A DNA stretch of 37,502 nucleotides from an uncultured Bacteroidota bacterium (GCA_937900965.1 CALCGJ010000197.1:1-37502), one strand, 5' to 3'; shown: positions 1 through 37,502, counted from the stretch's first letter. The notes: generated from the sequence alone by a model not told the origin. A program made the numbers and translations.

Positions 1-2346
1 GGCTGGTTTGAGTTCTTCTTTGTAAATTCACTTGGGTTGCCCTTTAATGTAGGACCTGTTGTCTATTTTATCTTGCTGATAGGGTTGATCGTTTGGGGGC
101 TGATATACACCCGGAGGAAACTAAAACCTGTAATCAATGCAATAGTACTGTCCCTCACTTTTATCCTGATCGGCTACTCCTCCTTCTTCCTGCTGGTGAT
201 CAGGAGCAATGCAGATCCACCTATCGACGAAAACAATCCGGAAAATGCCATGTACCTTCTCTCGTACCTGAACCGAGAACAATATGGCGACTGGCCATTA
301 TTGAAAGGCCAGTACTATAATGCTCCTGTTGTGGACCGGAAAGACGGCAATCCTATCTACGCCAAAGATGAAAAAACCGGAAAATACGTTGTGATCGATG
401 AACGAAAAGGGGTTATCCCGGTCTATGACGAACGGTTCACCACTATCTTCCCGCGAATGTGGGCCAACATGGAGGCACGGTATGGGAATGAATACAAGCG
501 ATGGGGCAGGGTCAAGGGAGTCCCGATGCAGGTTACAGAGGGGGATGAGAAAAAAACAGTCGCCCGGCCAACATTCGGTGAAAACATTCGCTATTTCTGG
601 AATTACCAGGTCATTCATATGTATTACCGGTATTTCATGTGGAACTTTGTAGGAAGGCAGAATGACGTACAAGGATTCGGCAACAAGATCCATGGCAACT
701 GGAAGAGTGGGATCCCGTTCATCGACAGGTGGAGATTAGGCCCCCGTGATATACCCGGCAGCATGCAAAACAACGCAGATAACAGTTTCTACTTTCTCCC
801 GCTTATTCTCGGACTGATAGGTGTCTGGTTTACCATCAGGAAGGACTATAAAAGTGCCCTTGTGATCGGTCTCCTTTTCCTTATGACCGGGATGGCCATT
901 GTGTTCTACCTCAACCAGTATGCGCCTCAACCCCGGGAACGGGATTATGCCTATGCCGCCTCATTTTATGCTTTTGCTATCTGGATAGGATTGGGTGTGT
1001 TTGCTCTTTCAGAGTGGTTGTCAAAGAAATTGAATCCTAAAATCTCAGCCATCGTTGTTACCCTTCTCTCCCTGGCTCTTGTGCCTGCTATCATGGCTCA
1101 GCAGGGTTGGAATGACCACGATAGGTCGGGACGGTCATCTGCCCTGGCTATTGCGATCAACTATCTCAACTCCTGTGAACCCAACGCCATCCTGTTTGCC
1201 AATGGAGATAACGATACCTTCCCTCTCTGGTATGCACAGGAGGTGGAAGGGATTCGCACTGATGTGCGCGTTGTGAACCTGAGCCTGCTAAATACCGAAT
1301 GGTATATTGACCAGATGAAACGCAAAGCCTATGACTCAGATCCTGTGCCTTTTTCACTGACAAAGGATAAATACCACACAGGTAACCATGATGTGACTTA
1401 CCTGCTTGAGGATCCAAAACTGAAAGGGATGTATATCAATGTGAAAGATTTTTTCGATGTGATCAAAAACAACGAAGAGAGGCTGAAGATGAACACACAG
1501 GTTGGCATGATAGACTATTTCCCTTCCAAGAAATTCATGGTTACATATGACTCAGCAAAGATGGTCAGCAAAGGGCTTATCCCGGCATCACTGGCTGACA
1601 GGATGGATACCATCAGGTGGGATATCAACCGGACAGCTATTGAGAAGAACAACCTGATGATCCTGGATCTGCTGGCAACCAACAACTGGGAAAGACCAGT
1701 TTATTTTGTGATGACTACAGGTCCCGACACCTATCTGGGACTTGAACCCTGGTTTTTCATGGAGGGCCTTACATACAGGTTGCTCCCTGCCAAAGCTCTT
1801 CCTTCGGCTGACGGGCAGACCGGTGAGGTAAATACCACACTGATGTTTGATCATGTAGTGAACAAGTTTGAATGGGGGAATATGGAAAAGCCGGGAGTAT
1901 ACATCGATGATAACAATGCCCGCATGATTATGAATCTCAGGAATTTGATGAGTCGCCTGGCTATAGCTCTTATCAATGAAGGTAAGATGGATTCGGCAAA
2001 GGTGGTGATGGATATCTCACTTCAGAAAATGCCCGATTCGAAGATTCACTATGACTATTTTGTGCTGCCCATGGCTAACGGTTACTTTGCAATTGGAGAT
2101 ACCATTACCGGAATGGATATCATGAACCGGCTCAACAGGTATAAAACGGAGGAGCTGATCTATTACTTCAGTTTCCCCGATGCCGACCTCCCTGCGCTGG
2201 ATATGAGCATTCAGGAGGCGCTGTTTACGATTAACAAAATCTCCGAAGCAGCCAGGGATGCTGAGGTAACGGATCTCGCTGAAGCAGCCGAAGGTACATT
2301 GAACAAGTATTACGATCTCTTCATGCAGAAAGTATATCGTAAGTGA
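1..2346 (+). CDS. DUF2723 family membrane protein (GT-C/PMT-like), 5' end cut by the window
   Basis: The frame is open from base 1 with no start codon of its own (it reads G-W-F-E-F-F-F in front of the first candidate start at 37), so the true N-terminus lies upstream and about 781 residues are visible. Several hydrophobic segments are seen (around bases 49-195, 784-915 and 960-1095), followed by a long soluble C-terminal part. The stretch PQPRERDYAYAASFYAFAIW and the later NGDNDTFPLWYAQEVEGIRTDVRVVNLSLLNT region (bases about 1200-1300) are typical of the Bacteroidota DUF2723 family. These proteins are related to GT-C fold protein O-mannosyltransferases and probably transfer a sugar on the periplasmic side; the substrate is unknown. 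The stop codon overlaps the GTG start of the next gene (GTGA), so the two are likely co-transcribed. Family assignment is confident; enzymatic role is inferred. Confidence 0.85.
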   Translation, partial: GWFEFFFVNSLGLPFNVGPVVYFILLIGLIVWGLIYTRRKLKPVINAIVLSLTFILIGYSSFFLLVIRSNADPPIDENNPENAMYLLSYLNREQYGDWPLLKGQYYNAPVVDRKDGNPIYAKDEKTGKYVVIDERKGVIPVYDERFTTIFPRMWANMEARYGNEYKRWGRVKGVPMQVTEGDEKKTVARPTFGENIRYFWNYQVIHMYYRYFMWNFVGRQNDVQGFGNKIHGNWKSGIPFIDRWRLGPRDIPGSMQNNADNSFYFLPLILGLIGVWFTIRKDYKSALVIGLLFLMTGMAIVFYLNQYAPQPRERDYAYAASFYAFAIWIGLGVFALSEWLSKKLNPKISAIVVTLLSLALVPAIMAQQGWNDHDRSGRSSALAIAINYLNSCEPNAILFANGDNDTFPLWYAQEVEGIRTDVRVVNLSLLNTEWYIDQMKRKAYDSDPVPFSLTKDKYHTGNHDVTYLLEDPKLKGMYINVKDFFDVIKNNEERLKMNTQVGMIDYFPSKKFMVTYDSAKMVSKGLIPASLADRMDTIRWDINRTAIEKNNLMILDLLATNNWERPVYFVMTTGPDTYLGLEPWFFMEGLTYRLLPAKALPSADGQTGEVNTTLMFDHVVNKFEWGNMEKPGVYIDDNNARMIMNLRNLMSRLAIALINEGKMDSAKVVMDISLQKMPDSKIHYDYFVLPMANGYFAIGDTITGMDIMNRLNRYKTEELIYYFSFPDADLPALDMSIQEALFTINKISEAARDAEVTDLAEAAEGTLNKYYDLFMQKVYRK

Positions 2347-2984
2347 GGAAGAAACATATAAATCGCCCGTTCATCTGTCGCTTTTTCAGCAGAGATCATC
2401 TGATCTGTGAAGTCCCGACTACAGAAAATGAGATCTTCCTTACGTTTGATGACGGTCCGGTCCCAGAGATTACCCCGGCTATCCTTGATATTCTGAAAGA
2501 GAGGGAGGTGAAGGCAACCTTCTTCTGTGTTGGGGACAATGTAGCTGCAAACCCCGATCTCTTCGAACGCCTGAGAGAGGAGGGGCATGCGATTGGGAAT
2601 CACACATACCATCACCTGCATGGATGGAAGAGTCCTCCCGGAGCATATGTAGAGGATGTAACCCGTTGTGAATCCCTGTTTCAGACACACCTGTTCCGTC
2701 CTCCTTACGGGAAATTCACCCCCTCGCAATACCTGTTGTTAAAAAACAAATACCTATTTGTAATGTGGAGTGTTCTCACCCGCGATTATAGTCGCCGCGT
2801 TAAGCCGGAGCATTGCCTTGAGATTGCAATCCAGAACTCCCGCCCCGGATCCATTGTCGTGTTTCACGACAGCATCAAAGCAGCAGAGAACGTTCTGTAT
2901 GCCCTCCCACGATTTCTGGATCATTTTCTTGACAAGGGATATAGGTTCAGGGCTCTTACATCATTCCCTGATCCGAGAAACTAA
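2343..2984 (+). CDS. NodB-type polysaccharide deacetylase
   Basis: The protein has 213 residues. It contains the NodB catalytic motifs in order: TFDDGP (Asp36/Asp37; the second is the usual metal ligand), GNHTYHH with His87 and His91 spaced as HxxxH, the FRPPYG substrate-groove motif, and a late VVFHDS motif. These make it a metal-dependent carbohydrate esterase 4 enzyme that removes acetyl groups from N-acetylated sugars in peptidoglycan or surface glycans. No signal peptide is visible, which is common for short Bacteroidota members and leaves its location open. Translation starts with GTG inside the previous stop codon, suggesting translational coupling to the DUF2723 gene. The 3' end overlaps the convergent radC gene by 29 bases. 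Confidence 0.88.
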   Translation: MRKKHINRPFICRFFSRDHLICEVPTTENEIFLTFDDGPVPEITPAILDILKEREVKATFFCVGDNVAANPDLFERLREEGHAIGNHTYHHLHGWKSPPGAYVEDVTRCESLFQTHLFRPPYGKFTPSQYLLLKNKYLFVMWSVLTRDYSRRVKPEHCLEIAIQNSRPGSIVVFHDSIKAAENVLYALPRFLDHFLDKGYRFRALTSFPDPRN

Positions 2985-3654
2985 AGAACTCCCGATCTGT
3001 TACGATGATATGATCGAGTACCGAAACTTCGAGCAGTTTTCCGGCTTCCACGATCTTATTTGTAATGCGGATATCTGATTCACTTGGCTTGGTGTTACCT
3101 GAAGGGTGATTGTGTCCCAGGATGATCCCGGTAGCGTGATAATCCAGCGCTACTTTGAAGATTTTTTTCGGATCAACAACCGTACCTGAGATGCCTCCCT
3201 CGCTGATGCACTCTTTCCGGATGAGGCCATTGGCACGGTTCAGTAACAGGATCCAGAACTCCTCGTAAGGCTTATCCTGCATGACAGTATTCAGAACTGC
3301 AAAGGCATCCTGGCTTTTTCTGATAAATGATTTCCCGGGTGGAACGGATTCATTTCTGCGCCTGCCCAACTCCAAAGCGGCGGCAATAGCTATCGCCCTT
3401 GCCGGTCCTACACCACGATATTTCGTCAGGTCCTGGACTGTAAGTTTTCCCAATTCCATAAGATTATCCCGGGCCCCTTCCAGAATCTCCTTGGCAATCT
3501 CAACAGCCGACATTTCATGTGTTCCCGATCCGATCAGGATCGCTATCAGTTCGGCATCACTCAGGGCGTGCCTCCCTTTCAGCATAAGCTTTTCCCGTGG
3601 ACGGTCCTCCTCTGCCCACTGTTTGATTGTTACATGTTTTGAATACTTTTGCAT
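2956..3654 (-). CDS. radC: RadC family JAB/MPN-domain protein
   Basis: The protein has 232 residues, the normal length for RadC. The N-terminal half has the helix-hairpin-helix-like region (RPREKLMLKGRHALSDAELI, then KYRGVGPARAIAIAAALELG). The C-terminal half is the JAB/MPN domain with the metal motif HNHPSG (His181, His183) followed by PSESD, so the JAMM ligands are intact. RadC was once linked to DNA repair, but that role is disputed and the biochemical function remains unsettled. It starts 65 bases from birA and is transcribed divergently from it. Its 3' end runs 29 bases into the convergent deacetylase gene. Confidence 0.93.
   Translation of the reverse strand: MQKYSKHVTIKQWAEEDRPREKLMLKGRHALSDAELIAILIGSGTHEMSAVEIAKEILEGARDNLMELGKLTVQDLTKYRGVGPARAIAIAAALELGRRRNESVPPGKSFIRKSQDAFAVLNTVMQDKPYEEFWILLLNRANGLIRKECISEGGISGTVVDPKKIFKVALDYHATGIILGHNHPSGNTKPSESDIRITNKIVEAGKLLEVSVLDHIIVTDREFFSFSDQGMM
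3622..3651 (+). promoter_or_regulatory. Bacteroidetes-type promoter for birA
   Basis: TTTG at 3622-3625, an 18-base spacer, then TACTTTTG at 3644-3651, which fits the -33 TTTG / -7 TAnnTTTG consensus of Bacteroidetes primary sigma. It lies within the first codons of the divergent radC gene and would give a leader of roughly 60 bases before the birA ATG at 3719. Confidence 0.5.
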
Positions 3655-3718
3655 CTTTTTACCCGTTAATCAGGAAATAGGGCAAAAGGTTATATGTCCA
3701 ACTGCAAAAAACTTCATC

Positions 3719-4465
3719 ATGGGAAAAGTGGGCCATACATTTATTGATCTGGAAGAGGTTGACTCAACCAACCTATATGCAGAAAGAATGTTACAAAAAG
3801 GGTCTGTAGCAGAGGGTACAGTGATTCTTGCGAAGTTTCAGACTGCTGGAATGGGCCAGGACGACCACCAATGGGAGAGTGCATCCGGACAAAACCTTAC
3901 TTTTTCAATTGTCCTTCATCCCAGGTTTTTGTCACCCGGGCGCCAGTTTCTCCTCAACAAGGTAATCTCTCTCGGTGTGTTGGACTTTTTGGCAGATTAT
4001 GTAGAAGGAGCAACCATAAAGTGGCCAAACGATATCCTGATCGGATCAAAAAAGATTGGTGGAATCCTGATCCGGATTAATGTGGAAGGAGAGTCCCTGG
4101 AGACTGCCATCGTGGGCATCGGGCTCAACGTCAACCAAACGAAGTTTGATCCTAGCCTTACACAGGCTGCTTCGTTGGTTCAGGTTCTCCATCAGGAACT
4201 GAAGTTAAAAGAGGCACTGATTCTCCTCTGCAACGCAATAGATATGCGATACTCCCAATTAAAGAACAACAACAATGAGCAACTTAAATCCGATTTCCAC
4301 CAAAAATTATTGGGGTACAAACTGGAGAGGAAGTTTGTCGTCGATGGACAACAGATTATAGGAATCATTGAGGGTGTTGATGAATTTGGCCGGCTGCTTG
4401 TGATCCACCCGGGAGAACCGGTAAAGGCTTATGCACACAAGGAGATCGAATACTTGCTTTCGTAA
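3719..4465 (+). CDS. birA: Biotin--[acetyl-CoA-carboxylase] ligase, class I (no repressor domain)
   Basis: This 248-residue enzyme activates biotin as biotinyl-AMP and attaches it to carboxylase carrier proteins. VDSTN near the N-terminus, KWPNDI, KIGGIL and VGIGLNVN are the biotin-ligase family motifs. No helix-turn-helix domain precedes the catalytic domain, so it is a class I ligase without repressor function. The frame is open upstream to 3281, but the ATG at 3719 is chosen because the family homology begins there and the upstream part is antisense to radC. The adenylate-binding loop reads G44-M-G-Q-D-D-H50 in place of the GRGRRGR of E. coli BirA. The stop codon TAA is part of a heptamer repeat array. 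Confidence 0.92.
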   Translation: MGKVGHTFIDLEEVDSTNLYAERMLQKGSVAEGTVILAKFQTAGMGQDDHQWESASGQNLTFSIVLHPRFLSPGRQFLLNKVISLGVLDFLADYVEGATIKWPNDILIGSKKIGGILIRINVEGESLETAIVGIGLNVNQTKFDPSLTQAASLVQVLHQELKLKEALILLCNAIDMRYSQLKNNNNEQLKSDFHQKLLGYKLERKFVVDGQQIIGIIEGVDEFGRLLVIHPGEPVKAYAHKEIEYLLS

Positions 4466-4493
4466 TTCGTACTTCTAACTTCGTACTTCTAAT
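4459..4493. repeat. Period-7 tandem array A (unit TTCGTAC / TTCTAAC)
   Basis: Five consecutive heptamers: TTCGTAA, TTCGTAC, TTCTAAC, TTCGTAC, TTCTAAT. The array spans the convergent junction of birA and the downstream minus-strand gene and supplies the stop codons of both (TAA at 4463-4465, and CTA, read as TAG on the minus strand, at 4489-4491). Confidence 0.85.
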
Positions 4494-5256
4494 TATAGCG
4501 TTTTCCGAATGTAAAACTCAGATAGAGTGTCAGAAACAGATTCTGCTTAGGGTTATAAGCCATGATCGGAATACCTACAGGAGAGAAGTCGAGGCAGGCA
4601 CCTGCTTCAAGAGCTTTCGGACGTCTGTTTTTATTCCCGAATTCGAATTCCAGCCCTGCACGTGCATAGATGCCAGGATGAAATTTTAGCTTCAGAATCC
4701 CGGCAAGCAGGGATGCCCGTCCGTAGATGTCATCAGCAAAATGTTTTTCAGGGTCGTAACGCTCCTCCTTAAGTTCGTATTCACTCTGGCTGATCGGGTA
4801 TATGATGTAAAGATACATTGGTTTGGCAAAGCCAACTGTAACACCGCCCATCCAGAGGATACTTAGCTGAACTCCGCCCCAATATGGTTTGCGGTTCAGG
4901 ACATATTGCTGACCAGTGCCAGCACGAAGGAATGAAACAGAATTCTCTTTCCCATAAATATAGCTCTTGGCATTGGGATAATATGGATTCAGGACACGGA
5001 TCTCCTTGGCCGATTTATAGGTAGAGTATTCTGTTTCCCACATCCATAGCCTGAGGGCTGTCCGGTTTGTTCCATAGCGAAATTTCAATCCCCATCCGTT
5101 TGTGTGAATCAGGACTCCAAGAGCCCACTGTTTTTCAGTCAATACATAATCGGGCAGTGTATCAGGCTCAGGCTGGTACTGGGCTAGCGCAACGTTACCC
5201 AGGATACAGATTATGGGGACGAGAATCAAGATCAGATATGCCTGTACTCGTTTCAT
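4489..5256 (-). CDS. Secreted protein of unknown function, probable outer-membrane beta-barrel
   Basis: I do not recognise a named family. The frame extends upstream to 5304, but the ATG at 5256 is preferred because it gives a clean signal peptide (MKRVQAYLILILVPIICILG then ...VALAQ) and a 255-residue protein. The mature part has many alternating aromatic/hydrophobic strands (for example KQWALGVLIHTNGWGLKFRY and PIMAYNPKQNLFLTLYLSFT) and ends LTLYLSFTFGKRYN, which fits a small outer-membrane barrel in which the last strand carries aromatic residues. Its stop codon lies in a heptamer repeat array. The upstream tiny lipoprotein gene is on the same strand but separated by an intrinsic terminator. 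Confidence 0.7.
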   Translation of the reverse strand: MKRVQAYLILILVPIICILGNVALAQYQPEPDTLPDYVLTEKQWALGVLIHTNGWGLKFRYGTNRTALRLWMWETEYSTYKSAKEIRVLNPYYPNAKSYIYGKENSVSFLRAGTGQQYVLNRKPYWGGVQLSILWMGGVTVGFAKPMYLYIIYPISQSEYELKEERYDPEKHFADDIYGRASLLAGILKLKFHPGIYARAGLEFEFGNKNRRPKALEAGACLDFSPVGIPIMAYNPKQNLFLTLYLSFTFGKRYN

Positions 5257-5302
5257 TTGCTGAAGAGCTGGTGTAGGAATACAAAGGTAATTATAAAATG
5301 GC

Positions 5303-5338
5303 AAAAAAAAGTAGGGGCAATTGATGAATTACCCCTAC
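5303..5338 (-). terminator. Intrinsic terminator made from a GTAGGGGC...CCCCTAC palindrome
   Basis: Bases 5311-5338 form an inverted repeat (arms GTAGGGGCAATT and AATTACCCCTAC, 12 bp with one mismatched pair, 4-base loop GATG). On the minus strand the hairpin is followed directly by eight T residues (A-tract 5303-5310 on the plus strand). It sits just after the small lipoprotein gene and before the next minus-strand gene, the right place to end the lipoprotein transcript. The outer sequence matches the frame of the larger palindrome at 24246-24292. Confidence 0.75.
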
Positions 5339-5364
5339 AAATTATATCACAGACGAATAATCTG

Positions 5365-5490
5365 TTAATGTCGCTCCATCTGGTATCGGCTTCGCTCTCC
5401 GTATGCAGCACATCGCTGGCCGGAGCTGCATGAAGAGACAATCATGCCAACTACTACGATCGTCAACATGGTTATGACGACTTTTTTCAT
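5365..5490 (-). CDS. Tiny lipoprotein (41 residues)
   Basis: This short gene starts at the ATG at 5490 and encodes a basic N-terminus, a hydrophobic stretch (VVITMLTIVVVGMIV) and a lipobox-like SSC, followed by only about 20 residues (SSGQRCAAYGERSRYQMERH). It has its own promoter with both boxes and its own intrinsic terminator, which supports a real monocistronic gene. A second ATG 21 bases upstream is in frame but would precede the signal with extra residues. I believe similar very short lipoproteins with a C-(P/A)-A-Y motif occur in Bacteroidota, but I cannot name a function. The mature peptide is Arg-rich and has a second Cys. Confidence 0.65.
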   Translation of the reverse strand: MKKVVITMLTIVVVGMIVSSCSSGQRCAAYGERSRYQMERH

Positions 5491-5528
5491 ATTTTTGGTG
5501 GATAGACTCATATCAAGCGATTTGGATG

Positions 5529-5558
5529 CAAAATTACGTATTTCTATGTTACTAACAA
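5529..5558 (-). promoter_or_regulatory. Promoter of the tiny lipoprotein gene
   Basis: On the minus strand TTG (5558-5556), a 19-base spacer, then TAATTTTG (5536-5529), an exact TAnnTTTG -7 box. The expected transcription start is about 30 bases before the ATG at 5490. Confidence 0.6.
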
Positions 5559-5615
5559 CTTTTTTCAAGAGTTATTGCGTAAAGTTATTAACTGGCAATC
5601 GTTCATAATTCTGGC

Positions 5616-6296
5616 ATGGATAAAATCAACCCATTAATTGAGGATAGTTGGAAGATAGTACTCAGCGATGAGTTCAACGAACCCTATTTTGCTTCGTTGA
5701 AGCAATTTCTTGTAGAGGAAAAAAAACGTTTCCGTGTGTTTCCTCCCGGTTCATTGATCTTTAATGCATTTGCACATACCCCTCTTGAACAGGTGAAGGT
5801 TGTGGTAATTGGCCAGGATCCATATCATGGATTCGGGCAGGCACACGGACTCTGCTTTTCGGTTCCTGAAGGAGTCCCTCCACCTCCCTCTCTTACTAAT
5901 ATTTTCAAGGAGATTAAGGCAGATCTGGGCATTGCTGCACCAGCACACGGGAATCTCACCCGGTGGGCTGATCAGGGGGTATTGTTACTGAATGCAATGC
6001 TTACTGTTCGTGAAAATCAGGCTGGTTCACATCAGGGCAAAGGATGGGAACAGTTTACCGATGCAGCAATCAGGGCTTTATCGGAGAAACGGGAGGGGTT
6101 GATATTTCTGCTCTGGGGAAATTACGCCATTGCAAAGAGAGCACTAATTGACTCCTCGAAGCATTTTATCCTTACCGCCTCTCATCCTTCTCCTCTGTCG
6201 GCATCCAGGGGATTTTTCGGATGCCGGCATTTCTCGCAGGTTAATGCGCTGCTGAACCAAATGGGAAAAGAGGAGATCGACTGGAGTTTGGGCTAA
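5616..6296 (+). CDS. ung: Uracil-DNA glycosylase, family 1
   Basis: This 226-residue base-excision repair enzyme removes uracil from DNA. The water-activating motif GQDPYHG with Asp68 is present, as are the FSVP segment, the LLWGNYA motif that reads uracil, and the DNA-intercalation motif HPSPLSASRGFFGC with His190. All catalytic positions of family 1 UDG are intact and the length is normal. The start ATG at 5616 is preceded by TAATTCTG (5606-5613), one base off the -7 box, so a very short or absent leader is possible. The stop codon interlocks with that of the convergent NifX-like gene (CTAA at 6293-6296 serves both strands). Confidence 0.97.
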   Translation: MDKINPLIEDSWKIVLSDEFNEPYFASLKQFLVEEKKRFRVFPPGSLIFNAFAHTPLEQVKVVVIGQDPYHGFGQAHGLCFSVPEGVPPPPSLTNIFKEIKADLGIAAPAHGNLTRWADQGVLLLNAMLTVRENQAGSHQGKGWEQFTDAAIRALSEKREGLIFLLWGNYAIAKRALIDSSKHFILTASHPSPLSASRGFFGCRHFSQVNALLNQMGKEEIDWSLG

Positions 6297-6715
6297 TGAG
6301 AACAGGCATCTTTATCACTTACCAGTTTATTCTCCAGAAAAAGTGTGACAGCATTTAATGCTTCCTTTTGCCGTGTGATATAGATCTCTTTCCCTGCATG
6401 GGTAAAATCTTCCTGAAGCCTGTATCCCATGCCCCCGGCTATGACAACCTCACAATCTGCCAGGCCGTTAAGGATTCGGCTGTGAGAATGATGTCCATGC
6501 TGACCAGCATGATGATCATATTCTTCTCCGTGACATTGACCTTGTTGTGGCCCACATTGGTGTTGCTGACCTGGTACATGATGGGTTAAGGTGTTGAACC
6601 GGTATTCTGTCGATAAGATTTTTCCGTCTGACACCTGGAAAATGATAAATCCCCGTGTACGTCCAAAATGAGGTGCTAATGAGAAATTATCATTACTTGG
6701 AATTGCGATCTTCAT
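6293..6715 (-). CDS. NifX/NifB-type dinitrogenase iron-molybdenum cofactor domain protein with His/Cys-rich loop
   Basis: The protein has 140 residues. MKIAIPSND...LAPHFGRTRGFIIF at the start and NGLADCEVVIAGGMGYRL in the middle are the hallmarks of the NifX/NifB-C-terminal/MTH1175 fold. Between them is an inserted stretch of about 35 residues rich in His, Gln and Cys (from LTHHVPGQQHQCG to HHAGQHGHHSHS), which looks like a metal-binding loop. No nitrogenase genes are nearby, so a role in FeMo-cofactor assembly is unlikely; a metal- or Fe-S-related chaperone or sensor role is more plausible but unproven. The DUF134 gene lies 20 bases upstream on the same strand, and these two families are frequent neighbours. 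Members with this type of insert are known in anaerobes. Confidence 0.87.
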   Translation of the reverse strand: MKIAIPSNDNFSLAPHFGRTRGFIIFQVSDGKILSTEYRFNTLTHHVPGQQHQCGPQQGQCHGEEYDHHAGQHGHHSHSRILNGLADCEVVIAGGMGYRLQEDFTHAGKEIYITRQKEALNAVTLFLENKLVSDKDACSH

Positions 6716-6735
6716 TGTTTTTATCTCCTTTTTTT

Positions 6736-7092
6736 TTATTTATTATTTGATGATGATAGCTGCCTTCCCTGACCATACCTCGTCATCTCTTGATTGTCTG
6801 TTTTCATAGTATAATCTCCTCCTTCGATGATGATTGCTTTTCCCAGGACAAACGCTGTTGCAATGCTTCTCCTGGCCTGGTCGTAAACCCGGGAAAGTGT
6901 CGACCGGGAGATTCCCATTTCATCTGCCGCTTCGGCATGGGTCCTTCCAAGATAGTCTACCAGACGGAATGCTTCGAATTCCTCCAGGAGCAGGATAACA
7001 GGATCCAGATCCTGTGTGGCAACCCCAAATGGTCTGTATCCTTCTATTTCAGGATGATTGGCAACGAACCGCTTAAATTTTGGTCTGGGCAT
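6736..7092 (-). CDS. DUF134 family DNA-binding protein
   Basis: The protein has 118 residues when started at the ATG at 7092 (MPRPKFKRFV...), the usual DUF134 beginning. A codon at 7101 would add three residues but falls inside a -7 promoter box. The motif DPVILLLEEFEAFRLVDYLG followed by a helix-turn-helix (HAEAADEMGISRSTLSRVYDQARRSI) is characteristic: a sigma-region-4-like HTH. It probably regulates the adjacent NifX-like gene and possibly the divergent copper genes. Two dyads lie immediately upstream, one spanning its promoter, which makes autoregulation a reasonable inference. Confidence 0.88.
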   Translation of the reverse strand: MPRPKFKRFVANHPEIEGYRPFGVATQDLDPVILLLEEFEAFRLVDYLGRTHAEAADEMGISRSTLSRVYDQARRSIATAFVLGKAIIIEGGDYTMKTDNQEMTRYGQGRQLSSSNNK

Positions 7093-7098
7093 GCGAAA

Positions 7099-7106
7099 CA
7101 AAAGTA
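7099..7106 (-). promoter_or_regulatory. -7 box of the DUF134-NifX operon
   Basis: Minus-strand TACTTTTG, an exact TAnnTTTG. It ends 6 bases before the ATG at 7092, so the transcript would be leaderless or nearly so. This decides the start codon in favour of 7092. Confidence 0.55.
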
Positions 7107-7117
7107 TTGGTAATAAT

Positions 7118-7129
7118 GAACATATGTTC
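7118..7129. promoter_or_regulatory. Perfect 12-bp dyad, candidate operator
   Basis: GAACATATGTTC is a perfect palindrome located where the -33 region of the minus-strand DUF134 promoter should be. Its position suggests repression or activation of that promoter; the DUF134 protein is the obvious candidate ligand. Confidence 0.45.
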
Positions 7130-7138
7130 AGAATAGTG

Positions 7139-7154
7139 TGTGATAATTGTCACA
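7139..7154. promoter_or_regulatory. CRP/FNR-like site TGTGA-N6-TCACA
   Basis: TGTGATAATTGTCACA has perfect 5-base arms around a 6-base centre, matching the binding pattern of CRP-family regulators. It lies in the divergent region between the DUF134 operon and the MbnP-like gene, about 80 bases before the latter's start. The candidate -7 box of the MbnP-like gene is TAATTTCG at 7193-7200, one mismatch from consensus. Confidence 0.5.
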
Positions 7155-7234
7155 TCTTGTGCGTTATTGTTACTTATAATTCAGAGAATACCTAATTTCG
7201 TAGTATTGAGAAAAATCATTAAAATATCTAACGA

Positions 7235-8071
7235 ATGAACGCACCAATCAGGTCAACCTGGATTGCTATATTTGGCATTCTATTTCTAACAGCTTTTATT
7301 TTGAACGGGTGTAAAAAAGAGGACCCCGCACCGCCCACTCCACCTGATTTTGGTGGAATATCCATCCAGTTTAATCATGTGTTCAACGGAATCCCACTTG
7401 TACTTGATTCACTTGCATGGAGTGATGATTTTGGTAATGAATTTGAAGTCAATGAGTTGCAATATTTCATCTCAGATGTTCGTCTGCATTTGCATGGAGG
7501 AGGTGCTTATCAGATTGGGTCATCGGATGGCATTCACTATGTTGATGCCCGTATCCCTGCATCACATCAGTGGTATCCTGGGGATCAGATCCCTTCTGCA
7601 ACATACGATTCTGTTTCATTTACGTTTGGATTAAGTGCGGTTAAGAATCTCTCAAACCGGTTTCCTGATCCACCTGAGCGGGATATGTTCTGGCCTGAGC
7701 TTCTCGGGGGAGGCTATCACTATATGAAACTCAACACAAAATGGAAAAATGATTCGGTGCCTGAACTCAGACCATTTATGATGCACCTGGGAATCGGTCA
7801 GATCTATGATCTTAATAAACCGGACTCGATCATCGGCTTTGTCCAGAATTTCTTTTTTGTCAAATTGGATAGTTCAGCTTTCACGATTGAAGCCGGAAAG
7901 CAGAAAGCCCTTGTGATCACGATGCATCTGGATCGATGGTTTGATGGCCCACCAAATGCTTTCAACCTCGCCATCCTACCCCAGGGTATCATGCAGAACC
8001 AACCATTGATGCATGAAGTTTGTCTTAATGGACGAGGAGTGTTTACCTGCCAACTGCCAACTGCCAACTGA
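7235..8071 (+). CDS. MbnP-like copper-binding lipoprotein
   Basis: The protein has 278 residues. A lipoprotein signal peptide ends at a lipobox with Cys26 (FILNGC). The body shows the MbnP family layout: FNHVFNGIPLVLD near the start, NELQYFISDVRLH, then RDMFWPELLGGGYHYMKLNTKW, and a late ITMHLDRWFDG segment. In characterised MbnP a tryptophan is oxidised to kynurenine by the partner MbnH and the protein binds copper; several Trp and His residues are available here (WSDD, QWYPG, MFWPE, DRWFDG). The diheme enzyme gene follows after 11 bases. The last residues (CQLPTAN) are encoded by a heptamer repeat array, so the natural C-terminus may have been replaced. Function is inferred from family and pairing. 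Confidence 0.8.
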   Translation: MNAPIRSTWIAIFGILFLTAFILNGCKKEDPAPPTPPDFGGISIQFNHVFNGIPLVLDSLAWSDDFGNEFEVNELQYFISDVRLHLHGGGAYQIGSSDGIHYVDARIPASHQWYPGDQIPSATYDSVSFTFGLSAVKNLSNRFPDPPERDMFWPELLGGGYHYMKLNTKWKNDSVPELRPFMMHLGIGQIYDLNKPDSIIGFVQNFFFVKLDSSAFTIEAGKQKALVITMHLDRWFDGPPNAFNLAILPQGIMQNQPLMHEVCLNGRGVFTCQLPTAN

Positions 8072-8081
8072 GAACTCCACT
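8047..8081. repeat. Period-7 tandem array B (unit CTGCCAA)
   Basis: Three exact CTGCCAA units (8047-8067) then CTGAGAA and CTCCACT. It encodes the last codons and stop of the MbnP-like gene and runs to 2 bases before the next start codon. The unit is the reverse complement of the GGCAGTT unit in the array at 10027-10054. Confidence 0.85.
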
Positions 8082-8082
8082 T

Positions 8083-9210
8083 ATGAACCGAATAACACTG
8101 TATATAATCATTTTCCTGGCACTTTTTTCCTGCAAAAAGAGTGATCCGCCTGTCTCCTCCTATCAACCAACTCCTTACCAGATCGTGATTCCATTCCGCT
8201 TTCCGACACAATTAAATATTCCGGACGACAACCCCATGACTGTTGAGGGAATTGAATTGGGCAGGATGCTCTTTTATGACGGCCGTATTTCGGGTTCTGC
8301 TCATCCCGACTCCATGATGACCTGTGCTACCTGTCATCTTCAATCCCGCTCCTTTGAATGTGGTATTGACCATCCAAAGTATACAGGAGGACATCCTTTC
8401 GGTGTGACAGGGATTCCCACTCCTCATTATATGATGCCAATGATCAACCTGGTGTGGACCCACACAGGTTATCTCTGGAACGGCAAAATATATCCTGATA
8501 ATCCGGCACCCGGTATCCGGCATCTGGAGGACCTGGTTTGGATGGCTATCATTGCCCCACATGAGATGAACAGCGATACCAATAAGGCAAAAATATTGAT
8601 CCAGAGCATTTCAGGCTATCCGGAAATGTTCCAAAAGGCATTTGGGAGTTCGACTGTGACAGTGAGAAATATGGGGAAAGCAATTGCCCAATTTGTTCGC
8701 ACCCTGATCAGTGCGGATTCTAAGTTCGACAGTTATCTCAAGGGCGAAGTTCAACTGATGCCCAATGAACTTAATGGATATGTCCTTTTCATGACTGAGC
8801 AAGGGGGAGATTGCTTCCATTGTCACGGTGGAGAGGGGAATCCACTCTTTACCACAAATCTGTTTTACAATAACGGAAAAGATTCTGTGTTCACCGATCC
8901 TCGTGACCGGTATCAGGTTTCGGGCGACCCAAGTGATATCGGGGCCTACAAAGCTCCCACTCTTCGTAACCTGATTTTTACTGCTCCTTATATGCACGAT
9001 GGAAGATTCAAGACAATCGATGAGGTTATAGACTTTTACAGCTCAGGGCTGGTTTGGTCCCCATACGTCAACCCCCTGATGCACCATATTTCTTCCGGAG
9101 GCAACCAGCTAACACCAGCTAAAAAAGCAGACCTGAAGGCGTTTCTGCTAACCCTGACAGACAGTTCCTTTGTGAACAACCCTGCTTTTGGGATGCCCGA
9201 TTTACCGTGA
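8083..9210 (+). CDS. Diheme cytochrome c peroxidase / MauG-family enzyme (MbnH-like)
   Basis: This 375-residue lipoprotein has a short signal ending at Cys17 (LFSC). Two c-type heme sites are visible: CATCH at residues 81-85 and CFHCH at 244-248. The motif APTLRNLIFTAPYMHDGRF is the family's second-heme region; the Met in PYMHDG is a candidate second-heme axial ligand. Members of this family are either periplasmic peroxidases or MauG/MbnH-type enzymes that oxidise protein tryptophans. Location directly after an MbnP-like gene (11 bases) points to the MbnH role, that is, modifying Trp in its partner. It likely acts at the periplasmic face or cell surface and needs the cytochrome c maturation machinery. 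A simple peroxidase remains possible. Confidence 0.88.
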   Translation: MNRITLYIIIFLALFSCKKSDPPVSSYQPTPYQIVIPFRFPTQLNIPDDNPMTVEGIELGRMLFYDGRISGSAHPDSMMTCATCHLQSRSFECGIDHPKYTGGHPFGVTGIPTPHYMMPMINLVWTHTGYLWNGKIYPDNPAPGIRHLEDLVWMAIIAPHEMNSDTNKAKILIQSISGYPEMFQKAFGSSTVTVRNMGKAIAQFVRTLISADSKFDSYLKGEVQLMPNELNGYVLFMTEQGGDCFHCHGGEGNPLFTTNLFYNNGKDSVFTDPRDRYQVSGDPSDIGAYKAPTLRNLIFTAPYMHDGRFKTIDEVIDFYSSGLVWSPYVNPLMHHISSGGNQLTPAKKADLKAFLLTLTDSSFVNNPAFGMPDLP

Positions 9211-9218
9211 AAATAGTA

Positions 9219-9246
9219 ATTTTACATTTTGCATTTTACAATTGAA
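9219..9246. repeat. Period-7 tandem array C (unit ATTTTAC / ATTTTGC)
   Basis: Four heptamers: ATTTTAC, ATTTTGC, ATTTTAC, AATTGAA. It fills most of the 44-base gap between the diheme enzyme gene and ispE. Confidence 0.7.
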
Positions 9247-9254
9247 CTGATCCA

Positions 9255-10097
9255 GTGATCGTATTCCCCAACGCCAAAATAAACCTCGGCCTTCATGTCG
9301 TTGAAAAACGTACTGATGGCTTTCACAATATCGAAACGGTGTTTTACCCCGTCAACCTCTGCGATGCACTCGAGATCATTCCAGGTGATCAGGAAAAGAC
9401 TGAATTCACCATCTCCGGTTTACCTCTCCCAGGTGATCCGGAAACAAACCTGGTGATGAAAGTGGTAAGATTGATGACAGATGCCGGATCCCGGATGCCG
9501 GATACTCCCCTCCCTTGCTTCCGTATCCACCTCCACAAAGTCATCCCCAGCGGCGCCGGTCTGGGTGGAGGCTCCTCAGATGCTGCTTCTGCATTGAAGC
9601 TTGTGAACGAACTCTGGAAAATGGATTTGTCAGTCCCGCAACTTCAGGATCTTGCAGGACAACTGGGTAGCGATTGTGCCTTCTTCATCGAAAACCGCCC
9701 GGTTTTTGCCACCGGAAGAGGGAACATGCTTGAGCCAATCGAACTGGATCTCTCAGGATACCAGATCGTAATCATAGTGCCACCTGTTCATGTCAGTACC
9801 CCTGAAGCATACAGGATGGTCTCCCCCGCCAAATCCGTTCGCTCCCTGAAAGAGATTATCCGGTTACCTGTTGAGGAGTGGAAAGACAACCTCAGCAACG
9901 ACTTCGAAAAGCCGGTCATGAACAAATACCCGGTGATCCGTGAGATCAAAGAGGAGTTGTACAACAAGGGAGCCCTATATGCTGCCATGAGCGGTAGCGG
10001 GTCAGCAGTGTATGGAATGTTCAGTGGGCAGGTGGCAGTTGGCAGTTTGCAATTCGATCCCTCATTCTTTATCAGCCGAAAGCTCCATCAGGCGTAG
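9255..10097 (+). CDS. ispE: 4-diphosphocytidyl-2-C-methyl-D-erythritol kinase
   Basis: This 280-residue GHMP kinase of the non-mevalonate isoprenoid pathway phosphorylates CDP-ME at the 2-hydroxyl. The start is GTG, giving VIVFPNAKINLGLHV, the normal IspE N-terminus. The ATP loop PSGAGLGGGSSDAASAL and the late AAMSGSGSAVYGMF motif are intact. Two stretches are made of heptamer repeats: residues about 76-85 (a loop reading DAGSRMPDT) and residues about 258-267 (GQVAVGSLQ). The final residues and stop come from a 16-bp tandem array. The catalytic core appears unaffected, so I expect an active enzyme with repeat-derived loop and tail. Confidence 0.95.
   Translation: MIVFPNAKINLGLHVVEKRTDGFHNIETVFYPVNLCDALEIIPGDQEKTEFTISGLPLPGDPETNLVMKVVRLMTDAGSRMPDTPLPCFRIHLHKVIPSGAGLGGGSSDAASALKLVNELWKMDLSVPQLQDLAGQLGSDCAFFIENRPVFATGRGNMLEPIELDLSGYQIVIIVPPVHVSTPEAYRMVSPAKSVRSLKEIIRLPVEEWKDNLSNDFEKPVMNKYPVIREIKEELYNKGALYAAMSGSGSAVYGMFSGQVAVGSLQFDPSFFISRKLHQA
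9481..9508. repeat. Period-7 tandem array D (unit ATGCCGG) inside ispE
   Basis: Four heptamers ATGCCGG, ATCCCGG, ATGCCGG, ATACTCC within coding sequence. They encode a variable loop upstream of the ATP-binding motif. The same unit recurs at 35151-35192. Confidence 0.75.
10027..10054. repeat. Period-7 tandem array E (unit GGCAGTT) inside ispE
   Basis: GGCAGGT, GGCAGTT, GGCAGTT, TGCAATT encode part of the C-terminal tail of IspE. The unit is the reverse complement of the one in the array at 8047-8081. Confidence 0.75.
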
Positions 10098-10164
10098 CCT
10101 CCATCAGCCGAAGGCTCCATCAGGCGCAGCCTCCATCAGGCGTAGCCTCTATCAGCCGAAGGCT
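10069..10164. repeat. 16-bp-period tandem array at the ispE/lptF-G convergent junction
   Basis: Six consecutive 16-mers of the form CCATCAGSCGnAGSCT. Two versions alternate: CCATCAGCCGAAGGCT and CCATCAGGCGTAGCCT. Each unit contains a small hairpin (AGCC-GAA-GGCT or AGGC-GTA-GCCT). The array starts inside the last codons of ispE, supplies its TAG stop at 10095-10097 and ends 1 base before the stop of the minus-strand permease gene. Confidence 0.9.
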
Positions 10165-10165
10165 A

Positions 10166-11242
10166 TTACTTCGGCGTTTTCCACAACATAAACACCGCTA
10201 TCACTGAAAAGAAGATATTTGGTAACCAGACAGCCAGCATTGGCTGGATGCTTCCAAAGGTTCCGAATACTGCTGATATCTGCATAAAGAGGATGTAAAA
10301 AAAGGTGAGGGCAAGGCCTAACCCGAGGTGATATCCGATGCCTCCCCTTACTTTTCTTGAAGATACAGCCACTCCGATCAGGGTGAGAATGATAGTCGCG
10401 AAGGGGTGGGCAATGCGTTCGTATTGTTTGACCTGGTAATGGATCACATCAGGATCCCCGCGAAGGAGTTTTTTCCCTATCACCTCCTTGAGTTTCACGT
10501 ATCCCAATACTTTGATCTCCTCAACATCTTCAATAAAATCTCCTGGTTTGATCGGCAATAATGTATCCATGCTCAATCCCTTGGTAATTGATTCCTCCAA
10601 TCCATTTATTTTTCTGATAAAATATTGGTCGATTTTCCATTTTCCAGTAAGCGTATCAAAAGAGAACTTATCTCCTTTGAGTTTATATTTTAGAGTTGTC
10701 CCGTCAAACTCCTCCAGGGAAAACTTCCAGCCGGAGTTAGTTTTCAGGTTGAAGTTCTCCATGAAAATGAAGGTTCCCGGACTTATTTGCTTATGGACGT
10801 TCATGTCGCTGAATCTCTTTGGATCACGGATATATTTGTTCTCAAACTCAAACATCGTCTGGTTGGTGTAAGGAATGATAAAATTAGCCAGTAAGAATGA
10901 GAGAAGTCCAAGTATCATCGCTGAGACAAGAAATGGAACCAGCATCCGCCAGAAGCTGATCCCGCTGCTGAGTATGGCGATGATCTCGCTTCGGGATGCC
11001 ATCCTGGAGGTAAAAAAGATAACGGCGATAAAGGTGAGTAAATAGCTGAAGAGGTTGATGAAATAGGGGATGAAATTCATGTAGTAATCGAAGATGATCG
11101 CTCCGAGAGGGGCGTCATTTTTAAGAAAATCATCTATCTTCTCCGAGATGTCAAAAACGATCACGATGAAGATTAACAACAACAGGGTAAAGGCAAATGT
11201 ACCCAGGAACTTCTTGATGATATATAGATCGATCTTTTTCAC
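10166..11242 (-). CDS. LptF/LptG (YjgP/YjgQ) family LPS export permease
   Basis: This 358-residue inner-membrane protein begins MKKIDLYIIKKFLGTFAFTL, the family signature, and has hydrophobic segments at about 13-35, 50-75 and 98-120 in the N-terminal half and three near the C-terminus, enclosing a periplasmic domain. With LptB it forms the ABC exporter that extracts lipopolysaccharide from the inner membrane. Bacteroidota often carry separate F/G-like genes; I cannot decide between LptF and LptG. The gene follows tgt with a gap of only 3 bases on the same strand, so the two form an operon. The window also contains LptD and an LptA-like gene. Confidence 0.9.
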   Translation of the reverse strand: MKKIDLYIIKKFLGTFAFTLLLLIFIVIVFDISEKIDDFLKNDAPLGAIIFDYYMNFIPYFINLFSYLLTFIAVIFFTSRMASRSEIIAILSSGISFWRMLVPFLVSAMILGLLSFLLANFIIPYTNQTMFEFENKYIRDPKRFSDMNVHKQISPGTFIFMENFNLKTNSGWKFSLEEFDGTTLKYKLKGDKFSFDTLTGKWKIDQYFIRKINGLEESITKGLSMDTLLPIKPGDFIEDVEEIKVLGYVKLKEVIGKKLLRGDPDVIHYQVKQYERIAHPFATIILTLIGVAVSSRKVRGGIGYHLGLGLALTFFYILFMQISAVFGTFGSIQPMLAVWLPNIFFSVIAVFMLWKTPK

Positions 11243-11245
11243 AGG

Positions 11246-12376
11246 TCAGAGTCGTTGCATTAGTTGAATCACCATCTTCTCTTTCCAGCTCCGGAAGTTC
11301 CCACCCCGGATTTGTTTGCGCGATTCATCCATGAGCCACATATAGAAGCCCAGGTTATGAACTGTTGCAATCATAGCCGCCAGCATCTCTTTCGAAATAA
11401 AAAGGTGCCGGAGAAATGCTTTTGAATAGTCCTTATCAGCAAATATATCGCCTTCCGGATCCAGCGGGGAGAAGTCGTCCCGCCACTTTACATTCTTAAT
11501 ATTGATGATCCCCTGACGGGTAAAGAGCATGCCATTCCGGCCATTCCGGGTAGGGATTACACAATCGAACATATCCACACCAAGCGCAATGTTTTCAAGT
11601 ATGTTGGCTGGCGTTCCAACGCCCATAAGGTATCGGGGTTTGGAAGCCGGAAGAATTTTATTGACAGTTTCTGTCATCTCATACATCACCTCAGCCGGTT
11701 CACCAACCGATAATCCGCCAATGGCATTCCCTTCCGCATTACATGAAGCAATGAACTCAGCCGATTTTTCACGCAAATCTTTATATACACTTCCCTGCAC
11801 AATAGGAAAAAGGCTCTGGTTATAGCCATGGGGACAAGTAGTTATCGCGAAATGGTCAATGCAGCGTTTCAACCATCGGTGGGTCCGCTCTGTCGACTTT
11901 ACTGCATAGTCGTATTCACAGGGGTAAGGAGTACATTCGTCGAATGCCATGATGATGTCAGCGCCCAGGGCACGCTGGATATCGATTGCCGACTCGGGTG
12001 TAAAGGTATGTTTGGAACCATCGATGTGCGATTGGAAGACCACACCGTCCTCCTTGAACTTTCTGATATCGGCCAGAGAGTAAACCTGGTAGCCGCCACT
12101 ATCGGTCAGGATGGGTTTGCTCCAGCCATTGAACTTATGAATTCCACCGGCAGCCGAAACAATATCAGCTCCTGGCCGAAGATACAGGTGGTACGTATTT
12201 GAGAGCATGATCTGGGCTCTGACATCCTCCCGCAGCTGGTTCATGTGGAGTGCTTTAACCGCTCCGGCAGTCCCCACAGGCATAAAAAAGGGAGATTCAA
12301 CAGTTCCGTGATCGGTTCTTAGCGAACCGGCCCGGGCAGAAGATCCAGGATCTGTATGAGTGATTGTGAAGGTCAT
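11246..12376 (-). CDS. tgt: Queuine/preQ1 tRNA-guanine transglycosylase lacking zinc cysteines
   Basis: This 376-residue enzyme exchanges guanine-34 of GUN-anticodon tRNAs for preQ1. Catalytic features are intact: DSGGYQ with the general-base Asp, SVGEP, and MFDCVIPTRNGRNG with the nucleophilic Asp. The usual zinc site CxCxxC...H is altered: positions 309, 311 and 314 are Gly, Ile and Asp (DPEGDIFADKD), while His340 (VHNLGFY) remains. I believe other Bacteroidota Tgt proteins share this loss, so the enzyme is probably active without structural zinc. It is first in an operon with the LptF/G permease, a common pairing in this phylum. Confidence 0.95.
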   Translation of the reverse strand: MTFTITHTDPGSSARAGSLRTDHGTVESPFFMPVGTAGAVKALHMNQLREDVRAQIMLSNTYHLYLRPGADIVSAAGGIHKFNGWSKPILTDSGGYQVYSLADIRKFKEDGVVFQSHIDGSKHTFTPESAIDIQRALGADIIMAFDECTPYPCEYDYAVKSTERTHRWLKRCIDHFAITTCPHGYNQSLFPIVQGSVYKDLREKSAEFIASCNAEGNAIGGLSVGEPAEVMYEMTETVNKILPASKPRYLMGVGTPANILENIALGVDMFDCVIPTRNGRNGMLFTRQGIINIKNVKWRDDFSPLDPEGDIFADKDYSKAFLRHLFISKEMLAAMIATVHNLGFYMWLMDESRKQIRGGNFRSWKEKMVIQLMQRL

Positions 12377-12446
12377 GAATTGCGAAGAATCTTCTCTTTG
12401 AATGCTCTGAAAAGCACAGATATTAACTGTTGTCGCAATTTTTCGA

Positions 12447-12454
12447 CAAAGGTA
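12447..12454 (-). promoter_or_regulatory. -7 box upstream of tgt
   Basis: Minus-strand TACCTTTG, an exact TAnnTTTG, 70 bases before the tgt start. No clear -33 TTG at the expected spacing. Confidence 0.4.
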
Positions 12455-12476
12455 GGGTTTATTTTAGGAGATTGAA

Positions 12477-12484
12477 TAAATTTG
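12477..12484 (+). promoter_or_regulatory. -7 box upstream of the glycosyltransferase-sigma operon
   Basis: TAAATTTG, an exact TAnnTTTG, 27 bases before the ATG at 12512 and divergent from the tgt box. Confidence 0.45.
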
Positions 12485-12511
12485 CCGTTACCACCTGTTA
12501 AATCTTGTTAA

Positions 12512-13714
12512 ATGCCAGAAGCATTCGTAAACCCAAATCCGTTACTCTTCTTCCTCTTTATCCTCTTTGGATTTTGTTTCCTGGTGCAGATGGCATTTTA
12601 TTGGATAATCTTTTTCAGGGTTGGAAAAAGGTATAAGCCACAAGGCACGAGGCATGAGGCATCAGGCATGAGGCATGAGGCATCAGAATCATTCGTAACT
12701 CGTAAATCGGACATCGGAGATTCTCTTAAGGGGGTTTCTGTTGTCATTTGCGCCCACAATGAATACCACCATTTGATTCATACGTTACCTCAGATCCTTG
12801 AACAGGATTATCCGTTATTTGAAGTTGTAGTGGTGGATCATGCCTCTGATGATGATACTGCGTTCCTGTTGTCGGAACTGACAGACAAATACAAACACCT
12901 GAAGGTTGTATCAATCAAAAAGGATCTTAACTTTTTTACCGGGAAGAAGTTTCCACTTTCAATCGGGATCAAATCAGCAAGTCATGAGATCATCCTACTT
13001 ACGGATGCCGACTGCCGTCCCGCAGGCAACCAATGGATCAGGTTAATGCAGGAAGCCTTCATAAACGATAAAGAAATCATCCTTGGATATGGAGCTTATG
13101 AGAAGCGTAAAGGGATATTGAACGCACTGATCCGATTCGAAACTGTGCAGGTGGCTATCCAGTATCTCTCTTTCGCAATGGCAGGTATTCCATATATGGG
13201 AGTCGGACGGAACCTTGCTTACAGGAAGAGTCTCTTTTATCAGGAGAAAGGTTTCATCTCGCATTACCGTATCAGCAGTGGTGACGACGACCTCTTCATT
13301 AACCGGGTGGCCCGAAAGAAAAATACCGGTGTGCAGAGAGATCCGGGGGCTTTTACCTATTCAGAGCCCAAAATATCGACCGGAAAATGGTTCACTCAGA
13401 AGAGACGTCACATGACAACCGGGTCTCATTACAGGTTTATACACAAGTTTCTGCTTGGATTGTACAGTTCAACACAACTGCTCTTCTGGCTATTTCTGGT
13501 TCTGCTTCTTGCCTGGAACTTTGCCTGGTTGTTTGTTTTAAGTGTACTTTTGCTGAAATGGGTAAGTCAGTATGTGGTTGTTGGACGGTGTATGAACAGA
13601 CTTCAGGAAAAGCAACTAATTGCGTGGATCCCGCTGCTGGAGTGGGTAACCCTTCTCCTTCAGATAGTGATTGTAGGATCGAACTTTATTGTCAAACCCC
13701 GTAAATGGAAGTAG
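12512..13714 (+). CDS. Membrane-anchored family 2 glycosyltransferase with a repeat-derived linker
   Basis: The protein has 400 residues. One membrane segment at about 10-35 is followed by a linker, a GT-A domain (VSVVICAHNEYHHL; VVVDHASDDDT; LLTDADCRP as the DxD region; SGDDDLFINRVA; QKRRHMTTG as the QxxRW-like motif) and two or three C-terminal membrane segments. It probably adds sugars to a lipid-linked or exported glycan at the inner membrane; the acceptor is unknown. Residues about 43-70 (QGTRHEASGMRHEASES... to SDIGD) are encoded by a period-7 DNA array, giving a seven-residue peptide repeat RHEASGM/RHEASES in the cytoplasmic linker. Its 3' end overlaps the sigma factor gene by 10 bases. 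Confidence 0.9.
   Translation: MPEAFVNPNPLLFFLFILFGFCFLVQMAFYWIIFFRVGKRYKPQGTRHEASGMRHEASESFVTRKSDIGDSLKGVSVVICAHNEYHHLIHTLPQILEQDYPLFEVVVVDHASDDDTAFLLSELTDKYKHLKVVSIKKDLNFFTGKKFPLSIGIKSASHEIILLTDADCRPAGNQWIRLMQEAFINDKEIILGYGAYEKRKGILNALIRFETVQVAIQYLSFAMAGIPYMGVGRNLAYRKSLFYQEKGFISHYRISSGDDDLFINRVARKKNTGVQRDPGAFTYSEPKISTGKWFTQKRRHMTTGSHYRFIHKFLLGLYSSTQLLFWLFLVLLLAWNFAWLFVLSVLLLKWVSQYVVVGRCMNRLQEKQLIAWIPLLEWVTLLLQIVIVGSNFIVKPRKWK
12639..12722. repeat. Period-7 tandem array F inside the glycosyltransferase gene
   Basis: The best part, 12646-12687, is six near-identical heptamers (CACGAGG, CATGAGG, CATCAGG, CATGAGG, CATGAGG, CATCAGA). It continues in the same 7-base phase into a second family (ATCATTC, GTAACTC, GTAAATC, GGACATC, GGAGATT). 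Counting one degenerate unit in front it is 84 bases, exactly 28 codons, and keeps the reading frame. Confidence 0.85.
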
Positions 13715-14313
13715 CCACTCATCTTACCGAAAAGGCACGACGCGATTACAGGCTAGTCATTAAAGCCCGCGAAAACGGGGATCAGAAAGCGTACGCGGAG
13801 CTGCTGAATAACTATCGGGATTCTCTCTATTTCCTACTTCTGAAGATGACCAATAACCCTACTGATGCTGAAGATCTGACAATCGAAGCATTTGGGAAAG
13901 CCTTCAGGAATTTGCATCAATATTCTCCCGAATTTGCTTTCAGTACCTGGCTCTTCAAGATCGCTGCAAACAATTGTATTGACTTCCTGCGCAAATCCAA
14001 GCGAATCATATTTGCAGAAAATCCGGGTGAGAACAGTGGCAACAGTGATGATTACCCGTTCAACATGGTCGCTACTACCCTGAGTCCGGAAGAGAAAGTG
14101 ATTGAGAAACAGAAGATAAAACTGATGCATGAGGTTGTGGAGAAGTTGAAGCCGCACTACCGCAACCTGATCGAGCTACGCTACTTCAAAGAGTGGTCCT
14201 ATGAAGAGATCGCTACAGAGCTTGACCTTCCGCTTGGAACGGTTAAAGCCCAGCTTTTCCGTAGCCGGGAGTTTCTTTACCAGATCCTCAAACATCAGGA
14301 AGAGAAGATTTAA
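13705..14313 (+). CDS. RNA polymerase ECF-type sigma factor
   Basis: The protein has 202 residues. Region 2 reads LLNNYRDSLYFLLLKMTNNPTDAEDLTIEAFGKAFRNL followed by FSTWLFKIAANNCIDFLRK. Region 4 contains YRNLIELRYFKEWSYEEIATELDLPLGTVKAQLFRSREFL, a canonical helix-turn-helix for -35 recognition. It matches the SigE-like ECF group common in Bacteroidota. No anti-sigma gene is adjacent; it overlaps the glycosyltransferase gene by 10 bases, so the two are translated from one message and may share a surface-glycan role. The stop interlocks with that of the convergent histidine kinase gene (TTAA at 14310-14313). Confidence 0.93.
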   Translation: MEVATHLTEKARRDYRLVIKARENGDQKAYAELLNNYRDSLYFLLLKMTNNPTDAEDLTIEAFGKAFRNLHQYSPEFAFSTWLFKIAANNCIDFLRKSKRIIFAENPGENSGNSDDYPFNMVATTLSPEEKVIEKQKIKLMHEVVEKLKPHYRNLIELRYFKEWSYEEIATELDLPLGTVKAQLFRSREFLYQILKHQEEKI

Positions 14314-15515
14314 TCTTTTTTTATTGTGAACTCAAATGTAGAGCCTCGCCCGGGTTCCGTTTCCAAGTTTATCATCCCTCCAAGTCCTTCAACCAAAGTT
14401 TTAACTGTGGCAAGACCAATCCCCGTGCCTGTCCTGCCCTCTCTGTCCAGCCTGGATGTCGTTTCAAAAATCTGAAAAATCCTCTCCCTGTCTTCATCCT
14501 GGATTCCCGGGCCATTATCTTCTATAGTGAAACGAACAGAGTCGTCTGTTTCCAAGACACGGATGGAGAGTTTTATCACCTCTTTATCATTGTATTTAAT
14601 GCCATTCGTTATTAAATTGATCAGGATCTGTTCCAGTGCTATCCTGTTAGCGAAAACAACGATCTCATCATGAGGCAATGTGTAAATTACTTCGTTTCCG
14701 GCATCAACCAGTGTAACAACTTTTCCTATTATTTCACCTATATTTAACTCCTCTTTTTTAGCAGATATCAGGTGAGTGTTTTTGCTGTGCTGTAAGATCC
14801 CATCAATGAGAAGAAGGAGTTCTGTCGACGAACTTCCGATATGACCGATGAATTCCTTTACTTTTGGTTCCAGACCGGCTGAGTATTTTGATTCAATAAG
14901 GTCGGTAACCATTCTGATATGTCCTAATGGAGACCGTAAATCATGTGCTGTCACATCCGCAAACCGGGTTAAGGCATGGTTTTGTGATTCCAGTTCATAA
15001 TTCAGGGTTTCTAATTTATATCTATTCTTTCGAAACTCGAATAATTTGATAACCTGATTTGAGAGTCCCTCAAGGGCTTTCAATTGAGTCTCATTCAGAT
15101 CATTAGGCTTATCATCAATGACACACAAAGTTCCCAGGGAAAACCCTCCAGGATTAACAAGGGGTACTCCTGCATAAAAGATTATATATGGATTACCGGT
15201 TACCAGGGGATTATCATGAAACCTGATGTCCTTTCTTGAATCAGGCACTATCAGGATATCATTCTGATTGTTGATTGCGTGTGCACAGAAAGCAATGTTT
15301 CTCGGTGTTTCAGTTGAATCAAAGCCATAGTGGGATTTAAACCATTGCCTTTTATCATCAATTAAGCTGATCAGCGATACAGGAGTCTGACAAATCTGGG
15401 AAGCCAGATAAGATATATCTTCATACTCTGCTTCTGGTAGGGTATCCAGGATTGAATACTCCTTAAGGGCATGTAACCGTTCGGTCTCATTCTCTGGTAT
15501 TGCCGGGAGTTGCAT
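14310..15515 (-). CDS. GAF-domain sensor histidine kinase
   Basis: The protein has 401 residues with no membrane segment, so it should be cytoplasmic. An N-terminal GAF domain (about 20-155, including DTLPEAEYEDISYLASQICQ and GTLCVIDDKP) is followed by a dimerisation/phosphoacceptor domain with His191 in DVTAHDLRSPLGHI and a C-terminal ATPase domain (EQILINLITNGIKYND N box, DNGPGIQDEDRERIF G1, GTGIGLATVKTLV G2). All catalytic boxes are intact. No response regulator is adjacent, so it is an orphan kinase; its signal is unknown. Confidence 0.92.
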   Translation of the reverse strand: MQLPAIPENETERLHALKEYSILDTLPEAEYEDISYLASQICQTPVSLISLIDDKRQWFKSHYGFDSTETPRNIAFCAHAINNQNDILIVPDSRKDIRFHDNPLVTGNPYIIFYAGVPLVNPGGFSLGTLCVIDDKPNDLNETQLKALEGLSNQVIKLFEFRKNRYKLETLNYELESQNHALTRFADVTAHDLRSPLGHIRMVTDLIESKYSAGLEPKVKEFIGHIGSSSTELLLLIDGILQHSKNTHLISAKKEELNIGEIIGKVVTLVDAGNEVIYTLPHDEIVVFANRIALEQILINLITNGIKYNDKEVIKLSIRVLETDDSVRFTIEDNGPGIQDEDRERIFQIFETTSRLDREGRTGTGIGLATVKTLVEGLGGMINLETEPGRGSTFEFTIKKD

Positions 15516-15534
15516 CTATTAGGTATTATTGATG

Positions 15535-15542
15535 CAAATATA
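15535..15542 (-). promoter_or_regulatory. -7 box of the histidine kinase gene
   Basis: Minus-strand TATATTTG, an exact TAnnTTTG, 20 bases before the start codon at 15515. The flanking 15516-15622 gap is AT-rich with nothing else recognised. Confidence 0.5.
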
Positions 15543-15622
15543 GACAATTATTTATAATTAGTCTAAATATTTTTAAACAATTAACAGAGAAAAACAGGGT
15601 ATGTATTTTCTTTCTTTGACAA

Positions 15623-17560
15623 TCAAAAAACCACAATTTTCCTGACAACACTTTCTTTGTTGGAAAAGAACCGGAGAAAATAGATCCCTCTGCTTCTCCC
15701 TGCAAAGTTGAGTGTGACTGATTGCATGTTACTGGCGTCTCTTTCCTGAAGCAATTTTCCCGATTCATCAACAATCTGGATAATCATGCTCTCAAAGGAT
15801 GTTAAAAAGGTGATCCGAAGAATATCCTTAACGGGGTTGGGAGCTAATGTTATCAGGCTTCTTATGCTCTTTTCCGGAATGGCTGAGATGTTATTATTTG
15901 CGGTGATAAGCCAGAGTTCCGGATCCAGTAGCACAGAATCAACCTGGAAGGGGATTGAAATGTCGAAAACTTCACCTGAAAAGGTATTGTCCAGTCTGAT
16001 AATCGTGTCTTGTGTCAGGTTTTTAAGTTGGATGGGCAGTGCTAACTCAAAAAATGGTACTGATGGGTGTGACTGTGTTTGACTTATGGCAATGGATAGA
16101 GTATCTCCCGTTTGGGTCCAGTTTATCTGATAAGAGGGGAAACCCTGTCCGGTGTACCAGTCGTTGAAATACCATGTAAGATCCTGGCCCGAAGTGGCTT
16201 CAAGGTGCGCTTTCAAATCATGGGTACGGGCAAATCCATAAGTAAGGTTCGGGTCGTACAGGTAATTGTTGACCGCTGTGAAGAATGCTAAATCCCCGAT
16301 AACCCATCGCAGTTGATGCAGGATCATTGCCCCTTTGGCATAACTGAGCCTGGAGTTGAAGATACGGCTCACGCTGGTGGTGTCATCACACCATACGGAG
16401 CCATCAGGCTGACTGGTTACCTTGTCGATCCTGTTTCGTTTAAATGGCATCCACCACTCGCCATTAAACATGTGTTCATATGTGAGTCCAGAGAGGTAGG
16501 TGGCAAATCCTTCATTCAGCCAGATATCTTCCCAACTGCCACAGGTGACCATATCGCCAAACCACATATGGGCCAGTTCGTGTGCGACCAGCTCATGCCC
16601 GAACGAACCCATGAAACTAAAGGTCTGATGCTCCATTCCACCGCCCCAGTTAAACTGGCAATGGCCGTATTTCTCATTGGCAAAGGGATAAAGTCCGAAC
16701 AGGGTGTCGAAGAGTTGCATGACCGGGATCACACGCGGGGTTTGGGAGGCGGCTGAAGCAGAATCTTCGGGATAGACGTAATTCAACACTTCAACCAGGG
16801 TGGATTCAAACGGGACCCAGTCGGAATAGCTGGCATAGTTGGTTACTGCCATGCAAACCAGGTAGGTGGCGATCGGATAGCGGTGTTTCCAGTGACATGT
16901 CTTGTCATTTCCACTGATCACCTCCGAAACCAGGATGCCGTTACTGGCTCCTCTGTAAGCAGCAGGACTGGTAATGATGACATCAATGGAGTCGGCCTTG
17001 TCGGTGAGGCTGTTTTTACATGGCCACCAGTCACTCGCTCCGTAAGGTTCCGAGAGGGTCCACATTACCGGCACTCCTTCGTGCATTTCGGTAGCGAACG
17101 AGCCAAATCCAGTGGTAGGTGGCACACCATGATAATAAACGGAGACAGAGTCGGGATCAAAGATGTTAATGGGTGCCGGCAGAGGGATAGTCAGCATTTC
17201 ATCTGCATGGATAAAAGGGACAGAACTGGTATGGTATTTCACTGAATCAACTGTCAGGGAATCACTGAGATTGAACCGAATGGTATCAAACCCGGCAGAG
17301 ATCGGCGCAAAATAGGTGGTTATCTCTCCCCGGATGTAACGTTGAGCAGGATCGACATGCCAAACACAACGATGATAATGTATATCGTAATCGGTGATCA
17401 GATTACCGGTTGGCTGATACAGTCTGCCCAGGTTTGCCTTCATCTCCATGGCTGCTATTTCATCAAGCTGATCGAAGGGTAGCTTCTGTTGCGCTGTCAC
17501 AAAAAGTGTGGCAAAAACGAGTATGGTTGATAGCTTGAATGTAATCCACGATTTTTTCAT
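15623..17560 (-). CDS. Secreted M1-family aminopeptidase with type IX secretion sorting domain
   Basis: The protein has 645 residues with an N-terminal signal peptide (ITFKLSTILVFATLFVTAQQ). The zinc site is HELAH (His327, Glu328, His331) with the third ligand Glu350 in NEGFATY, the exact M1 spacing. WGGGMEHQTFSF is the substrate-binding GxMEN-like motif. The C-terminal about 80 residues form a T9SS type A sorting domain (LAPNPVKDILRITF ... GIYFLRFFSNKESVVRKIVVF). The enzyme should therefore be exported across both membranes and be surface-attached or released, trimming peptides outside the cell. It needs T9SS genes located elsewhere. Confidence 0.95.
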   Translation of the reverse strand: MKKSWITFKLSTILVFATLFVTAQQKLPFDQLDEIAAMEMKANLGRLYQPTGNLITDYDIHYHRCVWHVDPAQRYIRGEITTYFAPISAGFDTIRFNLSDSLTVDSVKYHTSSVPFIHADEMLTIPLPAPINIFDPDSVSVYYHGVPPTTGFGSFATEMHEGVPVMWTLSEPYGASDWWPCKNSLTDKADSIDVIITSPAAYRGASNGILVSEVISGNDKTCHWKHRYPIATYLVCMAVTNYASYSDWVPFESTLVEVLNYVYPEDSASAASQTPRVIPVMQLFDTLFGLYPFANEKYGHCQFNWGGGMEHQTFSFMGSFGHELVAHELAHMWFGDMVTCGSWEDIWLNEGFATYLSGLTYEHMFNGEWWMPFKRNRIDKVTSQPDGSVWCDDTTSVSRIFNSRLSYAKGAMILHQLRWVIGDLAFFTAVNNYLYDPNLTYGFARTHDLKAHLEATSGQDLTWYFNDWYTGQGFPSYQINWTQTGDTLSIAISQTQSHPSVPFFELALPIQLKNLTQDTIIRLDNTFSGEVFDISIPFQVDSVLLDPELWLITANNNISAIPEKSIRSLITLAPNPVKDILRITFLTSFESMIIQIVDESGKLLQERDASNMQSVTLNFAGRSRGIYFLRFFSNKESVVRKIVVF

Positions 17561-17590
17561 TTCCGGCTTTTCAATTAATTAATATCAACT

Positions 17591-17598
17591 CAAAGTTA
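17591..17598 (-). promoter_or_regulatory. -7 box of the aminopeptidase gene
   Basis: Minus-strand TAACTTTG, an exact TAnnTTTG, 30 bases before the start at 17560. A TTG at 17616-17614 is only 15 bases away, shorter than the usual -33 spacing. Confidence 0.45.
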
Positions 17599-17659
17599 CG
17601 ATTTCTTTCGACTCAATGCCAGATGCACTGTGAATAGTGTTCGTATATTCTTTTTCAGT

Positions 17660-17667
17660 TATCTTTG
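17660..17667 (+). promoter_or_regulatory. -7 box of the MutS-like gene
   Basis: TATCTTTG, an exact TAnnTTTG, ending 4 bases before the in-frame GTG at 17672. This implies a leaderless message starting at about that GTG and argues against an in-frame upstream GTG at 17630. Confidence 0.45.
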
Positions 17668-17671
17668 TTCT

Positions 17672-18994
17672 GTGAGCTTCACAATCGACAAACAAACCCT
17701 GGAGGATCTGGAACTTTTTTCCAGGTCCAAAGATCAACCTTCTGTTTTTCGGTTCTTTGCCGATGTCAGGACACATGGGGGAAAACTGGCTTTGCAACAC
17801 ATGATGCAGTCCCCCTCCAATGATCCTGAATTTTTGCAGAAACGAGTGGACCTCATCCGGTTTGTTCATGACCAACAGCTCTGTTTCCCATTCATTCCGG
17901 GGGAAGTGGATCATCTGGAGCACTACTACCTGCCCCTTCACTCCCCACCGTTGCATGATAATTATATTGATTCGGCGGTTGATTGGTTCCGGAGTAAAGT
18001 TAAACCGAACAACAATTATTACCTCGCATTCAGGGGAGTACATTTTGTCAGAAACCTGATTCAGGTACTGGATGAGTTTTGTCGCGAAATTGGATCAGAT
18101 TTCCCCGAGTTCTATCTCAACCTGAAGCTTGATATTGAAGGACTTCTTCAGCAGAAGGTATTCAGACAGTTAGCAGGGTATCACCGAAGGTTAATCTCGT
18201 TTCGTCAGATCAACCATTTTGATTATCTCCTGAGAAGTAAAGGGAAAGAAGAGATCAGAAAACTGTTGAACTACGTATATCAGATTGATGCAATTGAATC
18301 GGTTGCCCAGGTGGTCAGAAACCGGAACCTCGCTTTTCCTGAGTTCCTACCTGGTGAATCAGAGGACATAGAGATCAAAGGTTTGTATCATCTGTTTCTT
18401 GAGGAACCCGTTCAGAATGATATTTGTATCGGTGAAGGTAAAAATATGTGTTTCGTAACAGGCCCGAATATGGCCGGAAAATCTACTTTCCTGAAGGCTG
18501 TCGGACTCTGCATCTACCTAGCGCATATCTGATTCCCTGTTCCGGCGAAATCAATGAAAACGGCAGTTTTTAACGGATTGAGTACTACCATAAACCTTCG
18601 TGATGATCTGAACCTGGGTTACAGCCATTTTTATAGCGAAGTGCGGAGAGTTAAAGAGGCTGCGACCAATATCCGGGAGCAACAGCGGATGGTGGTCATC
18701 TTCGATGAGTTGTTTCGGGGAACAAATGTCAGAGATGCCTTCGAAGGATCATTATGGATCATCAATGCACTCCTTGAGATACCCGATTCCCTGTTCTTCA
18801 TCTCAACACATTTGATCGAAGTTGCCGATAAGATCACCAATCCCGGAAGCGTCTTATTCAGATATCTGGACATCACAATGGAAGAGGACCAACCGGTCTA
18901 TTCCTATTTGGTCAAAGAGGGTATCTCGGAAGAACGACTGGGACTATTGATCCTGAAGCGGGAGAAAATCCTTGAGCTACTTAAACCGGAATGA
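17672..18994 (+). pseudogene. MutS-like ATPase interrupted by one in-frame TGA
   Basis: Reading through one stop, this is a 440-codon protein of the short MutS-related group: a core/lever region followed by the ABC-type ATPase. Walker A is GPNMAGKS (residues 264-271) and Walker B is VVIFDELFRGTN, with STHLIEVAD as the H-loop. Codon 287 (18530-18532) is TGA where family members have Gly in the motif HI-G-FPVPA; GGA to TGA is a single base change. Both halves are in the same frame and otherwise well conserved, so this is a nonsense change, not a frameshift. It may be a recent pseudogene, a strain polymorphism or a sequencing error. The first half alone lacks Walker B and could not hydrolyse ATP. 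These proteins lack the mismatch-recognition domain of true MutS. Confidence 0.8.
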
Positions 18995-19069
18995 TTGTGT
19001 TGATGTCTACTGATAAGTAATAATGTTTAATTCCCTTGTCTTTGCCAATCAATGAGTTATTATGCCTTT

Positions 19070-19663
19070 TCATTTAGATTCAACATCTTCCCGGTTAAAC
19101 CCTATAAGCCTGCGATTGGACTGATCATCCTGTTGCTGGTTTGATTGCTCAAGTTGCTTTAGGTATTCGAATATTAACAGGATTTGCTGATCCTGTTCAA
19201 TGTCGTTCTTTTGTAACTGATCGAGTTTTCGCAGAATCTCTGTATGAGTCTCGAGCAAATGACGCATTTTGGTAAATACCCGAATAATCTGGATGTTTAC
19301 CATGACAGCTCGATCACTGTGTAATACACTTGAAAGCATTGCCACACCCTGTTCTGTAAAAGCATTAGGTAATTTTCTTGTACCACCCCAACTTGATGTT
19401 CCAGATTGGAATATCAAGTCATCGAACTCCCATTTTGTTAACTGGAACATAAAATCATCAGGAAAACGCCTTATATTCCGTTGCACTGCTTTATTTAGAT
19501 TCCCGGTGCTCACTCCATATAGGGTTGCTAAGTCCACATCAAACATCACTTTCTGATTGCGGATCAAATAAATTTTACTCATGATCACTTCCGCTGGAAC
19601 TGTCAGTTCATTTTCTTCATTCATGGAAGGAAATTTTAATGGTTGCTGATTCCATTTTGACAT
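19070..19663 (-). CDS. ORF6N domain protein (phage-type DNA-binding domain)
   Basis: The protein has 197 residues. The N-terminal half is the ORF6N domain: IYLIRNQKVMFDVDLATLYGVSTGNLNKAVQRNIRRFPDDFMFQLTKWEF, then TRKLPNAFTEQGVAMLSSVLHSDRAVMVNIQIIRVF. The C-terminal part (from LLETHTEILRKLDQLQ) is a Gln-rich predicted coiled coil. This domain is common in phage antirepressors and also occurs as stand-alone chromosomal genes in Bacteroidota; function in that setting is unknown. No other phage genes are nearby. An internal ATG 13 codons in is an alternative start. Confidence 0.9.
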   Translation of the reverse strand: MSKWNQQPLKFPSMNEENELTVPAEVIMSKIYLIRNQKVMFDVDLATLYGVSTGNLNKAVQRNIRRFPDDFMFQLTKWEFDDLIFQSGTSSWGGTRKLPNAFTEQGVAMLSSVLHSDRAVMVNIQIIRVFTKMRHLLETHTEILRKLDQLQKNDIEQDQQILLIFEYLKQLEQSNQQQDDQSNRRLIGFNREDVESK

Positions 19664-19823
19664 TAATCGGGTTTAGTAGTAAAAAGTAATACAGAGTGGT
19701 ACATGTTTTTCTGAATAAATTTTCAAACAGGAAAACCCCTTTGCAATTGGAAGTAATGATGCGCAATTGGCTCCGCCGAGCTCAGCTTTGCTACGGTTCA
19801 TGACAATCCGTGTGCAATTCCTT

Positions 19824-19831
19824 TATATTTG
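19824..19831 (+). promoter_or_regulatory. -7 box of the urocanase gene
   Basis: TATATTTG, an exact TAnnTTTG, 21 bases before the ATG at 19853. The rest of the 189-base gap (19664-19852) has three copies of a GCAATT motif (about 19743, 19763 and 19814) and a GC-rich stretch between them. Confidence 0.5.
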
Positions 19832-19852
19832 TAGTCGTAAACGTTTTTCCAT

Positions 19853-21847
19853 ATGACATTCAAAGACCAAATCCTCCAAGGAATCCCCGATACGCTTCCT
19901 ACGCCACAGCCTTATGATCCCAATGCCAACCATGCTCCGGTACGGAAAGATATTTTATCCCGTGAGGAGAAGCAACTGGCACTGAAAAATGCATTGCGCT
20001 ATTTCGATAAAAGGCATCATGCAGTTCTGGCACCCGAATTTGCCGAAGAGTTAAAAAGTTTCGGACGGATTTATATGCATCGTTTCCTGCCTGCCTATGA
20101 GATGTTTGCCCGATCGATCTCCGAATATCCTTACCAGTCGATCCAGGCAGCCGCCATCATGCTGATGATTCAGAACAACCTTGATCCGGCAGTGGCACAA
20201 CACCCCCATGAGTTGATTACCTATGGCGGGAACGGGGCTGTATTCCAGAACTGGGCGCAGTACCTGCTCACCATGAAGTACCTGGCGGAAATGACCGACG
20301 AACAGACTCTTGTGATGTATTCGGGTCATCCGATGGGATTGTTTCCCTCTCACAAAGAGGCACCCCGGGTGGTGGTCACCAACGGCATGATGATTCCCAA
20401 CTACTCCAGCCAGGATGATTGGGAACGATACAATGCCCTGGGTGTAACTCAGTATGGACAGATGACAGCAGGATCTTACATGTATATTGGCCCGCAGGGA
20501 ATCGTTCACGGAACCGCCATCACGGTACTCAACGCAGCCCGGAAGGTAACCTCCGACGGCATTGCCGGGAAAGTGTTTGTTACTTCAGGTCTTGGCGGGA
20601 TGTCGGGGGCACAGGCAAAAGCCACTGTCATTGCCGGTGGGATAGCAGTCATCGCAGAAATCAACCCCAAGGTAGTGAAGAAACGGCATGAGCAGGGATG
20701 GGTTGATGAAGTCTATACCGATCTCGACAAACTGATACACCGAATGATATCTGCCCAGTGTGGTCGTGATGCCATTTCACTGGCTTACCATGGAAACGTT
20801 GTGGATCTCTGGGAGAAATTTGCTGACGAGGAGCTTCAGGTGGAACTGGGTTCCGATCAAACATCTCTGCATAATCCCTGGGCCGGAGGTTACTATCCGG
20901 TAGGATTGACCTTTGGGGAGTCAAATGAGCTTATGGTAAAAGACCCTGCGAAGTTCAAAGAGGAGGTGCAAAAATCGCTCAGAAGGCAGGTTGAAGCCAT
21001 TAAGAAGCTGACTGACAATGGAATGTACTTCTGGGACTATGGCAATGCGTTTCTCCTGGAGGCATCCCGCGCCGGGGCGGATATTGTTAAATCAGACGGA
21101 ACCTTTATTTATCCCTCCTATGTTCAGGATATCATGGGACCGCTCTTCTTCGACTACGGATTCGGGCCATTCCGGTGGGTGTGTACCTCGGGAGACCCGA
21201 AAGACCTGCATATCAGCGATGAAATAGCTGCGGCGGTTCTGGATGGGATAGCTGCTACCGCTCCTAAAGAGATTGAAATGCAGCTTCGGGATAACATCCA
21301 CTGGATACGGGAAGCCGGGAAGAATAACCTCGTAGTTGGTTCGCAGGCTCGTATTCTTTATGCCGATTGTGAGGGACGTTCCAAAATTGCTGCAGCGTTC
21401 AACGAAGCAATCCGGGATGGCAGGATTTCAGCACCAATCGTGATTGGACGGGATCATCATGATGTATCCGGCACAGACTCTCCTTTCCGCGAGACCTCAA
21501 ACATCTATGATGGCTCCTCATTCACAACCGATATGGCTATTCAGAATGTCATTGGTGACAGCTTCCGTGGAGCAACCTGGGTGTCGATTCACAACGGTGG
21601 CGGGGTAGGCTGGGGCGAAGTGATCAACGGAGGCTTTGGGATGTTATTAGACGGCACGGAGACTGCGGACTGGCGACTTCGAATGATGCTCCACTGGGAT
21701 GTCAACAATGGAATCGCCCGCCGGGCCTGGGCCCGGAACGATGAAGCGATCTTCGCAATTCAACGTGCCATGAAAGATGAACCTCTTTTACAGGTTACCT
21801 TACCTAACCTGGTTGATGAAACAGACATCAAAGATCTGTTTTCTTGA
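19853..21847 (+). CDS. hutU: Urocanate hydratase, long form
   Basis: This 664-residue NAD-dependent enzyme converts urocanate to imidazolone propionate, step two of histidine breakdown. Motifs include TYGGNGAVFQNWAQYLLTMKYL, YSGHPMGLFPS, the NAD-binding region KVFVTSGLGGMSGAQ, and GFGPFRWVCTSGDP with the catalytic Cys444. The length is about 100 residues more than Pseudomonas-type urocanase, as in the long form typical of Bacteroidota. No other hut genes (hutH, hutI, hutG or ftcD) are in the window, so the pathway must be split or completed elsewhere. Confidence 0.96.
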   Translation: MTFKDQILQGIPDTLPTPQPYDPNANHAPVRKDILSREEKQLALKNALRYFDKRHHAVLAPEFAEELKSFGRIYMHRFLPAYEMFARSISEYPYQSIQAAAIMLMIQNNLDPAVAQHPHELITYGGNGAVFQNWAQYLLTMKYLAEMTDEQTLVMYSGHPMGLFPSHKEAPRVVVTNGMMIPNYSSQDDWERYNALGVTQYGQMTAGSYMYIGPQGIVHGTAITVLNAARKVTSDGIAGKVFVTSGLGGMSGAQAKATVIAGGIAVIAEINPKVVKKRHEQGWVDEVYTDLDKLIHRMISAQCGRDAISLAYHGNVVDLWEKFADEELQVELGSDQTSLHNPWAGGYYPVGLTFGESNELMVKDPAKFKEEVQKSLRRQVEAIKKLTDNGMYFWDYGNAFLLEASRAGADIVKSDGTFIYPSYVQDIMGPLFFDYGFGPFRWVCTSGDPKDLHISDEIAAAVLDGIAATAPKEIEMQLRDNIHWIREAGKNNLVVGSQARILYADCEGRSKIAAAFNEAIRDGRISAPIVIGRDHHDVSGTDSPFRETSNIYDGSSFTTDMAIQNVIGDSFRGATWVSIHNGGGVGWGEVINGGFGMLLDGTETADWRLRMMLHWDVNNGIARRAWARNDEAIFAIQRAMKDEPLLQVTLPNLVDETDIKDLFS

Positions 21848-21910
21848 CAAATGGCATAAACAACTCGATGAAACATACGTTATTGGCTAGGCAATTTTCG
21901 CGTTAAAGAA

Positions 21911-21918
21911 TAACTTTG
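21911..21918 (+). promoter_or_regulatory. -7 box of the prolyl oligopeptidase gene
   Basis: TAACTTTG, an exact TAnnTTTG, 41 bases before the ATG at 21960. No -33 TTG at the usual distance. Confidence 0.45.
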
Positions 21919-21959
21919 CTTCGATACCATCTGGACCATGTAACCATAAACAATCTGAT

Positions 21960-24077
21960 ATGAAATCTTATTATTATCTTTTTGCAGCCATGATTCTTTT
22001 TTCTATCATTGCCTGTAAGCAACAGATCAACGTGACCTATCCCGAAACAGCAAAAGTTGACACCGTTACTAACTACTTTGGAACAATGGTAGCCGATCCT
22101 TACCGTTGGCTTGAAAATGACACTTCTTCGGAAACCGAAGCCTGGGTCAAAGCAGAAAATGCGGTGACTGACGCCTATCTGGCACAGATTCCCTACCGTG
22201 AGAAAGTTCGCGAAAGACTCGAAAAGATCTGGGACTACCCCAAATTCGGTGTTCCTTTCCAGGAGGGGAGTTACTTCTTCTATTTCAAGAACGACGGCCT
22301 TCAGAACCAATCAGTTCTTTATATCAAAAACGGCATCGAAGGAGAACCTGAAGTGCTGCTCGATCCAAACTCATTCAGTGAAGATGGTACAGTTGCTTTA
22401 GCGGGTCTTTCTGTATCCCGCGATGCCAGATACCTGGCCTACAGCACTGCTGCCAGCGGATCAGACTGGAACGAAATTCATGTGATGGAGATAGAGGGAC
22501 GTAAAGAACTCACGGATCTCCTGAATTGGGTGAAATTTTCGGGGATGTCATGGGAAAAGGATGGCTTTTACTACAGCCGGTACGATGAACCTGTAAAAGG
22601 GTTAGAGTATTCGAACAAAAATGAATACCATAAAGTCTTTTACCATAAAATTGGAACCCCTCAGGCCGAGGATATCCTGATTTTCCAGGATCCAAAGTAT
22701 CCGCAGCGGAACTACGGTGTATCGGTAACTGAAGACGAACACTTCCTGATCCTTTACCAGAGTGAATCAACCAGTGGAAATGCATTGTACTATAAGGATC
22801 TCACCAGGAAGAACAGCAAATTTCAACCCCTCGTAAAGGGGTTTGAGAACGATTACTCCGTTGTAGACAACCTTGGAGATCAGTTGCTGGTAGTTACGAA
22901 CTACCAGGCGCCGAAAAAAATGCTTGTTATGATGGATCCCACTCAGCCTGACCCCGATAAATGGAAGGTTGTGATCCCCGAACAGGAGGACGTTCTTGGT
23001 TCGGTTGACCTTGTGGGCGACAAGATCGTAGCTGAATATATGCACAAGGCATCCAGTAAAGCAATGCTCTTTGATTACAATGGAACTCAGGCAGGAGACA
23101 TTGAGCTCCCCACGGTTGGAACCCTTTCAGGTTTCAGTGGGAAAAAGGGGAAGAATCTGGCTTTTTATGGTTTTACCTCATATACTTTCCCTACAACCAT
23201 TTTCAAATATGATGTTGCTGCTAACCAGTCTGAGGTTTATATCAAGCCGGAGCTCGATTTTGACGCGGATAAATATGAAGTCAAGCAGGTTGAGTATCCA
23301 AGTAAAGATGGCACCATCATCACCATGTTCATTGTTCATCAGAAAGACCTGAAAATGGATGGGAACAACCCAACCCTGCTTTATGGTTACGGTGGCTTTA
23401 ATATCAGTATGACTCCGGGCTTTAGCATCACACGACTGGCCTTTATTGAGCAGGGGGGTATTTATGCCGTTCCAAATCTCCGGGGTGGAGGTGAATATGG
23501 AGAGGATTGGCACAAAGCCGGCACACTGGACCGTAAGCAGAATGTATTTGACGACTTCATTGCCGCTGCCGAATACCTTATTGAAGAGAATTACACCTCT
23601 TCTGAGAAGCTGGCTATTATGGGCGGCTCCAACGGAGGACTGCTGGTTGGTGCCTGTATGACCCAGCGCCCCGAACTTTTTAAGGTTGCGATCCCTGCCG
23701 TAGGTGTGATGGATATGTTACGGTATCATAAGTTCACTATTGGCTGGGCCTGGGCTACCGATTACGGTACGAGTGAAACCGAAGAGGGATTCAATTATCT
23801 GATCAAGTATTCCCCGATCCATACTATCAGGGATGGTGTTAGCTATCCTGCTACCCTGGTAACTACTGCCGATCATGACGATCGTGTTGTGCCGGCACAC
23901 TCATTTAAATTCATCGCCCGGTTGCAGGCGGCTGATGCAGGCCCGAATCCTGTTTTGGTGCGCATTGAGACAAAAGCCGGCCACGGTGGCGGAAAACCTA
24001 CCTCCAAGGTGATTGAAGAGTATGGCGACATCTGGTCGTTTATGTTCTGGAACCTGGGGATGACGCCGAAGTTTTAA
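21960..24077 (+). CDS. Prolyl oligopeptidase family S9A lipoprotein
   Basis: The protein has 705 residues. A lipoprotein signal ends near Cys19 (FSIIAC), so the enzyme is exported and lipid-anchored. The N-terminal propeller begins with YPETAKVDTVTNYFGTMVADPYRWLEN, the S9A signature. The C-terminal hydrolase domain has the nucleophile Ser557 in GGSNGG, the acid in DHDDRVVPAHS and His675 in GHGGG. It cleaves short proline-containing peptides after Pro. With the surface M1 aminopeptidase this suggests extracytoplasmic peptide use. The stop codon TAA overlaps the first bases of a palindromic element copy. Confidence 0.95.
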   Translation: MKSYYYLFAAMILFSIIACKQQINVTYPETAKVDTVTNYFGTMVADPYRWLENDTSSETEAWVKAENAVTDAYLAQIPYREKVRERLEKIWDYPKFGVPFQEGSYFFYFKNDGLQNQSVLYIKNGIEGEPEVLLDPNSFSEDGTVALAGLSVSRDARYLAYSTAASGSDWNEIHVMEIEGRKELTDLLNWVKFSGMSWEKDGFYYSRYDEPVKGLEYSNKNEYHKVFYHKIGTPQAEDILIFQDPKYPQRNYGVSVTEDEHFLILYQSESTSGNALYYKDLTRKNSKFQPLVKGFENDYSVVDNLGDQLLVVTNYQAPKKMLVMMDPTQPDPDKWKVVIPEQEDVLGSVDLVGDKIVAEYMHKASSKAMLFDYNGTQAGDIELPTVGTLSGFSGKKGKNLAFYGFTSYTFPTTIFKYDVAANQSEVYIKPELDFDADKYEVKQVEYPSKDGTIITMFIVHQKDLKMDGNNPTLLYGYGGFNISMTPGFSITRLAFIEQGGIYAVPNLRGGGEYGEDWHKAGTLDRKQNVFDDFIAAAEYLIEENYTSSEKLAIMGGSNGGLLVGACMTQRPELFKVAIPAVGVMDMLRYHKFTIGWAWATDYGTSETEEGFNYLIKYSPIHTIRDGVSYPATLVTTADHDDRVVPAHSFKFIARLQAADAGPNPVLVRIETKAGHGGGKPTSKVIEEYGDIWSFMFWNLGMTPKF

Positions 24078-24181
24078 CCCCTAAATCCCCTGAAGGGGAC
24101 TTACTTCCCTTCGCGAATGACCCCACCTTAATCCTCCCCTTGAAGGGGAGGAAATAAAGCCCCCTTTAGGGGGTTTGGGGG
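24076..24181. repeat. Palindromic 3'-end element, copy 1
   Basis: Left arm 24078-24102 (CCCCTAAATCCCCTGAAGGG...) and right arm 24157-24181 (ending TTTGGGGG) are imperfect inverted repeats of 25 bases, each with its own small palindrome. The core holds TTCGCGAA and a 9-bp-stem hairpin at 24132-24152. The element begins in the stop codon of the prolyl oligopeptidase gene. Two further copies are at 33608-33700 and 37386-37479. Confidence 0.9.
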
Positions 24182-24245
24182 CAAATTATTTTATACCCCC
24201 ACCCAACCTTTTCCCATTTAGAGTTGTCATGTTATTATATGGCAG

Positions 24246-24292
24246 GGGCAATGTGTAGGGGCGACCTGCCAGGTCGCCCCTACACATTGCCC
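24246..24292. repeat. Perfect 47-bp palindrome (23-bp arms, 1-base centre)
   Basis: The left arm 24246-24268 (GGGCAATGTGTAGGGGCGAC...) and right arm 24270-24292 are exact inverted repeats around C24269. It shares the frame GTAGGGGC...GCCCCTAC with the terminator palindrome at 5311-5338. There is no T-tract on either side, so it is not a classical terminator. It lies between copy 1 of the 3' element and the sigma factor gene. Confidence 0.95.
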
Positions 24293-24335
24293 TTAGAAAA
24301 AAGTTATTAACAACGTATAACCTTTCGGGGGTAAA

Positions 24336-24354
24336 CCGGATTAATGTCCGGAGG
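24336..24354 (+). promoter_or_regulatory. CCGGA...TCCGG dyad and GGAGG before the CHAT-operon sigma gene
   Basis: CCGGA (24336-24340) and TCCGG (24347-24351) form a dyad with a 6-base centre. It overlaps GGAGG (24350-24354), which stands 8 bases before the ATG at 24363. A Shine-Dalgarno-like sequence is unusual in this window, and the dyad could hide it in a hairpin or bind a regulator. No clear TAnnTTTG box is seen upstream, so the operon may use another sigma factor, possibly its own. Confidence 0.35.
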
Positions 24355-24362
24355 TAAATCGT

Positions 24363-24947
24363 ATGAGACCCTTTTCAGATTCAAAAATCATTGACGGGAT
24401 TGTTAACAAGCGACCTGAAGTAATCCATTTTATGTACAAGGATTATTTTCCGCTGATCCTGGCTTTAGTTGAAAAAAATTCCGGCACTCTTCAGGATGCA
24501 CAGGACATTTTTCAGGAGGGCCAGATGGCGCTTTACCTGAGGTGCCGCGATCACGAACTGGTGCTGAATTGCGCCCTGCGGAGCTATTTCTATTCCATCT
24601 GCCGGAATCTTTGGTTACAACGACTGGAGAAGAAGTACAGGCTTGTATATGAGCCTGATCTACTGGTTAATGAAAGTGTAGCCAAATATATTACGAAGGA
24701 AAGCATTACCCGGGAACAGAAACTTGTGCGCCATAGAATTTTCTGGAAGCACTTCAACCAACTTCCGGAAGATTGCCAGAAGGTGTTCCTGATGTATTTC
24801 GACAAGGTTCCGTTCAAGGAGGTAGCTGAAAAGCTTGGATTTACAGATGAGAACTATGCTAAAGTCCGGAAGTATCTCTGTAAGAAATTATTGATAAAAC
24901 GTATTAAAAAAGATCCTGAATATCCAAATTGTGTTGATCATGAATAA
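24363..24947 (+). CDS. Sigma-70 family (ECF-like) factor, first gene of the CHAT operon
   Basis: The protein has 194 residues. Region 2 is recognisable (VIHFMYKDYFPLILALVEKNSGTLQDAQDIFQEGQMALYLR then LRSYFYSICRNLWLQRLEKK), and region 4 reads LPEDCQKVFLMYFDKVPFKEVAEKLGFTDENYAKVRKYLCKKLL. It resembles the divergent Bacteroidota sigma factors that are encoded beside membrane partners. It overlaps the next gene by 8 bases and starts an operon with a membrane anti-sigma-like protein and a TPR-CHAT protease, so it is probably held inactive by the partner. The lack of a housekeeping -7 box upstream allows for autoregulation. Confidence 0.88.
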   Translation: MRPFSDSKIIDGIVNKRPEVIHFMYKDYFPLILALVEKNSGTLQDAQDIFQEGQMALYLRCRDHELVLNCALRSYFYSICRNLWLQRLEKKYRLVYEPDLLVNESVAKYITKESITREQKLVRHRIFWKHFNQLPEDCQKVFLMYFDKVPFKEVAEKLGFTDENYAKVRKYLCKKLLIKRIKKDPEYPNCVDHE

Positions 24948-25719
24948 TCACGAAGATATATATGAGTGGATCTCCCGCTACAACGAGGGAGACCTCAAAG
25001 GAGAGGATTTGAAGAGATTTCTTCAGATCCTTGCATCCGACCCGGAGATCAGAGCTGATACAGAACTTGACAGAGAGCTAACCGAGTTTTTTAAGGACAG
25101 GGATCTACTCGAATTTCTGAATGTTCTGGACCAGGTTAAACGTAATAAAAGACAGGGTTTTGGTCTTAATTGCCTTCTTCTTGCGGCTCTGCTTATCATT
25201 TTAGTCTCGATTAGTGGCTTCTGGGCTTACATGAATCCGCTAAGAACAGGTCACCCAAGGATTAGAGAAAGTGTAGTTGTAACAACAGATGTGGAGTCCA
25301 CTCAATCTCAAGGTAAAATAGAGCCGATCCTTCGAAAGTCTCCGGGATACCCTGAAATTCTGATTGGGAGTGATATAAAGGATCTGAATCTTCTGGCAGC
25401 CAATTTTCAACCGTTGAATTACATGGAAGGAATGGTCGGTATAGTTACCCGGACTGGCCAATTCAACTTGTTATCTCCTGAGAATATGGTCATGTTGGTT
25501 CCAGGAGATACAATTCAGTTTCATTGGAAAAACAGTGGAGAAACCGATCCCTCTTTCGAAGTAATTAATAATCGGGGTGAAATTATTGTCAGCCGGGAAG
25601 TCATAGCCGGAGGTTCATTGACTCTCCCAACCCACTCCTGGAAGGAAGGTCTTTATTACTGGAAGTTCTTGCTTCAGGAGAATCTGGTTAGTGTTGGAAA
25701 AATTACCATTAAAAGATGA
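24940..25719 (+). CDS. Single-pass membrane protein, putative anti-sigma factor with periplasmic domain
   Basis: The protein has 259 residues from the ATG at 24940 (an in-frame GTG at 24931 is possible). Residues 1-72 are a charged helical domain (IYEWISRYNEGDLKGEDLKRFLQILASDPEIRADTELDRELTEFF) similar in style to the N-termini of Bacteroidota anti-sigma proteins. One membrane segment follows at about 75-97. The rest, about 160 residues, should be periplasmic and ends with a beta-rich module (VPGDTIQFHWKNSGETDPSF ... GLYYWKFLLQENLVSVGKITI). I do not recognise a named family. Position between a sigma factor gene (8-base overlap) and a CHAT protease gene (ATGA overlap) suggests it sequesters the sigma factor and is the protease's target; this is inference. 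Confidence 0.75.
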   Translation: MNNHEDIYEWISRYNEGDLKGEDLKRFLQILASDPEIRADTELDRELTEFFKDRDLLEFLNVLDQVKRNKRQGFGLNCLLLAALLIILVSISGFWAYMNPLRTGHPRIRESVVVTTDVESTQSQGKIEPILRKSPGYPEILIGSDIKDLNLLAANFQPLNYMEGMVGIVTRTGQFNLLSPENMVMLVPGDTIQFHWKNSGETDPSFEVINNRGEIIVSREVIAGGSLTLPTHSWKEGLYYWKFLLQENLVSVGKITIKR

Positions 25720-28229
25720 GGTCTAATTTGAATTTTGGTCGGTTTATAACACCAACCCTGATTATCTGTCTTTTTGTCCGGATGACCGGGCCCGCACAGT
25801 CTTTTAACCAGGTTGATTCAATCGCTGTCTCAACGGCACTCTTCGATCATGGAAACATTCTGCTTCTGAACAGGAGGTGGGATCCGGCACTACTGGCATA
25901 CAATAATGCACTAAAATACTCATCCGATGAGATTCAGCAGGCAAAGATCCATCAGAACCTCGGCTCTCTTCATTTTCTGCTGTCTGATTTTCAAAAAGCA
26001 ACAATTCATTTTGAATACGCTTTTCACATGCTCAAATGGAAATTATCAGAGACAGAACATCTCGCGGAGATATGCCTGAACCTGGGTTTTACTTACATCG
26101 AAAGGGAGGAGCTCGGGCAGGCATCGAACTGGTTTGATCTGGCAGCCAAATACAAACCCTCTGATTCATTCTTGTGGCATTTACGCCTTGCCCTTGGAAC
26201 GGGAAATGTCCTTTTTTCCAGAGGAGCATATCGGGAATCTATGGACATATATAACCAGGCTGTCGAGAACTGCACTTCAGTCGTGCCGGTTTTTGAAGAA
26301 GAGGTATGGATCAGGAAAAATCTGGCCTGGAGCTTTCATGCACTGGGAGAACTTGATTCGGCCAGTCTGAAGCTGGATCAGGCACTCGAACGGATCAACC
26401 TATCAGCCGATAAGGATAGTTTCTCAGTTCTGGAGATCCTTTTGCTGAAAGGACTCTTGCTGAGCTTGTCCGGAAAAAAGCTGGAAGCTCTGCAGGTGTT
26501 CGATGAGGCACTCGATCAGGTTAGCCAAAAACAGTCTCTCCCAGCTGACTCCATGGATCAATCTAACAGAGTGGAAACAATAGATGTGTTAAAATACAGG
26601 ATTTTGCATGAAAAGGTCAACGTTGAATGGAACCTTTCAGACTCGATTGAGCCGGACCTGATTGAAATCCAAAGAATGTATAATGAGGTTCTCATGATAC
26701 TGCAATTGGGAGAAAAACTGGCAAAAAACAGTTCGTTGAGGAGATTGATTGCCATGGAACCTGGAATACAGTGTTCTCTGACCGGAATAGCTGTTGAATT
26801 ACTTTTATACATGAAAAGGGATACCACTTCCGTAGTCAGTGAGATTGTCAGCCTGATGCAGAGGTTGACCCGTTTCGAAGACCTTTGTTATACCGATTTG
26901 GATGATAGGATTGGCATCCTTCCCGATTCCCTGAGGTCAGGCTTTAATGGATTGAAGAGTTATCTTTTCAAACTTCATAAGCAACGCTTTATGGAGTCTC
27001 ATGATATGCTGAAGCCAGAATCGGAACTGGTCAGGGAAAGAGTCATGACCCTAAACAAACTTTTTGGTTTCACAATGGGGAATGCAGATGACAAAGGAAA
27101 CAGTTTATTGGACTGTCTGAATGATTCTGATCCTCATGTTGCTCCAATTCTTTCCGGAATCCGCTCACTCCTGCATCAGGATGAAGCGTTGCTCAAATAC
27201 CTTCTCTGTGACTCAACTCTTTTTACAATTCTGCTTACGACCGATACTTGTGCTGTCTTGAAAAGTGATGTCGGGAATGAGTTCAGTTTGCAAATAAAAG
27301 GCTATATAAAGTCGTTAAAAGTACTTGATCCTCCCGGTTTTGTTAAATTCAGCACCAGGTTGTATCATCAACTTCTTGAACCGGTTGAGGCATTTTTAGT
27401 GAATAAGAGATCGCTGCAGATTATTCCCGACAGACATTTTATGACACTCCCATTTGACGCGTTGATCTGTAACCATGGGAATCAGTCACAATACGTGGAA
27501 GAATACCTGATTCACCGATATGAAGTAGGGTGTTATACATCACTCTCCTCGTGGTACAAACTGCGCAATAATCTTACTAATATCAACCAGCATCGCACCT
27601 ATGAGTATGATTTTGGAGCTTGTGCCCCGGAATTCTCAGGGGGAGAAGCAATCTCATTGCCGCATGCCAGGCATGAAGTGGAGAAAATCTCCAGACTGTT
27701 TCGGTTAAAAAACAGGAAAATCAAAACGTTAACGGGAAAAGAACTTTGCACGGAGTCTCTTCTTTCGTTAGCAAGTCAATCACGAATCGTTCACCTGGCC
27801 ACACATGGATATAAGGATCCGGATCATCCGGAATTTTCAGGATGGATGATGCCGGGTGATCCGTCTCCGTCACCACATATGTATAATCGCGAAACCAGGC
27901 TTGAGTTAGGGTCACTCCAGACCCTTCAACTGAAGAGTGAACTGCTTGTTTTTAGTTCCTGTTCGGTGGGACCTGAATCAGGGAGAAGTTGGTACAGAAT
28001 GACTAATTTCCCTTATAACTTCTTCCGTGCCGGGATACATCATATACTCTTCTCGTTATGGAATGTTTCGGATAAACATACAAATCAGTTTATGGATACT
28101 TTTTACCGGAATTATTTAAACGGAGATAGTTTTTCGGCAGCGCTTCGGGCAGCGAAATTACAGATGCTCTCTACACCCGAAACGGCTTTCCCAACAATTT
28201 GGTCAGTCTTCGTGCTGTTGTCTGATTAG
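25716..28229 (+). CDS. TPR-CHAT protease, probably exported
   Basis: The protein has 837 residues. Residues 1 to about 28 (ITPTLIICLFVRMTGPAQS) look like a signal peptide, though an Arg sits in the hydrophobic core. Helical TPR-type repeats follow at about 35-300 (for example LLNRRWDPALLAYNNALKYS, AEICLNLGFTYIEREELGQA). A central helical linker leads to the C-terminal CHAT domain at about 550-837. The caspase-like dyad is intact: His697 in HLATHG and Cys749 in FSSCSVG. FRAGIHHILFSLWNVSD and the end FPTIWSVFVLLSD are standard CHAT motifs. CHAT proteins are caspase/separase-like peptidases; TPR-CHAT Csx29 cleaves a sigma-factor partner in type III-E CRISPR systems. Here it is third in an operon after a sigma factor and a membrane partner. 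Confidence 0.9.
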   Translation: MRSNLNFGRFITPTLIICLFVRMTGPAQSFNQVDSIAVSTALFDHGNILLLNRRWDPALLAYNNALKYSSDEIQQAKIHQNLGSLHFLLSDFQKATIHFEYAFHMLKWKLSETEHLAEICLNLGFTYIEREELGQASNWFDLAAKYKPSDSFLWHLRLALGTGNVLFSRGAYRESMDIYNQAVENCTSVVPVFEEEVWIRKNLAWSFHALGELDSASLKLDQALERINLSADKDSFSVLEILLLKGLLLSLSGKKLEALQVFDEALDQVSQKQSLPADSMDQSNRVETIDVLKYRILHEKVNVEWNLSDSIEPDLIEIQRMYNEVLMILQLGEKLAKNSSLRRLIAMEPGIQCSLTGIAVELLLYMKRDTTSVVSEIVSLMQRLTRFEDLCYTDLDDRIGILPDSLRSGFNGLKSYLFKLHKQRFMESHDMLKPESELVRERVMTLNKLFGFTMGNADDKGNSLLDCLNDSDPHVAPILSGIRSLLHQDEALLKYLLCDSTLFTILLTTDTCAVLKSDVGNEFSLQIKGYIKSLKVLDPPGFVKFSTRLYHQLLEPVEAFLVNKRSLQIIPDRHFMTLPFDALICNHGNQSQYVEEYLIHRYEVGCYTSLSSWYKLRNNLTNINQHRTYEYDFGACAPEFSGGEAISLPHARHEVEKISRLFRLKNRKIKTLTGKELCTESLLSLASQSRIVHLATHGYKDPDHPEFSGWMMPGDPSPSPHMYNRETRLELGSLQTLQLKSELLVFSSCSVGPESGRSWYRMTNFPYNFFRAGIHHILFSLWNVSDKHTNQFMDTFYRNYLNGDSFSAALRAAKLQMLSTPETAFPTIWSVFVLLSD

Positions 28230-28609
28230 GGGGTTTTCACCGCAATCGTTTCAATCTCCACCAGCGCTCCCTTTGGCAGCCCAACTGCAGCGAATGCTGC
28301 GCGTGCAGGACGGTTAACAGCATAATACCGGTTGTATACCTCATTCATGTCACCAAAATGGTCCATGGTAGTGAGAAGGACAGTCGACTTCACAACATCT
28401 TCATACGTGTATCCTGCAGCCTCCAGGATGGCTCCTATGTTTCTCAGAACCAGATCGGACTGGGATTTGATATCTCCATCAATCAGTTGCCCTGTGACCG
28501 GATCAATAGCAATCTGACCGGAGATATACAGAGTTCCGTTAATCTCCGTGGCCTGACTGTAAGGCCCAATCGCCTGCGGTGCTTTATCAGTTTCAATAAT
28601 TCGCTTCAT
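28226..28609 (-). CDS. ridA: RidA family reactive enamine/imine deaminase
   Basis: This 127-residue protein hydrolyses reactive 2-aminoacrylate and related enamines formed by PLP enzymes. Motifs APQAIGPYSQA, LYISGQI and the C-terminal RPARAAFAAVGLPKGALVEIE with the substrate-binding Arg are intact. Length is normal. Its stop interlocks with the stop of the CHAT gene (TTAG at 28226-28229). It lies downstream of lptD on the same strand, separated by an 84-base gap occupied mostly by a heptamer array, and may be read from the lptD transcript. Confidence 0.96.
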   Translation of the reverse strand: MKRIIETDKAPQAIGPYSQATEINGTLYISGQIAIDPVTGQLIDGDIKSQSDLVLRNIGAILEAAGYTYEDVVKSTVLLTTMDHFGDMNEVYNRYYAVNRPARAAFAAVGLPKGALVEIETIAVKTP

Positions 28610-28623
28610 CTATGGTTTTTTTG

Positions 28624-28693
28624 AAAATCGTGAATCGTGAATCGTGAATCGACTCTGAAATTCGTCATTCGACATTCCTGCTCATTCATGTCA
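28624..28693. repeat. Period-7 tandem array G (unit TGAATCG / CATTCGA)
   Basis: About ten heptamers: AAAATCG, three TGAATCG, ACTCTGA, AATTCGT, CATTCGA, CATTCCT, GCTCATT, CATGTCA. The array ends exactly at the stop codon of lptD (28694) and fills the lptD-ridA gap. The ATTCGT family also appears in arrays A and F. Confidence 0.85.
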
Positions 28694-31384
28694 TTAGTTA
28701 TAGTCTCTAAAGTCTTTCTTCTTATTCAGCTTCAAGTCCTGCAGCATGCTGGCTTTTACATTGATTGAAAAGTTCCATTGCTGTTGAGCTCCTTTTGGAA
28801 CCCATCCAAATGACATCTCCCAGCAGTGGAGGTCGCGGTAAATATTAACAGAGGTATAGCCAAGTTCATTACTGGTGAAATCCCATCCGGTTGTCAGGGT
28901 GATTTTCCATTTGGGAGTGATGTTGAGCTGCCCGTTAAAGCTCAGGGTTTGAATGATCTTGGGCACCCGCTTCTCTTGTTTATGATCCCAGGCTGCTGAA
29001 TACCTGAAGTTATAATTGACACTGAAACTCCAGGGGATGTCGAAATCTATGTAATAGTCGTAATACCGCTGCAGATCTTCCTGTTCCATTTCAGTACCCT
29101 TCGTAGCCTTTTTCTTCTTTCCGACTTTGTCGGACGACAAGCTATAGTTTAACCCGATATCCCATGTGGTGTTATCTAAGCGCAGCAACCGGTGGTTTAC
29201 CTTCCACTCCGAGGCGTTTGTACGCCTGCCCAACGAGTCCAGGGCATAAGGATCCCAACGGCTCGAATATTGAATATTAAGACCTTTGAAGATAGTTGTC
29301 CTTCCCGACATCGAGATCGTTGACCAGTTCAGGGAATCTTTCGCTATGTCGTAAGAGGCTGAGATCACAAAGTTGTCAATTAGTACAATTTTTTTCGTCC
29401 CTGTTATGGTATCTTTCCGGTTTCGTACTTTAATCTCAAGATTGTTACTTAAACTGAAGGTAACCAACCCCGACTGTTTACCCGGAGGGCCGCCATAAAG
29501 GCTTCCCTGAAAGATAGAGTATTTTCCGGGTGTCGAGTTCGTGTCATTTTCGATCTCTTTGTAATAGCCCCACATCGGAGCCCCGAAGTTTGGTGTATAG
29601 CTGAATGATACCGCCGGTGTCAAAACATGTCGTATCGCTTTAACGGGACCACCTTTGAACTGAAACATCCCGTAAATCCGGGTATTGATAGATGAGGAGA
29701 AGTTGAAGTCGAAAGCATTCTTGAACCCGTATATTGTATCAGTCTTATAGTGAGCAGCGTAGGTAGTGTCGGGGGTAACAATGGAATCAACATATGATTT
29801 TTTGATATAATTGAAATACATCTTATCGCGGATACTCAGACTGTTGGTAAAGTTGATGAATTTGAAGATCCGCCAGGTCCCTGAAATAGGAATATTGTGC
29901 CGGATGCCGTTTTTCATATCCTTGTACCATCCCGGTTGGAAAAGGGCAGAGTCGTAAGTATTATACCTGTTTTCGAGATCGAGGTTGTATTTCAACCCGA
30001 TCTGCTCGTACCACTTGAGTTTCCCGGACCTTAATTTTTTTCTGAACGGGTAAAACTGATTAACGGAAAATGAGATCTGAGGAAAACCAAAATTGATCTC
30101 TTTGGTGATGGTATTCTGACTGTGGTTAAAGTTCAGGTTGAGGAAATATTTTCCCGCGAAACTTGTCGAATAGTTGATACTTGACTGGAAGGTGTTGGAG
30201 AGGTAAGCTTCGGTACTTGAAGATGGATTGTATTTGTTGAAGGTATTGCTTACAATGTTGACATTGGCTGAGAAGTTGCTGTTGGGCCTGGCTTTCCTGT
30301 CCTGGTTGTGTACCCATCGGAATTCAAAATCCTCCCTTCTCTGATAATCCGGAGATCCCTTGAATCCCAGTAAGTTGATAGCATATCCAAGTTTTAACAT
30401 CCCATTGTATTTATACCTTTTCACATAATTGAAAGTGGGTTTGACCGCCCAGCTTCCCCTGGAGTAAATGTCGCCGAGGATCTTCAGATCCATGTATTCG
30501 TTGATAGCCCAATAATACCCGCCATTTTCAAGGAAGAAGCCGCGGTTGGCCGACTCCCCGTAGGTGGGGATAATGATCCCCGACCGCTGGCCGGTCCGGT
30601 TGGGGAAATAGCCAAAAGGGATGAAAAGAGGAGTGGGGACTTCCGCAATGGCGAGATAAGCCGAACTCGTTACAATCTTGCTGTTTGGGATGACTTTGGC
30701 TTTGTTGAACCGGAATTCGAAATGAGGATGTTCCTCATTGCTGCAGGTTGTGTAAGATCCTTGCTTGATATAGGTGACATCATCGGCCATCTTTTTCACG
30801 ACCTGTCCATGCAGATACCCTTCGTCCTGTTGTGTGAAAACCCTTCTGATATACCCTTTCTTTGTTTTGTAATTGTAGTTCATGACTTTCGACTTGAACT
30901 GCATATCCCCCTGGGTGAACTCCGGAACCCCGATCTCTTTGTCGAGTGAATCACGCGACCCGTGGGCGTAGATCATGTTTTTCGGGAAGTCGATTTCTAT
31001 GTAATTGGCCTTTAAGTTGATATCGCCGTAAGTGATATCCCCCAGGTTGTATAGGTACATTCGCTGACGTTTGATATCGAAGCGAAGAGAATCTGCTGAT
31101 TTGTAGTCAACTTTGGCATCAAGGGAGCTTTTTTTTTCAGACAGCAATGAAACAGAATCCACTCCAATTGTATCTGATACAAGGGAGATGGAGTCGCTGG
31201 TTGAAATCAGGCTGTCAACAACGTAGGTAATAGAGTCACCAACTGGCTTAAGAGTATCAGGAATAACTGGCATGATTGTATCCTGACCCTGCAGAGAGCA
31301 TGTAAAAAGCAGGAAAAGAGGAAAAAAAATAGGCAGGAAACACCCGATTCTTGTTAATATTTTCGTTAACAACTTCTGTGGCAA
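28694..31384 (-). CDS. lptD: LPS-assembly outer-membrane protein LptD (Bacteroidota type)
   Basis: The protein has 896 residues. A hydrophobic signal (LPIFFPLFLLFTCSLQGQ) is followed by a Ser/Asp/Thr-rich spacer, an OstA/LptA-like beta-jellyroll (about 95-210: DSLRFDIKRQRMYLYNLGDITYGDINLKANYIEIDF) and a long beta-barrel with many aromatic strands to the C-terminus. GYFPNRTGQRSGIIIPTYGESANRGFFLENGGYYW is the signature of the family's barrel start. It should insert lipopolysaccharide or lipooligosaccharide in the outer leaflet. It is divergent from the amidase-MlaD genes; an LptA-like gene and an LptF/G gene are also in this window. Confidence 0.93.
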   Translation of the reverse strand: MPQKLLTKILTRIGCFLPIFFPLFLLFTCSLQGQDTIMPVIPDTLKPVGDSITYVVDSLISTSDSISLVSDTIGVDSVSLLSEKKSSLDAKVDYKSADSLRFDIKRQRMYLYNLGDITYGDINLKANYIEIDFPKNMIYAHGSRDSLDKEIGVPEFTQGDMQFKSKVMNYNYKTKKGYIRRVFTQQDEGYLHGQVVKKMADDVTYIKQGSYTTCSNEEHPHFEFRFNKAKVIPNSKIVTSSAYLAIAEVPTPLFIPFGYFPNRTGQRSGIIIPTYGESANRGFFLENGGYYWAINEYMDLKILGDIYSRGSWAVKPTFNYVKRYKYNGMLKLGYAINLLGFKGSPDYQRREDFEFRWVHNQDRKARPNSNFSANVNIVSNTFNKYNPSSSTEAYLSNTFQSSINYSTSFAGKYFLNLNFNHSQNTITKEINFGFPQISFSVNQFYPFRKKLRSGKLKWYEQIGLKYNLDLENRYNTYDSALFQPGWYKDMKNGIRHNIPISGTWRIFKFINFTNSLSIRDKMYFNYIKKSYVDSIVTPDTTYAAHYKTDTIYGFKNAFDFNFSSSINTRIYGMFQFKGGPVKAIRHVLTPAVSFSYTPNFGAPMWGYYKEIENDTNSTPGKYSIFQGSLYGGPPGKQSGLVTFSLSNNLEIKVRNRKDTITGTKKIVLIDNFVISASYDIAKDSLNWSTISMSGRTTIFKGLNIQYSSRWDPYALDSLGRRTNASEWKVNHRLLRLDNTTWDIGLNYSLSSDKVGKKKKATKGTEMEQEDLQRYYDYYIDFDIPWSFSVNYNFRYSAAWDHKQEKRVPKIIQTLSFNGQLNITPKWKITLTTGWDFTSNELGYTSVNIYRDLHCWEMSFGWVPKGAQQQWNFSINVKASMLQDLKLNKKKDFRDYN

Positions 31385-31401
31385 GGTTGCTGATTAAATT
31401 C

Positions 31402-31409
31402 TATCTTTG
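31402..31409 (+). promoter_or_regulatory. -7 box of the amidase gene
   Basis: TATCTTTG, an exact TAnnTTTG. It overlaps an in-frame TTG at 31407, which therefore cannot be the translation start and supports the ATG at 31455. Confidence 0.5.
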
Positions 31410-31454
31410 TTCTGGAATGTCTTTGCTATCCGGGTTTCAAAGCTAAAGAAAATA

Positions 31455-32588
31455 ATGGTTGACACACTCTTTTTAAGATACTTTAACAAACTATGGAGAC
31501 AAGCTGCATGGATCATTGGATCTTTTATCCTGATCCTGCCGACCTCTTATTGCCAGGAGCAAAATGCCATCAGAAAGGTGGTTATTGATGCCGGACATGG
31601 AGGTAAAGATCCGGGTACGGTGGGGCGCCGCACCCAGGAGAAGTATGTAGCACTTTCTATCGCCCTGAAAGTTGGAACCCTGATCCAGCGAAACTTCCGG
31701 GATGTTGAAATAATCTACACACGTGACAGGGATCGTTTCATTGAACTGCATGAACGTGCTGCTATTGCTAACCGGAACAAGGCAGATCTCTTTATTTCTA
31801 TCCATGCTAATGCGAATAATCTTAAAACTTTACGTGGAGCTGAGACCTATATTATGGGACTTCACCGCTCACAGGCAAACCTGGAGATAGCAAAACTGGA
31901 AAACGCGGCAATCCTTCTGGAAACTGATTATACGGCAAAATATGAAGGATTTGACCCCAACTCTGATGAGTCATATATTACATTCAGTCTGTACCAGAAC
32001 TCAAACCTGGAGTTAAGTTCCCGGTTCGCGGCGGAGATTCAGGAACAGATGAAAGACCGGGTGGGGCTGGCCGATCGTGGTGTCAGGCAGGCAGGGTTTC
32101 TGGTTTTATACAAGACCACAATGCCCAGCGTTCTGATTGAGGTAGGTTACCTGAGTAATATGGATGAGGAGAATTTCCTGATCTCAGAGAGGGGCCAGGA
32201 CTATATCGCATCCGCTATATTCAGATCATTCAGAAACTATAAGAACGAAGTGGAGAGCCAACAAACAGAGACTCGGTCGTATACTGGAAATCAAAGCATT
32301 CCCGCTGCTTCATCTGCCAATAGTGAGGTTATTTTTAAGATTCAACTGGCTGCATCTCCGGATAAGATAAGCATCTCTTCTCCCCGGTTCAGAGGTGTAA
32401 ACGGAATTCAGGTGTATCAGCACAACGGGATGTATAAATACACTTACGGAGAAGAGAAGGATATAGATAAAGCCAAACAGTTGCAAACCAGGATGCATGC
32501 AAAGGGATTTTCTGATGCTTTTATTGTTGCATTTTACAAAGGCAACAGGATCTCTCTCGACAAGGCTAAAACCCTTCTGGGATTGTAA
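31455..32588 (+). CDS. N-acetylmuramoyl-L-alanine amidase with C-terminal SPOR-like domain
   Basis: The protein has 377 residues from the ATG at 31455. A signal peptide (WIIGSFILILPTSYCQEQ) precedes the Amidase_3 domain at about 35-260, with VVIDAGHGGKDPGTVG, the ISIHANA motif and the late SVLIEVGYLSN; these hold the zinc ligands and catalytic Glu. The last about 80 residues (IFKIQLAASPDKISI ... ARMHAKGFSDAFIVAFYKG-like, with TRMHAKGFSDAFIV seen) look like a SPOR-type peptidoglycan-binding domain. It cleaves peptide stems from glycan strands in the periplasm during division. Similar to AmiC. The MlaD gene follows after 53 bases. Confidence 0.93.
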   Translation: MVDTLFLRYFNKLWRQAAWIIGSFILILPTSYCQEQNAIRKVVIDAGHGGKDPGTVGRRTQEKYVALSIALKVGTLIQRNFRDVEIIYTRDRDRFIELHERAAIANRNKADLFISIHANANNLKTLRGAETYIMGLHRSQANLEIAKLENAAILLETDYTAKYEGFDPNSDESYITFSLYQNSNLELSSRFAAEIQEQMKDRVGLADRGVRQAGFLVLYKTTMPSVLIEVGYLSNMDEENFLISERGQDYIASAIFRSFRNYKNEVESQQTETRSYTGNQSIPAASSANSEVIFKIQLAASPDKISISSPRFRGVNGIQVYQHNGMYKYTYGEEKDIDKAKQLQTRMHAKGFSDAFIVAFYKGNRISLDKAKTLLGL

Positions 32589-32616
32589 GCATTTTTATGA
32601 AATTTTTGTATATTTG
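32584..32616 (+). promoter_or_regulatory. Promoter before the MlaD gene
   Basis: TTG at 32584-32586, a 22-base spacer (slightly long) and TATATTTG at 32609-32616, an exact -7 box. It lets mlaD be transcribed independently of the amidase gene, whose last codons it overlaps. Confidence 0.45.
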
Positions 32617-32641
32617 AACGGATTCTATACCAAGATATCAT

Positions 32642-33607
32642 ATGGCCCCTAAGAAATACAAAATACGCAAAGAAATCAAAGTAGGAGCGTTTTTTCTAAT
32701 CGCTCTTGCTGTTATGGTCTGGGGAATCATGTACCTCCAGGGCATTGAGATCCTCAAGAAGAATCGTATCGTTTATGCGGTCTATGACCGTGTCAACGGA
32801 TTGGTTGCTTCCAACCCAGTCACCATTCAGGGCATGAAAGTGGGTCAGGTAAGGTCACTTTATTTCTCACCCGATAATCCAAAAAAGATCATAGTCGAAT
32901 TGTATCTGAGTAATATAACCTACCCGATCCCTAAAAATTCCATTGCCAGTATCTATAGCGCAGACCTGATGGGATCAAAAGAGATCGAGATCCTTCCGGG
33001 TGATTCCCCTGAAATGGTTCAGACCGGTGATACGCTGATGGCACGAACGGAAGCCACGCTTGGAGAGGAGGTCAATCAACAATTGGCTCCGCTCAAACAT
33101 AAAGCAGAAAATCTGATCAGTTCTATCGATACCCTGGCTACGATCCTTCAACAGGTATTGAATAAAAACACTCAGGCGAGCCTGATTGATGCTATTGAGA
33201 ATATTAAATTAGCCATTAACAACATTACACACATGACGTATGCTGCAGATACATTGGTAAGTCAACAGAAATCAAATCTCGCACGTATTATTACGAATGT
33301 GGAGTCAATCAGTCTGAACCTGAAACAGAATAACGACAACATAACCAATATCCTGGAGAACTTCTCCAATGTGAGTGATTCCATCGCAAAACTCAACATC
33401 CCGACAACCTTTATCCAGGTTGATCAGGCGGTTAGAAATTTGAATGAGGTCATCGCAAAGATCAATAATGGAGAGGGATCTGTTGGCTTACTCGTAAACG
33501 ATACCTCTCTCTATTATGAGATCGATAAAGCCGCCCGCGACCTCAACCTGCTCCTGGAGGATATCAAAGCAAATCCGAAGAAATATCTGCACGTTTCGGT
33601 GTTTTGA
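32642..33607 (+). CDS. MCE-domain lipid transport protein, MlaD family
   Basis: The protein has 321 residues. One N-terminal membrane helix at about 14-32 (VGAFFLIALAVMVWGIMYLQ) is followed by the MCE domain at about 38-120 (VYAVYDRVNGLVASNPVTIQGMKVGQV ... SIYSADLMGSKEIEI), then a long helical region (about 140-290) likely to form the hexameric coiled-coil needle or tunnel. It is a periplasmic component of phospholipid transport between the two membranes. No MlaE/MlaF genes are in the window. The gene ends in TGA directly followed by copy 2 of the palindromic 3' element. Confidence 0.92.
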   Translation: MAPKKYKIRKEIKVGAFFLIALAVMVWGIMYLQGIEILKKNRIVYAVYDRVNGLVASNPVTIQGMKVGQVRSLYFSPDNPKKIIVELYLSNITYPIPKNSIASIYSADLMGSKEIEILPGDSPEMVQTGDTLMARTEATLGEEVNQQLAPLKHKAENLISSIDTLATILQQVLNKNTQASLIDAIENIKLAINNITHMTYAADTLVSQQKSNLARIITNVESISLNLKQNNDNITNILENFSNVSDSIAKLNIPTTFIQVDQAVRNLNEVIAKINNGEGSVGLLVNDTSLYYEIDKAARDLNLLLEDIKANPKKYLHVSVF

Positions 33608-33700
33608 AACCCCTAAATCCCCTGAAGGGGACTTGCTCTGCTTCGCAGAAATTATCCTCCCGAAGGGAGGAGTAAGCCCCTTTTAGGGGGTTTGGGAGTA
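33608..33700. repeat. Palindromic 3'-end element, copy 2
   Basis: Left arm 33610-33634 and right arm 33674-33698. The core has two hairpins in the order TCTGC-TTC-GCAGA (33637-33649) then TCCTCCC-GAA-GGGAGGA (33655-33671). It follows the mlaD stop directly. Its right arm is translated on the minus strand as the last residues of the LptA-like protein (SQTP, stop TAA at 33683-33685). Confidence 0.92.
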
Positions 33701-35245
33701 GATCTCTTCCTTTGACTTCGGCTTCCGATCCCCCTGCCAATTGAACCCTTTAAGTATCAGATCGTATGGGGATATCTCATTTTCGGGATATAATGATCCG
33801 GATGGGTTATCAATATACGTGATCGTTTTAATATCATTGTCTTCGACAAAAATCAACATGTCGCTGGCAAATAGTTTGTTAATCCCAATCAACGTTCTGT
33901 CCTCTTCACGAGCGAAGTAGACGGTCTCTGAGTTGCCAAACACGTTGATCTTATAAAGTTCGTTCTTATCAAAGTGGGCAACCATATCCTTCCCCTTGAT
34001 CTGGTTGTATCTGGTGGAGTCATCCATGGAAATGATAAATGCTGATTTATACATAACCATTGAATCCAGCTCTCCGTTCCTGATGGTGATGGTGATTGTG
34101 TCGGCGGTAAGCTGGTTTTTCCCCGACCAGATCACCGGACTGTCATACATGAAAATGGTTGAGTCGGATCTGTGAAATGCAAGTGAGTCGCAGGCTCCCT
34201 GAAGATCTTTCCTGAAAAATTTAACCTTGTAATAGGCAAGCATCGCCCGGATCTGCTGCTGATCATCACCGGGATCAAAATAGGCCATGATTGTGTCGCC
34301 ATGCATGAAGAGGGAATCGTTCTTGTCAATCATGATCCCTGTTGCTTTGTTTGTCATGAAGCCTCTCCCTCTTTTTCGTACCAGTTCCCCATAGTTTCCG
34401 GTTATGGCAAAATTTTGAATGGTATCCAGCAGCATGGCATTATTAAACACCTGGCCATATCCATTGACCCGTTCGTAGTAAATCGTGTCACCGGTTAACA
34501 GTTGCGCTTCATGATAAATCCGGGCACCGTAACGTAATCGTGCGATGTCTTTCTGGGTATCGTACCATCCGTCGATGCAGTAAATAGAATCAACTTTATC
34601 ATTTGATACGATGGTTGATGGTCCGAAAAAATAGACGATCTCCGTCACTGTATTGTACATCAGCGTATCAGATTTCATATAGTAATCCGGGTTGATCAGG
34701 ATCACCTTCTTCTTGAAGAAAAACTCTTTGACACGTGTGTAATAATAGCCGTATTGACTTACCAGGCAGTTATCATCGCTCACGATTTTGCCCCAGTTAT
34801 CGTACCAGGCTATCTGGGTTCGCCGGTCGAAGTCGAGACTATCAGTGGTCAGAATAGTTTGATTATCAACTAATTTAACATTTCCCCATACTTTGGCAAT
34901 CTTCGTGTTACCATTATATCGCAACGAGTCTCCGTAAAGGTTTAGGGTATCGGAAGCTTTGATATGAACATTTCCGTAAGCCTTAACTTCGTTTGTCATA
35001 TCGTTCATGTAGGCACTGTCACAGAACAGATATCCCGTATCATGCCGGAGAATGACATTCCCAATGATCCGCTGGATGTCGGGACCGATCGCTTTATTGT
35101 ATTCCCATGTGTCTGCCTGTTCCAGGACAATTTTAGTAGTATCCTGAGCCTGAATGATGCCTGATTGCCAGATGCCGGATGCCTGTAACAGGAGTAAGAG
35201 GAAAACATTTCGGATAATAGAGCGTAGCATAGTGATTGTGTTCAC
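33683..35245 (-). CDS. OstA-like LptA family periplasmic protein
   Basis: The protein has 520 residues. A signal peptide (IIRNVFLLLLLQASGIWQSG...) leads into repeated OstA/LptA beta-jellyroll strands: IGNVILRHDTGYLFCDSAYMN, VKAYGNVHIKASDTLNLYGDSLRY, VWGNVKLVDNQTILTTDSLDF. The pattern 'name the step, then DSL' recurs down the protein. In this phylum such proteins are thought to bridge LPS between the inner-membrane exporter and LptD. The region between hydrophobic core and cleavage site (SGIWQSGIIQAQ) is encoded by a heptamer array, and the last four residues come from the palindromic element. It is much longer than E. coli LptA (185 residues), as usual in Bacteroidota. Confidence 0.9.
   Translation of the reverse strand: MNTITMLRSIIRNVFLLLLLQASGIWQSGIIQAQDTTKIVLEQADTWEYNKAIGPDIQRIIGNVILRHDTGYLFCDSAYMNDMTNEVKAYGNVHIKASDTLNLYGDSLRYNGNTKIAKVWGNVKLVDNQTILTTDSLDFDRRTQIAWYDNWGKIVSDDNCLVSQYGYYYTRVKEFFFKKKVILINPDYYMKSDTLMYNTVTEIVYFFGPSTIVSNDKVDSIYCIDGWYDTQKDIARLRYGARIYHEAQLLTGDTIYYERVNGYGQVFNNAMLLDTIQNFAITGNYGELVRKRGRGFMTNKATGIMIDKNDSLFMHGDTIMAYFDPGDDQQQIRAMLAYYKVKFFRKDLQGACDSLAFHRSDSTIFMYDSPVIWSGKNQLTADTITITIRNGELDSMVMYKSAFIISMDDSTRYNQIKGKDMVAHFDKNELYKINVFGNSETVYFAREEDRTLIGINKLFASDMLIFVEDNDIKTITYIDNPSGSLYPENEISPYDLILKGFNWQGDRKPKSKEEIYSQTP
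35151..35192. repeat. Period-7 tandem array H inside the LptA-like signal peptide
   Basis: Six heptamers TGAATGA, TGCCTGA, TTGCCAG, ATGCCGG, ATGCCTG, TAACAGG. On the coding (minus) strand they read as CAGGCAT-type units and encode the end of the signal peptide. The unit matches arrays D and F. Confidence 0.75.
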
Positions 35246-35346
35246 TGCAAATTTCGTCTTTTTTCAACAATCAGGAGTGTATAAGGCCGGGTTTTAACTT
35301 CTTTTAACGGATTCATAAGATGCAATATAGATATCAAACGGCTTTC

Positions 35347-35377
35347 TTGTTCATTAACTCCTGTTTCCCTACTTTTG
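35347..35377 (+). promoter_or_regulatory. Promoter of the gatE gene
   Basis: TTG at 35347-35349, a 20-base spacer and TACTTTTG at 35370-35377 match the Bacteroidetes consensus in both boxes and spacing. The leader to the ATG at 35405 is about 20 bases. Confidence 0.6.
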
Positions 35378-35404
35378 TGTCTTCTTCCCAATTCGTACAA
35401 ATAG

Positions 35405-37369
35405 ATGAAACGACCCACACTTGATCCTCTCCTAAACTATGAGGAAACTCGCCAGGCCATTGGATATGTTCCCAGAAAAGAAGCTACACAGAAAGACTAC
35501 GAACGCATCGGATTTATGTCGGGTCTGGAGGTTCACCAGCAACTGAAAACAAAAGAGAAGCTTTTCTGCCATTGTCCGGCCGGGATCTTTCAGAAACCTG
35601 ATGAATTTGATGCCGAAGTAATCCGCCATATGCGTCCCACTCTCTCAGAACTTGGGGAATACGACGGGACCGCCCTGATGGAGTTCAAGACCAGGAAAGA
35701 GATTGTTTACCGCATCAGCAACAAAACAGCCTGTACCTACGATATAGATGATACTCCTCCGTTCCCGTTAAACAGGGAGGCACTGGATATCGCGATCGAA
35801 ATATCCCTGATGTCAAAATTAATGATTGTCGGAGAGGTACATATCACCCGGAAGCAGTATCTCGACGGAAGCATCCCTACAGGTTTTCAACGGACTGCTA
35901 TCATCGGAGTAGAGGGGGAGATACAGCTTCGGAACAAAAAAATCAGGTTGATCCAGCTTAGCCTCGAAGAGGACTCCTGCCGCGAGGTCTCCGATATCGG
36001 GCATCAGCGAATCTACCGTACCGACCGCCTTGGGATGCCTCTGATCGAAACTGTAACCTATCCCGATTTTAAAAACCCTGATGAGGTGAAAGAGGGGGCC
36101 GATTACATCCGTTTCCTCAACAGAAGTACGGAAAAAGTAGCTACCGGCATTGGTTCTACCCGGGCCGACGTCAATGTAAGTTGCAAAGGAGGGACCCGTG
36201 TGGAGATCAAAGGGGTTGCCCATAACCGCTGGATGCCTGAACTTACCCACAATGAAGCATTCCGGCAGTTTGCATTGCTGCACATCAGAGAGATCCTGAA
36301 CGTAGGTGTTCAGAAGCCTGGGAGCTGGAAGATGAACTCCATTAAAATCTCTGCAGAAGATCTTGTTACTGAGGTTCCTATGGTCAGTAAGATGGCTTCC
36401 AACGGATATCCGGTCTATATAATCAACCTGCCTCAATTTCAGGGTATCCTTTCCCACTTCCTGCAACCGGAGAAGACTTTCGCTGATGAGCTGACCAACC
36501 GTTTGAAGGTGATCGCCTGCATCGAAAAACCCAATATGCTTCATTCCGAGATGTTCGAAGATTCCGTGGGGGAGGAGAACTGGCAGAAAATCCGCAATAT
36601 GTTGGATGCAGGGGAAGAAGATGCCCAGGTGATTCTCTGGGGCCCGGAAGCCGATATCCCAACTGCCCTGGAGACAGTTGAAGAGAGATGCCAGATGGCT
36701 TTTTCCGGTGTTCCCAATGAGACCCGGAAGTCGTTTGAGGATGGAACTACCATTTTCGAACGTGTACTCCCCGGTGCCGACCGCATGTACCCCGATACCG
36801 ACACTGCACCGATTCCACTGGTCGATGCGGTGATTGATGAGATGGCAAAAAGACTGCCGGTGGTTACCTTCGACCGGATCACACAACTCCTCAGCTGGAA
36901 CGTACCGGAAGATACGTTCACCTACATCCTGAAGAATAACCTGATGCCATTGATCGAAAAAGTCATGGACAATCTCGGCATCCCGGCGAAGTTTACTGCC
37001 AACCTGCTTGCCCATAAGCTGAACCATATGGAACGCCAACTTGGCCCTGTACCTGGTTTTGCAGCAGATAAGGTATATGAACTGCTTGCTTTCCTGAAAT
37101 CGAAAAAAATGGATTTTGCTATCGCGAAGAAGATGTTATGGGTTGTTTACAGGCATCCTGAAATGGATTTTGAATCCGTGCTGACTGAAGTGAATTTCAA
37201 AGAGGCTTCACTGGAAGAAATTACAAAGATGATTCCTTCTCTGGTTAAAGAGTATCAGGAGATAAAAACATCAGCTAAGGATGGAGCCGGAGTTAGCTGG
37301 ATCATGGGACAACTGAGAAAGAGTGCGCTTGGGAATGTTTCATTGAAGGAGTTGAGGGAGCTTATTTAA
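35405..37369 (+). CDS. gatE: Archaeal-type Glu-tRNA(Gln) amidotransferase subunit E
   Basis: The protein has 654 residues, against about 480 for bacterial GatB. The N-terminal GatB/E kinase domain reads GLEVHQQLKTKEKLFCHCP, MRPTLSELGEYDGTALMEF, RKQYLDGSIPTGFQRT and TRADVNVSC. Residues about 410-490 form a GAD insertion (ILWGPEADIPTALETVEERC ... RVLPGADRMYPDTD), a domain found in GatE and bacterial AspRS but not GatB. A helical/YqeY-like tail ends the protein (VSWIMGQLRKSALGNV). GatE works with GatD to convert Glu-tRNA(Gln) to Gln-tRNA(Gln) in archaea. No gatD is seen in the window; it may follow copy 3 of the palindromic element. Codon use looks like its neighbours, so any transfer is old. 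Confidence 0.9.
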   Translation: MKRPTLDPLLNYEETRQAIGYVPRKEATQKDYERIGFMSGLEVHQQLKTKEKLFCHCPAGIFQKPDEFDAEVIRHMRPTLSELGEYDGTALMEFKTRKEIVYRISNKTACTYDIDDTPPFPLNREALDIAIEISLMSKLMIVGEVHITRKQYLDGSIPTGFQRTAIIGVEGEIQLRNKKIRLIQLSLEEDSCREVSDIGHQRIYRTDRLGMPLIETVTYPDFKNPDEVKEGADYIRFLNRSTEKVATGIGSTRADVNVSCKGGTRVEIKGVAHNRWMPELTHNEAFRQFALLHIREILNVGVQKPGSWKMNSIKISAEDLVTEVPMVSKMASNGYPVYIINLPQFQGILSHFLQPEKTFADELTNRLKVIACIEKPNMLHSEMFEDSVGEENWQKIRNMLDAGEEDAQVILWGPEADIPTALETVEERCQMAFSGVPNETRKSFEDGTTIFERVLPGADRMYPDTDTAPIPLVDAVIDEMAKRLPVVTFDRITQLLSWNVPEDTFTYILKNNLMPLIEKVMDNLGIPAKFTANLLAHKLNHMERQLGPVPGFAADKVYELLAFLKSKKMDFAIAKKMLWVVYRHPEMDFESVLTEVNFKEASLEEITKMIPSLVKEYQEIKTSAKDGAGVSWIMGQLRKSALGNVSLKELRELI

Positions 37370-37385
37370 CCCCTAACCCATTGTT

Positions 37386-37479
37386 AACCCCTAAATCCCC
37401 TGAAGGGGACTTGCTCCTCCCTCCGGGAGGAAAATTTCTGCGAAGCAGAGTAAGCCCCCTTTAGGGGGTTTGGGGGTAG
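37386..37479. repeat. Palindromic 3'-end element, copy 3 (core inverted)
   Basis: Left arm 37388-37412 and right arm 37452-37476. The core order is TCCTCCC-TCC-GGGAGGA (37415-37431) then TCTGC-GAA-GCAGA (37437-37449), the reverse of copy 2. A partial duplicate of the left edge (TTAACCCCTAA) lies at 37366-37376 beside the gatE stop codon. Confidence 0.92.
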
Positions 37480-37502
37480 GAAAAGATTACTGAAAATAAA
37501 AT

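Follow-up and report, generated by a model that had tools for sequence, protein, structure and literature searches.

A two-hairpin core lies in either direction between the arms of a REP-like repeat family in uncultured Bacteroidales

Results

Copies 2 and 3 carry oppositely directed cores between co-oriented arms

The core of a short palindromic repeat lies in both directions relative to the arms that enclose it, and this inversion of the core against the arms is genuine and is seen repeatedly within a genus of uncultured Bacteroidales. The repeat occurs in a 37,502-nt stretch of DNA from an uncultured Bacteroidota bacterium (GCA_937900965.1, CALCGJ010000197.1:1-37502; hereafter, the window), in which the original prediction had described three copies and had correctly placed copies 2 and 3. 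These two copies consist of arms of two types, A and B, and of a core with two hairpins, S and T; their parts and those of copy 1 are as follows.

24078..24102, + strand: copy 1 left arm, type A (pattern match)
24103..24156, + strand: copy 1 core, different and longer, 54 nt (sequence)
24157..24181, - strand: copy 1 right arm, type B (pattern match)
33610..33634, + strand: copy 2 left arm, type A, CCCCTAAATCCCCTGAAGGGGACTT (pattern match, 0 mismatches)
33637..33649, + strand: copy 2 hairpin S, TCTGCTTCGCAGA, TTC loop on the + strand, adjoining arm A (sequence; RNA fold)
33650..33654, + strand: copy 2 linker, AATTA (sequence)
33655..33671, + strand: copy 2 hairpin T, TCCTCCCGAAGGGAGGA (sequence; RNA fold)
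33674..33698, - strand: copy 2 right arm, decayed type B, CTCCCAAACCCCCTAAAAGGGGCTT on the - strand (pattern match, 2 mismatches)
37388..37412, + strand: copy 3 left arm, type A, the same as the copy 2 left arm (pattern match, 0 mismatches)
37415..37431, + strand: copy 3 hairpin T, TCCTCCCTCCGGGAGGA, adjoining arm A (sequence; RNA fold)
37432..37436, + strand: copy 3 linker, AAATT (sequence)
37437..37449, + strand: copy 3 hairpin S, TCTGCGAAGCAGA, reverse-complemented (GAA loop on the + strand), adjoining arm B (sequence; RNA fold)
37452..37476, - strand: copy 3 right arm, type B, CCCCCAAACCCCCTAAAGGGGGCTT on the - strand (pattern match, 0 mismatches)

When recomputed, the reverse complement of the 35-nt copy 2 core (33637-33671) matched the copy 3 core (37415-37449) at 33 of 35 positions, exactly as had been claimed, compared with 13 of 35 in the same direction and a best score of 19 of 35 in 20,000 composition shuffles of the core. 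The arms do not take part in this reversal: the left arms (33610-33634 and 37388-37412) are identical and the right arms (33674-33698 and 37452-37476) have equal orientation, again as described. The arms had also been said to be inverted repeats of each other at about 21 of 25 positions, which holds for copy 3 (21/25) but not for copy 2, where we counted 19/25 from the sequence, the right arm having two extra substitutions. Copy 1 (24078-24181), which begins where a prolyl oligopeptidase gene ends, at its stop codon, follows the copy 2 order only loosely, as its different and longer core is made of a decayed first hairpin and a GACCCC...CCTCCCCTTGAAGGGGAGG module. Only 23 nt separate copy 3 from the end of the contig, but its position appears authentic, since a sister genome has the same right flank, GATTACTGAAAATAA, next to its orthologous element. 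Copies 2 and 3 occupy two different loci, and for this pair in-place inversion and gain of an opposite core would give the same result.

RNA folding predicts an outer arm stem and two hairpins for each copy, which would form a three-way junction as a single strand (-55.2 kcal/mol, z -7.0, for copy 2; -65.0 kcal/mol, z -7.9, for copy 3); the predicted folds of the opposite strands are less stable. The stems are nearly invariant, with two Watson-Crick types in 3 of 32 pairs.

The MlaD gene stops at 33607, directly before copy 2, and the convergent OstA-like gene (33683-35245, - strand) has its stop codon (33683-33685) inside the copy 2 right arm, such that both genes end at copy 2. Near copy 1, positions 24246-24292 (GGGCAATGTGTAGGGGCGACCTG) form a perfect inverted repeat of 23 nt around a 1-nt loop; a similar hairpin, GTAGGGGCAACCTGCCAGGTTGCCCCTAC, is found at the gatB 3' end of a related genome (G001), and the two probably represent a second palindromic repeat family. 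Elsewhere in the window, positions 10055-10164 hold an array of 16-nt units in which ATCAGCCGAAGGCTCC alternates with ATCAGGCGTAGCCTCC.

The repeat is a modular family with two arm types

Six genomes (G000-G005) from one genus of uncultured Bacteroidales were compared, all of them fragmented metagenome assemblies; the window's own genome is 96% complete. The 25-nt arm pattern has 88 matches in the own genome (at most 3 mismatches), where the same search with a reversed control pattern gave 0, and is found at 13 to 147 places in each of the five other genomes (at most 2 mismatches), with G003 holding the most copies (147). A single near arm match was obtained among 35 sampled genomes from other genera of the host's family. 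All these copies belong to a single family that is mostly restricted to this genus.

Type A arms (CCCCTAAATCCCCTRAAGGGGACTT) and type B arms (CCCCCAAACCCCCTRAAGGGGGCTT) differ by transitions only, and their exact matches to each other extend over no more than about 6-12 nt. Diagnostic positions divide the 240 distinct arms of the six genomes into 173 A-like, 55 B-like, and 12 A/B hybrids. Canonical copies are 88-89 nt long, an arm, a 38-39 nt core and a second arm, while the same arms also occur in non-canonical architectures, namely three-module longer cores, short one-arm types, and 42-nt tandem arrays. The ends of the elements vary (GGGGTAG, GGGGCAA, GGGGTTT, GGGGTGA). The repeat is best described as a REP-like, non-coding, modular palindromic family.

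Elements are intergenic, and the gene ends that adjoin them are 3' ends in 27/42 and 5' ends in 24/42, with an A-first polarity of 8 to 4. We rejected a strand-specific 3'-UTR role because 3' and 5' gene ends occur at similar frequency and the polarity counts are too few. Membership in a known RNA family was likewise rejected, no score having come near an Rfam gathering threshold, and a search of one literature collection with the arm sequences returned no paper on this repeat, its sole match being an unrelated G-quadruplex study. In the own genome, a UvrA-like ABC ATPase reading frame (L007:524-3025, contig C48) holds two short-type copies in frame (e.g. NPLKGTYSLPFRGGLGRG), and the repeat can thus become protein-coding. 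The 42-nt tandem arrays, each unit an arm A with a hairpin S, were seen at L009, L083, L096, L097, and L098, and their copy number varies between orthologous loci.

The core is a polarised cassette found in both directions

When both strands were searched for an S hairpin with a T hairpin after it, 31 cores were recovered. Read with S first, the S loop is TTC in 28 of these and TCC, TTT, or TAC in the rest; it is never GAA, and flipped cores are therefore true inversions of the whole unit, linker included. Separate acquisition of the S and T hairpins was rejected because loop and linker invert with hairpin order in 31/31 cores. The core is one polarised cassette of hairpin S, linker, and hairpin T.

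The original prediction had proposed scoring core orientation against the arms in the genome and its relatives. Of the 26 canonical elements, 12 have S beside B and 6 have it beside A; 8 have two A arms, and none was seen with two B arms. Both orientations are thus present among the 18 canonical A/B copies, and both occur within G000 and within G003. Heterotypic arm pairs are in excess (18/26, P = 0.009), which, with the lack of B/B elements among the 26, shows that arm homogenisation is limited and makes the arm types useful markers.

Core direction in the 18 A/B elements shows no association with core similarity, as expected for repeated change: the nearest-neighbour score was 8.2 of 18 against a shuffle mean of 9.5 (P = 0.74). 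Two ancient lineages of opposite direction are not supported by this test. Both directions are present in the four-copy subfamily with a 39-nt core (copies 2 and 3, which are L019 and L020, and L089 and L113 of G003), in which S adjoins A in copy 2 alone.

Orthologous loci differ by whole flips, core reversal, and core replacement

Orthologous loci were identified by matching flanks with repeats masked, after which the intergenic sequence was compared. At the gatB 3' locus, which holds copy 3, the G000 and G003 elements are identical at 86/89 positions if one is flipped and at 59/89 unflipped, TGTTAA adjoins arm A in both genomes, and no other full-length element is as closely related to copy 3 (L020) as the G003 one (L089). 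The whole element, arms included, has been reversed here between two species.

A second locus, with both flanks matched between genomes, is represented by L009, L096, L102, and L103. The G000 and G003 copies (L009 and L096) have the same, near-identical core in the same direction, the left arm in G003 being an A/B hybrid, and their core type differs from those of both L102 and L103. Between G001 and G004 (L102/L103), arm order and flanks are the same, and the cores can be aligned only if one of them is reverse-complemented (score 73, versus 18 direct and a shuffle maximum of 31). The core is thus reversed here inside fixed arms and flanks; the S hairpins of the two cores differ, so core replacement could also have given the reversal.

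Cores have been replaced inside conserved arms in three further comparisons (L053 vs L081, L033 vs L099, L042/L086/L104) and nearly lost, with arm remnants left, in others (L040 vs L221, L042, L050 vs L091). The A/B arm order relative to the flanks is kept at L009/L102/L103, L053/L081, and L016/L074. The copy 2 locus at the mlaD 3' end is empty in G001, G002, and G005 and carries a short-type element in G003 and G004; no target-site duplication was seen by eye in comparison with the empty G001 site.

Because cores are replaced between species, exchange between copies contributes besides in-place inversion, and the gatB flip together with the core replacements makes in-place inversion one of several arm-driven rearrangements. 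Two outcomes that had been named as contrary to core inversion, a flip of the whole element and the independent acquisition of cores, are therefore each found in part elsewhere in the family, the former at gatB and the latter at the several orthologous loci where core type is swapped inside the same arms.

Overall divergence also varies among shared loci: G000 and G003 show about 92% identity at L004/L235, compared with roughly 70-85% at most others. A 437-nt stretch of L031/L069 is identical between G000 and a locus assigned to G005, unlike the rest of these genomes, possibly reflecting a shared or mis-binned contig.

Candidate mechanisms of core inversion

These observations are probably best explained by template switching or conversion that the arms mediate, either inside one copy or from one copy to another. 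During replication or repair, a nascent strand would pair with the opposite arm (same element, sister strand), or alternatively with an arm of another copy, copy the core backwards or copy a different core, and return within the second arm. As S and T are each palindromic, a flip would swap their order and leave the folded shape unchanged, so that flips would be near-neutral and could accumulate. Across the family the spacer is reversed, arms are sometimes homogenised or hybrid, and the core is sometimes deleted or replaced, which is the outcome expected of template switching and ectopic conversion and from which we infer such events as the cause. The A/A elements (8/26 canonical) and hybrid arms (12/240) likewise suggest cross-talk between arms. 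In yeast, template switching at non-identical short inverted repeats is documented to homogenise the arms and to invert the spacer, arms above 9 bp being favoured (PMC8604942). Given the short exact runs shared by A and B, a heterotypic element is a non-ideal switching substrate, and an A/A element would be a better one. The original prediction that inverted-repeat arms could drive inversion agrees with arms and a replication-type switch being the best-fitting mechanism; of the site-specific or replication-slip event that it envisaged, the inversion itself is borne out across the genus and the site-specific form is without support.

It is possible, although we doubt it, that no core inverts in place and that whole cores are copied from dispersed elements by ectopic gene conversion, with the arms as anchors which, being alike in reverse, would accept donors in either direction. 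The differing core types at orthologous loci with conserved flanks and the hybrid arms are in keeping with such replacement, but the gatB element holds the same 39-nt core in both species, wholly reversed, and the close kinship of L089 and L020 points to reversal at the locus; the near-identical cores of L009 and L096 further indicate that turnover is incomplete. We think it unlikely that the core flip is only apparent, arising when a whole element flips or inserts in the opposite direction and its arms are then re-converted to A and B. Such a flip is seen at gatB, where TGTTAA stands beside arm A in both species, and the hybrid and A/A arms indicate that arms can convert, yet both arms would have to convert afterwards, and A/B order relative to the flanks is kept at the three groups of loci listed above.

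The family recalls REP/RAYT systems in its many copies and palindromic arms, and G003, with the most copies, encodes one Y1_Tnp protein, as might be expected if a dedicated enzyme, either a site-specific recombinase or a RAYT/IS200-like single-strand transposase, read the arms and inverted or exchanged the core. We nonetheless consider this very improbable, as searches of the 96%-complete own genome detected neither Y1_Tnp (PF01797, RAYT) nor a serine recombinase, and no arms lie in the 3.4-kb locus around the sole G003 Y1_Tnp gene. RAYT/IS200 mobilisation and a serine invertase were rejected on these grounds. For site-specific invertible DNA (invertons), which pair a recombinase gene with reversible switching inside a population, the comparison yielded the negative serine recombinase search of the own genome. 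No crossover motif was seen beyond the arms, and a non-exhaustive search for a parent transposase with the same terminal repeats, as a test for a MITE, found none. That the arms are a standing exchange platform on which a dedicated host or mobile enzyme flips and swaps cores genome-wide is quite improbable; if true, the repeat would be a modular, actively re-sorted hairpin system. Finally, short-read mis-joins at palindromic cores could create false differences in direction, and the genomes are indeed fragmented, with several contigs ending at these elements. Such an artefact is scarcely credible for elements of only about 90 nt that show two core directions in more than one genome and have flanks syntenic with sister genomes on both sides.

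Discussion

A core that lies in either direction between fixed ends is real and recurrent in this family, and the kind of event is already known. Template-switch inversion in yeast, and at the E. coli quasipalindromes cited in the same work (PMC8604942), also reverses a spacer between inverted-repeat arms that can homogenise. Here, too, the spacer is turned round while the arms keep their positions, both in copies 2 and 3 and at L102/L103, where core replacement is also possible. The published cases involve spacers of a few bases at single sites, whereas here a 35-nt two-hairpin cassette is reversed in a dispersed family whose cores are exchanged.

REP and BIME sequences with RAYT (PMC2817692), including the GTAG/CGTC families (PMC3733652), are likewise dispersed, palindromic, intergenic, and lineage-restricted, and form clusters and tandem arrays; the high copy number of dispersed palindromes is matched by the 88 and 147 arm matches of the own genome and G003. 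Their units measure 20-40 nt, in contrast to a predicted three-way junction of about 90 nt in a genome with no detected RAYT. The GTAG/CGTC superfamilies have an invariant end tag, whereas these elements have variable ends, and a RAYT gene flanked by two inverted repeat copies, as in REP/RAYT systems, was found in neither the own genome nor G003.

Among the published systems considered, the closest behavioural analogue is the merger and shuffling of GC clusters in yeast mitochondrial DNA (GC42 and relatives). In the portions of that study considered here (PMC4478555), these are short dispersed hairpins whose units merge and shuffle and which take different forms at the same homologous site; they differ in being mitochondrial, in sequence, and in a putative target-site duplication, and those portions describe no core inversion inside fixed arms. 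The double-hairpin or repetitive hairpin-forming elements of fungal and sponge mitochondria share two adjacent hairpins and the look of a mobile repeat, and the sections of the report consulted (PMC2800124) describe no polarised core cassette enclosed by conserved inverted arms on the outside.

One caution for palindromic repeats in general is that direction inside the repeat should not be taken for the direction of insertion. With two arm types and a polarised core, the family carries built-in direction markers and is a natural recorder of the template switching and ectopic conversion that take place between short inverted repeats in bacteria. In each copy, conversion of the arms, reversal of the core, and its replacement can be scored separately, and the orthologous loci of the repeat allow rates to be estimated.
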